Below are positions 1 through 64,000 of a DNA stretch of 64,000 nucleotides, in pieces. How positions within the stretch are numbered: the stretch's first letter is position 1; each line of letters begins with the position of its first letter. A program made the translations under genes and the position numbers. The DNA is taken from NCBI GenBank assembly GCA_018820855.1, contig JAHJNL010000022.1, positions 1 through 64,000 of the forward strand, given 5' to 3'. The DNA comes from Pseudomonadota bacterium. Its GTDB lineage: Bacteria; Desulfobacterota; Desulfobulbia; Desulfobulbales; Desulfocapsaceae. The notes beneath the pieces are model-generated. The model saw only the letters and a list, made by a program, of their open reading frames with translations. It had not been told where the DNA came from and ran no database searches.

Positions 1-762
1 CATATCACGACTGATCAGCTTCGGTGCCCTGGCACCGTGCAGGAGTACTGCCCCGATGACTATGTCGGCATGCTGAACCAGTTCCCGGATGATTGCCGGT
101 GACGACATCATGGGAAAACAATTCTTCGGCATAAAATCAGAGAGGTGACGGAGGCGATCAAGGTTCATATCAAGCAGATAGACTTTGGCCCCAAGCCCGC
201 AGGCCATCTGTGCGGCATGGGTGCCCACCACCCCGCCGCCGATGACCAGAACAGTAGCCGGAGCCACTCCGGGCACCCCGCCAAGAAGAATCCCACGGCC
301 TCCGTGGGTCCGCTCCACATATTTGGCTGCCTGCTGGGCCGCCATCCTGCCCGCCACTTCGCTCATGGGCGTGAGCAGAGGCAGGCTGCCATCAGCCCCC
401 TCAATGGTCTCATAAGCGATACAGACCGCCTTCCTGGCAAGCATGGCCCGGGTCAACTCTTCTGCAGCAGCAAAATGAAAATAGGTGAAGACTACCTGAC
501 CTTCCCGAATCATCTCATATTCTGAGGGCTGCGGCTCCTTGACGTGCATGACCGTCTCAGCGGCGGCAAAAATCCTGTCGACTCTATCAACAATCTCCGC
601 TCCGGACAGGAGATACTGATCATCAGCAAAACCACTGCCTAAACCTGCCCCTTTTTCCACCAGGACCTGGTGACCATGGTGTACCAGAATCTCAACTCCG
701 GACGGAGTCATACAGACCCGGTTCTCTCCAGCCTTAATCTCTTTCAGGACACCAACGATCAT
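1..762 (-). CDS. ald: Alanine dehydrogenase (C-terminus cut by window edge)
   Basis: NAD-dependent L-alanine dehydrogenase, which interconverts alanine with pyruvate plus ammonia in the cytoplasm. The first 254 of an expected ~370 residues are present; the reading frame runs off the left edge without a stop. Residues that are catalytic or pyruvate-binding in this family are visible at the canonical positions: Arg15, Lys75 (in HVKEP) and His96 (in YFHFA). The NAD-binding loop GGGVVG is at 175-180. The start is the ATG at 762, with GGAGGT eight bases upstream. It lies about 70 bp downstream of dgkA on the same strand and may be co-transcribed with it. Identification is firm; only the 3' end is unseen. 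Confidence 0.95.
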   Translation of the reverse strand, partial: MIVGVLKEIKAGENRVCMTPSGVEILVHHGHQVLVEKGAGLGSGFADDQYLLSGAEIVDRVDRIFAAAETVMHVKEPQPSEYEMIREGQVVFTYFHFAAAEELTRAMLARKAVCIAYETIEGADGSLPLLTPMSEVAGRMAAQQAAKYVERTHGGRGILLGGVPGVAPATVLVIGGGVVGTHAAQMACGLGAKVYLLDMNLDRLRHLSDFMPKNCFPMMSSPAIIRELVQHADIVIGAVLLHGARAPKLISRDM

Positions 763-830
763 GAGTTACCTCCATACTAATACACAACAGCTGTCTGTGT
801 CCGTCCAGAAGCGAAAATTTCCGCTCAAGA

Positions 831-1187
831 TCACGGCCACAACACCAGGCCCCAGACAACGAGCACGAGAAGCAGAGAAAGCAGAACGGCGGCAGAGCCC
901 TGATCCTTGGCACGTCCCGACAGATCATGCTGCTCACTGCCAACTCGATCAACAACACTTTCAACAGCAGAATTCAGCAGCTCAACGACCAGAACCACGA
1001 AGATACTGCCAAGCAGAAGAACTTTTTCCACCCGAGTCTCCCCCAGATACAGACCAAGGGGCACAAAAATGAGAGCCAGAAGCATCTCCACCCGAAAGGC
1101 CTCTTCTTCCTTCCATGTACTCAACAGTCCCTGCAGAGAATACCCCGCACTCTTTACAATTCTTCTTCGGAAGAGATTTACTATCAT
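831..1187 (-). CDS. dgkA: Diacylglycerol kinase DgkA
   Basis: Small integral-membrane diacylglycerol kinase of the prokaryotic DgkA family, which phosphorylates diacylglycerol to phosphatidic acid and recycles membrane lipid. About 118 residues, the usual family length. It has an amphipathic N-terminus, three predicted membrane helices (about 34-50, 56-72 and 98-118), and the family signature ELLNSAVESVVDR around residues 69-82 followed by GSEQHDLSGRAKD with the conserved Glu, Lys and Asp. The start could be TTG at 1190 or ATG at 1187; both follow GGAGGT, and ATG is chosen. Divergent from the TetR gene, and upstream of ald on the same strand. Confidence 0.95.
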   Translation of the reverse strand: MIVNLFRRRIVKSAGYSLQGLLSTWKEEEAFRVEMLLALIFVPLGLYLGETRVEKVLLLGSIFVVLVVELLNSAVESVVDRVGSEQHDLSGRAKDQGSAAVLLSLLLVLVVWGLVLWP

Positions 1188-1276
1188 CAACTACCAACCT
1201 CCATGCAGTACGTATCATTCCCAGTGTACACCTTCCCCTCTCAAGTTACAAAAAATGACTGCGGTCGATTTTATTC

Positions 1277-1305
1277 TTGCCGCCTCTATTTCTGCTCGGT
1301 ATACT
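1277..1305 (+). promoter_or_regulatory. Candidate sigma-70 promoter for tetR/RND operon
   Basis: TTGCCG at 1277-1282 and TATACT at 1300-1305 are separated by exactly 17 bp, 36 bp ahead of the tetR ATG. A TGACTG (1256-1261) and its complement CAGTCA (1314-1319) flank the promoter and could be operator half-sites for the TetR protein. The promoter is a pattern match; the operator is a guess. Confidence 0.55.
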
Positions 1306-1341
1306 TTCGCCGTCAGTCACTTATTATACAGGAGTAACATC

Positions 1342-1986
1342 ATGAGCGGGGTGCGGGAAGAAAAAAAACGTCAGACCAGAAAAGCGATACTTGAGGCAGC
1401 AATGACCCTTTTCGGAACCAGGGGGTATGAGAAAACAAGTGTTGAACAACTGGCAAAAGCTGCAGGGATTGGAAAAGGCACAATATACAGTTACTTCCAA
1501 ACAAAGAGTGAAATTTTTCTAGCCCTTTGTGAAGACGAGCTGGATTTTCTCCATAAAGAAATGAGCAAGAAGGCGAACAACGAAACACCACTGCTCGAAA
1601 CCCTGGTAGACATCTTTATGACTGAATTTCGCTACGTTACCCGGAATCGAGATTTCGGGAGAGTCTTTTTACGAGAACTGGTTTTTCCGACAGAACTGAC
1701 TGTAGAGCGCTCAAAAGAGATCGACAACCGTTTTATCGAGCTCTTTATCCCCCTCTTTCAAAAAGCCCAGAAACGTGGAGAGCTACGAGCGGACCTGGAA
1801 CTCCTCTTTGCTTTCGGCCACTTTTACTCACTCTATCTCCTCACCATCTCGGCCTGGTATTGCGGCAGACTGCTGGAGGACGCAGATGTACTTATGCTTT
1901 TAAGAATGCTCTTTAAACAGGCGCTCTCCGGACTGGCACCCGTCCTTTCTCCTTCACAGCAACTCCCCACAAACCATGAAAGCTGA
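1342..1986 (+). CDS. TetR/AcrR family regulator of RND efflux operon
   Basis: DNA-binding repressor of the TetR family, 214 residues. The N-terminal helix-turn-helix (about residues 9-55) is typical: TRKAILEAAMTLFGTRGYEKT, then VEQLAKAAGIGKGTIYSYFQTKSEIF. The C-terminal ligand-binding half is divergent, as usual. A much longer open frame exists upstream, but the ATG at 1342 is the right start: it follows GGAG at 1331 and begins immediately before the helix-turn-helix. The stop overlaps the start of the efflux adaptor gene by 11 bp, so it is the first gene of a four-gene operon with its own target. It probably represses the operon and is released by a pump substrate, which the sequence does not reveal. 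Confidence 0.93.
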   Translation: MSGVREEKKRQTRKAILEAAMTLFGTRGYEKTSVEQLAKAAGIGKGTIYSYFQTKSEIFLALCEDELDFLHKEMSKKANNETPLLETLVDIFMTEFRYVTRNRDFGRVFLRELVFPTELTVERSKEIDNRFIELFIPLFQKAQKRGELRADLELLFAFGHFYSLYLLTISAWYCGRLLEDADVLMLLRMLFKQALSGLAPVLSPSQQLPTNHES

Positions 1987-3115
1987 TTATTCTCCCAAAA
2001 CCACGCGGGCCAAAATCGTTTATTTGATCTGGAAAAATCTTCCCCGCTTTTTTCTGTTGATCCTCATCCTGTTCACGGTTCTCGGATTTTTCGCCATCAA
2101 GGACAAAGGAAAACGGCTGGCTGCAGAAAAAGCAAAAGCTGAGGTCGAACAAAAACAACCGCTCAATGTTGTTGTTCTCGAGATCCAGCAAATCCCGCTC
2201 CGCGACCGTATCAATCTGCCGGGAACCATAGAACCCTGGCAACGCCTGGAACTGTTAGCCAAGGTCGGCGGCATGGTAGAAGAGGTCCTGGTGACAGAAG
2301 GTGACAGGGTGGAAGAAGGAACAGTTCTAGCCCGCATCGAAGAGGCAGATTACCGTATTGGCCTGCAGTCTGCTCAAGCCACATGGACTCTGGCCAGCGC
2401 AGAATACAAACGGATCAAGACCATGCATAGCAAAGGGATAGCCCCGCAGGCAGAGTTGGAAAACAGCAAGGCTCAGTTGCAGACAGCACAGGCTGCCCTG
2501 GATGATGCCCAGCTCAAACTCTCTCGCTGTACGATTAAAGCGCCCATGTCAGGATTTATCCACCGCCTGGATGCCAAAACCGGACTGCTGCTGGCAGAGG
2601 CAGACCCGGTGGCAGAGATCCTGCAAATGAATCAGGTAAAAGCTGTGGTAGGAATTCCTGAATCGGATGTGGCAGCCGTACGTGATCTTGACGAGATCAC
2701 TCTCACTGTCCAAGCCCTCGGCAATCGCCAGCTCACCGGCAAGAAGCACTACCTTTCCCCGGCTCCTGAGAGCAACGCCCATGTCTACCGGCTGGAATTG
2801 GCCCTTGCCAACCAAGATTTCTCTATTTTTCCCGGAATGTTTGTGCGCGCCGATATCATCAAAGAAGAAAGACCACACGCCCTGGCCATCCCCCTCTATT
2901 CGGTTATCACCCGCAAGGGAGAACAGTTCATCTACCTGGAAGACAAAGGAACAGTACGTAAGCAACTGGTAGAGCTTGGCATCATGGAAGGATGGATGGT
3001 GGAAGTCACAGATGGGCTGCAGGAAGGCGACAGGGTCGTGGTGGAAGGTCATCGTGACATTGAAGACGGACAGGAGGTCCGGGTCATCCGCAGCCTCTCC
3101 ACCCCGGACAGATGA
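1976..3115 (+). CDS. RND efflux periplasmic adaptor (MFP, HlyD/AcrA type)
   Basis: Membrane-fusion (periplasmic adaptor) subunit of a tripartite RND pump, 379 residues. An N-terminal membrane anchor lies at about 20-40 and there is no lipobox. A lipoyl/hairpin region follows, with LAKVGGMVEEVLVTEGDRV near residues 90-110 and its second half ISAPMSGF-like (KAPMSGFIHRLDAKTG) near 190-205. The alpha-helical hairpin is Ala/Gln-rich (SAQATWTLASAEYKR). A beta-barrel domain and a C-terminal membrane-proximal domain complete it. It bridges the inner-membrane permease and the TolC-like channel encoded next. The gene starts inside the tetR 3' end, so translation is probably coupled. Confidence 0.93.
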   Translation: MKADYSPKTTRAKIVYLIWKNLPRFFLLILILFTVLGFFAIKDKGKRLAAEKAKAEVEQKQPLNVVVLEIQQIPLRDRINLPGTIEPWQRLELLAKVGGMVEEVLVTEGDRVEEGTVLARIEEADYRIGLQSAQATWTLASAEYKRIKTMHSKGIAPQAELENSKAQLQTAQAALDDAQLKLSRCTIKAPMSGFIHRLDAKTGLLLAEADPVAEILQMNQVKAVVGIPESDVAAVRDLDEITLTVQALGNRQLTGKKHYLSPAPESNAHVYRLELALANQDFSIFPGMFVRADIIKEERPHALAIPLYSVITRKGEQFIYLEDKGTVRKQLVELGIMEGWMVEVTDGLQEGDRVVVEGHRDIEDGQEVRVIRSLSTPDR

Positions 3116-3193
3116 GCCCGTTGCCTCATTATTTTTTTTTGTACGGCTTGCTGGCGAACGACACTTCTCAGATACCAAGAAAACTTATAACTT

Positions 3194-6100
3194 ATGATCA
3201 TCTCTGATACGGCTGTCAAAAAATCTGTTTCTGTACTGGTACTGGCAGCAATTATCCTGGTATTCGGCACCTACTGTTACCTTGCCCTGCCCCGGGAATC
3301 GGACCCGGATATCACTATTCCCAATGTCTTTGTTTCCACGACCTATCGCGGAGTATCTCCCGCTGACATCGAAACAGCAATCACCATAGAGATCGAGAAA
3401 AAGCTCAAAGGGCTGGACGGTGTCAAAAAGATTCAGTCCGTCAGTTCCGAAGGCCTCTCTTCCATCAATATCGAATTTCTCACCGGCATCGATATCGATC
3501 AAGCCCTGCAGGACGTCAAAGATAAGGTGGATGAGGCAAAAGGAGAGCTGCCAAATGACCTTGAAGACGACCCCACGGTCTTTGAGGTCAACTTTTCTGA
3601 GATGCCCATCCTGATCTTTTCACTTTCAGGAACCTGCGGTCTCCCCTGTCTCAAAGATATCGCCGACGATCTTGAGGATGACATTGAAGCCATTCCCGGA
3701 GTCATGGAGGTGGAGATCAGCGGAGGACTGGAACGGGAAATCCGCATTGAGGTCCTGCCTGAAAAACTGGCCTTTTACGGGCTCACCATCAGTTCCCTGG
3801 AACAGGTGGTGGCCAGCGAAAACCAGAACACTTCAGGGGGAGCCATCCGCCTGGGTAAAGGACGATTTCAACTGCGCGTTCCAGGTGAGTTTGAAACACC
3901 TGAGGAGATCTACGGTCTGGTTCTGACCACACACAATGGCGATCCGGTCTACCTCAAAGATGTCGCCCTCATCATTGACGGGTTTAAGGAAGAGACGAGC
4001 CGCGCCCGCCTCGATGGTCGCCAGGCCGTCAACATTTCGATCAAAAAGCGAAGCGGAGAAAACATCATAGGGATTGTCAAGGCAGTGGATCAGGCCATTG
4101 CAGAACGGCAGCCGACCTGGCCGCAAGGAACCGAGATCACCAAGGTCATGGATAAATCCAAGGATATTGTGCGGATGGTCGCAGATCTGGAAAATAACAT
4201 CCTGTCCGGTCTGGTCCTGGTGGTCATAGTCATCTTTTTTGCCATGGGTATACGCAATGCCATCCTGGTGAGCCTTGCCATACCCTTTTCCATGCTCCTC
4301 TCCTTTACCGTCCTTTACCTCCTTGGCATCACCCTGAACATGGTGGTCCTTTTCAGTCTGACCCTGGCCCTGGGAATGCTGGTGGACAATGCCATTGTTA
4401 TCGTCGAAAACATCTACCGTTTCATGGAACAGGGTGTTCCCCGGAAAGAAGCTGCCATGAAGGCCACCTCAGAGGTGGCCTACCCGGTGATCGGCTCCAC
4501 ACTCACCACCCTGGCCGCCTTTTCCCCCATGCTTTTCTGGCCGGGAATCATGGGAGAATTCATGAGCTACCTGCCGCTTACCCTCATCATTACCCTCTCT
4601 TCCTCACTCTTCGTGGCCCTGGTCATCAACCCGGCACTCGCCTCTATATTTCTTAAAGTCAGCAAAAAAAGCCAGGCACTCACACATGATCCTGCAGGAG
4701 AAGAGCAGCCGGTACAGATAAACACCCCCCTGCTCCGCGGATACTCGTCCGTACTCAACCTTGCCCTGAGCCAACCCTTCTCTATCATTGCTGTCGCCTT
4801 TTTCATTCTCATCCTCATGGTTGAAGGATGGCTTCTGGTCGTGGGCCTGGAAAAGCCCAAAGAGTTCTTTCCCGACATCCAGCCTAAAGGCATATACGTC
4901 AATGTGGATATGCCGGAAGGTGCCGACCTGAATTACATCAACCGGGTCATGCAACGCATAGAAGGGGCCGTAGCCAGTGCTGAGATCGCTGGATCAGAAA
5001 CAGAACCGACAGAGGATGACTACAAAAAAGCCCTTGCTCCTGTTGAGCACGTCCACGATGACGGTCGAACCTTTATCGGTCCTTCCGATCTTGCCAACAT
5101 CAAAACCATCTACATGAAGGCCACGGTGGAAACAGGTGGAGGAAGCGCCTTTGACAGCAACACCCCCAACCATGTAGGTGTCCGCTTTCTCGATCTTGAA
5201 GAACGTTTTCAATCCTCCCATGACACGTTAACTATGATCAGAAAACGGGTAGAGGACATTCCGGGAGGAAAAATCAGCATTGCCAGCGAGGCTGAAGGTC
5301 CGCCCACCGGCTCACCCATCAATATAGAGATTGCCGGTAAGGACTTCCAGGTTTTAGGAGAGATCGCCAGGAACATACGCAATATCATCAGCCAGCTCCC
5401 GCATGTGGAAGATGTGCAGGACAACTTTGTGGAAGGTATTCCCTCAGTCCAGGTACGGATAGACAGGCAAAAGGCAGCACTTTTCGGGCTCACCACCGAC
5501 ATGATCGGCTTTGCCCTGAAAACAGCCTACAACGGCCTGGAAGTCTCTTCTCTTCGCGAGGACGATGAAGATTACGACATCACCGTGCAACTCGGTGAAG
5601 AAGACCGCAAAGTAGTCGATATCCTCCACGAACTGATGATCCCGGCCCCCAACGGCATGACAGTCCCCCTCTCCACCCTGGCAACAATCACTTTTTCCGG
5701 ATCAATCGGCGATATCGTCCGCATCAACAACGAGCGGGTGGTAACCGTCAAGGCCAATGTGGATGAAACAAAAATCCCCGGTCCTGTGGCACGAGCGGCG
5801 GCGGAGAAGGCCCTGGAAAAACTGCCATTGCCCCCTGGCTATAAGGTCACTTTTACCGGTGAATTTGAAGACCAGCAGGAATCAGAAGCCTTTCTCAGCA
5901 AGGCCTTCATCATTGCCCTCCTCTTTATCTTTCTGATTCTGGTAAGTCAGTTCAACTCCGTAGGACAGCCCTTTATCATCATGACCTCGGTCATCCTCTC
6001 CCTAGGCGGTGCCTTTCTTGGCCTGATGCTCTTCAGACAACCCTTCGGCATCATCATGACCGGAGTGGGTGTGATCTCGCTGGCAGGCGTCGTGGTGAAT

Positions 6101-6511
6101 AATGCCATTGTCCTCATCGACTATACCAATCAGCTCCGCCTGCGCGGGATGGCGGTCAAAGAAGCAGTCATAGCTGCAGGAGCCACCCGCCTGCGCCCTG
6201 TTCTGCTCACGGCAATCACGACCATCCTCGGACTCATCCCCATGGTCACCGGTATCTCCTTTGACTTTCGCAACCTGGCCTGGTCCTGGGTCAGTGAATC
6301 CAGCCAGTGGTGGCGTTCCATGGCCGTGGTTATCATATTCGGTCTGATTGTAGCCACTTTCCTCACTCTGGTTGTGGTTCCCAGTCTCTACTATCTCTTC
6401 CATCGCTCCATGGAAGAGCAGCAACGAATTCGACAGTGGCTGCACAGGCTTTACTGGCTGCCCTACCCCCTCCTTTCCGGAGAATCACTGGAGGAAGACA
6501 ATGAACAGTAA
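3194..6511 (+). CDS. RND efflux permease (AcrB/HAE-type, 1105 aa)
   Basis: Inner-membrane proton-driven efflux pump of the RND superfamily, 1105 residues, slightly longer than AcrB. There are twelve predicted helices in the duplicated RND layout with two large periplasmic loops. The first loop begins after helix 1 (residues ~10-28) with the LPRESDPDI motif typical of the family. The helix-4 motif reads LVDNAIVIVEN, with Asp398 present but Asn399 where AcrB has a second Asp. The helix-10 motif is VVNNAIVLID, with Asn969 where AcrB has its essential Lys, and Asp976 nearby. The substrate cannot be read from sequence. No strong ribosome binding site precedes the ATG; the 78-bp gap after the adaptor is the only gap in the operon. 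It overlaps the outer-membrane channel gene by 11 bp. Confidence 0.93.
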   Translation: MIISDTAVKKSVSVLVLAAIILVFGTYCYLALPRESDPDITIPNVFVSTTYRGVSPADIETAITIEIEKKLKGLDGVKKIQSVSSEGLSSINIEFLTGIDIDQALQDVKDKVDEAKGELPNDLEDDPTVFEVNFSEMPILIFSLSGTCGLPCLKDIADDLEDDIEAIPGVMEVEISGGLEREIRIEVLPEKLAFYGLTISSLEQVVASENQNTSGGAIRLGKGRFQLRVPGEFETPEEIYGLVLTTHNGDPVYLKDVALIIDGFKEETSRARLDGRQAVNISIKKRSGENIIGIVKAVDQAIAERQPTWPQGTEITKVMDKSKDIVRMVADLENNILSGLVLVVIVIFFAMGIRNAILVSLAIPFSMLLSFTVLYLLGITLNMVVLFSLTLALGMLVDNAIVIVENIYRFMEQGVPRKEAAMKATSEVAYPVIGSTLTTLAAFSPMLFWPGIMGEFMSYLPLTLIITLSSSLFVALVINPALASIFLKVSKKSQALTHDPAGEEQPVQINTPLLRGYSSVLNLALSQPFSIIAVAFFILILMVEGWLLVVGLEKPKEFFPDIQPKGIYVNVDMPEGADLNYINRVMQRIEGAVASAEIAGSETEPTEDDYKKALAPVEHVHDDGRTFIGPSDLANIKTIYMKATVETGGGSAFDSNTPNHVGVRFLDLEERFQSSHDTLTMIRKRVEDIPGGKISIASEAEGPPTGSPINIEIAGKDFQVLGEIARNIRNIISQLPHVEDVQDNFVEGIPSVQVRIDRQKAALFGLTTDMIGFALKTAYNGLEVSSLREDDEDYDITVQLGEEDRKVVDILHELMIPAPNGMTVPLSTLATITFSGSIGDIVRINNERVVTVKANVDETKIPGPVARAAAEKALEKLPLPPGYKVTFTGEFEDQQESEAFLSKAFIIALLFIFLILVSQFNSVGQPFIIMTSVILSLGGAFLGLMLFRQPFGIIMTGVGVISLAGVVVNNAIVLIDYTNQLRLRGMAVKEAVIAAGATRLRPVLLTAITTILGLIPMVTGISFDFRNLAWSWVSESSQWWRSMAVVIIFGLIVATFLTLVVVPSLYYLFHRSMEEQQRIRQWLHRLYWLPYPLLSGESLEEDNEQ

Positions 6512-7955
6512 GCGCTGCCGTACCAGCCTGCTCTCTCTACTCTGCTTGGTCCTGCTCCTGCACACTACAAGGGCAACGGCTGCAGAAACAGCTGTAGAAC
6601 TGAGTCTTCGCCAGGCCCTGGAGATTGCCCTGGCCAACAACCTTAACCTGCAATTGAGCAAACAGGATCTGGAAATAGCCCGTGGCAGCGCAGATGCCGA
6701 ATACGGAAGCTTTGACAGCCTGCTGCAGGCAGGTGCAGCAGCAGGCGAGGCCAACCTCACTCCCAACATGGAAGGAGGGGCTTATAACGAAGACGTCAGT
6801 TCCTGGAACACATCGGTGAGTAAAAAACTTGCCACCGGTACGGAGGTGGGAATTTCCTGGAACAATGGACGCGATAACAATGATTCCGGCCTCTCACTTA
6901 TCAATCCACTCTATACAAGTGGAGTAGACCTGGAAATAAGCCAACCCCTTCTCCAGGGACTGGGCAGCGAAGTACAGACAGCAGGAATCCGGGCCGCGGA
7001 AAAAAAATCCGAAGCCGCCGCCTTCTTTGTCCACCGGGAAGCAGCAGAACTCACCTCCCAGGTGCGTAAGGCCTACTGGGAACTGGTTTCCGCCCTCCAG
7101 GACATCGAAGTCCTGCAGCTCTCACTCACCCTGGCCAGACAACTCGAAGATGAAACGCAGAGCAGGATAGAGGCAGGAGTACTGGCCCAGGTGGAAATTT
7201 TCCAACCCCAGTCAGAGGTGGCCAGAAGGGAGCAGAATCTCATCAGCGGAGAACGGGCCGTCGGCGTCGCCGAAGACAATCTGCGCTTCCTTCTCAACAA
7301 CCAGGAATGGAACAGACAACTGACTCCCACTGACCGCCCGGAGATTGTCCCCTCCCTTCCCGTCCTGGATACGATCCTGAACAATGCCCTGGCCAACCGT
7401 CCGGACATCAAGGCCGCAGATATGCAGACAGAAGCAGCGAAAATCACCACCGTTTCTTTAAAAGACAGGACACTGCCGGCACTGGACCTCTTCGGCTCCG
7501 TGGGACTGGCAGGAAACGAAGAGGACTACGGCGGTGCCCTGGAGCGCCTGAGTAATGACGGAGATACCCGCTGGCAGGTGGGAATCAGTTTTTCCACCCC
7601 CCTGGAAAATCGAAGTGCCGAGGGGCAGTACAGACAGGCAAAAGCCAGCCTGAACCGGGCAAAAGTTCAGGCCGAACTCCTGCGTCAGCAGACACGAAGT
7701 CTGGCCAGGCAGGCGGTTCGCGACATCAGACTCAGTCTCAAGGCCATTGAAGCCACCCGTAAGACCACACTGGCCTCACAGAAACGACTGGAAGGAGAAC
7801 AGACAAAATTCGAGGTGGGCCGAGCCACTACGTATGATGTCCTGGTGGCTCAGGAGGCTTTTGCCAAGGCCGTGGCCGATGAATACCGAGCCCGGATCAT
7901 CCATGCCCAGGCCCTGGCTGAGGCTGATCGGATCCAGGGAATTGTCAGGATATAA
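6501..7955 (+). CDS. TolC-like outer membrane efflux channel
   Basis: Outer-membrane factor of the RND pump, 484 residues. The N-terminal signal peptide (about 1-28: basic start, Leu-rich core, then TRATAAE) directs export. Two OEP repeats are visible, each opening with a helical stretch such as LSLRQALEIALANNLNLQLSKQ (34-55) and a later long coiled hairpin ending in RATTYDVLVAQEAFAKA, which is characteristic of TolC/OprM family members. The ATG at 6501 is chosen because it follows GGAGG and precedes the signal peptide; the open frame extends further upstream inside the permease gene. There is no lipobox Cys, so it is TolC-like rather than an OprM-type lipoprotein. It is the last gene of the operon. 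Confidence 0.93.
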   Translation: MNSKRCRTSLLSLLCLVLLLHTTRATAAETAVELSLRQALEIALANNLNLQLSKQDLEIARGSADAEYGSFDSLLQAGAAAGEANLTPNMEGGAYNEDVSSWNTSVSKKLATGTEVGISWNNGRDNNDSGLSLINPLYTSGVDLEISQPLLQGLGSEVQTAGIRAAEKKSEAAAFFVHREAAELTSQVRKAYWELVSALQDIEVLQLSLTLARQLEDETQSRIEAGVLAQVEIFQPQSEVARREQNLISGERAVGVAEDNLRFLLNNQEWNRQLTPTDRPEIVPSLPVLDTILNNALANRPDIKAADMQTEAAKITTVSLKDRTLPALDLFGSVGLAGNEEDYGGALERLSNDGDTRWQVGISFSTPLENRSAEGQYRQAKASLNRAKVQAELLRQQTRSLARQAVRDIRLSLKAIEATRKTTLASQKRLEGEQTKFEVGRATTYDVLVAQEAFAKAVADEYRARIIHAQALAEADRIQGIVRI

Positions 7956-7973
7956 TGACTCTGGCACGAGTCA
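7956..7973 (+). terminator. Weak hairpin right after the efflux operon
   Basis: TGACTC and GAGTCA form a perfect 6-bp stem with a 6-base loop, immediately after the stop codon of the channel gene. There is no following T run, so termination would be Rho-dependent or weak. Nothing else recognisable is present up to the lipoprotein gene at 8136. Confidence 0.25.
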
Positions 7974-8135
7974 GCGCTTATCCATAACTGACCAGCATAC
8001 TGGTCCTCTTCTAATTTTTCCTGTTAATAGATTCAGTGTTTCACAAGCATTCGATATTTGCTATACGTTAACTTAGATTACCCTGTAGTCTTAATACAAT
8101 TCTAACAGTCAACTACTTCAGCCCGGAGAAAAAAA

Positions 8136-8783
8136 ATGAATTCACCGCGAACACCCTACTTGACCATTCTCTCCCTCATCTGTGTCCTGTCCCTCTTCTG
8201 TTCATGTGCCGGCGGGCCTTCCGGGCAACCTGCGCCAGCAAGCGAAGAACAAGCCAGTACAGCGGCAAAAAGTACTCCTGAAGGAGAAAAGGTAGAACTG
8301 GGGGCCATTGAAGAAATCCAGGCGACAACGGTGCTGAAAACGAACTATGACAATATCATTATCAGGAACTTTACAAGCAGTGCACAAATCCAGACCGACT
8401 ACCAGAAAAGTGTTCAGGATTGCAAAACGCACATCATTGATCAGTTGAAAAACAAAAAGGCCTATAAAAATGTGACGGACAGTAGCAAAAAGCTTTCCGG
8501 AAAAAGTGCTGTCGTGGATCTGAAGATTGTTGACATGCGTATTACAAGCGGAGCCGCCCGCTTCTGGGGCGGAGCCTTTGCCGGAAGTTCATTTATGGAT
8601 GTTCTGGTCGAAGTACGGAGCACGGGGAGCGACAAAATCCTTTACAAACAAATCCTTACCACATCAAACAGTGCCTGGGCCGCATCGTACAACGGCGGTT
8701 CCAGCGACACCAGCCTGCCCGCTGATTTCGGCACACTCATCGGTGAATATCTGTTTAAGCTTATTCCTGCGAGCAAGGGATAA
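8136..8783 (+). CDS. Putative lipoprotein, DUF4410-like
   Basis: A 215-residue exported protein of unknown function. The N-terminus is a signal sequence ending LFCSC with Cys24 as the likely lipidated residue, followed by a Pro/Ala/Ser linker to about residue 50. The mature domain has alternating strands and a Gly-rich segment, SGAARFWGGAFAGSSFMDV (about 130-148), then a repeated strand VLVEVRSTGSDKIL. This layout resembles DUF4410 lipoproteins, which are assigned here from memory rather than a search. Start chosen at the ATG after CGGAG. It stands alone between the efflux operon and a strong hairpin, so its context gives no functional hint. Confidence 0.8.
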   Translation: MNSPRTPYLTILSLICVLSLFCSCAGGPSGQPAPASEEQASTAAKSTPEGEKVELGAIEEIQATTVLKTNYDNIIIRNFTSSAQIQTDYQKSVQDCKTHIIDQLKNKKAYKNVTDSSKKLSGKSAVVDLKIVDMRITSGAARFWGGAFAGSSFMDVLVEVRSTGSDKILYKQILTTSNSAWAASYNGGSSDTSLPADFGTLIGEYLFKLIPASKG

Positions 8784-8801
8784 ATCCTGCATCTGACCTC
8801 A

Positions 8802-8840
8802 GTCTCTCTCTTGCTGCCTTACCCGCAGCAAGAGAGAGAC
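8802..8840. terminator. 16-bp perfect inverted repeat (bidirectional hairpin)
   Basis: GTCTCTCTCTTGCTGC at 8802-8817 pairs perfectly with its complement at 8825-8840 around a 7-base loop. It sits 18 bp past the lipoprotein stop and between convergent genes (lipoprotein and lysE). No T run follows on either strand, so it is not a classical intrinsic terminator. It may be an RNA 3' end-protecting structure or a Rho-dependent stop. Confidence 0.6.
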
Positions 8841-8979
8841 AAACGGCTCCCCCTCTCCTGACCGCTGCTCTTGCGCAGACAGCGTCCTGCTTGCACAGAG
8901 CAACTTTCTTGCATCTCCCCAATTCCGAATCAGCTGCTGAGATTCCTTTCATCAGAGCAAACCATTCCTTCATTAGTCT

Positions 8980-9588
8980 TCAGCCGGCAAAGAGAAGAAT
9001 CCCAAAAACTGTAAGCATGGCCCCAGACATCTTTTCAACAAAAAATACTCCTTTCCCCAGACGATTCTTTACTTTCCGATGACCTATCAAAAGAGCGACC
9101 CCACAGTCCCAGAAAAAAACAGCAGACATCATCCACAGACCGTAGAGGCAGCGCAGGGAAAGTGACGTAGCCGGGGAAACCATAGCTGTAAAAAGGGAGA
9201 GGTAAAAAATGACATTTTTCGGATTCAATATACCGGACATGAACCCGAGCAGAAACTGCTTTTTCATATTTCTTTCGTAAAGGATCGTGCCAGGCTCCTC
9301 GGTCATGAGAGGGCGCATCGGTGCCCTGAGGAGCATCACCCCGATGTAGATCAGGTATATTGCCCCAAGATATTTCAGGCCTGAAAAAAGGCCGGGCAGG
9401 TTACGGACCCCATCGCTGCTGAGTACGGCAATGAGCAGGTAGACGCCATTGGCCGCGGCTATCCCCCCGCAGACGGAAAAAGCATAGCGCAGGGGAAGGC
9501 GAAGAGCGGTCTGTAAAATAAGAAAAAAATCAGGCCCGGGACTGAGCAGGGCCAGGAAATGTGCACACGCGATCAGTATAAACTCCAT
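8980..9588 (-). CDS. LysE/RhtB family amino-acid exporter
   Basis: Inner-membrane exporter of the LysE/RhtB family, 202 residues, the usual length. Six hydrophobic segments are visible. The N-terminal family signature is clear: LLSPGPDFFLILQTAL at about 14-29, followed by the Gly-rich helix FSVCGGIAAANGVYLL. Members export amino acids or homoserine lactone-like compounds; the substrate is not deducible here. The ATG at 9588 follows AGGAGG. The gene lies 48 bp downstream of an AraC-type regulator on the same strand, a common arrangement in which the regulator senses the exported compound. Confidence 0.93.
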   Translation of the reverse strand: MEFILIACAHFLALLSPGPDFFLILQTALRLPLRYAFSVCGGIAAANGVYLLIAVLSSDGVRNLPGLFSGLKYLGAIYLIYIGVMLLRAPMRPLMTEEPGTILYERNMKKQFLLGFMSGILNPKNVIFYLSLFTAMVSPATSLSLRCLYGLWMMSAVFFWDCGVALLIGHRKVKNRLGKGVFFVEKMSGAMLTVFGILLFAG

Positions 9589-9636
9589 AGCATCCTCCTG
9601 TAATGGAGGTCTATAGTAGAGTTTTAGCGGGAGGAA

Positions 9637-10446
9637 TTATTGTATAAAATTGACACGGTATTGCTGAGGAGTCACGGTAGTCATTGCCTTGAAGGTGCGA
9701 TGCAGGTGACTCTGATCAAAGAATCCGCATTCCAGAGCGGTATCGCCTATATCTTTTCCCTGCTGCAGGAGCCTGCGGGCAAGCTCTATTCTGCAATTCA
9801 TGCGATAGGCATGCGGAGTAACCCCATACATGGCCTTGAACTGGCGCAGCAGGGTATAGAGATTTGCCTTGAGCTGCGAGGCAAAAGAATTCAGACTCAG
9901 ATCCTGCTCAAGATTTTCACTGAGAAGTATTTTGAACCGTTCAATCTGTTCAGGAGGCCTCTCATACCGCTGATGAGGTCGGCACGCCCTGGAAAAGATA
10001 TCTCCGAGCAGTTCTGCTACATTCTGTTCCTTTTCCAGAAGGTGCACCTGCTCATCCAGCAAACATTGCATGGCTGTCGTGTAACGGTGATAGAGGACAT
10101 CATCCAGCAAACGAATGCTTGTTACCGGCACAAAGCTGTCAATCGGCCACAGGCCCTTCTGAATCTGGAGACACCAATCAACCTCCAGATAAAGCATGTA
10201 GTAACTTCTTTGTCGACCGCCCTCAGAATTACAGGAATGGAGAGTGTCCGGGTTGATCAGGGCAAGGGCGCCGGGCGCCAGAGAGGCGCCCTTGCCCTGC
10301 ACCTGATAACGAACCTTTCCCGTCTCCACGGCTCCCACGCTGAAAGCCTGATGCAGATGCGGCTTAAAGCTTTTCTGACTGGACTGCGAATAGCGGGCCT
10401 CGACAAAAGGGAGCCTCCTGTCTTTAAAAAAATATTCTCTGTTCAC
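9637..10446 (-). CDS. AraC family transcriptional regulator
   Basis: Transcription factor of 269 residues. The N-terminal cupin-like sensing domain (about 25-150) has the typical FKPHLHQAFSVGAVETG start and PGALALINPDTLHSC strand pair. The C-terminal AraC double helix-turn-helix (about 165-268) includes LNSFASQLKANLYTLLRQFKAMYG and GDTALECGFFDQSHLHRTFK, ending in TPQQYR. The first codon is GTG; an in-frame stop lies three codons upstream, so there is no longer alternative, and no clear ribosome binding site is visible. It probably controls the downstream lysE gene and itself. Confidence 0.92.
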   Translation of the reverse strand: MNREYFFKDRRLPFVEARYSQSSQKSFKPHLHQAFSVGAVETGKVRYQVQGKGASLAPGALALINPDTLHSCNSEGGRQRSYYMLYLEVDWCLQIQKGLWPIDSFVPVTSIRLLDDVLYHRYTTAMQCLLDEQVHLLEKEQNVAELLGDIFSRACRPHQRYERPPEQIERFKILLSENLEQDLSLNSFASQLKANLYTLLRQFKAMYGVTPHAYRMNCRIELARRLLQQGKDIGDTALECGFFDQSHLHRTFKAMTTVTPQQYRVNFIQ

Positions 10447-10480
10447 GCTGCTTCACGCCATTCTTTTTCACTTTCGCAAC

Positions 10481-10495
10481 TTCTGAGTTTCAGAA
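10481..10495. promoter_or_regulatory. Palindrome upstream of araC-lysE
   Basis: TTCTGA-GTT-TCAGAA is a perfect inverted repeat 35 bp upstream of the araC start, in the only non-coding space between araC and lon. It is a plausible binding site for the AraC protein; this is inference from position only. Confidence 0.35.
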
Positions 10496-10551
10496 ACCTA
10501 TTTTTGAGTCGGAAACCAGCAATTGCCAAATTCAACTGAGCGGTCGTCCAC

Positions 10552-12969
10552 TTACCCTTTCAGAGCAGACAGCACTACTTTGGCCACCTGATCGTAATTA
10601 TGGGCAAAATGGACGGTTATGCCTTCCTTGATATGATCGGGCAGAGTCTCGAAATCTCCCTTGTTGGCCTCTGGCAGGATCAACTCTCTGATCTCATTTC
10701 GTTTGGCACCGATGACCTTTTCCTTAATCCCTCCCACAGGCAGGACTTTGCCGGTAAGAGTAAGTTCTCCGGTCATGGCCAGGTTCCGTTTCATGCGTCG
10801 GTTCATCCCCAGACTGAGCAGAGCCGAGGCCATGGTAACTCCGGCACTGGGGCCGTCTTTGGGGGTGGCCCCTTCCGGTACATGGAGATGAATGGCATGG
10901 GTCTGAAAAAAGTCCTCCTTGATTCCGTAATGGGCGGCGTGGGATTGCAGGAAGCTGTAAGCGATCTCCGAAGATTCCCGCATGACATCGCCAAGCTGTC
11001 CGGTCTGTTTAAAACCTCCCCCCTGCTTGCTGATGGCTGTCGCCTCCACTGAGAGAGTGACCCCACCCATGGGAGTCCAGGCAAGACCGGTGATAACTCC
11101 CACCCCTGTGAAAAGTGACTCCTTTCTGAAAAAAGGTTTCCCCAGATAGTCCTCCAGGTTTTTCGCTGTAACTGAGACCTTCAGCTCCGGATCTTCAAGA
11201 AGCTTGACCACCGTTTTGCGGACGATCTTGAGGAGATGCTTTTCCATTTTCCGCACTCCGGCCTCCCGTGCATAGCCATCAATAAGCAGCTTTAAGGCCG
11301 CATCACTGAGTTTGAGCTGACTCTTATTCAAACCGCCCTTTTCCAGAGCCTTGGGCCAGAGATGATTCCTGGCAATGGTAATTTTTTCTTCGGTGATGTA
11401 ACCGGAAAGCCTTATCATCTCCATACGATCCAGGAGCGGACCGGGGATGGTATCAAGCTGATTGGCCGTACAGATAAAGAGGACCTTGGAAAGATCCACC
11501 CGCAAATCCAGATAGTGATCCAGAAAATCACTATTCTGTTCAGGATCCAAGACCTCAAGGAGGGCAGAGGCAGGATCGCCATGGAAGGAGGCACCGATCT
11601 TGTCGATCTCGTCAAGCATGATTACCGGGTTGGCGGTCTTCACCTCTTTTAAGGCCTGGACAAACTTTCCAGGCATGGCCCCGATATAGGTGCGGCGATG
11701 GCCCTTGATCTCAGCCTCATCGCGCATACCGCCGAGGCTGAAACGATAAAATTTTCTCCCCATGGCCTCGGCCACAGAGCGGCCAATGGAAGTCTTGCCC
11801 ACCCCGGGAGGCCCCACCAGCAGCATGATGGATCCGGAAATCTCTTTTTTAAAGGAGCCCACCGCAAGAAATTCGATAATCCGCTCCTTCACATCTTCCA
11901 GGCCGTCATGATCCCGGTCCAGGATTCTTCGCGCTTCCTTGATTCCCAGTTTATCCTCAGAGTAAACGCCCCAGGGCACTGAACTCATCCAGTCCAGATA
12001 GTTTCTGGTCACGGCATATTCCTGGGAGCTCTTTTCCAGATAACTCAGCTTTTTCAATTCCTCTGCAATACGATTCGCCACCGACTCCGGCGGATGGCGA
12101 CCCTCCATGCGTTTTTCAAATTCATCAACATCGGCGCTGCGCTCATCTTTGGTGATGCCCAGCTCCTTCTGGATGGTTTTGAGTTGTTCACGAAGAAAAA
12201 ATTCCCGCTGCCGACTGTTGATCTTGGTGTTTACATCCTTACTGATCTCACCATGAAGCTTGCTGATCTGTACTTCCTTCTGCAGCAGAGGAAAAACACG
12301 CTGCATACGCTCAAGAATCGGGAGTGTCTCCAGGACCTGCTGCAACTCCTCTCCGCTGGCCGTAGTAAGTGTTGCTGCAAAATCGGTAAGGGGAGAAGGT
12401 TCGTTAGGCGAAAAGTACTGCAGGGCCTGCTTCAGCTCTTCTCCGTGCAGAGGGTTGGACTGAACCAGTTCCTTGACCGCCGAGATAATGGACAGGGCAT
12501 AAGCCTTAGTCTCTGTATCATCAAGCCCTACCTTCAGTTCTTCTTCGGCAAGATACTCTACCTCGACAATAAAGGGGACCTTGTTACTGAGCCAGCGTTT
12601 AATACGAAAACGCTGTATTCCCTGACAGAGAAAATGGATATTCGTGTCCTTCATGGTAGGTTTCAGGACCTTGCCCACACAGCCCACCGGGTAGAAATCA
12701 TCAGGGGCCGTCTCCTGTACAGGGATGTTACCTGCATACACCAGTCCCACGACCTTCTGTTCAGTCTCCCCGATCTTCTGAATAGTTTCCTTCCAGTACT
12801 CTCCACCAAGGACAATGGGTTGCACCTGACCGGGGAAAAAAGGTCTGCCGGAAATAGGAATCAGATACAAGTGTTGCGGAAGAACCTGATGGGGTAGGGT
12901 AATCTCGTTCTGCTGTCCACCCTCATCGACCATTTCTGCCTCTGTATGCGTTTCGTTTTTATCTGTCAT
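10552..12969 (-). CDS. lon: ATP-dependent protease Lon
   Basis: Cytoplasmic AAA+ serine protease that degrades misfolded and regulatory proteins, 805 residues, the full family length. Domains in order: LON substrate-binding domain (about 30-225) starting [24 protein letters not shown]; helical linker; AAA+ module with Walker A GPPGVGKT near residue 385 and Walker [10 protein letters not shown] near 450; C-terminal protease with GPSAGVTMA carrying the catalytic Ser near 706 and [10 protein letters not shown] carrying the catalytic Lys near 750. Start at ATG 12969 after a GAGGAG site. The N-terminal extension ([17 protein letters not shown]) is acidic and variable. It is monocistronic, convergent with nothing and read away from the phosphoesterase gene. 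Confidence 0.97.
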
Positions 12970-12988
12970 GAAATATGTGCTCCTCTTC

Positions 12989-13001
12989 TATGATGATCAT
13001 A
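12989..13001. promoter_or_regulatory. Palindrome in the lon leader
   Basis: TATGAT-G-ATCATA is a perfect 13-bp palindrome 20 bp upstream of the lon start codon, overlapping the region around its ribosome binding site. It could be an operator or chance AT-rich symmetry. The remaining ~230 bp to the next gene show no CIRCE-like element or other motif that I recognise. Confidence 0.3.
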
Positions 13002-13234
13002 AAAATCCCTTATTCATCAAACCGATAGCCATAGTTGATTCTAACAGGTGGTAGACGGTAGGACAAACAAGAAAAAGAAATAATTTTTCAGGTGCTTCCA
13101 TTTCTGCTTCCAGTTATATTAAGCACAAACGCATAACTCACAAGGCAGAACACCCCAGTACACTCCGTTTACAGAATGAATTTGAAAATACAATCTGCTG
13201 GTAGCAGCAGGCAAAATCTGGAGTTTTTTTAAAA

Positions 13235-13735
13235 GTGATCCGTATCGGCGTCCTTTCGGACACCCATATCAACAGGCCTTTGCCTGGATTTGCTGAGCAA
13301 GCGCAAAAAACCTTTGCAGACTGTTCCGTTATCCTGCACGCAGGTGATCTGACAGACCTCTCTATCCTGGAGGTCTTTCGTGGCAAGAATCTCCACGTTG
13401 TGCACGGAAACATGTGCACTCTGTTAACGCAGCAGGCACTCCCTTCTGAAAAACTGATTCACCTGGATGGATACAGTATCGGTCTCTGTCACGGGGCCGG
13501 GGCACGACACAACATTGAAGAAAGAATGTGGAATCTGTTTCCTGCTGCCGATTGCATTGTTTACGGGCACACCCATATCCCTGTCTGTCATCGCCTCGGG
13601 AAAACCCTTTTTCTCAACCCCGGTTCTTTTCTCGGCACTGGTCGTTACGGCGCTCCAGGGAGCTACGCAATCCTGACCATTGATGCAGACGGTCTCCACG
13701 GTTCTCTGCACCAGCTTGATAAGACATGGTCATGA
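13235..13735 (+). CDS. YfcE/MJ0936-type metallophosphoesterase
   Basis: Small calcineurin-like phosphoesterase of the YfcE/MJ0936 family, 166 residues. All metal-binding blocks are present: GVLSDTHIN (5-13), HAGDLTD (about 40-46), HVVHGNMC (GN-C variant of GNcD, about 53-60), LCHGAG (about 83-88) and YGHTHIP (about 109-115), ending LNPGS. Members hydrolyse phosphodiesters in a manganese-dependent manner; the physiological substrate is usually unknown. The GNCD block reads GNMC here, so the usual Asp is missing. The start is GTG at 13235 with GGAG upstream. It precedes mutS by 130 bp, with no obvious functional link. Confidence 0.88.
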   Translation: MIRIGVLSDTHINRPLPGFAEQAQKTFADCSVILHAGDLTDLSILEVFRGKNLHVVHGNMCTLLTQQALPSEKLIHLDGYSIGLCHGAGARHNIEERMWNLFPAADCIVYGHTHIPVCHRLGKTLFLNPGSFLGTGRYGAPGSYAILTIDADGLHGSLHQLDKTWS

Positions 13736-13865
13736 AAGTACAAAGGCGACCATAAGATTATGACAGTTCTCGCCGAGGTACGCAGTGCTCCGCAACACCT
13801 TCTGAGCGCTGCTGACAGGCCCCTGCCACCGTTTAAGGATTTTCCCCACGCACAAGGAAGGACGA

Positions 13866-16535
13866 ATGAGTAATGCCGTAAAAATAACCCCCATGCTCCA
13901 ACAATACCTTGAAATCAAGGAACAGCATCAGGATGCCATCCTCTTTTATCGAATGGGTGATTTTTACGAAATGTTTTTCGACGATGCGGTCACGGCTGCC
14001 AAAATTCTCGGCATCACTCTTACCTCACGAAACAGTAAAAACGATGCCAACAGAGTCCCCATGTGTGGCATTCCCTTTCATGCCGCCACCACCTATCTGG
14101 CCAAACTGGTCAAGGCAGGAAAGCGGATCGCTATCTGTGAACAGACTGAAGAGCCCAGCCAGGCCAAGGGGATAGTACGTCGCGAGGTCGTCCGGGTTAT
14201 CTCTCCCGGGTTAATCACTGACGAGCAGATCCTGGATGACAAAGACAATCTCTACGTGGCCGCCCTCTCCTGTCTTGAAAAAAACAAAAAAACGAGCTAT
14301 GGCATCAGCTTCCTTGATCTTTCCACCGGCTCTTTCCTGATTGGCGAATTTTCGGACGAGACAGGATCGGCAGAGCCCATCCTCGATCAGCTTACCCGCA
14401 TGACACCTGCGGAGCTGCTTATCAATGAGGATGAGCAGGAAGCACTGCAGAGCCTTATCGCAACAGCCGAAGCCCTCCTTCCCGGCCTCTGTGTTACCCT
14501 CCGCCCTGCAACTCTTTTTCATTTCCCCCACTGCGAAGAGCTGCTCACCGAGCATTTTCAGGTCAGCAACCTTGCCGGCTTTGGCTGCAGTGCATTCAAA
14601 CAGGGTATTGTTGCCGCAGGAGTTCTCCTTGACTATATTCGAGAAACGCAGAAGACAGAAATCGGTCATATTGAAAAACTGACCCCCATCGACCTGGACC
14701 TCATCCTGCAGATCGATGATTCTTCCAGGCGAAACCTGGAGCTCACTCAAACGATCATCGGTTCCAGGCGTGAGGGCTCTCTCCTCTCTGTCCTCGATCA
14801 GACCTGTACCCCCATGGGAGCCAGGCTGCTGAAACAGGAAATCCTCTTCCCTCTCCAGGATGTACGTCGCATCAATGCCAGGTTGGATGGGGTACACTAT
14901 CTGCACAGCCATGCCAGGCAGCGTAACAATTTCCGTGAACAGCTCACAGCCGTCTATGATGTGGAACGACTCAACAGCCGTATGGTACTGGGCAACGGAA
15001 ACGGTCGGGACATGCTGGCCCTGAAACACTCTCTGGCCAGACTGCCGGCCATCAAAGAGTTGCTGCTCCAGTGCGACACACCCAGGATCAATGCTATCGG
15101 TGAACAATTTGACACCCTTGCTGATCTGCATGCACTCATCGAAGAGGCCATCCATGATGAAGCTCCTGTCACGCTCCGTGATGGGAGGCTGATCAAAGAA
15201 GGCTATAACGCAGAACTGGACGAACTGGTGCATATTCAGCGGCACGGAAAACAGCTGATTTTGGATCTTGAAGCCAAAGAACGGGCGGCATCCGGCATTG
15301 CCAAACTCAAGGTCGGATTCAACAAGGTCTTTGGCTACTTTATTGAAGTCAGTAAACTGCAGGCCGACAAAGTGCCTGACTCCTACATCCGTAAACAGAC
15401 TCTGGTCAACGCCGAGCGCTTTATCACGCCTGAGTTAAAGGAATTTGAAAACAAGGTGCTGGGAGCCCAGGAACGACGCCTGGAAATCGAGTACGGTCTT
15501 TTTACAGAAATTCGCAAAAAACTGGCCGCCGAAAGTTCACGTCTGCTGCAGAGTGCTCAACTGTTGGCAAGAATCGACTTCCTTGTCTGCCTTGCCGAAG
15601 TTGCCCACCTCTATCACTATCGCAGACCTGAAGTAAATGACGGTGAAGTTATCAACATTATCGAAGGTCGACATCCGGTCATTGAACGTTCCCTGCCCAG
15701 CGGAAAATTTGTACCCAATGATGTCCATTTGGATCAGCATACCGACGAGGTCCTTATTATCACCGGCCCCAACATGGCTGGAAAATCGACAGTTCTCCGC
15801 CAGACCGCTCTCATCGTCCTCATGGCCCAGATGGGTTCCTTTGTTCCGGCAGAATCGGCAACTATAGGTGCTGTGGACAGGATCTTTACTCGAGTCGGAG
15901 CCATGGATGATCTGCGTCGAGGCCAGTCCACATTCATGGTGGAAATGAATGAAACTGCAAATATTCTCAACAACGCCACAGAAAAAAGCCTGGTCATCCT
16001 TGATGAAATCGGACGCGGCACCTCCACTTTTGACGGCCTAGCCATTGCCTGGGCCGTGGCCGAAGATCTGGTGAGAAAAAACAATAAGGGGGTAAAAACC
16101 CTCTTTGCCACCCATTATCACGAACTCACAGATCTGGCCAGGACAGAAGAGAGAGTGCGGAACTATTCCATTGCCGTGCGTGAATGGAACGAGACTATTA
16201 TTTTCCTCCACAAGCTGGTCAAAGGAGGTACAAACCGCTCCTATGGCATCCAGGTGGCCGGACTCGCAGGTGTCCCCGAACGGGTGGTCAAGCGAGCGGG
16301 AGAGATCCTGAAAAATATTGAAAAAGGTGAATTCAGCCAGGACGGAACCCCGACCATTGTGAAAAACAGCAGCGGCCAAAGGCCTGGTAAAAAGTCTCAT
16401 CCCAATCAGTTGCCACTCTTTCCCATACCGGAAGAAGACCCGATCCACCTCTACCTCCGGGAACTTGACGCAGATGACCTTAGCCCCAGGCAGGCTTTAA
16501 GTATAGTCTATGATCTCCTGAATCTCCTGAAGTAG
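13866..16535 (+). CDS. mutS: DNA mismatch repair protein MutS
   Basis: Mismatch-recognition ATPase MutS, 889 residues. The N-terminal mismatch-binding domain carries the Phe-x-Glu motif (DFYEMF, Phe33 and Glu35) that wedges into mismatched DNA. Core and clamp domains follow. The ATPase domain has Walker A GPNMAGKST (about 633-641), Walker B ILDEIGRGTSTFDG (about 710-723) and THYHEL. The C-terminal tail ends with the helix used for tetramer formation. Start ATG 13866 with an AAGGA site. It initiates repair with MutL, which is not in this window. Confidence 0.97.
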   Translation: MSNAVKITPMLQQYLEIKEQHQDAILFYRMGDFYEMFFDDAVTAAKILGITLTSRNSKNDANRVPMCGIPFHAATTYLAKLVKAGKRIAICEQTEEPSQAKGIVRREVVRVISPGLITDEQILDDKDNLYVAALSCLEKNKKTSYGISFLDLSTGSFLIGEFSDETGSAEPILDQLTRMTPAELLINEDEQEALQSLIATAEALLPGLCVTLRPATLFHFPHCEELLTEHFQVSNLAGFGCSAFKQGIVAAGVLLDYIRETQKTEIGHIEKLTPIDLDLILQIDDSSRRNLELTQTIIGSRREGSLLSVLDQTCTPMGARLLKQEILFPLQDVRRINARLDGVHYLHSHARQRNNFREQLTAVYDVERLNSRMVLGNGNGRDMLALKHSLARLPAIKELLLQCDTPRINAIGEQFDTLADLHALIEEAIHDEAPVTLRDGRLIKEGYNAELDELVHIQRHGKQLILDLEAKERAASGIAKLKVGFNKVFGYFIEVSKLQADKVPDSYIRKQTLVNAERFITPELKEFENKVLGAQERRLEIEYGLFTEIRKKLAAESSRLLQSAQLLARIDFLVCLAEVAHLYHYRRPEVNDGEVINIIEGRHPVIERSLPSGKFVPNDVHLDQHTDEVLIITGPNMAGKSTVLRQTALIVLMAQMGSFVPAESATIGAVDRIFTRVGAMDDLRRGQSTFMVEMNETANILNNATEKSLVILDEIGRGTSTFDGLAIAWAVAEDLVRKNNKGVKTLFATHYHELTDLARTEERVRNYSIAVREWNETIIFLHKLVKGGTNRSYGIQVAGLAGVPERVVKRAGEILKNIEKGEFSQDGTPTIVKNSSGQRPGKKSHPNQLPLFPIPEEDPIHLYLRELDADDLSPRQALSIVYDLLNLLK

Positions 16536-16614
16536 AGTATCATTTCTGCCGGGCCCAGTTACCCCCGAGCAACGAAAGCTCCTGGACACAACTCAGGTCG
16601 TTCACAGAGCGAGC

Positions 16615-16628
16615 TTAACACCTGTTAA
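16615..16628. promoter_or_regulatory. 14-bp palindrome downstream of mutS
   Basis: TTAACA-CC-TGTTAA, a perfect inverted repeat with a 2-bp centre, 80 bp after the mutS stop and about 170 bp before the amidase promoter. It has the form of a dimeric regulator site, but the protein is unknown. Confidence 0.3.
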
Positions 16629-16788
16629 CCTGATGGTAAAAACATATGCCACCGACCGCGCTTCTGTGACACAACGTGGTCATAACATAAGGGAGCTACC
16701 TGATGAAGATAGCGAACTGACAAAGACATCCATCATCAGTGCTGACTACATTTTCCTGGTAATATCACCATAGCCATCGCCTTTTCTT

Positions 16789-16817
16789 TTGCCTTCCCTC
16801 ATGCTTTTATGTATACT
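16789..16817 (+). promoter_or_regulatory. Candidate sigma-70 promoter for the amidase gene
   Basis: TTGCCT at 16789-16794 and TATACT at 16812-16817 with a 17-bp spacer, about 107 bp upstream of the amidase start. The arrangement is nearly identical to the promoter proposed for tetR at 1277-1305. Confidence 0.55.
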
Positions 16818-16923
16818 TTCAAAGATACAGGATCGTTATACAATTCTTCTCTTAAACTAGGCATCTGACGGGTTCGCAATGCGCTACGAGTTAAACTCTT
16901 TACGAAAGATCAAATAAGTTGTA

Positions 16924-18753
16924 ATGCATCGTTTTTTCAACATCTTTCTCCTTTGCCTCCTCTTCTTCATTGCCTTTTCCGGTCAGTTCTGCCTGGGCGA
17001 GGAAGTAGAAACCATATCCCCTGAGGCCATTTCTGCCGACAAACAATATCAGCAGGCAAAATTTTATTACAACGAACTGCATACTAACACCAGCCTTGGT
17101 AATTCCCGGGACAACTGGCTCAATGGAGTTCGTAATTTCAGAAAAATATATCTGGCAGGTCCTAAATCTGAATATGCCGCCCCCAGCCTCTATATGCTCG
17201 GTCGGATGTATCTCAAGATGTATAAACGATTTCAAGTTGCTGTGGATCTTCAGGAATCTCTTTCGTACTATCGTGATGTATCAGCCCTTTTCCCAGAAGA
17301 TCGTTTAGCTGATGATGCGCACTATGCTGTCGGTAAAATTTATCTCGAAGTTAAAAATAATCCGCAAAAAGCCGCTATTGCCTTTACCCGCATCATCGCA
17401 GATTATAGAAACGGTGACATGTATCCCCATGCCGCTGACAGCCTCAAGAGTCTCTCCAAAAACCACGACATTCCCTTGCCTGACGCCATGCTGCAGAGGA
17501 GTTATCTGGAAAACCTGACCAACGTCCTTCCCGTAAAGTACTGGTCATCAGACGATTACACACGGGTAGCCATCAATGCATCCGGACCGGTAACCTATCA
17601 GGAGACTCTCCTTGAAAAAAACGGGGACCAACCCCGTCGACTCTACATTGATTTTCAAGAATCTTATATCGACCCACGATATCGCTCCCCCGTGCCAATC
17701 GAAGACGGACTGCTCAAACAGATTCGCACCGGACAGTTCACCCCTGAAGTGGTGAGAGTTGTACTCGATATTGAATCCATTTCCAGTTACAAGATTTTCA
17801 GTCTCCCAGATCCATTCCGTGTGGTCATTGATGTAAGGGGTGAACTGAAGGCCGCAGCAGCGGAGCCTTCGAAAAGAGTCCCTAAGCCACCGTCAGATAT
17901 CATGTCCGATTCTTTAATAAGCCAATCGGATGACCAGGCTGATGAGACGATCATTGTCCTCGAAGATTTCAAAAAGAAGGCAGTTAATGCAAAGGCTGTT
18001 GCAGCCTCAACGGCAAACGAGGATCCTCCGCTTTCCACAATACAGTTCTCACTTGCCCAACAGCTTGGACTTGGCGTGCGGAAAATTGTCATTGATCCAG
18101 GGCATGGCGGCAAAGACCCTGGGGCCTCAGCATTTGGACTTGTGGAAAAAGATGTCGTCTTAAACATTGCCCAAAAACTAGCTCCTATTCTTGCTGAAGA
18201 GACGGGAGCCGAGGTTATTCTCACCCGCAGTAGCGATATGTTTATTCCCCTTGAAGAACGAACAGCTATTGCCAATACCAATGATGCCGATCTCTTCATT
18301 TCGCTGCATATCAACGCCCATCCCTCGCCCAAGGTGCATGGAATTGAAACCTACTATCTCAATTTAACCACAAATGCTGAAGCCATGCGTGTAGCCGCAT
18401 TCGAAAATGCAACCTCCACTCATCAGATGAGTGACCTTCAAGATATCCTCTCAGATATCATGAAAAATTCGAAAATTAACGAATCTTCAAGGCTTGCAGG
18501 CTATGTCCATAATTCACTTTGCAGCGGGATCAATGATATTAATGGGTATGACTTTAAAAATCTCGGTGTCAAGCAGGCACCGTTTTACGTTCTGATCGGA
18601 GCTGAAATGCCTGCTATTCTCGTGGAAATCGCCTTTATTACCAACCCCTCCGACTCCGATTTCCTCAATAAAGATAAATTTCTTAATGTAATTGCCGGTG
18701 AAATCACAGAGGGAGTGCAAAGTTACATACACAGCACTACCGCCAGTCTCTGA
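16924..18753 (+). CDS. N-acetylmuramoyl-L-alanine amidase with AMIN domain
   Basis: Exported zinc amidase that cleaves the bond between MurNAc and the peptide stem of peptidoglycan, typically at the septum; 609 residues. A signal peptide (about 1-24) is followed by a tetratricopeptide-like helical region (about 40-185) with repeated YxLGRMY/YAVGKIYLE units. An AMIN domain (about 205-300) follows, which targets peptidoglycan or the septum. After a linker, the Amidase_3 catalytic domain spans 385-605. Zinc ligands and catalytic residues of the family are His394 (DPGHGG), Glu408 (VEKD), His462 (SLHINAH) and Glu568 (LVEIAFITN). The N-terminal TPR region is an addition relative to E. coli AmiC, common in delta-type proteobacteria. 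Confidence 0.93.
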   Translation: MHRFFNIFLLCLLFFIAFSGQFCLGEEVETISPEAISADKQYQQAKFYYNELHTNTSLGNSRDNWLNGVRNFRKIYLAGPKSEYAAPSLYMLGRMYLKMYKRFQVAVDLQESLSYYRDVSALFPEDRLADDAHYAVGKIYLEVKNNPQKAAIAFTRIIADYRNGDMYPHAADSLKSLSKNHDIPLPDAMLQRSYLENLTNVLPVKYWSSDDYTRVAINASGPVTYQETLLEKNGDQPRRLYIDFQESYIDPRYRSPVPIEDGLLKQIRTGQFTPEVVRVVLDIESISSYKIFSLPDPFRVVIDVRGELKAAAAEPSKRVPKPPSDIMSDSLISQSDDQADETIIVLEDFKKKAVNAKAVAASTANEDPPLSTIQFSLAQQLGLGVRKIVIDPGHGGKDPGASAFGLVEKDVVLNIAQKLAPILAEETGAEVILTRSSDMFIPLEERTAIANTNDADLFISLHINAHPSPKVHGIETYYLNLTTNAEAMRVAAFENATSTHQMSDLQDILSDIMKNSKINESSRLAGYVHNSLCSGINDINGYDFKNLGVKQAPFYVLIGAEMPAILVEIAFITNPSDSDFLNKDKFLNVIAGEITEGVQSYIHSTTASL

Positions 18754-18792
18754 TTCATACTCACCCTTCCCGTTCTTCTTTTCACAAAAAAA

Positions 18793-18822
18793 AGCCTGAA
18801 GTTCCTTACGGAGCTCCAGGCT
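18793..18822 (-). terminator. Intrinsic terminator of gltA (bidirectional stem)
   Basis: A 13-position stem (one mismatch, one G-U) around a TTAC loop, followed on the minus strand by eight T residues. It ends the gltA transcript and may also stop the convergent amidase transcript; a T-rich run also follows further along the plus strand. Confidence 0.85.
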
Positions 18823-18846
18823 GAAAACAATATATCTATCTTTTTT

Positions 18847-20268
18847 TTACCAATCTATCTGATCACAGAGATATTCTCTATCCTTTTTCAAATCCTGGCC
18901 ATTAAGATAACGTTCAATAGACTCAGCGGCAACCTTACCTTGATAAACGGCCTTGGCTGCAGTCTGAGGACCAAGCACGTTATCGCCTCCTGCAAAGATA
19001 TCTTCAATAGAGGTCTGCAGAGTATGAGGATCGGTATGGTAGGTTCCCCAAGAAGTGACATTGAGTTCCTGCCCTTTGCTGGCGAGCAGCTCTACGTTTT
19101 GACTGATGGCAGGAACAATGGAATCCGCCTCAATCATGAAGTTTGATCCCTCCTGAATAACAGGACGACGACGGCCGGAGCTGTCCGGTTCTCCAAGTTG
19201 CATCCTGACACATTCAACCTTAGACAATTTACCATCCTTGGCATGAATTTTAACAGCAATAGCGAGGAATTCAATACGCACCCCCTCTTCTTCGAGATGA
19301 TGAATCTCTGAAGGTGATGCAGGCATCTCATGACGGGATCGGCGATAGAGAATAAACACATCGGTAGACCCTAAACGCAGGGCTGTCCTGGCCACATCAA
19401 TGGCGACGTTACCACCACCGACCACCACAACCTTCTTGCCAAGGTCGAGTTTTTCACCAAGATTGATACGCCGCAGGTAATCAACACCATGTATAACACC
19501 TTCAGTCGTATCCTCGCCCTCAATTCTCAGCTTTCTGCTGGCATGCGCACCAACACCATTAAAGATGGCATTAAAGCCTTCAGCCCTCAGATCAGCAATG
19601 GTCTTATCTTTACCTATGACAACATTGGTATGGAGAACAACTCCACAGCTTTTAAGGGCATCAATTTCAGAATTAATGATGTCTCTAGGCAAACGAAACG
19701 GTGGGATCCCGACCGTGAGCATACCTCCGTAAACTGGAAGAGACTCAAAAATGGTACAGGGTATTCCTTTGTGAGAAAGGTAATAGGCGACTGTCATACC
19801 AGCAGGGCCAGAGCCGATTATAGCAACTTTCTTTTTGCCGGGAAGACGACATTCAGTGGACATGTTTTTCTTGTTGGCCACCATCCAGTCAACAATGAAT
19901 CGTTCAAGCATACCGATTGCAACAGACTGACCCTTCCCTTTGCCGCGAATACAGGAACCTTCACATTGAAATTCATGAGGACATATGCGTGAGCAGACAG
20001 CAGGCATGGAGGAGGTTTCACGGATTTTCCAATAGGCCTCCTCAATCTTTTTTTCACGAAGGAGCAAGATAAAAGCCGGAATATCATTATGGATAGGACA
20101 GCCCTGCCGACACGATGGCTTTTTGCATTGCAGGCAACGCTCTGCCTCAAGCATTGCGGTGCTCTCGCTATAACCTTTAACAATTTCATTAAAGTTTTTC
20201 ACACGCTCGGATGGAGGCAATTCCACCGGCATCTGTCTGGCAATTGCCATACGCTCCTTGGCTTTCAT
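18847..20268 (-). CDS. gltA: GltA-type NADPH-dependent glutamate synthase / FAD oxidoreductase
   Basis: Flavin and iron-sulfur oxidoreductase homologous to the small subunit of glutamate synthase and to NfnB-like subunits, about 473 residues. The N-terminal domain carries the four-Cys cluster ligands (CLQCKKPSCRQGCP and CSRICPHEFQCEGSC). Two Rossmann folds follow: FAD-binding GSGPAGM near 155 and NADPH-binding GGGNVAIDVARTALRLG near 285. The C-terminal FAD motif is DIFAGGDNVLGPQTAAKAV. ATG at 20268 is preferred to 20274 because GAGG lies at normal distance. No large glutamate synthase subunit or NfnA partner is adjacent, so its electron partner is unclear. It is a single-gene unit closed by its own terminator. 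Confidence 0.88.
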   Translation of the reverse strand: MKAKERMAIARQMPVELPPSERVKNFNEIVKGYSESTAMLEAERCLQCKKPSCRQGCPIHNDIPAFILLLREKKIEEAYWKIRETSSMPAVCSRICPHEFQCEGSCIRGKGKGQSVAIGMLERFIVDWMVANKKNMSTECRLPGKKKVAIIGSGPAGMTVAYYLSHKGIPCTIFESLPVYGGMLTVGIPPFRLPRDIINSEIDALKSCGVVLHTNVVIGKDKTIADLRAEGFNAIFNGVGAHASRKLRIEGEDTTEGVIHGVDYLRRINLGEKLDLGKKVVVVGGGNVAIDVARTALRLGSTDVFILYRRSRHEMPASPSEIHHLEEEGVRIEFLAIAVKIHAKDGKLSKVECVRMQLGEPDSSGRRRPVIQEGSNFMIEADSIVPAISQNVELLASKGQELNVTSWGTYHTDPHTLQTSIEDIFAGGDNVLGPQTAAKAVYQGKVAAESIERYLNGQDLKKDREYLCDQIDW

Positions 20269-20325
20269 AGACATACCTCAAAAGGATAGATTAACTGTAT
20301 CAAATTTACTTATACTAAAAATGCA

Positions 20326-20361
20326 AAAAAAAGGCCGTCCTATCCAGGACGACCTTTTTTT
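20326..20361 (-). terminator. Intrinsic terminator of the F1 ATP synthase operon
   Basis: A 16-bp stem with one G-U pair (on the minus strand) and an ATCC loop; its arms end in A7/T7, giving a T run downstream on the minus strand. It lies just after atpC. Confidence 0.9.
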
Positions 20362-20382
20362 AATATAGCCTAGATTAGTTAA

Positions 20383-20796
20383 TCAGGCAATCTTTGATGC
20401 TTTAATTCGTGCAAGTGCACGCTGCAGGGCAGCTTCCGCCCTGGTTTGATTGATTTTATCATCATGCGCGCTCGCTTGATTCAAGCGTTTTTCTGCACGT
20501 TCTTTGGCTTTCATTGCTCTGTCTACGTCGATCTCTCTGCCAAACTGGGCACTTTCAACAAGAAAGGTGATCTTATTATTGGAAACTTCACTGAAGCCAC
20601 CGCTGATCATCAGGCTCTCCCGTTTTTTTCCCTGTTCATAAGTCAGAAGACCAATCTTTATGGTAGAGAGGAACGGAGCATGATTGGCCAATACACCAAA
20701 GTCACCACCATAACCGGGGGCGTTAACGATATCGACATCCTCGTTAACTACTGCCCCGTTAGGCGTTACTACTTCTAAACGTATTTGTTGTGCCAT
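20383..20796 (-). CDS. atpC: ATP synthase F1 epsilon subunit
   Basis: Epsilon subunit of the F1 rotor stalk, 137 residues. The N-terminal beta-sandwich (about 1-85) opens with [38 protein letters not shown], the conserved family start, and includes the SGGFSEV strand. The C-terminal helical pair (about 90-137) is Ala/Arg-rich ([11 protein letters not shown]) and would be the inhibitory arm. Last gene of the F1 operon. Start ATG 20796 with GAGG at eight bases. Confidence 0.96.
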
Positions 20797-20910
20797 CGAT
20801 TTGTCCTCGTATGCTGTTAGTTCCTTAGAAATACCATACTGACCCTTTTTTTACAGTACAGTATTTCGTATAAGAACTTATTCAGACTTTCTTCTCATTT
20901 TTCTGGGCAA

Positions 20911-22338
<1,428 letters not shown>

Positions 22339-22376
22339 TTACCTCTCCTCAAAGTCTTTATATTTTCGTATGGTTA

Positions 22377-23249
22377 TTATCCCTTCAGGGCTTCGGCTCC
22401 GCCGACAATATCCATCAGTTCACCAGTAACGGCAGCCTGCCTAGCCTTATTAAAAACAAGGGTAAGATCTTGAACAATATCTTTACACGCCTTCGTTGCA
22501 TTATCCATGGATGTCATACGGGCAGCATGTTCAGAAGCACCTACCTCGAGCATGGCATGATAAATGATCACATTCAGGTACAAAGGCAGCATTACCTCCA
22601 TGATCTCTTCAGTTGAAGGCTCATAAATGTAATCGCCACTGATTTTGACCTCTGCTTCCCCTTCCCGCTCAACATGTGTAATAGGCAACATATCCTGAGA
22701 TGCAGGAATCTGTCGTGCTACAGACTGGAAGTGCCCGTAAATCACCTCAACCTTATCGGCACCACCGCTTAGGAAATTCTGCGAGATATCCTGTGCAATT
22801 TCTCTGGCATTGAACATCTGAAAGCCAGCCATGATATCGGTGTACTTGGTGCGGACTTTTCCAGTTTTCTTGAAGGAGCCAAAACCTTTTTTTCCAACAC
22901 AAACCAAGGTTACGGTTTTACCTTCAGCTTCATATTCCACAATCTTTTTTGCAGCAAGTTTAGCAATGTTGGCATTGAAGGATCCGCACAACCCTCTGTC
23001 AGAGGTAACTAAAACCAATTCAACGGTTTTCACATCCCTCACTTCCATAAGAGGTAATGAGTCTGTATTCGCCCCACCGGAGAGGTTGGACATAGCCTCA
23101 TTAAACTTGGTGGTATAAGGCCGGAAAGCCTCCATCTTGTCCTGCGCTCCCCGGAGTCTGGCGGAGGCCACCATGTTCATGGCCTTGGTGATCTGCGCGG
23201 TCTTTTTAACACCGGCGATCTTATTTTGAACGTCTTTTAAACTCGGCAT
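22377..23249 (-). CDS. atpG: ATP synthase F1 gamma subunit
   Basis: Central rotor shaft of F1, 290 residues. Typical N-terminal helix MPSLKDVQNKIAGVKKTAQITKAMNMVASARLR and C-terminal helix NKARQAAVTGELMDIVGGAEAL form the coiled-coil shaft. The conserved SDRGLCGSFNANIAK strand-loop lies at about 84-98. Spaced 17 bp from atpA and 44 bp from atpD in the operon. Confidence 0.97.
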   Translation of the reverse strand: MPSLKDVQNKIAGVKKTAQITKAMNMVASARLRGAQDKMEAFRPYTTKFNEAMSNLSGGANTDSLPLMEVRDVKTVELVLVTSDRGLCGSFNANIAKLAAKKIVEYEAEGKTVTLVCVGKKGFGSFKKTGKVRTKYTDIMAGFQMFNAREIAQDISQNFLSGGADKVEVIYGHFQSVARQIPASQDMLPITHVEREGEAEVKISGDYIYEPSTEEIMEVMLPLYLNVIIYHAMLEVGASEHAARMTSMDNATKACKDIVQDLTLVFNKARQAAVTGELMDIVGGAEALKG

Positions 23250-23267
23250 ATCGAACGTTCTCCTCTA

Positions 23268-24791
23268 TTATTTGATACCCTTGGTTGCCTTAAAAGTGAC
23301 ACCGAAAGCTTCTAACACCTTGTTCAGTTTATCTTTGATAGCATCGGTAAAGACTTCTTGTTCCTTAAGGTCAGCAAAGATAGAGGGTTCGTTGGATTCG
23401 ATGTGGTTGTATAACTCTTGTTCATAGTCTTTCAAGGCAGTAACCGGAAGACTGTCGAGATAACCGTTAGCACCAGCATAGAGGATAGTAACCTGTTTCT
23501 CCATTGACAGCGGCGAATACTGTGGCTGTTTAAGGATCTCAACCAGACGCTCACCACGTGTCAACTGAGCCTGGGTTGCGGCATCAAGGTCGGAACCGAA
23601 CGCAGCAAAGGCAGCCAATTCACGAAACTGGGCAAGATCAAGACGCAATGTTCCTGCCACCTGTTTCATGGCTTTCACCTGAGCGGCACCACCGACTCGG
23701 GATACGGAAAGGCCGACATTAATCGCCGGACGAACACCGGAGAAGAAGAGATTTGGCTCAAGGTAGACCTGACCATCGGTAATTGAAATAACGTTGGTGG
23801 GAATAAAGGCGGAAACGTCACCGGCCTGGGTCTCGATAATAGGTAGAGCAGTGAGAGATCCGGCCCCGAGTTCATCATTAACCTTGGAAGAACGCTCAAG
23901 GAGACGAGAATGGTTGAAGAAAATATCACCAGGATAGGCCTCACGTCCGGGAGGACGTCTCAGAAGCAGAGAAAGCTCACGATAGGCTACAGCCTGTTTG
24001 GAAAGGTCATCATAGATGATCAGGGCATGCTTTCCATTATCACGGTAGTACTCACCCATGGAGGTTCCGGCAAAAGGAGCGATATACTGCATGGGTGCAG
24101 GATCTGAAGCACAGGCTGCAACCACTGTTGTATAGTCCATGGCACCATGTTTTCTCAGCGCCTCAACAACAAGAGCAACAGTTGATTTCTTCTGACCAAC
24201 AGCGACATAGATACAATGCACATCGGTTTCTCTCTGAGCAATAATGGCATCGACACAAAGAGCAGTCTTACCAATCTGGCGGTCACCAATAATCAACTCG
24301 CGCTGTCCACGACCAACCGGGGTCATGGCATCAACTGCTTTGGCACCGGTGTAGCAGGGCTCATGCACTCCTTTACGGGCAATAACACCTGGGGCCAGAA
24401 CTTCAATTTTGGCGCTCAGTTTTGCATTGATCGGACCCTGACCATCGATGGGAAAGCCAATACCGTCAACAACGCGACCTAACATTTCTGGTCCGACGGG
24501 GACTTCGGCGATTTTTCCGGTACGTTTGACCAGGTCACCCTCTTTAATATTACTGACAGAACCAAGTATGGCACAACCAACGTTGTCCTCTTCAAGGTTC
24601 AGTGCAAGCCCCATGATGCCGCCGGGGAACTCAAGGAGCTCCATGGCCATACAGTTCTGTACGCCATATACACGTGCAATACCATCACCAACAGAGATAA
24701 CGGTACCTGTCTCATTGAGGTCAATACTTGTTTCGTATTCGCCAATCTGATCTTTTATAATCTGACTGATTTCTTCGGCTTTGATTTGCAT
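23268..24791 (-). CDS. atpA: ATP synthase F1 alpha subunit
   Basis: Non-catalytic nucleotide-binding alpha subunit, 507 residues. Walker [11 protein letters not shown] (about 169-178), [13 protein letters not shown], and the [22 protein letters not shown] segment with SRLLERSSK are all canonical. The start [16 protein letters not shown] is the usual alpha N-terminal helix that binds delta. It lies 2 bp downstream of atpH. Confidence 0.98.
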
Positions 24792-24793
24792 TG

Positions 24794-25339
24794 CTACGCT
24801 CTCCCCTTAATGGAATCTTTTAAACTTGCAAGTTGTGTTTTGATGCTGCCGTCCAGCTCGAGATCGCCAACCTTGGCAATAATCCCGCCGATAATCGATG
24901 GGTCTACACTGGTGGTCAGTTCCACTTTCTTGCCAGTAAGCTTTTCTAGTGTTGCCTGCACTTTGGCCTGCAATTCCTCATTCAACTCTACTGCCGAGAC
25001 CACGCTGCCGTGGCTGATATTTTTCTCATTATCAACCATGGCTTGGAACTCTTCCGCGATTTCGGGAAGGATTCCGGCACGTTTTTTCTCTACCAGCAGG
25101 TTGAGAAAGTTGGCCATAATTTTTTCAACGCCCATGGAGGCAACAATACCTTCCATTACCTTTTTTCTTACATCCAGAGGATAAAGCGGATTTGTCAGGG
25201 CGTCTGCCAGTTCGGCACCTGAGCCATAAAGCTCAGCCAGACCCTGAAGGGCATCATTGTATTGTTCAAATTTCGCCTCTTCCTTTCCAACAGCGAAGAG
25301 TGCCTTGGCATATCGTCGTGCTAAGATTATCTGTTTCAC
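24794..25339 (-). CDS. atpH: ATP synthase F1 delta subunit
   Basis: Peripheral stalk delta (OSCP-like) subunit, 181 residues. The N-terminal helical bundle opens [14 protein letters not shown], the family signature, and the C-terminal part has [32 protein letters not shown]. It starts with GTG overlapping the atpF stop, so the two are translationally coupled. It attaches the b/b' stalk to the top of F1. Confidence 0.96.
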
Positions 25340-26094
25340 TGTACGGCCCCTACCTTATCTAAGTAATCTTCAGCAATCTTGACCTGATCCGCAGGGGTCA
25401 GATTCTTCACGATTAACTCCTCAGCCATAACTGCGGCCTTCTCAGCGACCTCATTTTGCAAGGTGCGCTTGGCAGCAGTGATTTCATTAGCAATAACCAT
25501 TTCAGCCTGGCGCTTGATATCCTGGGCTGACTGCTCTGCCTTTTCAATAATTTTAGCCTTTTCAATTTCGGCCAGGGCAATTGCCTTCTCAACTATGGTA
25601 CCTACATCTTTTTCTACAGATTCAAGTTTTGCCGAGAATTCCCTATAGGCCTTTTCGGCCTCACTCTTCTTGGCCTCAAGATCCTCGATTTCTTCTCTGA
25701 TCTGCTTACGACGTGCACCCAGTCCATCGGCAATTGGCTTGGCACCGAATTTAACCAAGATAATAAGCAGGACGATAAAGTTCATCACCCTGAAGCCAAG
25801 GTCTTTCAGCTTGGCTGGCGACAGGCTGTTCTTTTTAACTGCATGTGGATCGCCATGTCCCGCTGCAGCTTCACCGTGAATTGCAGCCGCTTCAGCGGCA
25901 TGCTCGGTGACCACTGCATGACCCGCATCCTTATAGTCCTGCATCGGAGCAGAACTATGCGGATCCGCAGTAGGCATACCCTCGCCCGTCGCTGCGTGGT
26001 CAGAGGCCGCCCAGACACTTCCCACTGCCAGGGCAAACCACAGAACCAGCGCCAACAGAGCACTTTTTCCGGCTGTTCGCTTCATTCCCCTCAT
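25336..26094 (-). CDS. atpF: ATP synthase F0 b subunit with long exported N-terminus
   Basis: Peripheral stalk b subunit, 252 residues, roughly 90 more than the usual ~160. Residues 1-29 look like a signal peptide or extra helix (MRGMKRTAGKSALLALVLW, then VGSVWAAS). Residues 30-87 form a hydrophilic stretch with seven His and many Ala/Glu. The true b membrane helix is at about 100-117 (FRVMNFIVLLIILVKFG), followed by the usual long charged coiled coil and a C-terminal delta-binding end. Signal-peptide-bearing b subunits are known in delta-type proteobacteria; the length and His content of the extra segment here are notable. Overlaps atpH; 2 bp from atpF'. Confidence 0.93.
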   Translation of the reverse strand: MRGMKRTAGKSALLALVLWFALAVGSVWAASDHAATGEGMPTADPHSSAPMQDYKDAGHAVVTEHAAEAAAIHGEAAAGHGDPHAVKKNSLSPAKLKDLGFRVMNFIVLLIILVKFGAKPIADGLGARRKQIREEIEDLEAKKSEAEKAYREFSAKLESVEKDVGTIVEKAIALAEIEKAKIIEKAEQSAQDIKRQAEMVIANEITAAKRTLQNEVAEKAAVMAEELIVKNLTPADQVKIAEDYLDKVGAVQ

Positions 26095-26096
26095 TG

Positions 26097-26522
26097 TTAC
26101 AGACTCCTTCCCAAAATTTTTCCTGCCATGGCAAGTGCGAATCCTTCCAGTCCTGCCTCAAGATCTTTTCGGGCGGTCTGCATCTGAGTCTTCACATCTG
26201 CCAGTTGTTTATCTTTTTCGGCATCTGCCTCAGCCTTGATAACGGCAAGTTTTTCTTCACCTGCCGCCTTGGCTCCGGCACGAGCAGTATCCAGCGCTGC
26301 TTTGGCCTGGAGTGATGCCTTAACCATTTTTTTGTCTACTTCTTCCTGGCGGCGACGAGCATTATCCTCGTACTTGACCACATCATCTCTCATGCCCTGT
26401 AGTTTGCCCGCCCTTTCCTTCAATATTTTCAGAACCGGTTTATAGATGATTCCATTTAATAGAAACATCAGAACGAATGCGTTCACGATCTGAAACAACA
26501 GGGTAATATCCATTGTAACCAT
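26097..26522 (-). CDS. atpF': ATP synthase F0 b' subunit
   Basis: Second b-type stalk subunit, 141 residues. The N-terminal membrane helix (about 6-27: TLLFQIVNAFVLMFLLNGIIY) is followed by a long charged coiled coil rich in Ala, Lys and Glu. Presence of distinct b and b' genes means a heterodimeric peripheral stalk. ATG at 26522 is preferred because AGGAG lies at normal distance; another ATG is three codons later. First gene of the seven-gene operon. Confidence 0.92.
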   Translation of the reverse strand: MVTMDITLLFQIVNAFVLMFLLNGIIYKPVLKILKERAGKLQGMRDDVVKYEDNARRRQEEVDKKMVKASLQAKAALDTARAGAKAAGEEKLAVIKAEADAEKDKQLADVKTQMQTARKDLEAGLEGFALAMAGKILGRSL

Positions 26523-26558
26523 TTTTTCCGCTCCTGATTAGCTAAGATAATTCAAAAA

Positions 26559-26576
26559 ATTCATTCCAAAATGAAT
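26559..26576. promoter_or_regulatory. Inverted repeat in the atp operon leader
   Basis: ATTCATT-CCAA-AATGAAT, a perfect 7-bp inverted repeat between the atp promoter and the first start codon. On RNA it forms a small AU-rich hairpin; on DNA it could be an operator. Confidence 0.35.
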
Positions 26577-26599
26577 AGCGATTCACAACACGAAATCCG

Positions 26600-26628
26600 G
26601 TTGTACTGCATATATACAGCCATGTCAA
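26600..26628 (-). promoter_or_regulatory. Sigma-70 promoter of the F1 operon
   Basis: On the minus strand a perfect -35 TTGACA (26628-26623) and a -10 TACAAC (26605-26600) are separated by 17 bp. The transcript would have a leader of about 70 bases before atpF'. Confidence 0.65.
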
Positions 26629-26724
26629 CTTTTTTGTAAAATAGGTTTGGGGTTGAATTCAGAAAAAGTAAGAAAATCTTTTCTTCTAACTCGAATCATT
26701 CTATCCCTTTTTTGTCGGAACCCA

Positions 26725-29373
26725 TTATTTGCCCAAAAATGAACGCACATGTCCTGAAACAGAAGCTATCGCTTCAGCCAGCTTATCAGGCATTGTCCCT
26801 CCTGCCTGGGCCATATCGGGACGCCCCCCACCTTTTCCGCCAACTACCGCAGCCACCTCGTTAATCAGTGCTCCAGCCTTGATTCTCCCGGTAAGATCTT
26901 TGGAGACAATGGCCAACAGGGCGGCCTTGCCGCTAATGGCACCTCCTAAAACGGCCACACCGCTGCCCATATCGTCACGGAGTTTATCACCGACCTCGCG
27001 CAGAGTCTTCGGACTGTCCAGATGAATGACTGCAGCAACCACCTTCACACCTGCAACTTCCACCGCATTAGAGAGCAGATCTCCGAGTTCTGACGAGGCA
27101 ATCTTAGTGGAAAGCTCAGCCACCTGCCTCTCCAAACGTTTATTGGCTTGCATAAGGGCCTTGAGTTTTTCATCTATACTGTCAGCCTGGACCCCCAGTG
27201 TTTCGCAGACAGCTCTCTCCCGCCGTACCTGTTCCTGGACTCTGGCAAGAGCCGCACGACCGGTAACAGCTTCAATTCTTCTTATCCCAGCTGCAATGCC
27301 TGTCTCAGTTACGATCTGGAAAAAGCCGATATCCCCGGTAGCTCTGACATGCGTTCCACCGCAGAGTTCCTTACTGAAATCTCCGACAGTGACCACCCGC
27401 ACACTCTCTCCATACTTCTCGCCAAAGAGTGCCGTTGCTCCCTCTTCTATTGCCTGTTCCCGACCAAGAACAGTGGTCTTGGCCACGACATTCTCTCTGA
27501 TTTTCCTATTAACCCGTTTTTCAACAGCCTGGATCTCTTTGAGAGTAAGGGGAGAAAAGTGGGTAAAATCAAAACGGAGACGCTTCGATGTCACCAGCGA
27601 ACCTGCCTGCTTGATATGCTCACCAAGGAGTTCTCTCAGAGCAGCCTGCAGGAGATGGGTAGCCGTGTGGTTGGCAGCCGTATCGCCACGCTCGCTCTCT
27701 GTGACCTGGAGCTGGACCTGAGAACCTTTCTGCAATACCCCTTCCGCTATCTGCAGGCCATGAAGGATTATTCCTTCTCCCTCACTATGCGTTCCTTTGA
27801 TGTGTGCCTTACCGCCTGCCCAGGTAACCTCCCCCTTATCGCCAGCCTGTCCACCAGACTCGGCATAAAAGGGCGTACGATCGGCAAAAAGGGTTCCCGT
27901 GGCACCTGCCGCAAGACTCTCCACAATATTCCCGTCCGCATCCAGAAGTCCCAGGATCGAGGCCTCGCAGGCAAGCTGCTCATAACCGACAAATTCACTT
28001 CGATTACCGCTGTTAATCAGTTCCTTAATGCCCTCTCCAAGGAGACGCATCCCCTCTCCCTTTCTTGAGGATCGGGACTGCGCCCGTTGTTTCTCCATTG
28101 CCCTGTTGAAGCCGGCAGCATCAAATTCAACCCCCCTTTCCAGAGAAATATCACGGACTATATCCACAGGAAAACCAAACGTGTCATAGAGCTTGAAGAT
28201 AAAGTCACCCTTTATTTCTTTTTCCCCGACCTTGGCCAGGCGGGCGACCTCTTCATCCAAAAGGACCAGACCATGCTCCAGGGTTTCACCAAAGCGATGC
28301 TCCTCGCTGTTGACCACCTTGGTGAGCAACTTGCTGCAATCCCGGAGATGTGGATAGGCCTCATCCATGGAAGTCGCCACGACAGCAGTCACTGCATCCA
28401 TAAAGGGCTTAACAAGACCCAGATTACGACCATACCTGATGGCCCTCCGCATCACCCGACGCAGGACATAGCCCCTGCCCTCGTTTGACGGCAAAACCCC
28501 GTCAGCCACTAGAAAAGTGGTAGCTCGGGCATGATCGGCAATAACCCGCATGGCAGTAGAATCGGCATCATCTGCCCGATATTTGCGGCCGGAGAGTTCC
28601 TCAAGTTTTTGAATGATCGGTTGAAAAAGATCAGTATCGTAGTTATTGAATTTACCCTGCAGAACAGCAGCCACCCGCTCCAGCCCCATGCCTGTATCGA
28701 TACTTGGACTCGGCAGGGAAGTCATGGTTCCATCTTCGGATCGGTTAAACTGCATAAAAACCAGATTCCAGAGTTCAAGGAAACGGTCACAGTCACAACC
28801 GACTGCACAGTCGGGACGACCACATCCAGCCTTTACACCCTGATCGATATGAATCTCAGAACACGGCCCACAGGGTCCAGTGTCACCCATGGCCCAGAAA
28901 TTGTCTTTTTCGCCCAACCGTACGATGCGCCCCTTGGGCAGATCCTCTATCTTTTCCCAGAGTGCGTAAGCTTCGTCATCATCTTCAAAGACCGAGACCC
29001 AGAGCTGCTCTGCCGGTATCCCCAATTCTTTGACTAGAAAATCCCAGGCAAAACGAATAGCATCTTTTTTGAAATAGTCTCCAAAGGAAAAATTACCAAG
29101 CATCTCGAAAAAGGTGTGATGCCTGGCAGTATAGCCCACATTTTCAAGATCGTTATGCTTTCCACCTGCCCTGACACAGCGCTGACTGGTCACAGCACGA
29201 GTATAATTCCGCTTATCCTCGCCCATGAACACCATCTTAAACTGAACCATGCCGGCATTGACAAAGAGCAGTGTAGGATCGTCATGGGGAACCAGGGAAG
29301 AGCTCTCCACCCGGGTATGATCATGTTTCTCAAAGTACTCGACAAAGCGTTTACGAATCTCGTTTCCTTTCAT
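26725..29373 (-). CDS. alaS: Alanyl-tRNA synthetase
   Basis: Class II alanine-tRNA ligase, 882 residues. The catalytic core begins MKGNEIRKRFVEYFEKHDHTRVESSSLVP and has motif 2 TSQRCVRAGGKHNDLENVG and the HHTFFEMLGNFSFGDYF segment. The editing domain carries the zinc ligands HTATHLLQAALRE (HxxxH) and ELCGGTHV (CxxxH). The C-terminal Gly-rich C-Ala domain ends GGKGGGRPDMAQAGG. Start ATG 29373. Downstream of the isochorismatase-like gene on the same strand, probably with its own promoter. Confidence 0.98.
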   Translation of the reverse strand: MKGNEIRKRFVEYFEKHDHTRVESSSLVPHDDPTLLFVNAGMVQFKMVFMGEDKRNYTRAVTSQRCVRAGGKHNDLENVGYTARHHTFFEMLGNFSFGDYFKKDAIRFAWDFLVKELGIPAEQLWVSVFEDDDEAYALWEKIEDLPKGRIVRLGEKDNFWAMGDTGPCGPCSEIHIDQGVKAGCGRPDCAVGCDCDRFLELWNLVFMQFNRSEDGTMTSLPSPSIDTGMGLERVAAVLQGKFNNYDTDLFQPIIQKLEELSGRKYRADDADSTAMRVIADHARATTFLVADGVLPSNEGRGYVLRRVMRRAIRYGRNLGLVKPFMDAVTAVVATSMDEAYPHLRDCSKLLTKVVNSEEHRFGETLEHGLVLLDEEVARLAKVGEKEIKGDFIFKLYDTFGFPVDIVRDISLERGVEFDAAGFNRAMEKQRAQSRSSRKGEGMRLLGEGIKELINSGNRSEFVGYEQLACEASILGLLDADGNIVESLAAGATGTLFADRTPFYAESGGQAGDKGEVTWAGGKAHIKGTHSEGEGIILHGLQIAEGVLQKGSQVQLQVTESERGDTAANHTATHLLQAALRELLGEHIKQAGSLVTSKRLRFDFTHFSPLTLKEIQAVEKRVNRKIRENVVAKTTVLGREQAIEEGATALFGEKYGESVRVVTVGDFSKELCGGTHVRATGDIGFFQIVTETGIAAGIRRIEAVTGRAALARVQEQVRRERAVCETLGVQADSIDEKLKALMQANKRLERQVAELSTKIASSELGDLLSNAVEVAGVKVVAAVIHLDSPKTLREVGDKLRDDMGSGVAVLGGAISGKAALLAIVSKDLTGRIKAGALINEVAAVVGGKGGGRPDMAQAGGTMPDKLAEAIASVSGHVRSFLGK

Positions 29374-29461
29374 GACAATAACTCAATAACTCAAAGTTGA
29401 TAAAAAGAGAAAACAGGTCCCGTATATGGAGGACTGCTTCCTAAATTAACAGAAAAACCAC

Positions 29462-30019
29462 CTAGAGGATATGAGGGAGTACAGCCTTAAACTCTGGAGT
29501 TCCGGCCCTTCCCAGCAATTCATAGATAATCATTTCAGCCGGTCCCACAGCCGCTCCCACAGCTTGCATTCTCGCCAGTCCCAAGGCAGAATTCTCTTGT
29601 TTACGGGATGAGACACCATCAGTCACCACCCAGGGCATAAGGCCATGTTCCAGCATGCCCATGGCAGTCTGATAGACACAGATATGGGTCTCGACACCCA
29701 CGAGGATGCCTGTATGAATTGAAGGGGGCAGAGAACTCACCAGAGCCCTGGTCTCCGGATGCGCCAGAGCATTGAATTCTATTTTATCAGGCCTGATCAC
29801 CCCATCCATCAGTTCTTCAAGCTCTGAAACATAGGGCCCCAGTCCATTTTTATACTGGGTATTAGCCAGGATCGGAATACCGATAATTCTGGCACAATGG
29901 ATCATTTTTACAATTGTTTCGGATACCTGCTTCGCCTCATGAATCTGACTCATCAGACGTTCCTGGGGATCAATAATATGAAGGTAGCAGTTTTCCGGGG
30001 TAAGAAGCTGTCGGGTCAT
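29462..30019 (-). CDS. Isochorismatase-like cysteine hydrolase
   Basis: Cytoplasmic hydrolase of the isochorismatase-like superfamily (YcaC/nicotinamidase relatives), about 185 residues. The likely catalytic Asp is in HIIDPQERL near 16 and the Cys nucleophile is in VGVETHICVYQTA near 117, with the cis-peptide VGVE just before it, as in the family. The start is set at ATG 30019 because AGGG lies eight bases upstream; an ATG at 30025 overlaps that site, and the longer open frame has no support. The substrate is unknown. It sits 88 bp ahead of alaS. Confidence 0.85.
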   Translation of the reverse strand: MTRQLLTPENCYLHIIDPQERLMSQIHEAKQVSETIVKMIHCARIIGIPILANTQYKNGLGPYVSELEELMDGVIRPDKIEFNALAHPETRALVSSLPPSIHTGILVGVETHICVYQTAMGMLEHGLMPWVVTDGVSSRKQENSALGLARMQAVGAAVGPAEMIIYELLGRAGTPEFKAVLPHIL

Positions 30020-30101
30020 GGCCATCCCTAAAAGAAAGAAGAGAGGCAAAACCAATCCTGTTCTGCCTGCACATTATAAACCGTGTTCCTTTCTTAAAAC
30101 A

Positions 30102-30139
30102 AAAAAACGCATCCGTAAAGAATTACGGATGCGTTTTTT
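30102..30139 (-). terminator. Intrinsic terminator, symporter gene
   Basis: Perfect 17-bp inverted repeat with an AGAA loop; arms end in A6/T6, so it works in both directions. It lies 33 bp beyond the symporter stop codon on the minus strand. Confidence 0.9.
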
Positions 30140-30172
30140 CCACCAACAGGCAGACGTACTAGTTACTCAGAA

Positions 30173-31918
30173 TCAGTGGCCTACGGCAGAACCGGCTCCC
30201 ATGGGAACACGAATATCCTCAACCAGGTGCTGAATATGCTCAGGTGGTGCCTTGGTAACGCTGCAAATAGTCAGCGCCACAGCGAAGTTGATCACTGCAC
30301 CAACTGCGCCAAAAGCGCCGGGGGAAATCCCCATTATCCAGCCTTCCGGGGTATCGGCCAGCATGGCAGTGGATTGAACAAAGAACCAACCTTTGTACAC
30401 AAAGATGTACAACAGGGTGGAACCAAGGCCTGAGAGCATACCAAATACCGCACCGGCATTATTCATACGTTTGACAAAGATGCCCATCATCAGAGCAGGG
30501 AAGATGGAAGACGCTGCCAGACCAAAGGCCAGAGCAACTACCTGGGCCGCAAATCCCGGAGGATTGAGTCCAAGGTAACCAGCCACCACAATAGCACCTG
30601 CCATGGCAATACGACCCGCCATCAGCTCAGTCTTATCACTGATATCTTTGGCAACTATACCCTTGACGATATCATGGGAAATAGCAGAAGAGATGGCCAG
30701 TAACAAACCGGCGGCAGTGGACAGAGCCGCTGCAATACCACCAGCTGCAACAAGGGCAATAACCCAGTTGGGGAGTTTGGCGATTTCGGGATTGGCCAGC
30801 ACCATGATATCACGGTCAACTTTTGTCATCTCGTTCGTGGCAGCATCACCGACATACTGAATACGTCCGTCACCATTCTTGTCCTCGAATTTCAACAGGC
30901 CGGTTTTTTCCCAGTTGGTAAACCAGGAAGGCAGATTGTCAATCTTCAGATTCTGAGTGGTATCCGGGGCGATGGAATCTGCCTGGATGGTGTTAATCAG
31001 GTTCAAACGAGCCATGGCACCTACTGCAGGTGCAGTGGTATAAAGAATGGCAATAAAAACCAGAGCCCAACCTGCTGAGGAACGGGCATCACGAACCTTG
31101 GGTACGGTAAAGAAGCGGGTAATAACATGGGGCAGGCCTGCGGTACCAATCATGAGCGACATGGTCAGCAGAAACATATTCAGTGTCGAGCCCTTCTGCG
31201 ATGTATACGCTGCAAAACCAAGGTCCTTCAGCACCAGGTCCAATTTATCCAGGAGATAGACATCACTTCCGGACATGGTTGATCCTAATCCAAGCTGAGG
31301 AATGGGATTGCCGGTGAGCTGCAGAGAGATAAAAACAGCTGGGACGGTGTAGGCAAAGATAAGAACGCAGTACTGAGCAATCTGGGTATAGGTAACGCCC
31401 TTCATTCCACCGAGAACAGCGTAGATGAAGACGATCCCCATACCGATAAAGAGTCCGGTCTCAAAGGGAATTTCCAGGAAGCGGGAAAAGGCGACGCCGA
31501 TACCCTTCATCTGACCGATAACATAGGTCAGTGAGGCCACAATCAGACAGATAACGGCCACGACACGAGCGGTCTGCGAGTAAAAGCGATCGCCGATAAA
31601 CTCAGGTACGGTGAATTTTCCGTACTTTCTCAAATACGGAGCCAGAAGCATGGCCAGGAGACAGTAACCGCCGGTCCAACCCATCAGGTAAACCGAGGCA
31701 TCATAGCCACTGAAGGCAATGAGTCCGGCCATGGAGATAAATGAGGCAGCCGACATCCAGTCAGCGCCGGTGGCCATACCATTGAGAATAGGATGCACAC
31801 CCTTGCCGGCAACATAAAATTCACCGGTAGTAGTTGCCCGAGCCTTGATGGCAATAAAAATATAGAGGCAAAAGGTTGCCCCCACGACAGCATACGTCCA
31901 CAATTGTAGATTAGTCAT
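30173..31918 (-). CDS. Sodium:solute symporter, VC2705/ActP-like (probable acetate uptake)
   Basis: Membrane transporter of the sodium:solute symporter family, 581 residues with about 13 hydrophobic segments. Family blocks are visible near the N-terminus (EFYVAGKGVHPILNGMATGADWMSAASFISMAG, about 33-65) and mid-protein (GGMKGVTYTQIAQYCVL). A hydrophilic insert of ~70 residues (about 310-375, with NGDGRIQYVGDAATNE) distinguishes this VC2705-type subgroup from E. coli ActP. The small DUF4212 subunit is encoded just upstream, and acs further upstream on the same strand. The context favours acetate or another short monocarboxylate, by inference. Confidence 0.92.
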   Translation of the reverse strand: MTNLQLWTYAVVGATFCLYIFIAIKARATTTGEFYVAGKGVHPILNGMATGADWMSAASFISMAGLIAFSGYDASVYLMGWTGGYCLLAMLLAPYLRKYGKFTVPEFIGDRFYSQTARVVAVICLIVASLTYVIGQMKGIGVAFSRFLEIPFETGLFIGMGIVFIYAVLGGMKGVTYTQIAQYCVLIFAYTVPAVFISLQLTGNPIPQLGLGSTMSGSDVYLLDKLDLVLKDLGFAAYTSQKGSTLNMFLLTMSLMIGTAGLPHVITRFFTVPKVRDARSSAGWALVFIAILYTTAPAVGAMARLNLINTIQADSIAPDTTQNLKIDNLPSWFTNWEKTGLLKFEDKNGDGRIQYVGDAATNEMTKVDRDIMVLANPEIAKLPNWVIALVAAGGIAAALSTAAGLLLAISSAISHDIVKGIVAKDISDKTELMAGRIAMAGAIVVAGYLGLNPPGFAAQVVALAFGLAASSIFPALMMGIFVKRMNNAGAVFGMLSGLGSTLLYIFVYKGWFFVQSTAMLADTPEGWIMGISPGAFGAVGAVINFAVALTICSVTKAPPEHIQHLVEDIRVPMGAGSAVGH

Positions 31919-31932
31919 TCCTTCGCCTCTCC

Positions 31933-32184
31933 TCAGTCTTCATTGACGTTGAATTTACGGTCAAGCTGATTCATACGCCAGGCGTAGAAAAAGATCAGGG
32001 CCACGAAGGTGTAGATAGAACCTTGCTGGGCAAACCAAAAACCGAGTTGATAGCCACCGATGCGGATACTGTTAAGCTGCTGGGCAAACAGAATACCGCA
32101 TCCAAAGGACACAACAAACCAGACAACGAGACATCCGATTACTAGCCGGATATTCGCCTGCCAATACTTCTGAGCGTCACTCAT
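31933..32184 (-). CDS. DUF4212 small subunit of sodium/solute symporter
   Basis: Small membrane protein of 83 residues with two predicted helices (about 12-33 and 50-68). It matches the DUF4212/symporter small-subunit family by its start (AQKYWQANIRLVIGCLVVWF), the internal IGGYQLGFWFAQQGSIYTFV segment and its end AWRMNQLDRKF. It is encoded 14 bp upstream of the symporter, as is usual for this family, and is thought to be its partner. Confidence 0.92.
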   Translation of the reverse strand: MSDAQKYWQANIRLVIGCLVVWFVVSFGCGILFAQQLNSIRIGGYQLGFWFAQQGSIYTFVALIFFYAWRMNQLDRKFNVNED

Positions 32185-32502
32185 AACTTTTTCTCCTCCT
32201 CATAGGAATTTAAGCCACATTGACAAATTTATTTTTGGTCAAATCTCATCAATATGCGAAAAATCATACCGCGGAAAATCAACTCCATCGCAGTGGGTCT
32301 TTTTTCAGATACCTCGATCTTCAACTAAAATCGTAATTTTCAACATAACTCTTTAATAATACTTCTCCTCTTCTTCCGGGTAAATCCTATACCACAGCTC
32401 CTTAATCAGTGTCAACGCCTGACTGACAAAGGATTTACAGCCTTTAACAGGGGTCACTGCGAGTGATCATAAAAAAAGGAATTATTACTGGCTACTTGTG
32501 TC
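32185..32502. other. 318-bp intergenic region upstream of the symporter pair
   Basis: No gene is supported. It should hold the promoter of the DUF4212-symporter unit. A TTGAC...GTCAA inverted pair near 32219-32241 is AT-rich and of unclear meaning. A short TCACT-GCG-AGTGA repeat at about 32456-32468 follows the exonuclease gene, but without a T run on the correct side. Confidence 0.4.
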
Positions 32503-33216
32503 TTAATATCGCAAACTTCCCACGCGGCCTGCCTGATAAATATCCTTAAGCGTAACGAGCCCGCCCTTGCGAAATTTTTTAATAAAATACAAAAAGAGAT
32601 AGGCAGTCTGCATGGCATCTTCCAAGGCATCATGAGCCATAAAAATTGGAAGATTGTACTCCCGACCGAGATCTTCAAGATTGTAACTGATCTCTCTGGG
32701 ATTATGTTCATGATAATGGCCAAGGCGTACGCGCTTATAGCCCTGGGCCATGCGCATGGTATCCACCCCGGGATTTGAGAGTGTACCACCCAGAACCTCC
32801 TTGGCAGCCTTATTCAAAAAATGCATATCAAGCAGCAAATGATGGCCAACCAGCAGACTCCCATTGATAAACTCCAGAAACTGTGGCAGCACGACCTCTA
32901 TCGGCCGTGCCTTCTGCAGCTGCTCCGGGGTGATGCGGTGAACAAGGGTTGCCTGGGTGTGTGCCATATTTCTAGGCCGGACAAAATGATGAAAGGTGGA
33001 GGCCAGGTCTATCTGCAGGTCTTTGATCATGACTGCGCCAATGGAGATCAATTCATCTTTTTTCCAATCAAGTCCGGTCAGTTCAGTATCACAAACCACA
33101 AAAGTGTACTCTGCCAGGGGACGGTTTTGATCAAAATCTGCAAAACAGGCCTTATTCTTCCGAAGCAAGGGATCAGGACTGGAAAACCAGGTGGCAGGTT
33201 TGAGCAGATCAAACAT
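32503..33216 (-). CDS. DEDDh 3'-5' exonuclease, PolIII epsilon-like
   Basis: Exonuclease-fold protein of about 237 residues, similar to the epsilon subunit of DNA polymerase III but not the replicative one. Exo I is VVCDTELTGLD (Asp and Glu), Exo II is GHHLLLDMHFL, and Exo III is HDALEDAMQTA (His and Asp of the DEDDh set). A ~40-residue N-terminal extension precedes Exo I. The start is uncertain: ATG at 33216 or TTG at 33225, neither with a good ribosome binding site. Homologues of this type occur beside DUF294-CBS proteins and acs in many proteobacteria, and the order here is the same. Its role in acetate metabolism is unexplained. Confidence 0.85.
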   Translation of the reverse strand: MFDLLKPATWFSSPDPLLRKNKACFADFDQNRPLAEYTFVVCDTELTGLDWKKDELISIGAVMIKDLQIDLASTFHHFVRPRNMAHTQATLVHRITPEQLQKARPIEVVLPQFLEFINGSLLVGHHLLLDMHFLNKAAKEVLGGTLSNPGVDTMRMAQGYKRVRLGHYHEHNPREISYNLEDLGREYNLPIFMAHDALEDAMQTAYLFLYFIKKFRKGGLVTLKDIYQAGRVGSLRY

Positions 33217-33288
33217 AGCAATCAACGTGTTCAGTTTTTAAAAAATTAGGCATGACAAGAATATTGTTTTCAACTCTCAGCTGCGTGC

Positions 33289-35214
33289 TCAAGCTACAGG
33301 ATACATTTTATCAAGCACAGAATAGAGGCGCTCAATGACAGCAAAGGCATCTTTCAGCATCCTCCGTTCGAGATCGGAGAGATGTTCGGGGTCCACATGA
33401 TTGTCCGGCAAAGTCCCCTCTTCAATCTGCCGCAGCTGATGAATGAGACGCTGCTGCATCTGCAGTTCATAGGCCTCATTAGCAGAGGACCAAAGTTCCG
33501 GGTTGATATATTCCCCATCCAGCAAGGCCTTGAATCTGGCCAGGGTGTTGGTCTCGCTGATACCATGCTTCAAAGCAAGGACTCTTGCAAAATTGACAAA
33601 AGGAGTCAGCCCCTGCCGCTTGATATCAAGCTGATTTTTGTGCTCCCCGTCCCTCTCCACCATGAAATTTTTAAAAAACGAAAGAGGTATGCGAATGGAC
33701 ACACACTGACGGGCCAGATGAAAAAGAAAAATGTCCTTTTTCTGGGCCTCTTTATTTAAATGATTACGCAATTCCCGGGCCAGACTCGAATCTCCGTAAC
33801 CGGAACGAAAATCAAAAAAGATAGTGGCATGGAGAAGCTCTGCTGGATCGGGGGCATTTATCCACGTGGTAAAACAATCCTTCCACGCTGAAAGCGGCTG
33901 GCACCACTTGGGATTGGTGGCCATGATCTCACCAGGGCAGAGCGGGTAACCGCAATTGACCAGATGATTAATAGCCTTATCTGCAAATTCTTTAAAATAG
34001 ATCTCGGCAGCAACCCTCTCCTCGTCATTTTTCGGATCTGCATAGAGTATGGCATTGTCCTGATCTGTCTTAAATGTCTGCTCCCGACGTCCCTCACTCC
34101 CCATAAGCAACCAGCAATAGGAAAGCGGTGGCGGTCCCATCTGCTTTTCGAGCAAAATGAGCATGCGCTCCAGGATATGGTCATTCAAGATTGCTATCAT
34201 CTGGGTAATATTACCCGCTTTGGCACCCTCAGTGATCAAACCGCGAATCACTTCAGGTATCTTCTGGGCAAGAACATACAGACCGCGGATCTGCTGCTGC
34301 CCCTTTATCTCCTTAAACAGATAATAGGGAGAATGCCCCTGGAGCAGCATGATATCATGGGAGGTGACCACACCGATGATACGTCCGCCCCGTTCCACTG
34401 CCAAGTGATGAATCCCCGTAGTCATCATCTTTAAAAGGACGTCGAAACAGAGGGACTGAGACAGAACACTCTCCACCGGACCACTCATAATCTCTGCCAC
34501 CGGCAGATGGTAATCCAGGCCTGCTGCAACAACCTTTCCACGAAAGTCATGGTCGGTTATGATTCCAAGCACATTATCCTCATCAGAGGGATCATGAACA
34601 AGGAGGCTGCCGACCTGATATTTTGCCATGATGGCAGCGGCCTGCTGGATGGAACTGGTGCTAGGAACCTTCAGCAGGGTCTTGACCAGCTCCCCTACCT
34701 TTACGGAAAAAAGATAGAGGTCATCAGCATTGCGCTTAGACACCTTATGATGGCGTAGTTCCTTATAGGCAGTTTTGACAATTTTTTCAGAAAAACTCTT
34801 GAGATAGTAGTGGGCAAAGGACGGCTCTTCCTGTACTAGCTTCAGAAAGATCTCTCTGGGGAGGAGAAAGCAGAAAGTGTCTTCCACGGTTTCAATATTG
34901 AGCGAAGCTAACGTGCCGCGGATAATACCCAAAGCCCCTATATAGGCACCTTCTCCCCGGAAATCTTTAAGAGTGACCTCTCCATGATCATCCTCGATAA
35001 AGGCCTTCACCCCTCCGCGCTGGATGAGATAAAGATGGGTGATTTCTGTCTTATCGGCAGTGAAAAGGCGAGTTCCCTTGGGGTAGAAATCAACACGACA
35101 GTGACGGGCCAGGTAATTAAGAGTCGCATCGTCCAGGGAATTGAAGGGCAAGATTCCCCGAAAAAAAGAGAGCGCCATTTCTGGTGCCACTGCATGCACA
35201 TCACTTTGTGTCAT
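33289..35214 (-). CDS. cNMP-binding / CBS pair / DUF294 nucleotidyltransferase-like protein
   Basis: Putative signalling protein of 641 residues. Domains in order: cyclic-nucleotide-binding-like domain (about 18-135, with FYPKGTRLF and GEGAYIGALG); tandem CBS domains (about 178-300, with SIQQAAAIMAKYQVGSLLV and HHLAVERGGRIIGVVTSHDI); DUF294 nucleotidyltransferase domain (about 330-470, with LLMGSEGRREQTFKTDQDNA carrying the metal-binding Asp pair); and a DUF294 C-terminal helical domain (about 500-635). The nucleotidyltransferase core resembles GlnD, suggesting modification or sensing of a partner in response to a nucleotide. It is encoded between the exonuclease and acs, as in other acetate-utilisation loci. 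Confidence 0.9.
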   Translation of the reverse strand: MTQSDVHAVAPEMALSFFRGILPFNSLDDATLNYLARHCRVDFYPKGTRLFTADKTEITHLYLIQRGGVKAFIEDDHGEVTLKDFRGEGAYIGALGIIRGTLASLNIETVEDTFCFLLPREIFLKLVQEEPSFAHYYLKSFSEKIVKTAYKELRHHKVSKRNADDLYLFSVKVGELVKTLLKVPSTSSIQQAAAIMAKYQVGSLLVHDPSDEDNVLGIITDHDFRGKVVAAGLDYHLPVAEIMSGPVESVLSQSLCFDVLLKMMTTGIHHLAVERGGRIIGVVTSHDIMLLQGHSPYYLFKEIKGQQQIRGLYVLAQKIPEVIRGLITEGAKAGNITQMIAILNDHILERMLILLEKQMGPPPLSYCWLLMGSEGRREQTFKTDQDNAILYADPKNDEERVAAEIYFKEFADKAINHLVNCGYPLCPGEIMATNPKWCQPLSAWKDCFTTWINAPDPAELLHATIFFDFRSGYGDSSLARELRNHLNKEAQKKDIFLFHLARQCVSIRIPLSFFKNFMVERDGEHKNQLDIKRQGLTPFVNFARVLALKHGISETNTLARFKALLDGEYINPELWSSANEAYELQMQQRLIHQLRQIEEGTLPDNHVDPEHLSDLERRMLKDAFAVIERLYSVLDKMYPVA

Positions 35215-35295
35215 AATCTAATTCCACTCACAGTCACAATTCAGGTGGTTGAGGAAAAGACTAAAGCCTGAACATTGCCTTCTCTTCAACAAAAA

Positions 35296-35331
35296 AAATG
35301 CGGGATTCTCACTAAGGAGAACCCCGCATTT
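35296..35331 (-). terminator. Intrinsic terminator of acs
   Basis: A 15-bp stem (one G-U pair on the minus strand) around ACTAAG, with a T run of eight after it on the minus strand. It lies about 105 bp beyond the acs stop codon and about 80 bp before the DUF294 start, separating the two genes. Confidence 0.85.
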
Positions 35332-35437
35332 TCTCATTTATCCAACAGCCCGGAAAGACTGAAGGCTGCCAGCCTCTTTAGTCGAGAGGATTGCAGGCCC
35401 TGCCTGTCCCGGAATATACTGATCCTGCAAAAAGCTG

Positions 35438-37429
35438 TCACTTCTTTTCCATGGACTTTTTGCCGTTGATCAGATCATCGACCACAGAAGGATCAGCCAA
35501 TGTCGAGGTATCGCCGAAGTCCTTAAAATCATTAGCGGCAATCTTCCTCAGCACACGACGCATGATCTTGCCGCTGCGGGTCTTGGGCAATCCAGGTGCA
35601 TATTGAATGGCATCGGGCGTAGCGATGGGACCGATCTCCTTACGCACGTGAACCCTGAGTTCAGCCAACAATTCAGGAGTCTGCTCAATACCGGTATTCG
35701 GAGTGACAAAGGCATATATGGCCTGCCCCTTAATCGGATGCGGCATACCGACAACTGCGGCCTCGGCAATGGCATGATGGGAAACCAGGGCAGATTCAAT
35801 CTCCGCAGTACCCAACCTGTGACCTGAGACATTCACTACGTCATCAAGACGTCCCATGATCCAGAAATAGCCGTCTTCATCTCTACGGGCCCCGTCTTCA
35901 GGATCGTAGGTGTTGTCGTAACGGCTGAAATAGGTCTTTTTAAAACGCTCGGGATCGCCAAAGACACCACGAAGCATACCGGGCCAGGGTTTGCGGATAA
36001 CCAGATGACCACCCTCGTTGGGACCGGCTTCCTTGCCGTCCTCGTCATAGATGGCTGCATCAATACCAGGCAGGGGCAGGGTGGCAGAACCAGGCTTGAG
36101 AGGCGTGGCATAGGGCAGCGGTGAAATAAGGATGCCGCCGGTCTCTGTCTGCCACCAGGTATCAACAATCGGCAACTTTTCTTTACCGATATTCAAATGA
36201 TACCACATCCAGGCCTCTGGATTGATCGGCTCACCAACAGAACCGAGGATACGCAGACTGGAGAGGTCATAGCGCTGGGTAGGTCCGACACCATCACGCA
36301 TCAGGGCACGAATGACAGTGGGTGCGGTATAGAAGGTATTGACCTGAAATTTCTCGACAATCTTCCAGAAACGGTCCGGCCCGGGATAAGAAGGAACACC
36401 CTCGAACATAACAGAGGTCGCACCAAGTCCCAACGGTCCGTAAAGGATATAGGAATGACCGGTGATCCAGCCGATATCAGCAGTACACCAGTAGACATCG
36501 TCATCTTTCAGATCAAATACCCACTGGCAGGTGTGCATGGCATAGGTAAGATAGCCGCCTGTCGTATGGACTACGCCCTTTGGTTTTCCCGTGGAACCAG
36601 AGGTATAGAGGATGAACAGAATATCCTCAGCATCCATGGACTCAGGCTCGCAGGTGGAGGTGATATCCTCGGCCGTGACATCCTCATGCCACCAGGAATC
36701 TCGTCCATCCTGCATGGGAACATCATTGCCGGCACGTTTAACAACGATACAGTTGGTGATGGTATCGCATTCGCTCAGGGCTTCATCGGCATTTGGTTTC
36801 AGGGGAATGGTCTTTCCGGCACGAATAACAGCATCAGCAGTAACCAGAACCTTGGCCTCGCAATCCTGGATACGACTCTGGAGAGCAATAGCAGAAAATC
36901 CTGCAAAGACAACAGAATGCATGGCACCGATTCTGGCACACGCCAGGAGAGAGATGGCCAATTCCGGAATCATGGGCAGATAAATGGAAACACGGTCACC
37001 CTTTTTTACGCCCTTTTTCTTCAAGACATTGGCAAAACGGCAGACCTCAGTATGCAGCATCTGATAGGTATACACCCTGACATCTTCTTCAGGCTCTCCC
37101 TGCCAGATAATCGCAGCCTTATTACGACGACCATTTTTCAGGTGACGATCGAGACAGTTATACGACATATTCAGCTTACCGCCTTTAAACCAATTGATCT
37201 CAGGCTTTGCGTAATCGTACTCCAACACGGTGTCCCACTTCTTGTCCCAGGTTACCAGTTCTTCGGCCCGTTCTGCCCAAAACCCTTCTGGATCTTTCAT
37301 GGACCTTTCGTAGGCTTCCCGATAGGCTTCGAGGCTTCCCACATGGGCTGCATCTCTGCCCTCCGTCGGAGGCTCAAAAATGCGTCCTTCACTCAATAGA
37401 CTTTCGATTTTGTCGTCACTTGAATTCAT
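35438..37429 (-). CDS. acs: Acetyl-CoA synthetase (AMP-forming)
   Basis: Cytoplasmic acetate:CoA ligase, 663 residues. It activates acetate via acetyl-AMP. Adenylate-forming motifs are complete: [19 protein letters not shown] (A3, about 268-286), WWQTETGGI (A5, about 415-423), the [23 protein letters not shown] hinge (A8), and the C-terminal [11 protein letters not shown] with the Lys that is acetylated in the family. Start ATG 37429 after GGGAG. It is monocistronic, closed by its own terminator, and heads a same-strand series with the symporter genes; it implies acetate assimilation. Confidence 0.97.
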
Positions 37430-37498
37430 TGCTCAATCTCCCTTCGTATTCAGTTCTCTTCGATTACCGTAACATTACAACTGGCCGCAGATAAATGG

Positions 37499-37525
37499 AT
37501 ACACCTCGGCGCGATGCAGGTATAT
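37499..37525. promoter_or_regulatory. Inverted repeat upstream of acs
   Basis: ATACACCT and AGGTATAT form an 8-bp inverted repeat with one mismatch around an 11-bp centre, 70 bp before the acs start. The arms are about one helical turn apart in phase, the usual layout of a dimer operator. The regulator is unknown. Confidence 0.3.
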
Positions 37526-37611
37526 GTGTCTACACTTCAACTAAGGTTCCTGGACAAACGCCAGAACTGCACTGAAAAATTTTAACCATTCCCACATTGT
37601 TGCCCCTTCTG

Positions 37612-37629
37612 TCAAATCAAAAGATTTGA
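37612..37629. promoter_or_regulatory. Palindromic operator candidate overlapping a -35 box
   Basis: TCAAATC-AAAA-GATTTGA, perfect 7-bp arms. Its right arm overlaps the -35 element at 37626-37631, a location suited to repression. The ArsR-type protein encoded at 38295 is the obvious candidate ligand. Confidence 0.45.
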
Positions 37630-37654
37630 TTTGACTATCAACTTTGCTTATATT
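37626..37654 (+). promoter_or_regulatory. Sigma-70-like promoter for membrane protein/arsR pair
   Basis: TTGATT at 37626-37631 and TATATT at 37649-37654, spacer 17 bp. It would give a leader of about 125 bases before the ATG at 37788. Confidence 0.5.
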
Positions 37655-37787
37655 AGAGTTTTAATTTTGATTCAGTTTTTATTGTAAAACAAACTATAAC
37701 AGTCTAACATCATATTTTTTAGGGATTTTTTATACCACACTACGTTAAAAGGCGCACCTCCTTTCAACTTTTTACTATCTAAAAAAA

Positions 37788-38267
37788 ATGCCGCATTCCC
37801 TGGAAAAAGAAATTAAAATCCAGCTCTGGAACAACCAGAGCAAAAAAAATATTTACCAGACCCTTGCAACCGATTCCAACAAGGATGAGCTGTATCATCT
37901 GCTCGCCAATCTCCCTTGCGGTGGTCGCCGCAAAAAGACTTTCCTCGTCACTCTGTTCCTGGTTTTCATTCTTACCCTACTCACAATCAAACAATGTCTT
38001 TTCATCTATTTCTATGGCCGTTTCGATGTCTCTGCGGCACTCACTCTGGTCGGCCCAATCATCCATATCTTTATCATACGGGAACTGCTGCTCAGCCATC
38101 GTCTGGGCTATCAGCTTCTGCCCATCCTCTCAATACTTGCACTTTTTCGTCCGGAAAACCAAATCGTTCCTGACATGTATATGTATGTCTGTATAGCAGT
38201 GCTCTCAGCCTTACTCTACCTGCTCCTTTTTCCAAAGAGTGAGCATATGCAGAGCAAGACTAACTAA
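37788..38267 (+). CDS. Unknown four-helix membrane protein
   Basis: A 159-residue protein that I do not recognise. The first ~48 residues are hydrophilic and helical (KEIKIQLWNNQSKKNIYQTLA, then ELYHLLANLPCGGRRKK). They are followed by four hydrophobic segments at roughly 50-70, 78-97, 104-122 and 128-148, so it is an inner-membrane protein with a cytoplasmic N-terminal region. No catalytic motif is visible. No ribosome binding site is clear before the ATG, which sits in an A-rich run. It is followed after 27 bp by an ArsR-family regulator in the same direction, so the two probably form an operon. Confidence 0.75.
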   Translation: MPHSLEKEIKIQLWNNQSKKNIYQTLATDSNKDELYHLLANLPCGGRRKKTFLVTLFLVFILTLLTIKQCLFIYFYGRFDVSAALTLVGPIIHIFIIRELLLSHRLGYQLLPILSILALFRPENQIVPDMYMYVCIAVLSALLYLLLFPKSEHMQSKTN

Positions 38268-38294
38268 TCATTAGCTCTATTCAAGGAACCACTT

Positions 38295-38582
38295 ATGGAA
38301 AATGTACAAATAGATGCCATGTCCAAACTGCTGAAGTCTATGTCTCATCCCATCCGTTTAAAAATTCTCTGCCTGTTGCAGGATCACGAAATGTCGGTAG
38401 GTGACATCAGAGAACAGGTCAAAACCACCAATGCCAATGTCTCCCAGCACCTGAACATCCTGCGCAGTCAAGGAATCATCGACTATCGCAAGGATGCGAA
38501 CTTTATCTACAACCGAATAAACGACCCGAGAATCACTGAACTGATGAAGACCATGCAAAATCTTTTCTGTCCACATGTTTAA
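38295..38582 (+). CDS. ArsR/SmtB family winged-helix regulator
   Basis: Small transcription factor of 95 residues. The winged helix is typical: LLKSMSHPIRLKILCLLQDHEMSVGDIREQVKTTNANVSQHLNILRSQGIIDYRKDANFIYNRI (about 12-76). The recognition helix is NANVSQHLNILRSQG. The metal-binding ELCVCD motif of ArsR/SmtB is absent (SVGDIRE there). Only Cys26 and Cys92 are present, so arsenic or zinc sensing is unlikely; redox, sulfur or another cue is possible. The ATG at 38295 follows AAGGA. It probably regulates its own operon via the palindrome at 37612. Confidence 0.88.
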   Translation: MENVQIDAMSKLLKSMSHPIRLKILCLLQDHEMSVGDIREQVKTTNANVSQHLNILRSQGIIDYRKDANFIYNRINDPRITELMKTMQNLFCPHV

Positions 38583-38991
38583 ACCGTCCAGCACGACCTG
38601 ATTATAGTACAAGAAAATCCATCTTGCCCCTTTACCCACTCTACCATGCCTGCGCGTTTCACTATCTTTTCCTTACCGCTGCCCAGAACTGTGTAAAACA
38701 AAACAATATCAAGGACGTATGGACCAATACTGACAAGATCCCTGCGATATGCAACTGCTTCCGCCCCTCCTCTTTCACTCCTGAGCACTCGATTTCCACA
38801 CCTATTTCATCAAACTCTTGACTTCTAACTTGCTTTTTTGAGCAAATGTTATTACGTCCCTTAAGGTATTTAGTGGATTCCCCTCCCCCACATAATACAA
38901 AATATCATCGAACAGTCACGCCGTTCCAGTGAACGGATAAATATTTTTTATAAGCGAGTCTTGTCTCAGCATTTACCTGGAGGAAAATTTT
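38583..38991. other. 409-bp intergenic region upstream of the OmpA gene
   Basis: No gene is convincing; short open frames on both strands (38579-38788 minus, 38624-38821 plus) lack family features. A hairpin CCGTTC-CAGT-GAACGG at 38921-38936 followed by an A/T-rich stretch with T6 lies 55 bp before the next start codon and could act as an attenuator or terminate upstream transcription. Confidence 0.45.
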
Positions 38992-41900
38992 ATGGGTACA
39001 ACAACTAAAATCGTGTATGGCTGCCTGTTAGCTATATCAATCATTCTGCTGTTTCTTATATTTCAAATGCAGAAGAGTGCCCAGCTCACCTTGGATGTAG
39101 AACAGATAGAGCAATCTATTCACCAAAAAAATCAGGAATTGGCCGCAGTTCAGCAAAAGCTTGAAGCCACTGTTGCCGCGGTTGCAAATGCCGAGGCCAA
39201 GAGCACCGTCATCCCCAAACTCAAAGAAAATATCAAGGCTTCAGAAAAAGAGAAACTCGCTTACATACAGCAACTTGATGAACTGCAAGGACAATTAAAA
39301 AAGGCCGACAATCGACTTGCTGAGTTCGGCCGCATGCAGGGAGAATACAAACGCCAGCAAACCTTACTGGCAGAAACAGAAAAAGCCAAAAAGTCTGCCG
39401 AAATGCAGACAGCCCAAGCGGTTGCAGAGCTCAAGGGTGCAGAGAAGGCGCTCAGCCAACATGTAGATCGGATCAACCAGCTTGGTGCCACGCTTGAGCA
39501 GAAAGATCTGCTCGTCAAATCCTTTAAAGAAAAGCTGGAACAGACAGCAGAAGAGATGGATCTTCTAAAATCGACGATTTCAGATAATCAATTAAATCTC
39601 AATCTGGTTCTTGATGAACTTGACGGCAAAAATCAACTCGTCGAGCAACTCACCCTTAAAATTGAGCAAATCAGTGCTGCCATCCAAACGAAAGGGCATG
39701 CCCTCGGTGAGCTCATTGATGACAAGACAGCTATTGAAACTGAAATCCACGCCTTACTCGAAGCGACCGCCCCTGACAACAGCACAGACAAGGAAAATGA
39801 AATAACAACCTGTTATGTAGCCCTTGAGAAAAACAAGAATGAACTTCGTCTTGCCCATGAGGAGTTGCAGCAGCTGAAGGTTGCAAAAGAAACCCTCTTG
39901 CCCAGCGCTATTGCAGAAGTTAACGAGTTGAAGCTTATAAATGATAGCCTGCATACCACTATCAGGGAGCAGGATGTACTTATAGAAAATCTACGCAATG
40001 AAATCCAGGCCAAAGAAACACTGCTTGCCACAACCAAGGATGAACTGGTTACAATTCAGGCAAATAAACAGGCCACCGACAATGAAATCAACAGACTGCT
40101 TTCTATCGAGCAAAACAACCAGCAAGAACTGAATCAACTGAAAGCCAGCCTCTCTGCTAAAGAGAATGAACTCAGTGCATTAACAGAACAGGCCGAGGGA
40201 ATGTCTGCCCCCCTGACCGGAAAGATTACAGTACTTGAGCAACAATTGGCCGAAATAAGAGAACAAAACAGTGCATTAGTCAATGATCTCAAGAAAGCTG
40301 AGACAACCCTTGCTGTCCTCACGAAAGAAAATGAAACGTTGGGAACAGAGCTTGCGCCGGCACAATCCGCTCTTGAGGAAGCCCATACTAAAATCTCACA
40401 ACTGAGTGAGGCCCTGAAGGCTTCAGAAGCTGCATTGAATCAGGAAAAGAATGCCAGCCAGTCCCTTACCACCGAAATTGAACCTGTCAAACAGGCTCTT
40501 TCCCGGTCTGAAGAAAAATACAACACACTCCGAAATCAATACGAGGAACTAAAAAAACGACTGGCAACCCTGAACGAAGAGGGCCAACAACAGGCAAAAC
40601 AAATCAAATCCCTCCATGAACAATTGTCAGAGCAGGCAGGGAGTAAGGAAACAGCTCAGGCCGAACTGAGTGCAAAACTTGCGACCACGGAATCCTCTCT
40701 GCAAAAAGCCTTGGCAAATAATGTCCAGTCCGCCGAACAGACAATCTCTCTTGAGCAAGAACTTGACAAAGCAAAGGCCGAAATATCTGAGAAAGAAAAT
40801 ACTATTCAACAGTTAACGACTCAATCAACAGAAAACAGTGCCCAAATCACTGACCTGCAGAACCGTCTGGATCTTGCGACCACACGAAAAGCTGCCGCAG
40901 AAGACAGCACCACAGCTCAGGAGCAAGAGATTTCAGGACTCATGGCAGAGATTTCTGCAGCAAAAGCAGCTTCCGCAGAACAAGCAGCCGCGCTGCAGAC
41001 CACACAACAGCAAATCATACTGATCAGCAAAGAAAAAGAAAACCTCATGACAGAGCTTCAGAATGCAGTGCAGGCAAAAAATGAGTTAACTGAGCTGAAC
41101 AATACATTACAGGCCACGGCCACAGAACAATCCGAGAAAATGACAACTCAGCTTGCCGACTTGGAACAAAAGGCTGAAAAGGCCATCACGCTTGAAACAA
41201 AGACCCAGGACTTAGAAACCGCCCTTCAGGACAGCCAGAACAGGCTTGCTGCAAACCTCGAAAAACTTACAGCACTGGAGGCTACCCTAGCCTCTCTGCA
41301 GGCTGAGCGAGACCAATTCTTCCTGCACACCATTGACAGCGACAATGATGGTATATCCGACGCCAAAGACAAATGTGCCGATACAATCCAAGGAGCCGCT
41401 ATAGATGCAGTGGGCTGTGAGAAGGACAGCGATGGGGATGGCCTGGTTAATCGCCTTGACCTCTGTCCCGAAACGGCCCCAGGTTCGGAAATTGACAATA
41501 TAGGCTGTTCTGCAGAGCAGAGCACAATTGTCCTGGAAGGTATTAACTTCCAACTCGGCACTGCCAACCTGACAGAGGATGCCCAGACTGTGTTAAATGG
41601 GGCAGCAAAAATCCTGCAGAACCACCCTGACATCAAGATGGAAGTGGCCGGACACACAGACACGTTAGGGGAAGCTGAGGTTAATCTGCGGCTCTCCACT
41701 GCCCGTGCCCAGGCCGTGCTGAATTACCTTGTAAGCCAAGGAGTTGCTGAAAGCAACCTGCAGGCAGTGGGCTATGGTCCTAAGTATCCGATTGCGGAAA
41801 ACAATACTAACACCGGACGTGCCAAGAACCGACGGGTTGAACTGCGGAGGATCAAAGCAACTGCCGCCCAGGCCGAAGAGGAAGCAACTCCCGTGCAAGA

Positions 41901-41997
41901 AAGCACAGATGCTGCTGCCACCGAAGCACCGAGTGCCAGCGATGAAGCAGGCACTGAAGAGAGTGCGAGCGAGTCTGCACCGCCTCAGACTGACTAA
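38992..41997 (+). CDS. Membrane-anchored coiled-coil protein with TSP3 repeats and OmpA domain
   Basis: A 1001-residue cell-envelope protein. One N-terminal hydrophobic helix (about 7-25, uncleaved anchor or signal) is followed by about 740 residues of continuous Gln/Glu/Lys/Leu/Ala-rich coiled coil. Two thrombospondin type-3-like calcium repeats (DSDNDGISDAKDKC at 782 and DSDGDGLVNRLDLC near 816) then lead into an OmpA peptidoglycan-binding domain (about 847-955). That domain contains INFQLGTANLTEDAQ, VAGHTDTLGEAEVNLRLSTARAQAV and GRAKNRRVEL. A low-complexity acidic Ala/Ser/Glu tail closes it. It probably spans the periplasm from a membrane to peptidoglycan. ATG 38992 follows GGAGG. Followed by a hairpin at 42043-42072. 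No partner gene is adjacent. Confidence 0.88.
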   Translation: MGTTTKIVYGCLLAISIILLFLIFQMQKSAQLTLDVEQIEQSIHQKNQELAAVQQKLEATVAAVANAEAKSTVIPKLKENIKASEKEKLAYIQQLDELQGQLKKADNRLAEFGRMQGEYKRQQTLLAETEKAKKSAEMQTAQAVAELKGAEKALSQHVDRINQLGATLEQKDLLVKSFKEKLEQTAEEMDLLKSTISDNQLNLNLVLDELDGKNQLVEQLTLKIEQISAAIQTKGHALGELIDDKTAIETEIHALLEATAPDNSTDKENEITTCYVALEKNKNELRLAHEELQQLKVAKETLLPSAIAEVNELKLINDSLHTTIREQDVLIENLRNEIQAKETLLATTKDELVTIQANKQATDNEINRLLSIEQNNQQELNQLKASLSAKENELSALTEQAEGMSAPLTGKITVLEQQLAEIREQNSALVNDLKKAETTLAVLTKENETLGTELAPAQSALEEAHTKISQLSEALKASEAALNQEKNASQSLTTEIEPVKQALSRSEEKYNTLRNQYEELKKRLATLNEEGQQQAKQIKSLHEQLSEQAGSKETAQAELSAKLATTESSLQKALANNVQSAEQTISLEQELDKAKAEISEKENTIQQLTTQSTENSAQITDLQNRLDLATTRKAAAEDSTTAQEQEISGLMAEISAAKAASAEQAAALQTTQQQIILISKEKENLMTELQNAVQAKNELTELNNTLQATATEQSEKMTTQLADLEQKAEKAITLETKTQDLETALQDSQNRLAANLEKLTALEATLASLQAERDQFFLHTIDSDNDGISDAKDKCADTIQGAAIDAVGCEKDSDGDGLVNRLDLCPETAPGSEIDNIGCSAEQSTIVLEGINFQLGTANLTEDAQTVLNGAAKILQNHPDIKMEVAGHTDTLGEAEVNLRLSTARAQAVLNYLVSQGVAESNLQAVGYGPKYPIAENNTNTGRAKNRRVELRRIKATAAQAEEEATPVQESTDAAATEAPSASDEAGTEESASESAPPQTD

Positions 41998-42042
41998 GAG
42001 CACCAGCCAGAACGTTACTGGCATAAGACTTCCATTCTTTTT

Positions 42043-42072
42043 GCCTGACAGGTTGCACCAGACCTGTCAGGC
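42043..42072 (+). terminator. Hairpin downstream of the OmpA gene
   Basis: GCCTGACAGGT and its exact complement form an 11-bp stem with an 8-base loop, 46 bp after the stop codon. A T run (T6) comes only about 20 bases later, so the terminator is imperfect. Confidence 0.65.
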
Positions 42073-42378
42073 TCAGCATTACACCCTGCCTTTTTTACAA
42101 TACCATATTGTCAAAGCCAAAAGAGCGCCCAGTAACAGGCCAGTTTTACTAAGAAACCACCAGTTCTATCCAAGGGAAAATTGACATTCCCTTTATCAAA
42201 TACTTATCACTCTGCACGTATACCATCCGTGAACATCTTTTTCTCGACCCCCTTTATTTCATCGAAAAGTATCTGCATACTGCCTGTCCGAACAGCCTTA
42301 ACTCTCTATGTGTTCATTTTTTGTTAGAATGATATTGACTCGTGAACCAACTCGGCCTGGCAACTAGCGGAAAAAAAA

Positions 42379-42417
42379 CCTCCTGGGCAACGAATTTGAT
42401 ATTCATTGGCCAGGAGG
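42379..42417 (-). terminator. Intrinsic terminator of the small-protein cluster
   Basis: A 17-position stem with two mismatches around TTGAT, followed on the minus strand by eight T residues. It closes the transcript of the small membrane protein genes, 38 bp beyond the last stop codon. Confidence 0.85.
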
Positions 42418-42454
42418 CATGAAGGAAAAATGAATCTTTCGAACCTTGAGCAGG

Positions 42455-42754
42455 TTATTTTATTACGGTAGCCTTTCGAGGAGCCTTGTTTACATATTTA
42501 AAGAAAACCGGGAAGGCCACGAAGAATGCAACACATATCAGATATTCGATCCCTTTAATGTGTGTATAATAATCAACCAAGGTATGCAGGGGTTTTACCA
42601 TCCCGATAGCCACCATATACTGACTGGCAAGCTCACTTACAGACCAGTTAACGTGGTAAAGGGCACCGGTAAAGGCAGCTGCTACCCAGCAAAACATCAT
42701 TGCACCTGCAGCCAGAATAATCCTGTTTACTGTTTTTGAAGTATTTTCAGCCAT
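42455..42754 (-). CDS. Unknown two-helix membrane protein, last gene of small-protein cluster
   Basis: A 99-residue membrane protein that I do not recognise. Two hydrophobic segments lie at about 11-31 (IILAAGAMMFCWVAAAFTGAL) and 67-86 (GIEYLICVAFFVAFPVFFKY). They flank a central loop with His, Trp and Tyr residues (YHVNWSVSELASQY and KPLHTLVDYYTHIKG), several of which could bind a cofactor or metal. The C-terminus is basic. ATG at 42754 is preferred to 42757 because GGAG then has proper spacing. It lies 39 bp after the third paralogue of the cluster and before a terminator, so it is very likely co-transcribed with the three paralogues. Confidence 0.75.
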   Translation of the reverse strand: MAENTSKTVNRIILAAGAMMFCWVAAAFTGALYHVNWSVSELASQYMVAIGMVKPLHTLVDYYTHIKGIEYLICVAFFVAFPVFFKYVNKAPRKATVIK

Positions 42755-42793
42755 CATGTTCTCCTTAACAATTTACTAGTCATATTAATAAGT

Positions 42794-42988
42794 TCAGCCG
42801 ATCATTGCACTCAAGCAGCTTTGCATTAGTCCCACAGGCCCAGTACTTAACAGTGCGCTTGCGATGCAGGCTGCACCCCAAAGGCCAACAAAGGCCGCCA
42901 TGACAATTCCCACTCCAAGTGCGAAATGAGAGGTTTCGTATCCAATATCAACCTGAGTTCGTGCTGTAGTCTGTGTGGTTGTAGTCAT
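42794..42988 (-). CDS. Small membrane protein, tandem paralogue 3
   Basis: A 64-residue protein and the most divergent member of a local family of three. It shares with the other two a Thr/Gln-rich start (MTTTTQTTARTQ), the block DIGYETSHFALGVGI at about 14-28, one membrane helix (about 24-47) and a conserved W-x3-C-x-A-S inside the helix (WGAACIAS). The C-terminal part (TGPVGLMQSCLSAMIG) has lost the DNG motif of its siblings. AGGAT at six bases supports the start. Function unknown. Confidence 0.75.
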   Translation of the reverse strand: MTTTTQTTARTQVDIGYETSHFALGVGIVMAAFVGLWGAACIASALLSTGPVGLMQSCLSAMIG

Positions 42989-43040
42989 GGCGGTATCCTG
43001 TTTTTTTTCTCTTTTACAAGGGGGTGTTTGCTTTCAAATA

Positions 43041-43238
43041 TCAGATTCCGGTTATGGCACCGAATAACCCTCTAACAACTCCGCTAAGTCCGTTATCGAG
43101 AATCATACTTGCCATGCAGATAACGGCCCATACTCCTATCATTGCCGCAGTTGCGACTCCTACACCAAGAGTAAACTTAGAAGTTTCGTATCCGACATCG
43201 GCCTGAGTTTTGGTTATAGTCTGTGTATTAGTAGTCAT
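43041..43238 (-). CDS. Small membrane protein, tandem paralogue 2
   Basis: A 65-residue protein with the local family signature: MTTNTQ start, ADVGYETSKFTLGVGV, a single membrane helix at about 24-46 with WAVICMAS, and the C-terminal segment LDNGLSGVVRGLFGAITG. The helix is flanked by a soluble polar N-terminus of about 22 residues and an amphipathic Gly-rich tail. GGAGG at seven bases precedes the ATG. It has no signal peptide. Function unknown. Confidence 0.78.
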   Translation of the reverse strand: MTTNTQTITKTQADVGYETSKFTLGVGVATAAMIGVWAVICMASMILDNGLSGVVRGLFGAITGI

Positions 43239-43292
43239 GGTATCCTCCGTATCTATATTCTCTGTCCTGAAGAGAGCATCTGATTTCCGGGA

Positions 43293-43490
43293 TTAACTTC
43301 CAACAATGGCGCCGACAAGACCTCTCATAACGCCACCGAGTCCGTTGTCGAGAAGCGTACTTGCCATGCAGACAACGGCCCATATGCCAATCATGGCCGC
43401 GACAGTGACTCCTACACCGAGAGCGAACTGAGAAGTTTCACATCCAACATCGACCTGACTTCTGGTTGTAACTTGTGTATTGGTAGTCAT
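43293..43490 (-). CDS. Small membrane protein, tandem paralogue 1
   Basis: A 65-residue protein, the first gene of the cluster. It carries MTTNTQ, VDVGCETSQFALGVGV (Cys in place of the Tyr found in its siblings), one membrane helix with WAVVCMAS, and LDNGLGGVMRGLVGAIVG. The ATG at 43490 is chosen over one four codons upstream because GGAGG lies at five bases and the protein then matches paralogue 2 in length exactly. A sigma-54-like promoter lies 100 bp upstream. Confidence 0.78.
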   Translation of the reverse strand: MTTNTQVTTRSQVDVGCETSQFALGVGVTVAAMIGIWAVVCMASTLLDNGLGGVMRGLVGAIVGS

Positions 43491-43589
43491 AGCGTCCTCC
43501 ATATCCTTTTGATTTTACATCTTTTTTTTATTTCCTTACCTTTTGCTTTGCACATACGATGCCATCTTGATGACGCCCCCAAAACAAAC

Positions 43590-43605
43590 TGCAAGATTTC
43601 TCCCA
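43590..43605 (-). promoter_or_regulatory. Candidate sigma-54 (RpoN) promoter
   Basis: On the minus strand the sequence TGGGAGAAATCTTGCA fits the -24/-12 pattern: GG, ten bases, GC, with the TTGCA part exact and TGG present. Transcription would start near 43580, about 90 bases before the first small-protein gene. Pattern match by eye only. Confidence 0.45.
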
Positions 43606-43645
43606 TCTAGCTGATATCAAAAGTGATAGCATATACGGTCACCTC

Positions 43646-43704
43646 ATACCACATCGCCACACTTGTGCGGCATGAACGTGTAGCGACAATCAGATATGTG
43701 GTAT
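43646..43704. repeat. Nested inverted repeat upstream of the sigma-54-like promoter
   Basis: ATACCACAT (43646-43654) pairs perfectly with ATGTGGTAT (43696-43704). Inside the left part a smaller hairpin, GCCACAC-TT-GTGCGGC (one A-C mismatch), is nested. It lies 40-110 bp upstream of the proposed sigma-54 promoter, the usual place for enhancer-binding-protein sites; it could also be a structured RNA. Confidence 0.5.
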
Positions 43705-44240
43705 TAGGCCGAAAGAGTGTAGTTACTCTCCGACAGAAGTGTTGCAGCTTTTGCGGATAGGTATGCCAATACAAAACTCATGGAAAATTAATTAGATCCG
43801 GGATGAAGTGCAGAATGAATATTCTGACATTTGAGTGAGATTGCGACACAGGGTTGTATAAGACAGGGGAGGACGACAGACACAAAACAAATTATTCCGC
43901 TATTGAGGATGACGAATGCAACAAAAGCGTTGCGTTAACAGACTTTTTTAGGCAACAGACTTGACTGACGCATTATACTGATATGTCTGATGCCATATGT
44001 GCGCGCCATCACTGAAACGATCGACGCCAGCAGAGAAGTGGCGATCTTTTTCATGGGCACTGCGAAAAAAATCATGGTGGAGACTATGCTGCCCACTCGA
44101 CAAGCACCAAGGGCGACACTATAATAACTCTTCATCCTTGTCTTTATTTTATAAACACCAGCATATCGTCACTGTTTTACGAAACAGACTCATCCATGCT
44201 GCAATGTTTTTTTTAAAACTTGTCTAGGAGGACAATACTT

Positions 44241-44456
44241 ATGATCGTAACAGACTGGATCCATACCATTGCCGGATTTTTCATCCTGTTCAGCATGGCC
44301 CTGGGGGTAGACTGCGGCAGCAATCCCCTTTTCGTCCATAAATACTGGCTTTTTTTGACTGCCTTCGTGGGTCTGAATCTTTTCCAGTTCGGCTTCACAA
44401 AATTTTGCCCATTAGGCCTGATCTTAAAAGCTCTGGGTGTACCGGAAAGCAGATAA
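44241..44456 (+). CDS. DUF2892 (YgaP-like) membrane protein
   Basis: A 71-residue inner-membrane protein with two helices (about 8-23 and 36-52). It matches the DUF2892 family by a first helix preceded by [12 protein letters not shown], a second helix followed by [17 protein letters not shown], and the Cys in that FxKFCP motif. In other proteins this domain is fused to rhodanese (YgaP); here it stands alone. ATG 44241 follows AGGAGG at nine bases. It is a single gene closed by a terminator. In stand-alone form its function is unknown, though an association with sulfur-transfer proteins is common. Confidence 0.88.
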
Positions 44457-44460
44457 CAAA

Positions 44461-44494
44461 AAAGGGGTGGCTCTTTTCTTCGAGTCACCCCTTT
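44461..44494 (+). terminator. Terminator after the DUF2892 gene
   Basis: A 13-bp stem including one G-U pair around an 8-base loop, five bases after the stop codon; the 3' arm ends in TTT and the 5' arm is preceded by A residues, so it could also serve the minus strand, where the SAP-like gene ends at 44582. Confidence 0.75.
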
Positions 44495-44581
44495 ACATGA
44501 ATTCATTGCCGAGAGGTTTACAACCTGTCCTGTTCTTTTTCGTTTTCTCGATAGTGCACACCACCAAGACCACTATGCGTT

Positions 44582-44818
44582 TTAAACGGATCGGACCTCT
44601 TGCTTTTCCAGTTTTGCACCACAAGATGCCTGCCAGCAGCAATCTACATGGCTGCAGAGTTTTTCTCTTTTAAAACAGCTCGCATGACCCTCCTTTTCCT
44701 GAACCATTCGCACCAGTTCAGCAAGCTTCAGCCCTTTTCCATCCAAGCCCAGCCCTGCTGCCTTTTTCCTGGCTAATGACATCAGAGCCGGTCCCTTTAG
44801 AAAATTCACCTTGCCCAT
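44582..44818 (-). CDS. Small SAP-like, Cys-rich protein
   Basis: A 78-residue cytoplasmic protein. The first half resembles a SAP/HeH helix-hairpin-helix DNA- or RNA-binding motif (LARKKAAGLGLDGKGLKLAELVRMVQEKEG, about 15-44). The second half has a conserved-looking Cys pattern (CF-x5-C, then DCCW-x3-C), probably metal-binding. Similar short proteins are, from memory, widespread in delta-type proteobacteria without known function. The open frame extends 16 codons upstream, but ATG 44818 has GGAGG at five bases and is preferred. It lies 177 bp downstream of the PPDK-like gene on the same strand. Confidence 0.75.
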   Translation of the reverse strand: MGKVNFLKGPALMSLARKKAAGLGLDGKGLKLAELVRMVQEKEGHASCFKREKLCSHVDCCWQASCGAKLEKQEVRSV

Positions 44819-44995
44819 ACGTTCCTCCTTTTCTGGTACGTTATTACTGCCCTTGTTGTCTGCCATTTGGTAGACAACACCATATCCTTTATTCAGGACA
44901 AACTCATTAACAGTCGAATTCTCAGATGGCTAAGTAAGAAATCATCATCTGCGAATCCGTACGCCTCACCGATAAAGTTTTTTCCCACAATGCTA

Positions 44996-47900
44996 TCAAA
45001 TGGGGAGGATGTGCATTTCCTCTCTGGTCGCATGCATTCCTTTCAGCAGCCGACCGCTCCGTCCATCAATGGAAACATGATCTCCAAAAGCTATGGAGGT
45101 TTCTCCGATTTCGCAATAATTTCTGGTTTCATACACCTTCAAATGTTTACAGCCGACGACACAGGTCTTTTCAAGGCGTACCGCTACCACAGAGGCATGG
45201 GAGGTTTGCCCTCCTCTGGAGGTGAGCAGTCCCTCCGACATATTTATTACTTTAATGTCTTCCGGAACTGTGTCCTGACGGATCAGGATAAGTGGAGTGT
45301 TCGGATCGCTTTGCCGCAGTTCTTTAATGTTTTCCTCAGTAAAAACAGCCCGTCCTGAAAGTGCTGAACCGGAAACCCCTATGCCCTTGCCAAGAATTGC
45401 AGCCTGCAAGGCCTCGCTTTCGATAAAGACATGAAAGCGTTCCTGCTTTTTGATAGTAATCATATCTCTTGTCTGCAACAGATACAACTCACTTGCCTTA
45501 TCCCCCTCAAAGGTAAATTCAATTTCCTGAGGATTCCATCGTTTTTCGTAGACAAGATTTCTGGAAATCGCCAAGAGCTCCTCATAGATATGAGGGAACC
45601 GCAGCTCCAGTGTCTTATCCACGGCCCGCCCATCCAATTCTGCCTGTTCCACGGAAATCGGATAACTGGTTACCAGGCCGGAGACGATATCCTCCCCCTG
45701 ATCGCCATAGGCATAATCACCCCAAAGCGCCACACGCTGAACCTTGCGATAAGGATGAGCGGTAAACAGTACCCCGGACCCGGAAGACTGACTCTTGTTG
45801 CCATAGACCATTGCCTGAACAATAACTGCGGTACCCCAGGAATCCGAGACCCCCATGATCTTCCTGAAATCCGAGGCCTTGGTTGTTTCCCAGGAATCAA
45901 ATACCATCTCTATGGCCGCCACCAGCTGCAGCCACGGATCATCAGGGATTCCAAGGCCCTGTTTGCGAACAAGCTTTTGATACTCTAGGGCCAGTTCTTT
46001 CATCTGTTCCGGTGAAAACTGCCCCTTGAGCGACACATTGAACCTCTCCTTGGCACTGTTCATAAGTGCCTGGAAGTCTTCTCGCTGCATCCCTGATGTC
46101 ATCGCCCAGGATTGCAGGAAACGCCGATAGTTATCCCAGGCAAGGTAGCTGTCGCCATACTGTCTGGCCCCTTCTTCAATAAGCTCCTCATTGGTCCCCA
46201 CATTGTGAACAGTGGCCATCATTCCAGGCATGGAGACTGCGGCCCCACTGCGAATGGAAAGAAGGAGGGGATGTTTCGGAGCCCCGAAGACCCGACCGGT
46301 CAAACCCTCCAACTCGGTCAGTGCAGTACGAATACGCTGCATAAAGTCGTCTCTGGCCTTGGCAAAGCCATAGATCACCTCTCGACAGCGAAATGCCTCT
46401 GTGGTAATAATAAAGGCAGGTGGCACCGGTTTTTTATCAGCACTGAGTGTCACCAGATTATAGCCCTTATTTCCCAGATGAATCAAATCATGAGTATAGG
46501 GGTTAATCCGATGGAGCATGGAGATGGCCTTTTCAGGGTTGTAGGTCATCAACAGGTCAATCATTCGTTCATCAAGGATATCCTTCTGACTTTCGAGGAT
46601 CCCGATAATCCGGGTAATAAAGTTATCCAAGTGCTGCAAGCCAAAGGTGGAGGCAATCAGATCCCTTAAAAAAGCCTCGGCCAGCCGATGGATAGAATTT
46701 GCCTTTTCTTCCTCATTCCATAGCGACCGATAGTTGGTAAGGAGATTATTGGCACCTATCTGGGGAACAATAATGGAAAGATTGTTCTGGTGGCTGTTGG
46801 TATAATAGGTATAAATGACATCCTTAACCCCCTCAGAAAGTCCGCGGAAAATATCCAGGTACTGGGTATAGGAAAAGCGTCTGACCCGGACAGAGCCCTT
46901 GAGCAAAGAGAGATAGGTATCCAGGCGCCTGGAACTGATACCGTCCACCCTCATGGCGCGCAGATAGAGTTTTAAGCATTTAAAAACACTAAAAAAGGTG
47001 GCCTGAGTAATAATAGAGAGGTTCACTGTCTCCGGCAACCTCTCCAGATAAATATTGGTGAGGTTCTCCAGACGGAAGGTAAGACTGAGGCTATCAAACT
47101 TTTTCTCCCGATACTTCCCATAGACCGAAGGGATATCAACGGCAATATGTCTTTTATAATAAATATCCTCTCTTGCCTCGAATTTTTCAGGAGAAAGAAT
47201 GGTTTTCTTCAAACCTTCCAATGTATCAAGCAAGGCCTCGACACACTCAACAGTCTCACATTCCTCAAGCTTGAAAAGCAACTCTTCCATCTCTGGGAAA
47301 CCTTCCTGAACAGCATGTTCCAGTTCGGTACGCAACTCCTGAAAGCCCAGATTATATTTCTGATGCAGCAGCTTAAACATCTGAACCAGGAGATCGAATC
47401 GCAGCAGTTCCTCAGGAGCAAGGTCTGCCTGAGCTCCAAGATACTGCAGCCGCTCTTCCCGCTTCCAAACCAGCAGATCATCTGTGGAGGAAAACTGCAG
47501 TTCCTGACGGATACGATTCGCCAGGGCATGCTGGTCATCGATGAACTTCCCTTCCAGAGCCACCTCTGTATAAACCTCCTCCGGCAGAAAAGGCAGAAGG
47601 ACCTCTTTCTTTTTTGTCGACCAGAAGATAAAGATGGCCTGAATGAAATCAACGATAAGATTGGAACTCTCAACGTGACTCTGTTTGCGTAAGAAATGGA
47701 TTACGGGATCCCGGCGTTTATGGATCTCATCAAGCTCAGTGGAGACCTCACGTAATTCTCCTTCTGCCCCAATTTCATTAAAAAAGACGGGCATGAGCTT
47801 GGTAAACTGTTTTGCCAGGTTATAAACCGGTTCAATGGGATGATTCAGCAGGTTGGTGATATCCCGCTGAAAGAGATCCGTATCCTTGACACAGGTCCCG

Positions 47901-49300
47901 GAGAGCTTGAGGTTGATGATAAGGGCAGAAAAAAGGGTAGAACACCACTTTGGCTCCTGCATGATCAGATTCAGCCATACCCTGATATTTGCGAGATGGG
48001 CAGGGTTCGTAATAGGTTGCCAGTCTTCATCTACCCCCGAGACATTGGCATATTGAAAGCCAAAACGCACTGCTTCCCAGAGGAAGGTCTCCACCATCCG
48101 ACTGTTCCCGCGATTGAAGACCTCACCGCCCAGGACCTGAATACACTGCAGGGAGGTATGGGGAAATTTTCTGACATTTGCTTTGAGCAGCTGAAAGGTG
48201 GTGAGGAGGAATTCTTCTATCTCCTCAAAGGTCTGAAGACGGATCAGCTGCACCAGAGATCGATTGATCTCACGCAGGGTCTCTTCATGTATCAGATAGA
48301 GCCCTTTAGTATCCATGATCCGAAAGAGAAACAGCAGCTTCTGGTTTTCGGCAAAACGATTTAAAGTCAGCCCCTGTACCAGGGATTTCCCTTGATCATT
48401 TCCGTCGGCCTTTGCAAGCCTTGCCGGAATTTCCTTATAGAGACGGACAATGTCAACATGGGCAGGCAGGGTAAGAATATCATGCAGAGCCATTGCCGGC
48501 GACGAATCAATATCAATGGCTGTCACTGCCACCTTGTTTTTTGTCATACTCTCATGAGAAATCGCTGCAAAGAGCTGACCTGAATGAAAGTCTTCACAAA
48601 GAGCACCACAACGGTCAAGAAACCAGGGCAGCGGGTCCTCTTCCTGGAGCCAGTAGTCATAATTCCTTTTGAGAATGGCCTGCATGAGCCGGGCCACTGC
48701 ACGACAATCGAACTGTTCGGCACCCTTATCAACAAAGGCCAGCAGCGAGGTGGCCAGATTTTTCATGGGATGCAGCCCCTGAACAATATGCATCATGATC
48801 GGACTTTTCCCGTCATCAAGGGCCAGAATTGTGGCAAAATACGTGTTGAGTGCAGACTGGAAGCGATACAGATCCTCCACCTGAAAAAGAGTCACCATCT
48901 TGCTGATCCAGGCCAGTTGTGCTTCAATTATCTGCGAAAGCAGTTTGGTGTTTTTCTCACAGTCCCGCATGGCCTGAATAAAAATACCAGCAAAGAGAGT
49001 AAAGGCCTCGGGTCCCTGCTCGTGACGCATATAGTAGGTGCTGTTTTTCAAAACAAAGCTACGTAACTGAGGGATCAGAATGTTCCAGTTACGGTAGGGA
49101 TGACAGATTTCATAGAGGATATTTTCCAGGGTATTATGGAGTCCTCTATACCGATCAACTACATCAAGAAGAAGCTGCAGTTCTGGATGGATAACGACTT
49201 CTTCCGCTGTTTCCAGAAGATTGGCTTTCAGCGCATCCGATTCGATGGAGCTTGACTTCTTTTTCATCTCTTCATGTTCCGTTGCAATTTTTTCTTCCAT
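44996..49300 (-). CDS. PPDK/PEP-synthase-like phosphotransferase with large unknown N-terminus
   Basis: A 1434-residue cytoplasmic protein. Residues ~942-1290 form the ATP-grasp-type PEP/pyruvate-binding domain (GNKGYNLVTLS, SIRSGAAVSMPGMMATVHNVG, SSGSGVLFTAHPYRK, LLQTRDM). Residues ~1300-1434 form the swivelling phosphohistidine domain with LLTSRGGQTSHASVVA, His1368 being the expected phospho-carrier. The C-terminal PEP-binding TIM barrel of pyruvate phosphate dikinase is absent. The first ~940 residues are helical, without a motif I recognise. It should phosphorylate its own His from ATP and pass the group to an unknown acceptor, like rifampicin phosphotransferase or glucan water dikinase in principle. 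The start is not supported by a clear ribosome binding site. Upstream neighbours are carbonic anhydrase, gap and glgA. Confidence 0.82.
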   Translation of the reverse strand: MEEKIATEHEEMKKKSSSIESDALKANLLETAEEVVIHPELQLLLDVVDRYRGLHNTLENILYEICHPYRNWNILIPQLRSFVLKNSTYYMRHEQGPEAFTLFAGIFIQAMRDCEKNTKLLSQIIEAQLAWISKMVTLFQVEDLYRFQSALNTYFATILALDDGKSPIMMHIVQGLHPMKNLATSLLAFVDKGAEQFDCRAVARLMQAILKRNYDYWLQEEDPLPWFLDRCGALCEDFHSGQLFAAISHESMTKNKVAVTAIDIDSSPAMALHDILTLPAHVDIVRLYKEIPARLAKADGNDQGKSLVQGLTLNRFAENQKLLFLFRIMDTKGLYLIHEETLREINRSLVQLIRLQTFEEIEEFLLTTFQLLKANVRKFPHTSLQCIQVLGGEVFNRGNSRMVETFLWEAVRFGFQYANVSGVDEDWQPITNPAHLANIRVWLNLIMQEPKWCSTLFSALIINLKLSGTCVKDTDLFQRDITNLLNHPIEPVYNLAKQFTKLMPVFFNEIGAEGELREVSTELDEIHKRRDPVIHFLRKQSHVESSNLIVDFIQAIFIFWSTKKKEVLLPFLPEEVYTEVALEGKFIDDQHALANRIRQELQFSSTDDLLVWKREERLQYLGAQADLAPEELLRFDLLVQMFKLLHQKYNLGFQELRTELEHAVQEGFPEMEELLFKLEECETVECVEALLDTLEGLKKTILSPEKFEAREDIYYKRHIAVDIPSVYGKYREKKFDSLSLTFRLENLTNIYLERLPETVNLSIITQATFFSVFKCLKLYLRAMRVDGISSRRLDTYLSLLKGSVRVRRFSYTQYLDIFRGLSEGVKDVIYTYYTNSHQNNLSIIVPQIGANNLLTNYRSLWNEEEKANSIHRLAEAFLRDLIASTFGLQHLDNFITRIIGILESQKDILDERMIDLLMTYNPEKAISMLHRINPYTHDLIHLGNKGYNLVTLSADKKPVPPAFIITTEAFRCREVIYGFAKARDDFMQRIRTALTELEGLTGRVFGAPKHPLLLSIRSGAAVSMPGMMATVHNVGTNEELIEEGARQYGDSYLAWDNYRRFLQSWAMTSGMQREDFQALMNSAKERFNVSLKGQFSPEQMKELALEYQKLVRKQGLGIPDDPWLQLVAAIEMVFDSWETTKASDFRKIMGVSDSWGTAVIVQAMVYGNKSQSSGSGVLFTAHPYRKVQRVALWGDYAYGDQGEDIVSGLVTSYPISVEQAELDGRAVDKTLELRFPHIYEELLAISRNLVYEKRWNPQEIEFTFEGDKASELYLLQTRDMITIKKQERFHVFIESEALQAAILGKGIGVSGSALSGRAVFTEENIKELRQSDPNTPLILIRQDTVPEDIKVINMSEGLLTSRGGQTSHASVVAVRLEKTCVVGCKHLKVYETRNYCEIGETSIAFGDHVSIDGRSGRLLKGMHATREEMHILPI

Positions 49301-49516
49301 GACGCTTTTTTGTCGGAAATAAGGGAGGACTGAAATTCTTTCTTAACTATCCGATATTCCTTCTGCAGATTCAAGCTTCTTCTTCCTCAAACTCAGAAAA
49401 CTTGATTGCCATCCCCCTGGAATCTTTTCAGTATCCTTTTGACGGCTATACATCCCTTCATACAAATATCTTTTCTAAGGATGCAACTTGTTATGCAGGA
49501 AGGGATCAAAAAGAAA

Positions 49517-49549
49517 AAGCGCCCTGAAGGAATATCCGTCAGGGCGCTT
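49517..49549 (-). terminator. Intrinsic terminator of the carbonic anhydrase gene
   Basis: A perfect 11-bp stem with an 11-base loop that is itself partly palindromic; an A-rich stretch on the plus strand gives the T-rich tail on the minus strand. It lies 42 bp after the stop codon. Confidence 0.85.
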
Positions 49550-49590
49550 ACAAAGTGTATCGACTCGAAAAAAAGAATCTTCTTTTCGGC

Positions 49591-50337
49591 CTACTGCAAT
49601 ATCGGTCGTGCATTTACAGGCTGCACCGGCCGGTTATTGTCTCCACCCATTAGAGTATGAAACTTATCTGCCTGAGCCCTAGAGACAGGTACCGGATTCT
49701 GCAGAAGCATCCAGTTGACCCCTTCGCTGCAGGGCGGGGTGGTGAGAGAGCCATTGAAGCGATAGTAGGATTTATTGGAAGGCAGCATATCTTTGACATT
49801 AAGAGTGACCTCTGGCAGGGATTTACTCACCCCGGCCTTTTCCGGCATATGGGACCAAATCCCTGCCAGAAAAGGATTCTCCGCCCCCTCTTCAAACATA
49901 ACCCCAACCACGCTCAGGTTTCCGGCATCATCAGAATGAACCAGATGGGCTTCCATGGCAAAGAACTGACCCTTCACCGTATTTTCACTGGGGGTGTGAA
50001 AATGAAATTGCAGAAGGTTGTAGGTGTGGCCATTCACGGTGATGGTAGAGCCTGGAGCATAGTTCACCTGAACAGTATGACCATTGTTGACTATGTCCAG
50101 AGGAACAGCATTATACTGAAAAACAATGGGGCTCAATTCTGCCTCAACCAGGGAATCAACATCAATAGGGGACTGGTTTTTTCCAGTCTTGCAGATGGCA
50201 TAATCGTGAGAAAGATCACCCCAGAACTCCGGTCCCTCATGTCCGCTATAACCCCAATGGGTATCTTGCCCTGAAGCCCCTGCCGTTGCGGCCATAAGCA
50301 GTCCTGCTCCGAGAGCAGCAATAACTGTTGCTTTCAT
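49591..50337 (-). CDS. Periplasmic alpha-type carbonic anhydrase
   Basis: Exported carbonic anhydrase of the alpha class, 248 residues. The signal peptide (1-21, ending ATAGASG) sends it to the periplasm. Zinc ligands are His112 and His114 (QFHFHTPSEN) and His131 (MEAHLVH). The proton-shuttle and core signatures HWGYSGHEGPEFWGDL, KNQSPIDV and SLTTPPCSEGVNWMLL are intact. It hydrates CO2 reversibly in the periplasm. ATG 50337 follows AGGAGG. It is a single gene with its own terminator. Confidence 0.96.
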   Translation of the reverse strand: MKATVIAALGAGLLMAATAGASGQDTHWGYSGHEGPEFWGDLSHDYAICKTGKNQSPIDVDSLVEAELSPIVFQYNAVPLDIVNNGHTVQVNYAPGSTITVNGHTYNLLQFHFHTPSENTVKGQFFAMEAHLVHSDDAGNLSVVGVMFEEGAENPFLAGIWSHMPEKAGVSKSLPEVTLNVKDMLPSNKSYYRFNGSLTTPPCSEGVNWMLLQNPVPVSRAQADKFHTLMGGDNNRPVQPVNARPILQ

Positions 50338-50522
50338 ATTTTCCTCCTAATGTAAAATGATAAAGAACTGATCAAGAGAGGCAATCTTCTCCCTGATACT
50401 TTCTTTATTATTCCCTACACCTTTTCCCGTGAGATTTCAAGGGCGTATTTCAATGCCGTATTACAAAAACGAACTCAACCGACTTCAGTACCCATTTCAC
50501 TGGAATAGTGACAACTCTGCAT

Positions 50523-51527
50523 CTACAGGGCCTTATTAGCCTCCATGTGCAGAATAAGGTCAAGCATCCGATTGGAATATCCCCACTCATTGTCATACCA
50601 GCACATGACCTTGATCGTGGTTCCAATGACCTTGGTTGAAAGACCGTCGACAATGGACGAATGCCCGTTTCCCTGAAAATCTATAGAGACCAGCGGCAGG
50701 TCACTGTAACCGAGGTAACGGTTGGCAGCGTCCTTCAGGGCCTGATTAATCTCGTTGACCGATGTTTCTTTTTCCACCTCCATGACAGCATCCACCAGTG
50801 AGACATTGGCAGTCGGCACCCTGACCGCCAGGCCGTCAAATTTTCCTTTCAATTCGGGAATGACCAGGGCTACGGCAGCTGCGGCTCCGGTCTTGGTGGG
50901 GATCATGGAAAGGGCCGCGGCCCTTGCCCGACGCAGGTCAGAATGGGGAAAATCGAGAAGACGCTGATCACCGGTATAGGCATGAACCGTGGTCATGAGT
51001 CCCCGTTTGATGCCAAAATTATCGAGAATGACCTTGGCCATAGGTGCCAGACAGTTCGTTGTACAGGAAGCGTTGGAAACCACATGATGAACAGTAGGAT
51101 CATACTCATCCTCATTCACCCCCATGACAAAGGTCTTGATGTCTCCCTTGGCCGGAGCAGAAATCACCACCTTGGCAGCCCCCCCGTCGAGATGCTTCTG
51201 AGCACTGTCACTGTCGCGAAAGATCCCTGTACATTCAGCAACATACTCTACACCAGCATCTCCCCAGGGAATATCAGCCGGATTACGGTGATCGGTAACC
51301 CTGATATGACGACCGTCAACGATGATTCCATCTTCATCACTTCCCACTTCAGACGCAAAGACCCCCATCACGGAATCGTATTTCAAGAGATGAGCCAGAG
51401 TTGCATTATCTGTCAGATCATTGATGGCAGCAATCTCAACATCAGCAAAGGCCGGATCTTTGCCAAGGGCACGAAAAATATTTCTGCCGATACGGCCAAA
51501 ACCATTTATTCCTATTTTAACTGTCAT
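50523..51527 (-). CDS. gap: Glyceraldehyde-3-phosphate dehydrogenase
   Basis: Phosphorylating glyceraldehyde-3-phosphate dehydrogenase of glycolysis and gluconeogenesis, 334 residues from ATG 51527. The NAD-binding fold opens KIGINGFGRIGRN; Asp37 in AINDLTD favours NAD over NADP. The catalytic Cys155 is in SNASCTTNCLAPM, and the C-terminal WYDNEWGYSNRM is canonical. A longer frame adds ten residues upstream, but 51527 has AGGAGG at six bases and gives the standard N-terminus. It follows glgA on the same strand with a 138-bp gap. Confidence 0.97.
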   Translation of the reverse strand: MTVKIGINGFGRIGRNIFRALGKDPAFADVEIAAINDLTDNATLAHLLKYDSVMGVFASEVGSDEDGIIVDGRHIRVTDHRNPADIPWGDAGVEYVAECTGIFRDSDSAQKHLDGGAAKVVISAPAKGDIKTFVMGVNEDEYDPTVHHVVSNASCTTNCLAPMAKVILDNFGIKRGLMTTVHAYTGDQRLLDFPHSDLRRARAAALSMIPTKTGAAAAVALVIPELKGKFDGLAVRVPTANVSLVDAVMEVEKETSVNEINQALKDAANRYLGYSDLPLVSIDFQGNGHSSIVDGLSTKVIGTTIKVMCWYDNEWGYSNRMLDLILHMEANKAL

Positions 51528-51665
51528 GTCCAGCCTCCTGTGCAATAATGGGATCACAGAGCAACTTGCAGATGCCCTGCCTCTTAAGAAAGATATTTCG
51601 TCTTGTTAATAACCTGTCACCCCGAATTCTGGGTGAAAACATCTCTTCCTGTTATTTGCCAATGC

Positions 51666-53318
51666 TTATCTGGCGGATTCAAGCCCAGCGGATCTCATCC
51701 CAAGCCGTTGTGTCTTTGCCTTTTTATACAGCTTCAGGTACTCTTTACTGACCGCTCCCCAGGTGTATCGCTCTAATATCAACTGGACTGCCTGGCGCTG
51801 CATCTTTCGGATTGCACCAGGGTCTGCTGAATAGAGGCGCAAGGCCTGTCCGATTGCCTGGCACAGTGCGGACACACTCTGCTCCTGATAGGTGAAACCG
51901 GTTTTTCCATCTACCACCTTCACCAGACCGCCCACATAATGAACAATGGGCAGATTACCAAAGAGCTGGGCCATGAAATCCGTCAGCCCGCAGGGTTCAT
52001 ACTGAGATGGAATCAGAAAGAAATCGCCTGCCGCATAAATCTTGTTGGCCAGTGCCGGATCAAACCCACGCAGGATACAGATCTTTCCCTTGTTCTCTTT
52101 CTTTTCGGCGAGACGCACCAACAGCTCTTCATCTTGTTGACTGCCGGTTCCAAGCAGCAAAAAACGAAAATCCACTTCTTTGGCAAGAAGATGTTTTAAT
52201 GCACCAATCAGGACATTGACCCCTTTCTGTTCGCTGAGACGACCGATAAAAGTGACAAGCGGTGTGGAGAGGTTACTGTCGAGGTAACCGGATCGACGGA
52301 CCCCTGCCACCTTCCCTCCCTCGGTAACAAGCTGCAGCAGAGCCCGTTTACATATCTGCTTCCCGGCAAGAGAAGACAGACCCAGAGGATCAAAGGCTGC
52401 AGCAATACCGCTTTTTTCATGTTTGACAGGAGAAAATTCATCAGGATCGATACCGTTAGTGATCCCTTCCAGAAGAATACCTCTTTCCAACAGAGTATGA
52501 CCGAGCCATCCTGTGAGACGATCATCTCCAGTCTCTTGCAGCTCCCGGGCATAATTTTCACTGACCGTATTCATCACCGCAGTTGCAGCTCCGGCCAGGA
52601 AGGGATCAAAGCACTCATCCAGCCTGCTCTTCATGATCACCTGCCGAGGCAGACCGGTACTGGCACGGGCAAAGGCAAGATCAGCCACTTCCTGGTGATA
52701 GCCTTTTCCGCCATTATGAATGGTAACCACTGATCCGGTATTACGAAAATAATGGCGCAGACCTGGATGCTCAGCAAGCAATGCCGGTAGAATTGCAGTA
52801 TGCCCGTCATGGCAGTGGATAACATCGGGGCGGTAACCAAGGAGGACCATCAGATCAAGGGCACCTTTCTGCAAAAGGACATTCATGGCAAAATAATCAA
52901 GATGACCTTCCCCTTTTTTCTGCCAGGGATGAAGGGCCTCTTCCTTTGCTGTGTAGGTATAGACACCTTGTTTTTCCCGAAAGCGTTCAGCCCCCAAAAG
53001 ATAGAGCGTCACCCTGCCCTGGGACGCAGTCCAGACCCGAACACGCTCCCGTCTCTCTTCATTCGTATAATTGAGATCAACCTCAAAGCTCAATTCTTTT
53101 TCGGGGTACAGAGGATCCGGAAGCAACTGAAAGCCCAACTCTTCAGGCTCCATGAACCCATAACGAGGCAGTACCACATGTACAGAACGCCCAGACCAAC
53201 GAGCAAGGGTTACTGCCAGCTGAGAAACCACATCCTTTATCCCCCCGGCACCTGCAAGTTTGCCGTACTCACGGCTCACCATCCAGATCTGACGAACAGA
53301 TTCCTCTCGCCTGCTCAT
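51666..53318 (-). CDS. glgA: Glycogen/starch synthase (GT5)
   Basis: Glucosyltransferase of family GT5 that extends alpha-1,4-glucan from a nucleotide-glucose, 550 residues (longer than the usual ~480). The N-terminal donor loop reads GKLAGAGGIKDVV in place of the usual K-[TV]-GGL-x-DVV. HCHDGHTAILPAL (about 165-177) and ITNGIDPDEFSP (about 285-296) match the family, and the C-terminal Rossmann domain carries IGRLSEQKGV and SQYEPCGLTDFMAQLFG, with the catalytic Glu in EPCG. It starts 4 bp after the aroC stop, so the two are co-transcribed although functionally unrelated. No glgC, glgB or glgP lies in this window. Confidence 0.9.
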   Translation of the reverse strand: MSRREESVRQIWMVSREYGKLAGAGGIKDVVSQLAVTLARWSGRSVHVVLPRYGFMEPEELGFQLLPDPLYPEKELSFEVDLNYTNEERRERVRVWTASQGRVTLYLLGAERFREKQGVYTYTAKEEALHPWQKKGEGHLDYFAMNVLLQKGALDLMVLLGYRPDVIHCHDGHTAILPALLAEHPGLRHYFRNTGSVVTIHNGGKGYHQEVADLAFARASTGLPRQVIMKSRLDECFDPFLAGAATAVMNTVSENYARELQETGDDRLTGWLGHTLLERGILLEGITNGIDPDEFSPVKHEKSGIAAAFDPLGLSSLAGKQICKRALLQLVTEGGKVAGVRRSGYLDSNLSTPLVTFIGRLSEQKGVNVLIGALKHLLAKEVDFRFLLLGTGSQQDEELLVRLAEKKENKGKICILRGFDPALANKIYAAGDFFLIPSQYEPCGLTDFMAQLFGNLPIVHYVGGLVKVVDGKTGFTYQEQSVSALCQAIGQALRLYSADPGAIRKMQRQAVQLILERYTWGAVSKEYLKLYKKAKTQRLGMRSAGLESAR

Positions 53319-53321
53319 ATG

Positions 53322-54401
53322 TCACTCCCCTGGAAAAATGATGGCCATATGACGCAGAAGATGGTCTGCCAGGGTGAGACGAACCATGGCCTCACAAACC
53401 GGAATGATACGGGGAATGGCAGAGATATCGTGTCTCCCCCCGACCTGGATTGTCACGGCCTCATTGTGCAGATTGACGCTCTGCTGTTCTTTGGAGATGG
53501 AGGGAATGGGCTTCACGGCAACCCGAAGGACAATCTGACTGCCATTGGAGATACCGGCGAGGATGCCGCCCGCATTATTTGAGACAAAACCATCCGGGTT
53601 GATAGGATCATTATTTTCAGATCCAAGCATATCCGCCACCTGGAAACCGGCTCCGACCTCCACACCCTTCACCGCCCCGATGGACATCAGGCCATGGGCC
53701 AATTCAGCCTCGAGTTTGTCAAAGACAGGTTCGCCAAGACCAGCCGGACAGTCGGCAATGATCTCCACAATACCGCCCAGGGTATCACCCTCTTTTCGAA
53801 CCAGGCGCACCCGTTCCTCCATTTTCTCCGCCGCCTCTGCATCAGGGCAGAAAAAACGGTTGGAGTTGATGATATCAAGGTTTCGTTCCCGGACCTTGAT
53901 ACCTCCGAGAGCCACGGTATACGCACAGACATCGATGCCATGAGTGGCAAGCAACTGTTTTGCCACAGCCCCTGCTGCCACTCTGGCTGCTGTTTCCCGA
54001 GCCGATGCCCTGCCGCCCCCGCGATGATCACGAATACCGTACTTGGCCAGATAGGTGACGTCACCATGTCCCGGACGGAAGATATCACGCAGTGTATCAT
54101 AAGACTTGGAATGAGCATCTTTATTATAAATCGCCAGCGATATGGGAGTCCCGGTGGTATAGGATACATCTTCTCCAGGAGGTGTGAAGATACCGGAAAG
54201 AATCTCTACCTGGTCAGGCTCCTTGCGGGGACTCGATGCTCCCCCCTGTCCCGGGCGTCTCCTATCCATCTCCGCCTGCAGCAGAATCGGATCCAGTATG
54301 ATCCCGGGAGGACAGCCATCAATAACAGCGCCTATCCCGGTACCGTGTGATTCTCCCCAGGTGGTTACCCGGAAGACCTTGCCAAAAGTATTTCCTGCCA
54401 T
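53322..54401 (-). CDS. aroC: Chorismate synthase
   Basis: Last enzyme of the shikimate pathway, converting 5-enolpyruvylshikimate-3-phosphate to chorismate with reduced FMN, 359 residues. Signatures are [24 protein letters not shown] (9-32), [30 protein letters not shown] (about 107-136) and [13 protein letters not shown] near the C-terminus. ATG 54401. It lies between aroK and glgA on the same strand. Confidence 0.97.
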
Positions 54402-54490
54402 TGGTATGTAATCCTTTGTACAGACATCAAATAACGTTTTCAGTTTTCAGCAAAAAAAGTACCTGCCAATTCGCGCAGAATTTTTCACCC

Positions 54491-55015
54491 TCAACTCCCC
54501 ACTACCTGCTGTTCAATAAAGTGAACCGCCTCGGTCACAGTCATTTTCCCGGTATCCACTACAATATCTGCTGTTTCCCGGTAGAGAGGCTTCCGTTCTA
54601 TCAGGATGTCACCCAGCTCCTGACAGATATCTTTACCCGTCAGGCTCGGTCTGAGAGTCTCGGAGTAGAGGTCCAGACGTAGACGCTCACAGAGGATTTC
54701 AAGATCAGCAGTGAGCCAGATAACCTGTCCCTGTTTTTTGAGTTCCAACCAGATATCACGGTGCAGAATTGCGCCTCCGCCGGTGGCAACGACACAATGG
54801 TTTCTGTCCCTGAGTTCGGACAGCACCTCGTTTTCTACCTTCCGGAAGCCCTGCCACCCTTCCTCTGCAACAATAGTTGCTACAGAAGCCTTTTTTTTTC
54901 CGACAATCAAGGTGTCGGTATCCAGGAATTCATAGCCAAGCCTTTTGGCCAGTTCCATGCCTATGCTGGACTTGCCCACAGCACGACAGCCAATAAGATA
55001 CACACAATCTTTCAT
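54491..55015 (-). CDS. aroK: Shikimate kinase
   Basis: ATP-dependent shikimate kinase, 174 residues. The P-loop is GCRAVGKSS (9-17); DTDTLIV carries the shikimate-binding Asp; FRKVENEVLSEL and VATGGGAIL are the substrate-binding blocks; RPSLTG is the lid. It precedes aroC by 89 bp, so two consecutive late steps around chorismate synthesis are linked. A TTGACA promoter lies upstream (55095-55122). Confidence 0.95.
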   Translation of the reverse strand: MKDCVYLIGCRAVGKSSIGMELAKRLGYEFLDTDTLIVGKKKASVATIVAEEGWQGFRKVENEVLSELRDRNHCVVATGGGAILHRDIWLELKKQGQVIWLTADLEILCERLRLDLYSETLRPSLTGKDICQELGDILIERKPLYRETADIVVDTGKMTVTEAVHFIEQQVVGS

Positions 55016-55094
55016 GCTTTTTTTTGTAAGAGTTCACCAAGTTGATAGTTCCTCCGGTAAACTCTTACAACCTTTTTTTCCTTTAATTTAGTAT

Positions 55095-55122
55095 AGTATG
55101 CGGTATGATAAAACTGTGTCAA
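55095..55122 (-). promoter_or_regulatory. Sigma-70 promoter of aroK-aroC-glgA
   Basis: On the minus strand a perfect TTGACA (55122-55117) precedes CATACT (55100-55095) with a 16-bp spacer, about 80 bp upstream of the aroK start in the divergent region shared with cbpA. Confidence 0.55.
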
Positions 55123-55198
55123 GATAAGATCAAGCCTGAAAGAGCTTTCTCCTAAGAGTTCATCAACAAGAGAGGTCCCCAACGGGTAGAAATTCAGA

Positions 55199-56167
55199 AT
55201 GGAATTCAAAGACTATTACGCCACTCTGGGAATAGAGCGCAATGCCACCCAGGATGAGGTAAAACGGGCCTACCGGAAACTCGCCAGAAAATTTCATCCG
55301 GATATCAACAAATCCCCAAACGCCGAACAACGATTTAAGGAAATCGGTGAGGCTTACGAGGTCTTGCAAGATATCGAGAAACGGGCGGCTTACGACAAGA
55401 TCGGCAGCAACTGGCAGGCAGGACAGGACTTCAAGCCACCACCCAACTGGGATAAAGGCTTCGAGTTTCAAGGTCGAGAATATACCCAGGCCGGTGCCTC
55501 ACAGTTCAGTGATTTCTTTGAATCTCTTTTTGGTACACGAAGTCCATTCACTCGCGCACAAACTTTTCACGGACAAGACCCGTCATTTTACAGAAAAGGT
55601 CAGGATCTCCATGCAAAAATCGTCATAAGCCTGGAGGATAGCTTCCGCGGAAGCAAGCAGACCGTGACCCTGCAGCGCCCCACCGTTGACGCAAACGGTC
55701 ATGTCTTCACCAGCCCCCACACCTTGCACATCACTATTCCAAAAGGCGTCACCGAGGGCCAGCGTATCAGACTTGAAGGCCAGGGAGGAGCCGGGATTGG
55801 CAAAGATTCGAACGGTGATCTGTATCTGGAGATCGTTTTTGCCAGCCACCCCCACTTCAGCGCCGACAACAGGGACATCAATCTCACCCTTCCCATCACG
55901 CCCTGGGAAGCAGCTTTGGGGGCCACGATCCAAGTCCCCACCCTTGGTGGCACTGTGGAACTGAAAATCCCGCCAAATTCCCAGACCGGAAAAAAAATGC
56001 GCCTCAAGGGAAGGGGACTTTCCTCCTCAACAGTCAGTGGTGATCAATATGTGACCCTTGCCATCATGACTCCCCACCCAGCGAACAAATCGGACCGGGA
56101 ACTCTATCGCAAAATGGCGGAGACCATGTCATTCAACCCCCGCAGACACCTTGGTGTGACATCATGA
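55199..56167 (+). CDS. cbpA: DnaJ-class co-chaperone CbpA
   Basis: Hsp40 co-chaperone of the CbpA type, 322 residues. The J domain (4-68) has the HPD motif in [11 protein letters not shown] Phe/Gly-containing linker (about 75-135) follows, and then two DnaJ C-terminal substrate-binding domains (about 140-315), the second with [28 protein letters not shown]. The Cys-rich zinc domain of DnaJ is absent. It stimulates DnaK and may bind DNA. It overlaps cbpM by 4 bp. Confidence 0.93.
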
Positions 56168-56490
56168 AAACCGACATCCAGTGTACAGTTTTTGACGAGA
56201 CCAGTGCATACTGCCTTAAAGATCTCTGCAGACTTTGCAGAGTCCATGCCCAGTTTATCCATGACCTGATTGACGAAGGTATTCTCTCACCTCAGGGAAA
56301 CAATCCCAAAAGCTGGCGCTTCGGCGCTGTTGAGATCAAACGGATACAGATTTCCATCCGCCTGCAGGAAGACCTGCAAGTCAATCTTCCCGGCACAGCC
56401 CTGGCCCTGGACCTGCTTGAAGAAATCGAGGAACTGCGCAGCAGCAAATCACTTCTGGAGCAACTCCATGCGCTGGAAAAACGAGTATGA
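56164..56490 (+). CDS. cbpM: Chaperone modulator CbpM (MerR-like)
   Basis: A 108-residue MerR-like modulator that, in characterised systems, binds the J domain of CbpA and inhibits it. The N-terminal helix-turn-helix-like segment (about 12-58) runs [31 protein letters not shown], and the C-terminal helix is Leu/Glu-rich. The start overlaps the cbpA stop (ATGA), indicating translational coupling. Confidence 0.9.
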
Positions 56491-56716
56491 ACCGGATATA
56501 GCCATCATCGCTACCCGACACAAGCAACTCTTTCGTTTCAATGAAGAACTGCAGTCCACTAAGCGCGAAGGATTCAAACCTTCAAACATTGAGGAACTCC
56601 TCAACCAGCTAACCAGTAGTAATTCTTCAATTGCATCACGAAAAAGCAGCTGCCGCACAGCCTTAAAAAAGATTGACAAACCGTCTGTCATGACTAATTA
56701 TTCAACAGCATCTTAA
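56468..56716 (+). CDS. Possible small protein overlapping the end of cbpM
   Basis: An 82-residue open frame with a hydrophilic, helical translation (PDIAIIATRHKQLFRFNEELQ, then SNIEELLNQL). ATG 56468 has GGAG at seven bases, and the frame overlaps the last 23 bp of cbpM. It fills what would otherwise be a 270-bp gap. There is no family resemblance, and an equally long open frame lies on the other strand, so it may be spurious. Confidence 0.3.
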   Translation: MRWKNEYEPDIAIIATRHKQLFRFNEELQSTKREGFKPSNIEELLNQLTSSNSSIASRKSSCRTALKKIDKPSVMTNYSTAS

Positions 56717-56761
56717 ATCCTGTGCGACAACAGAAACCCTCAATATTCAAGGAGTCCATCC

Positions 56762-57214
56762 ATGAAACAAACCATCCTCCTCCCTGCTCTCCTTAGCCTT
56801 GCCATTTTACTTTCCTCCTGTGCCGGAGCCAATAAAGCTCAAGTAGGTGCCGGTGGAGGTGCTGCGGCAGGCGCACTGATTGGCCAGGCCATTGGCCACA
56901 ATACTGAAGCCACACTGATTGGAGCAGCCGTAGGTACCATGCTGGGGTACATGGTTGGCAATGAGATGGACAAATACGACAGAGAGCAGCTGAACCATGT
57001 CTACGAACGCGGAGTCTCAGGTCAGACAAATGCCTGGCGCAATCCGGACAGTGGCAACAGTTACAAAGTTACACCGCAACCGGCTTATACTAATCCAACG
57101 ACGAGTCAACCTTGCCGTCAGGCAGAAATCCAGGCTGTCATTGATGGAAAAGTAGAAACCACTTACACTACTGCCTGCCGTGATCAGAACGGACACTGGC
57201 AGCTGCAGAATTAA
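56762..57214 (+). CDS. Glycine-zipper lipoprotein, 17-kDa antigen-like
   Basis: Outer-membrane-type lipoprotein of 150 residues. The signal peptide ends LLSSC with Cys20 as the lipidated residue. A Gly-zipper segment (about 29-66) follows: GAGGGAAAGALIGQAIG, then LIGAAVGTMLGYMVGNEMD. The C-terminal domain has the paired-Cys pattern of 17-kDa surface antigen/YcfJ-like proteins (CRQAEIQAVIDGKVETTYTTACRDQNGHWQL). It probably sits in the outer membrane or periplasm as a small envelope-stability factor. Confidence 0.88.
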   Translation: MKQTILLPALLSLAILLSSCAGANKAQVGAGGGAAAGALIGQAIGHNTEATLIGAAVGTMLGYMVGNEMDKYDREQLNHVYERGVSGQTNAWRNPDSGNSYKVTPQPAYTNPTTSQPCRQAEIQAVIDGKVETTYTTACRDQNGHWQLQN

Positions 57215-57321
57215 CAGTCTGTGATTTGACATGCGGCTTGGAACAAGTTCTCTGCCCAGGCCGCATGCTTACGATACAGTTGCAGGCTGCCTGCTGTAGC
57301 CATCGACACACAGCTCTTTTT

Positions 57322-57744
57322 ATGAAGACAACTCCTGATATGTACAGCGGCAATTTTACAGTATCCACAACACAGCATATGCACCTCGTCGATATAACCT
57401 CCGAGGTGCAAGATCAGATTCATGTGTCTGGAATCACGGGAGGTATCTGCTGTCTTTACAATCCCCATACCACGGCAGGACTGACCATCAACGAAGGTGC
57501 CGACCCCGATGTGCAAATCGACATAATCAATGGTCTCCAGCAAATGGTTCCTCTCCAGTTTCCCTTCCGCCACCGGGAAGGAAATTCGCCTTCCCATATC
57601 ATGGCATCACTCATGGGTTCGTCACTCACCATTATAGTCGATAGTGGCCGCCTGCAACTTGGCACCTGGCAAAAGATTTTTTTCTGCGAATTCGATGGTC
57701 CCAGAACCAGAAAAATCCACTGGCGGCTTCTTCCTGCTGACTGA
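57322..57744 (+). CDS. YjbQ family protein (UPF0047)
   Basis: Cytoplasmic protein of the YjbQ/UPF0047 family, 140 residues. Known members show weak thiamine-phosphate synthase activity, but their true role is unsettled. Conserved blocks are CCLYNPHTTAGLTINEGADPDVQIDI (about 44-69), with the conserved His, and SHIMASLMGSSLTIIVDSGRLQLGTWQKIFFCEFDGPRTRKI. The open frame extends 32 codons upstream, but ATG 57322 marks the start of family similarity; no ribosome binding site is obvious. It opens a tight run of four genes ending at 60549. Confidence 0.88.
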   Translation: MKTTPDMYSGNFTVSTTQHMHLVDITSEVQDQIHVSGITGGICCLYNPHTTAGLTINEGADPDVQIDIINGLQQMVPLQFPFRHREGNSPSHIMASLMGSSLTIIVDSGRLQLGTWQKIFFCEFDGPRTRKIHWRLLPAD

Positions 57745-57764
57745 CTCTCATCCAACACGAACTT

Positions 57765-58016
57765 ATGAAGATTGATCCCCATCAGATGTGCTTTGGCCTG
57801 AACCTGGAGCTTGACCGTTCCTCCCTCTCCTGCTTCCTGCAGCTTGCCGGCAGACCTGACTTCGCCGACGTACTTGCCGGCAGACTTTCCAGTGAGGAAA
57901 TCCAGGATGTGGTCCATTTTTTTACAGGCATTCTCAAAAATAATCTGAGCGAAGACGAATATCACCGGCTGTTTCTCCTCGAACAGTCTCCCCATCACCA
58001 TCCTGAGGAAAAATAG
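57765..58016 (+). CDS. Unknown 83-residue protein between yjbQ and ubiD
   Basis: A small soluble protein with no recognised family. It is acidic and helical (RPDFADVLAGRLSSEEIQDVVHFFTGIL and NLSEDEYHRLFLLEQ), with two Cys (9 and 23) and a His-rich end (SPHHHPEEK) that may bind metal. It lies 20 bp after yjbQ and 2 bp before ubiD, so it is almost certainly translated in that operon. No ribosome binding site is seen, suggesting coupling. Confidence 0.7.
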   Translation: MKIDPHQMCFGLNLELDRSSLSCFLQLAGRPDFADVLAGRLSSEEIQDVVHFFTGILKNNLSEDEYHRLFLLEQSPHHHPEEK

Positions 58017-58018
58017 CC

Positions 58019-59800
58019 ATGGCCGCTCACGACATCTTCTACGACCTGCGCAGCTTTCTCGAGCTGCTGCGTAGCGAGAATCAGCTCCTGATAATTGATG
58101 AGGAAGTTGATCCGTATCTGGAAATTGCAGAGATACATCGTCGTGTCATTGCACGACAGGGGCCGGCGTTGCTCTTCACTCGGGTCAAGGGCAGCAATTT
58201 TTCCGTTGTCACCAATCTCTTTGGTACAGCAAAACGACTGGAACTCGCCTTTGGCTCCAAACCACAACAATTTGTTCGTGATCTGGTCAACCTCACCGAA
58301 TCATTGATGCCGTTAAAGATGAAGACCCTGTGGGACAATCGCCATCTTATCCAGGACGGTTTGAAAATCGGCCTCAAAGAAAAAAAGCAGGGGCCTATCC
58401 TGGAAAACTGCCAATTTCCGCCACGCCTTGGCAGCCTGCCCATGCTTACCTCGTGGCACAGTGATGGTGGCGCCTTTGTCACTCTCCCCTTGGTCTATAC
58501 CGAACATCCTGGCGGCAAGGGACATAACCTCGGTATGTACCGTATCCAGAGACACGACGACACGACCACCGGTATCCACTGGCAAATTCACAAAGGAGGT
58601 GGCTACCATTACCATGAAGCTGAAAAACTCAATCAGGCCCTGCCCTTGACGCTCTATATCGGCGGCCCTCCAGCACTGATGCTGGCAGCCATTGCACCAC
58701 TGCCCGAAGATATACCGGAACTGATGCTCACCTCGCTGCTGCTTGGCAAGAAACTTGACATGACTCCGGATCCAAAAGGAGGCCATCGCCTGGTAGCCAA
58801 TGCCGAGTTTGCAGTAAGAGGCATAGTGCCTCCCCATGTGCGCAGGCCTGAAGGCCCCTTTGGTGATCACTACGGCTATAACTCTCTACAGCACGACTAT
58901 CCGGTATTCCAGGTCTCTCATCTCTACCACCGAAACAATGCCATCTATCCGGCAACAGTGGTTGGCCGACCCAAACAGGAAGACTATTTTATCGGTGACT
59001 ATCTCCAGGATCTACTCTCACCCCTCTTTCCTCTGGTCATGAAGGGCGTCCGTGAATTGAAAACCTATGGTGAAACCGGATTTCACTGTCTCGCCTCTGC
59101 CCGTGTCGCCGACCGGTACCCACGGGAAGCCTTTGCCAGTGGATTGCGTATCCTGGGCGAAGGACAGCTCTCGCTTACCAAGTTTCTCATTCTCACTGAC
59201 GGTGACATTGATATCAGTAATTTTCCCAGCCTCTGGACCCATGTGCTGGAACGTATCCACTGGAATAGAGACCTCTTTGTTTTTGCCAACGTCTCCCAGG
59301 ATACCCTTGACTACACCGGCCCTTCAGTCAACAAGGGCTCCAAGGCCATGATGATGGGTCTGGGCAAAGAAAAAGTACGGGATCTGCCCTTAGAGTTCAC
59401 AGGTGACCTTCCTGCCGACTGCCAAAAGGTAAAAGCCTATCTCCCCGGAACCCTCGTGGTCCAGGCAACAGCGTATCAGGACAATTCCGATCTTGCCGCA
59501 ACCCTTGCCGTAGCCCCTGCCTTTGCCGAGTGGTCGGTTGTCCTCCTGGTGGACAACTGTGAGGAGGCGACATGTTCTCTACAGGAGTTTCTCTGGACCT
59601 TTTTCACCCGTTTCGAACCAGCAGCCGACATACACGGTTCAGCAACCCAGGTCCAACGCTTCCATGTCGGGCTCACCCCTCCCATTATTTTTGACTGCCG
59701 CATGAAACCCTGGTACACAGATGTCCTTGAAGTCGACGAGGCCACGCGTAATCTTGTTGACTCGCGTATTAGCAAACTACTCCCCTCCCATCTACGCTGA
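58019..59800 (+). CDS. ubiD: UbiD family decarboxylase
   Basis: Prenylated-FMN-dependent (de)carboxylase of the UbiD family, 593 residues. Characteristic blocks include YRIQRHDDTTTGIHWQIHKGG near 180-200, the RRPEGPFGDHYGYN catalytic region (about 279-292) with the family Glu, and TVVGRPKQEDYFIGDYLQDLLSPLFPLVM (about 320-348). In quinone biosynthesis it removes the ring carboxylate; homologues also act on other aromatic or unsaturated acids. UbiX, which makes the flavin cofactor, is not in the window. It starts 2 bp after the 83-residue gene and ends 2 bp before the pseudouridine synthase. Confidence 0.92.
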   Translation: MAAHDIFYDLRSFLELLRSENQLLIIDEEVDPYLEIAEIHRRVIARQGPALLFTRVKGSNFSVVTNLFGTAKRLELAFGSKPQQFVRDLVNLTESLMPLKMKTLWDNRHLIQDGLKIGLKEKKQGPILENCQFPPRLGSLPMLTSWHSDGGAFVTLPLVYTEHPGGKGHNLGMYRIQRHDDTTTGIHWQIHKGGGYHYHEAEKLNQALPLTLYIGGPPALMLAAIAPLPEDIPELMLTSLLLGKKLDMTPDPKGGHRLVANAEFAVRGIVPPHVRRPEGPFGDHYGYNSLQHDYPVFQVSHLYHRNNAIYPATVVGRPKQEDYFIGDYLQDLLSPLFPLVMKGVRELKTYGETGFHCLASARVADRYPREAFASGLRILGEGQLSLTKFLILTDGDIDISNFPSLWTHVLERIHWNRDLFVFANVSQDTLDYTGPSVNKGSKAMMMGLGKEKVRDLPLEFTGDLPADCQKVKAYLPGTLVVQATAYQDNSDLAATLAVAPAFAEWSVVLLVDNCEEATCSLQEFLWTFFTRFEPAADIHGSATQVQRFHVGLTPPIIFDCRMKPWYTDVLEVDEATRNLVDSRISKLLPSHLR

Positions 59801-59802
59801 CC

Positions 59803-60549
59803 ATGCCCAGTCCGCTTCGTCTTCAAAAATTTCTGTCCAGATGTGGTGTTGCCTCCCGGCGCAAGGCAGAAGAGTACATTGCCCAGGGAAGGGTGCAAGT
59901 GGACGGGAAGGTCATCACCGCCATGGGGGAACAGATTACCCCCGGAAAGCAGAAGGTTTACTTTGACGGCAAAGAAGTTGTCGCCGAGGAACGGTTCATC
60001 TATATCCTCCTCAACAAACCTAAAGGTTACGTCACCACCCTTTCCGACCCACAGGGAAGACCGATAGTGACCTCACTGCTCTCTGGAATCCAGGAAAGGG
60101 TTTATCCTGTGGGCAGACTCGATCTCGACACCGAAGGTGCCTTGCTTCTCACCAATGACGGCGATCTGGCCCAGTCTATCCTTCACCCCAGCCATGAGGT
60201 AACCAAAACCTATGAGGCGGAAGTAAAGGGACATCCTCCATCTGAAGCAATAAAACGCCTGGAAAAAGGGATCCTTCTGGAAAACAGGAAGACAGCACCT
60301 GCCAAAATCCAAATAAAACAGCAAAAAACAAAAACAACAGTGATTATTATCACCATTCACGAAGGAAGAAAACGACAGGTAAAAAAAATGTTCGAGGCCA
60401 TTGGCCATCCCGTCATCGCCCTTAAACGCCTCGCCTATGGCGCTCTTACCCTGGATGGCCTATCTCTTGGAAAATACAAAATTCTTCAGCAAAAGGATCT
60501 CGAAAAAATTTTTTCAAACAAATTTCTTTACAAACACAAAAATAGCTGA
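59803..60549 (+). CDS. rRNA pseudouridine synthase, RsuA/RluB family
   Basis: 23S/16S rRNA pseudouridine synthase of 248 residues. The N-terminal S4 RNA-binding domain (6-60) begins LQKFLSRCGVASRRKAEEYIAQGRVQVDG. The catalytic domain has LNKPKGYVTT and GRLDLDTEGALLLTNDG (104-120) with catalytic Asp107, then EGRKRQVKKMFEAIGHPVIALKR. The architecture fits RluB-like enzymes. It follows ubiD by 2 bp. Confidence 0.93.
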   Translation: MPSPLRLQKFLSRCGVASRRKAEEYIAQGRVQVDGKVITAMGEQITPGKQKVYFDGKEVVAEERFIYILLNKPKGYVTTLSDPQGRPIVTSLLSGIQERVYPVGRLDLDTEGALLLTNDGDLAQSILHPSHEVTKTYEAEVKGHPPSEAIKRLEKGILLENRKTAPAKIQIKQQKTKTTVIIITIHEGRKRQVKKMFEAIGHPVIALKRLAYGALTLDGLSLGKYKILQQKDLEKIFSNKFLYKHKNS

Positions 60550-60736
60550 TTAAATCTATATAGTTATGGACCGAATTACAGGGTAGTTGCCCAAAAATGT
60601 GCGCGTATCTTTTTGATTTAATTGATTTTTCCTGGGAGCAGCAAGCGGGGGTTCCTCTTTTACAAAAAACATTTTATTTTCTTCTAAACACTGCAAAAAT
60701 ATTGTGGTGTTTGCCTTGAACGTACAGGAGTCAGGC

Positions 60737-61027
60737 ATGAACAAATCCGAATTAGTCGAAGCCCTGTCCCGGGATATTGATATTCCTCACAGGGAGGCTG
60801 CAGCCATCACCAACACCATTATCGAGACCATGACCGAGGCACTAGCCCAAGGTGATAGTATTGAAATACGAGGTTTCGGCAGTTTTGTCATAAAAGATTA
60901 CGGCACCTATGAAGGACGCAATCCAAAAACTGGCGAGAAGATCAAGGTCAGGCCCAAAAAGCTGCCTTTCTTTAAGGTAGGAAAAGATCTGCGGGAACAG
61001 GTCAACCAGAAACGAAAGAAGAAGTAG
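60737..61027 (+). CDS. HU/IHF family DNA-binding protein
   Basis: Small histone-like DNA-bending protein, 96 residues. It has the N-terminal helical pair (MNKSELVEALSRDIDIPHREAAAITNTIIETMTEAL) and the beta-arm region IRGFGSFVIKDYGTYEGRNPKTGEKIKV with the Pro that intercalates into DNA (RNP). The C-terminal helix is basic and ends in Lys. The details (GFGSFVIK, YEGRNPKTG) lie between HU and IHF, so I do not assign hup or ihf. ATG 60737 follows AGGAG; an upstream ATG adds 11 residues without support. Confidence 0.92.
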   Translation: MNKSELVEALSRDIDIPHREAAAITNTIIETMTEALAQGDSIEIRGFGSFVIKDYGTYEGRNPKTGEKIKVRPKKLPFFKVGKDLREQVNQKRKKK

Positions 61028-61042
61028 TAGCAAGAGCTGCTG

Positions 61043-62377
61043 CTACCCCTCTACGATTTCTCCCACCAGATCATAAATCTGCGCCTCGGTGATACGTACC
61101 TGTACGATATCACCGGGGTTGGCGATGCCGTCAGTAATATAGACGCAGCCATCAATGTCAGGTGCCTGATACACTGTTCGCCCCTCCAGTAAAAGATCTG
61201 TCTCTCTGCTCAAGCCCTCAACCAGCACAGGAAGGACCTGCCCCACATATTTCTGGAGAATATTTTTTGAAATATCTGCCTGCAGCTCCATTACTCTCTG
61301 CAATCGGTCCTGCTTCAATTCGTCAGTACACTGGTCCTCAAAATTTTCAGATGCAGCGCCCTGTTCATTCGTATAGGCAAAGAGTCCGACATGATCGATC
61401 TGGTACTTCTTTAGAAAGGATTCCAGCTGGTGCAGATCATCTTCTGTTTCTCCGGGAAAGCCAACCATCATAGTGGTACGCAAAGCAATGTCGGGTACAA
61501 CTTCCCGCACCCGGTCAACAAATCGGCACAGATCACGTTGACCATAATGCCGATTCATACGCTTCAAGATAGAGTCAGAAACGTGCTGAAAGGGAATGTC
61601 GATATAGGGAAGTATACGCGCTTCCCTTTGTATCAGCTCGAGAAGCTCATCGGTCACGCCTGATGGATACAGATACATCAGGCGTATCCAGGGGACATCG
61701 GTTTGCGCAAGCAACTGTCTAAGAAGAACAGGGAGTGTAACCTCAGACCCGAGATCACGGCCATAAGCAGTAAGATCCTGGGCAATAAGCGAAATCTCTT
61801 TCATCCCGTCTTGTTCAAGATGCCTCAATTCCTGACAGAGATCCGCAACAGGCCTGCTGCGCAAGCTGCCTCTGATAGAAGGGATCATGCAATAGGAACA
61901 ACGATTATTACACCCTTCGGTGATTTTGAGAAAACTGCGAAAAAATGGCGTAGAGATGACACGCGGCATGGAGGAATCCATAAGAAAGCGCGCAGGACAA
62001 TTGACCTTCTCTACCAGGCTACCTGAGAGAAGATCCTGTATAAGGTTTGCAATATCCGGCACCCCTTCCGTCCCCACAAACAGATCCACCTCAGGAAGCT
62101 CAAGTGCCAACTTGTCGCCATACCGCTGGACTAAACAACCTGTAACAACAAGATATTTCCGGGGGTCGTGTTCTTTGATCTTGGCCAACTCAAGAATTTC
62201 ATCCACAGCCTCTTCCACTGCCGCCTGAATAAAACCACAGGTATTGACGAGCAGAACAGTGGCATCATTCGGATCTTCAGTAAGCTGCCAACCAGCCTCT
62301 TGCAGAAACCCGAGCATGACCTCTGAATCCACAAGATTTTTGGGGCAACCAAGACTAACAAGATGGAAGGTGGCCAT
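61043..62377 (-). CDS. rimO: Ribosomal protein S12 methylthiotransferase RimO
   Basis: Radical-SAM enzyme that methylthiolates an Asp of ribosomal protein S12, about 444 residues. The N-terminal UPF0004 domain begins HLVSLGCPKNLVDSEVMLG, which is specific to RimO rather than MiaB, with its cluster Cys. The radical-SAM motif is CNNRCSYCMIP (about 153-163), and the C-terminal TRAM domain ends YDLVGEIVEG. Start ATG 62377 is preferred, with GAGGAG at eight bases; ATG 62383 overlaps the upstream stop codon and is also possible. Confidence 0.96.
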   Translation of the reverse strand: MATFHLVSLGCPKNLVDSEVMLGFLQEAGWQLTEDPNDATVLLVNTCGFIQAAVEEAVDEILELAKIKEHDPRKYLVVTGCLVQRYGDKLALELPEVDLFVGTEGVPDIANLIQDLLSGSLVEKVNCPARFLMDSSMPRVISTPFFRSFLKITEGCNNRCSYCMIPSIRGSLRSRPVADLCQELRHLEQDGMKEISLIAQDLTAYGRDLGSEVTLPVLLRQLLAQTDVPWIRLMYLYPSGVTDELLELIQREARILPYIDIPFQHVSDSILKRMNRHYGQRDLCRFVDRVREVVPDIALRTTMMVGFPGETEDDLHQLESFLKKYQIDHVGLFAYTNEQGAASENFEDQCTDELKQDRLQRVMELQADISKNILQKYVGQVLPVLVEGLSRETDLLLEGRTVYQAPDIDGCVYITDGIANPGDIVQVRITEAQIYDLVGEIVEG

Positions 62378-62379
62378 CC

Positions 62380-63120
62380 TCATTTCTCCTCTTCGTCGAC
62401 AGATGTTTGCACATACTCGATAAGCATGTGCACCTGTGCCTTACTTTTTTGTTTAAATGTCTTTCCTGAAAAACCGGCTTGCCAGTCTCTGTTCCACAGT
62501 TCATCAGAAACAAGGAATATGGCGGAAAAATCAACCCCTCTAAAAGCTGCAACCGCACAGAGAGCCGAATATTCCATATCCACACCGCCAATATTGTGCA
62601 CCTCAGCCAGAGCATCCAGCATTTTTCTCGATTCCCGATACGGCGCATCCGTTGACCAGATCGAAAAAGGAAATATATCCCCCATGGCATTCTGCAGATT
62701 CTGCAAAAGAACAGGAGATGGCTGACTGATCGTTTCAGTGGTGTAATACCTTGAAGTCCCTTCACCACAATGGGCAACGCCCCCAAGAAGGGTGTCGCCC
62801 ACTTTCAGATTTTTCTGCAGGGCTCCGCACCAACCGGCCATTATTACAGTAGTGGCTCCCAGGGCAATCAATTTTTCCAGAGTCATCACTGCCATGGGAG
62901 CGCCCACAGCCGGGCCCGCAATGAAGAAATCATTCCCGGGGCTGATTACCAGGCCGCAATGAAACAAAAACCTTCGTTCTCCGCCCATACCCAGAAGTTG
63001 TTCAAGGGCCATCCGCGCCTCTTGCGGATTAACGAACAAAAGCCCCAAAGGAGGTATCGCCTTCTCCTTCCGCCCGCGAACAGGGTGGATCACTATATCA
63101 TCTTCAAGTCCATCCTTCAT
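62380..63120 (-). CDS. Nucleoside phosphorylase family protein
   Basis: Protein of the PNP/UDP phosphorylase superfamily, 246 residues. Visible blocks are GPAVGAPMAVMTLEKLIALGATTVIMAGWCGAL (about 69-101), KVGDTLLGG and the acceptor-site segment GGVDMEYSALCAVAAFRGVDFSAIFLVSDELW with Met-Glu and Ser-Asp pairs typical of the nucleoside site. It may be a uridine or purine phosphorylase, or a futalosine hydrolase-like enzyme; the family is too broad to decide. It overlaps the rimO start region. Confidence 0.85.
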   Translation of the reverse strand: MKDGLEDDIVIHPVRGRKEKAIPPLGLLFVNPQEARMALEQLLGMGGERRFLFHCGLVISPGNDFFIAGPAVGAPMAVMTLEKLIALGATTVIMAGWCGALQKNLKVGDTLLGGVAHCGEGTSRYYTTETISQPSPVLLQNLQNAMGDIFPFSIWSTDAPYRESRKMLDALAEVHNIGGVDMEYSALCAVAAFRGVDFSAIFLVSDELWNRDWQAGFSGKTFKQKSKAQVHMLIEYVQTSVDEEEK

Positions 63121-63195
63121 CCTGTTTAATCCGTTGGTATTAGCCTGGTGTTGTGTCCATATTCTTTTCAGGATATTTCTCTATCCTGAAAACGC

Positions 63196-63230
63196 AAAAA
63201 AGGCTGCAGAAAAAATCTGCAGCCTTTTTT
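63196..63230 (-). terminator. Intrinsic terminator after atpE
   Basis: A perfect 15-bp stem with an AAAAA loop, ends in A6/T6 on either side. It closes the atpB-atpE transcript on the minus strand. Confidence 0.9.
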
Positions 63231-63243
63231 ACAATCCTTAGAC

Positions 63244-63270
63244 CTGTCCCTTGCGCAAAGCAAGGAACAG
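63244..63270 (-). terminator. Second hairpin after atpE
   Basis: CCTTGC-GCAAA-GCAAGG, extended by four more pairs with one mismatch, 20 bp after the atpE stop. No T run follows; it may protect the 3' end of the atpE message, whose product is needed in many copies. Confidence 0.45.
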
Positions 63271-63290
63271 ACCTGACTGATTATTCTAAC

Positions 63291-63545
63291 TTAGCCAATC
63301 AAAGGATTAGCATAGAGAAGAATCAGAGCAACAACCAGTCCGTAAATAGCACAGGACTCGGCAAGAGCCATACCGAGGATCATGAATACCATCAGTTTAG
63401 GCTGTACTTCGGGATTACGAGCAAGTCCCATGGTGGCACCCTGTCCAACATTACCGATACCGATACCGGCACCAAGACCAGCAAGTCCGATTGAAAGTCC
63501 AGCGCCGATACAAACGAGTCCGAGCATTAATGCATTTGATTCCAT
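63291..63545 (-). CDS. atpE: ATP synthase F0 c subunit
   Basis: Ring-forming proteolipid of F0, 84 residues, two membrane helices with a polar loop (ARNPEVQP, residues 42-49). The first helix has the Gly repeat GAGLSIGLAGLGAGIGIGNVGQG. The second carries the ion-binding Glu63 in LAESCAIYG. Glu63-Ser64 and Tyr68 match residues used by sodium-binding rings. However, the residue aligned with the sodium ligand Gln32 of Ilyobacter is Ile30, so a proton ring is more likely. It lies between atpB and its own terminator, away from the F1 genes. Confidence 0.97.
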   Translation of the reverse strand: MESNALMLGLVCIGAGLSIGLAGLGAGIGIGNVGQGATMGLARNPEVQPKLMVFMILGMALAESCAIYGLVVALILLYANPLIG

Positions 63546-63635
63546 TGTGTTTCTCCTTGTGATGTTTGGTTGTTTGGCCTTCTTCCTACTATATTAAAAA
63601 AAATTATTTCTTCAGTCTGTAATGCTCTGCGCAGA

Positions 63636-64000
63636 TCAGTGCGCGTGTTCGTTAGCCTGACCGAAATAAACAACAGTCAGCAGAACAAAAACCATGGCCT
63701 GAACCACGGATACCAGAACGCCCAGCAACATGATTGGCAGCGGTGCGAAATAGGCACCGGCCAGCATAAAGAGGATACCGAGCAGGGTCTCTTTTGCCAT
63801 GATGTTACCAAAAAGTCGAATGGAGAGTGAGAGCAGACGAGCAATGTTACTGATCAGCTCAATTGGGAACATCAGCGGGATCAAAATCGGGATGGGTCCG
63901 AGGAAATGCTTAATGTAGCCAACACCATGGGCACGAAAGCCAATGATGTGATGGGTCACCCAGACAATGACGGTCAGTGCCAGAGTTGTATTAATAGAAG
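63636..64000 (-). CDS. atpB: ATP synthase F0 a subunit (N-terminus cut by window edge)
   Basis: Stator a subunit forming the ion half-channels, C-terminal ~120 residues only; the frame is open through the right edge. The essential Arg is in LLSLSIRLFGN, followed by MAKETLLGIL, and the last helix (LVSVVQAMVFVLLTVVYFGQ) has the conserved Gln. It ends with NEHAH. About 90 bp separates it from atpE on the same strand. Confidence 0.95.
   Translation of the reverse strand, partial: SINTTLALTVIVWVTHHIIGFRAHGVGYIKHFLGPIPILIPLMFPIELISNIARLLSLSIRLFGNIMAKETLLGILFMLAGAYFAPLPIMLLGVLVSVVQAMVFVLLTVVYFGQANEHAH

Follow-up and report, generated by a model that had tools for sequence, protein, structure and literature searches.

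Single short membrane helices that work together with FtsH or with a respiratory complex are known from SpoVM, MgtR and CydX. Among respiratory systems, the Hmc complex of Desulfovibrio (HmcABCDEF) contains the subunit HmcC, for which, according to the accessible part of the source, energy conservation through a redox loop is suggested and the direction is called uncertain (PMC6303296). In cable bacteria, the accessible part of another report describes TMH1, a small one-helix protein whose role is not known, together with a DsrO/DsrP-like tetrahaem module (PMC13047784). Our search of the open-access literature retrieved no paper on an FtsH-linked module of this kind. Here, we describe S and T, an uncharacterised family of small membrane proteins that occurs in many genomes of one order of sulfur bacteria, and compare the loci in which they occur to these systems.

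The window, i.e. the whole stretch of 64,000 nucleotides that was analysed, belongs to a genome assembly of 4.82 Mb in 106 contigs. It contains a minus-strand operon in which the genes of three single-helix proteins (S1, S2 and S3) are followed by the gene of a two-helix protein (T) and by a terminator at the 3' end (Table 1). The first-pass annotation had reported three tandem genes for proteins of 64-65 residues plus a two-helix gene, a shared core with the motif W-x3-C-x-A-S, a ribosome binding site for each gene and a strong terminator after T. All of this was recovered: the four open reading frames were located on the minus strand, the core and the motif are present in the S proteins and each gene has its own ribosome binding site, albeit a weaker one for S3. 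The terminator reached -25.6 kcal/mol with a z-score of -6.1, and 0 of 200 shuffled sequences were as good, but it is absent from the list of a simple terminator scan. The intergenic gaps from S1 to T, as calculated from the coordinates, are 54, 52 and 36 nt. T comprises 100 residues when read from the first ATG and 99 from the second, at which its paralogues begin. A search of positions 41900-44300 against Rfam gave nothing at E<=0.1.

Table 1 Features of the S/T operon in the window.
Feature	Position	Strand	Description
S1, 65 aa, single-helix	43293..43490	-	G-x-W-x3-C core; GGAGG ahead of start
S2, 65 aa, single-helix	43041..43238	-	71% identical to S1; GGAGG ahead of start
S3, 64 aa, single-helix	42794..42988	-	53% identical to S1; weaker AGGA ahead of start
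T, 99/100 aa, two-helix	42455..42757	-	S-type N-terminal helix and HmcD-like C-terminal helix; AAGGAG ahead of start
Intrinsic terminator	42370..42418	-	Stem 42378-42418, then T8
Sigma-54 promoter TGGCATCGTATGTGCA (predicted)	43549..43564	-	58 nt ahead of S1 start
Candidate activator-site cluster	43656..43745	-	GCAACAC, GCTACAC, palindrome GCCGCACAAGTGTGGC at 43656-43671

S and T are real genes. In 11 comparisons by the NG86 method, some of them with dS near saturation, T had a dN/dS of 0.06-0.11 and S one of 0.14-0.43, with S3 as the faster-evolving copy (up to 0.43). The first-pass annotation had considered itself refuted if homologues or purifying selection were lacking; instead, homologues occur across the order and dN/dS lies between 0.06 and 0.43. 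Spurious open reading frames are ruled out by this purifying selection, a syntenic orthologue and a conserved promoter.

In an alignment of 34 S proteins (profile A3), Cys41, Gly50 and Gly64 are invariant (34/34), and Trp37 and Gly35 are conserved in 33/34 and 32/34 proteins, respectively. This alignment left out part of the S places found in the phylum sample, namely those with in-frame stops (G119, G011, G275 and G049) and one short C22 frame (G261), as well as places for which no sequence was retrieved. When the 34 proteins were scanned against Pfam, no family scored above its gathering score; each family listed matched one member, with a best E-value of 0.016. The NCBIfam scan of S covered the three S proteins of the window, and a sequence search of the PDB with S gave nothing at E<=1. 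The earlier statement that no family could be recognised thus holds for S, for which neither Pfam above cut-off nor the PDB at E<=1 gave a match, but not quite for T, which is HmcD-like.

The first-pass annotation had treated S and T as unlike proteins, a view that the profile comparison overturned by placing an S-type helix inside T. With an hhalign probability of 95%, the S profile matched the T profile (A4, nine proteins) over the N-terminal half of the latter. In a rerun, the score of this alignment was 45.1 and all controls stayed below 20: reversed alignments scored 12.0 and 10.8, the best NrfD segment reached 17.0, and the highest score among 100 column shuffles was 19.5 in one set and 19.8 in another. 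Mere hydrophobicity as the cause of the likeness is ruled out by this difference (45.1 versus at most 19.8). T has no Cys at the position aligned to the Cys of S. The C-terminal helix of T matched HmcD (NF045712) in 8 of the 9 family members with a best E-value of 5e-5, below the curated cut-off; for T of the window, the match comprised residues 58-85 only, with 20.5 bits (E 3.3e-4) compared to an equivalog cut-off of 34 bits. HmcD is a single helix of about 38 residues, whereas T has 99/100 residues and an additional S-type helix, and T is therefore not classified as HmcD. As judged from these profiles, T is modular, with an N-terminal helix homologous to S and a C-terminal helix resembling HmcD. 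AlphaFold models, which are of low confidence (pLDDT 61 and pTM 0.33 for T; pLDDT 68 and pTM 0.35 for S), depict S as a long plus a short helix and T as the same with a further long helix. The PDB sequence search with T retrieved only transporters at E-values of 0.5-0.7.

In the window's own genome, S1 as query had 12 matches at E<=1, itself included, and 13 S genes were counted from the loci: three in the window (contig C104), two on C90, one on C49, five more at 73-75 kb of C49 and two on C58. The T query had three matches including itself, i.e. two paralogues on C90 and C49 with 80-83% identity. The T-containing sets are thus SSST in the window, SST on C90 and ST on C49; the former two are orphan sets, and the latter is part of the one full locus of this genome (L013). 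There, the genes of an FtsH, a cytochrome with five CxxCH motifs (Cyt5), a Tat FeS protein, an NrfD-like protein and a kinase-like membrane protein are followed by S and T, and the FtsH gene is preceded by genes for a sensor kinase and a sigma-54 response regulator and by an open reading frame resembling an IS1595 transposase. The FtsH, with AAA and M41 domains and HExxH, scored 741.5 bits against TIGR01241 (cut-off 600). The FeS and NrfD-like proteins are homologous to HmcB and HmcC at sub-equivalog level (398.5 bits for a cut-off of 420 and 363.5 bits for a cut-off of 550, respectively), and Cyt5 scored 38.7 bits against HmcA (NF045713, cut-off 400). No protein of this genome scored above the cut-off for HmcC, and no candidate open reading frame for HmcE or HmcF lies between FtsH and T in this locus.

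The second C49 locus and C58/C62 combine an FtsH with c7-type trihaem-domain and 9-CxxCH cytochromes with NrfD, or with a NapC-like cytochrome. One end of C58 (L015) carries a kinase, a sigma-54 regulator, two S genes and an FtsH broken off by the contig end, and one end of C62 (L202) carries an FtsH, a membrane sensor, a NapC-like cytochrome, an FeS protein and an NrfD; judging by these contig ends, C58 and C62 probably adjoin. A few kb from the SST set on C90, at about 14200-17300 of L012, lie genes for beta and a subunits, which we take to be part of a second ATP synthase operon. The IS1595-transposase-like open reading frame (PF12762 and PF12760; minus strand of C49, L201:527-1441) stands directly ahead of FtsH within the operon, 45 nt behind a predicted sigma-54 promoter, and such a frame precedes FtsH in 22 of the 78 named loci described below, 39 of which contain an FtsH. 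The first acidic motif that we would expect for an IS1595 DDE domain is not conserved in it, and its sequence suggests an exapted, immobile transposase.

Among 117 genomes sampled from the order, S was found in 79 and T in 58, with both in 55, S only in 24 and T only in 3 (lists matched by eye). Matches to S reach 14 in some genomes, counts that may include T frames because S and T are homologous. In the phylum sample of 297 genomes, the T profile matched 22, many of them with the HmcD-like half only, and the first S profile matched 14, four with in-frame stops. A scan of named genomes with one T peptide pattern, restricted to the best 80 of 107 relatives, yielded 78 loci and thereby favours close relatives of T and under-samples S-only loci. 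Those labelled below the level of class come from Desulfobulbales-type genera or families, the rest being labelled only as Proteobacteria, Pseudomonadota or delta. A few locus counts include repeats, since L067/L107, L070/L161 and L071/L138 are identical and L102/L123 overlap on one contig, where both show the same FtsH gene. The order that recurs in these loci is sensor kinase, sigma-54 regulator, FtsH, Cyt5, FeS protein, NrfD, kinase-like protein, one or several S and T. The 89 S/T sets comprise 58 ST, 15 SST, 8 T, 3 TS, 2 S, 2 STST and 1 SSTTT. The expectation of the first-pass annotation that the copy number of S varies while T stays single is thus borne out by most sets, including SSST of the window, but not by the STST, SSTTT, T, TS and S sets.

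Thirty-one sets were well flanked, i.e. with 8.5 kb or more of upstream and 3 kb or more of downstream sequence; 23 of these lie beside FtsH and NrfD, 2 beside part of the core and 6 beside none of FtsH, Cyt5, FeS protein and NrfD. The syntenic orthologue of the window operon was found in a Desulfocapsa sp. MAG (L088), where nine flanking proteins are common to both (67-95% identity over the aligned parts) and the set is SST, one S replacing S1 and S2. Some loci deviate from the usual composition: L069 contains a full T but no S, FtsH or core genes, and L081 and L085 have HmcD-only T-like frames and an HmcBC-type core without FtsH or S. In L072 and L078, S genes stand beside 7-CxxCH cytochromes and a membrane protein, presumably b561-like, without FtsH; this is possibly a third kind of redox partner.

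The predicted sigma-54 promoter of the window has GG and GC at -24 and -12 with correct spacing. The pattern TGGCAY-N6-TGCW was found ahead of 59 of the 75 sets with enough upstream sequence, the other 16 having none, compared to 162 of 5000 stretches drawn at random from the same loci (3.2%) and to 0/75 each for the opposite strand and for the reversed pattern. The distance to the following ATG, with a Shine-Dalgarno-like sequence, was 50-64 nt for 40 of 54 sites. A first scan covered 21 S gene starts and located a site with a score of 19.7 or higher no more than 350 nt away for 13 of them; 3 of the 8 starts lacking such a site belong to downstream genes of a set. Genome-wide, the pattern had 73 matches, compared to 17 for the reversed control. 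GCNACAC-type elements occur upstream in the window, on C90 and C49, at the FtsH operon and in L088; the strict upstream motif, although 17 times enriched, occurs in no more than 21 of the 62 promoter regions. Seven near-palindromic sites exist genome-wide, two of which lie ahead of the promoters of the window operon and of the FtsH operon, respectively; as the reversed control also gave seven, their positions rather than their number are informative. Judging by these sites, the window operon appears to be an orphan set of a sigma-54 regulon that includes the FtsH operon. The accessible text of a sigma-54 regulome paper (PMC4641369) contains neither Hmc, FtsH nor the motif strings.

The FtsH proteins were compared in two trees. 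In a tree of 44 rows, restricted to proteins of 540-760 residues, all 41 S/T-linked rows were separated by a branch with 100/99 support from the C60 and C53 copies of the window's own genome, and HE[ASLV]GH was present in all 44 rows. In a wider tree with the FtsHs of eight more genomes, from which rows below 540 residues were excluded, thereby dropping the S-linked L227 and L233, 9 of 9 S-linked rows fell into one group of 11 rows (99/100), apart from 18 other rows. The two remaining rows of this group are L216, beside a Cyt5-FeS pair, and L230, neither of which has an S in the 3 kb examined. Among 21 S loci, the window included, an FtsH of this kind is present in 12, of which 8 lack T; 1 contains another M41 AAA protease and 8 contain none in the available stretch, which in some cases is ended by a contig end. 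In the locus with the other protease (L079 of G145), two S genes at 8384-8830 stand beside an 816-residue M41-type AAA protease at 8940-11387 that falls outside the usual FtsH group. The trees indicate that the S-linked FtsHs form one supported group, including those with a NapC-like redox partner.

We consider it somewhat more probable than the opposite that the products of the operon are accessory membrane subunits of an Hmc-like oxidoreductase between quinone and periplasmic cytochrome c, which is linked to FtsH and controlled by sigma-54. Its core, i.e. the five-haem cytochrome, the HmcB-like FeS protein and the HmcC/NrfD-like quinone subunit, would be encoded elsewhere together with a dedicated FtsH and the sensor-kinase/sigma-54 regulator pair. 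T may attach to the NrfD/FeS core by means of its HmcD-like helix. The S proteins, as further copies of the N-terminal helix of T, may surround the complex and connect it with the dedicated FtsH, which would act in its assembly or turnover. Upon activation of the regulator, the core operon and its satellite sets, that of the window included, would be made together, so that the window operon would alter how many accessory helices there are or of which type they are. We infer the physical association, the direction of electron flow, the role of the FtsH and the regulator bound at the shared sites. Of the first-pass suggestions, accessory subunits of a membrane complex is the one that fits best, with T being HmcD-like and S/T sets lying beside HmcB/HmcC-like genes at many loci; the connection with FtsH and sigma-54 could not have been recognised from the window itself. 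The window operon is not adjacent to such a complex, so that the link rests on homology and promoter features. Counted against the subunit reading are the T genomes without S (3/58), L069, the promoterless sets (16/75) and the limited occurrence of the strict motif (21/62). In addition, the occurrence of S without T beside NapC-like and 7-haem/b561-like partners and the S-only genomes (24/117) indicate that S is not restricted to the Hmc-like core.

The NapC-like partners favour a role of S at the protease. In this alternative, the S proteins would act on the dedicated FtsH as adaptors or inhibitors or would be its substrates, roles that small membrane peptides have for other FtsHs; T would couple them to the Hmc-like complex, and the dosage of S would set the turnover of respiratory complexes. 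S tracks one FtsH group whatever the redox partner (12/21 S loci, 8 of these without T; 9/9 S-linked FtsHs in the 11-row group), and L081 and L085, with their HmcBC-type core, have neither FtsH nor S. We nevertheless hold this alternative to be somewhat unlikely, given the orphan S sets without FtsH alongside, the FtsHs of L216 and L230 with no S in the 3 kb examined and the fusion of an S-type helix to a respiratory-subunit helix in T, which favours a structural role. A broader proposal, distinctly doubtful at present, is that S represents a new class of one-helix Cys/Trp modules recruiting a dedicated FtsH subfamily to several quinone/multihaem-cytochrome complexes, one such module having been fused to an HmcD-type helix to give T, and the S/T sets being multiplied in genomes as exchangeable components of a single sigma-54 regulon; if true, regulated proteolysis would be built into anaerobic respiratory complexes, and the in-membrane Cys would be a possible redox sensor. 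The orphan sets (6/31 well-flanked), the invariant Cys41 (34/34) and the up to 14 S matches per genome, possibly including T frames, would also suit a self-standing membrane assembly such as a stress peptide, a channel or a Cys redox sensor that shares only its regulation with the respiratory locus, but core genes alongside 23 of the 31 well-flanked sets and the HmcD-like helix of T make this improbable. Translational noise or decaying duplicates without function would fit the recent S1/S2 duplication and the faster evolution of S3 (dN/dS up to 0.43); we regard this as extremely improbable in view of dN/dS below 0.5 in 11 of 11 comparisons (0.06-0.11 for T), the order-wide spread, the conserved promoter spacing and the syntenic orthologue.

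The oxidoreductase proposed here resembles Hmc in its HmcB- and HmcC-like proteins, a multihaem cytochrome slightly similar to HmcA (38.7 bits) and the HmcD-like helix in T. It differs in that HmcA has 16 haems, compared to the five CxxCH motifs of the cytochrome found here, and in that the proteins similar to HmcB, HmcC and HmcD all stay below the NCBIfam equivalog cut-offs; the Hmc complex proper is ruled out by these curated cut-offs and by the haem number of HmcA. A further difference from Hmc is that the S/T locus includes S proteins, a sigma-54 regulator and an FtsH, none of which, to our knowledge, is known from the hmc operon. On the basis of its sequences, the module would work like a quinone-cytochrome module of the Hmc/NrfD type and is not a member of Hmc. 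The TMH1-DsrOhPh-tetrahaem locus of cable bacteria, likened here by description, shares with the S locus a small one-helix protein beside a redox module and a cytochrome, in the same order of bacteria; in the accessible part of the report, TMH1 is called unique to cable bacteria and its NrfD protein is placed near DsrP, and the term FtsH is absent from the main text (PMC13047784). A respiratory module whose genes come with those of a dedicated FtsH, of a two-component sigma-54 switch and of a variable number of interchangeable one-helix proteins would amount to a concrete case of built-in turnover control of anaerobic electron-transfer complexes. It offers testable roles for a family of small proteins found in 79 of the 117 genomes sampled from this order, which drives the sulfur cycle, and likewise for an Hmc-like complex whose relatives are of unsettled function and direction, as the accessible part of the source describes for HmcC (PMC6303296). 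Compared by description only to SpoVM, MgtR and CydX, S differs in being multicopy and in having an invariant Cys and a near-invariant Trp. What is new here is the modularity of T, the conserved locus ending in S and T, the FtsH group and the sigma-54 promoters.
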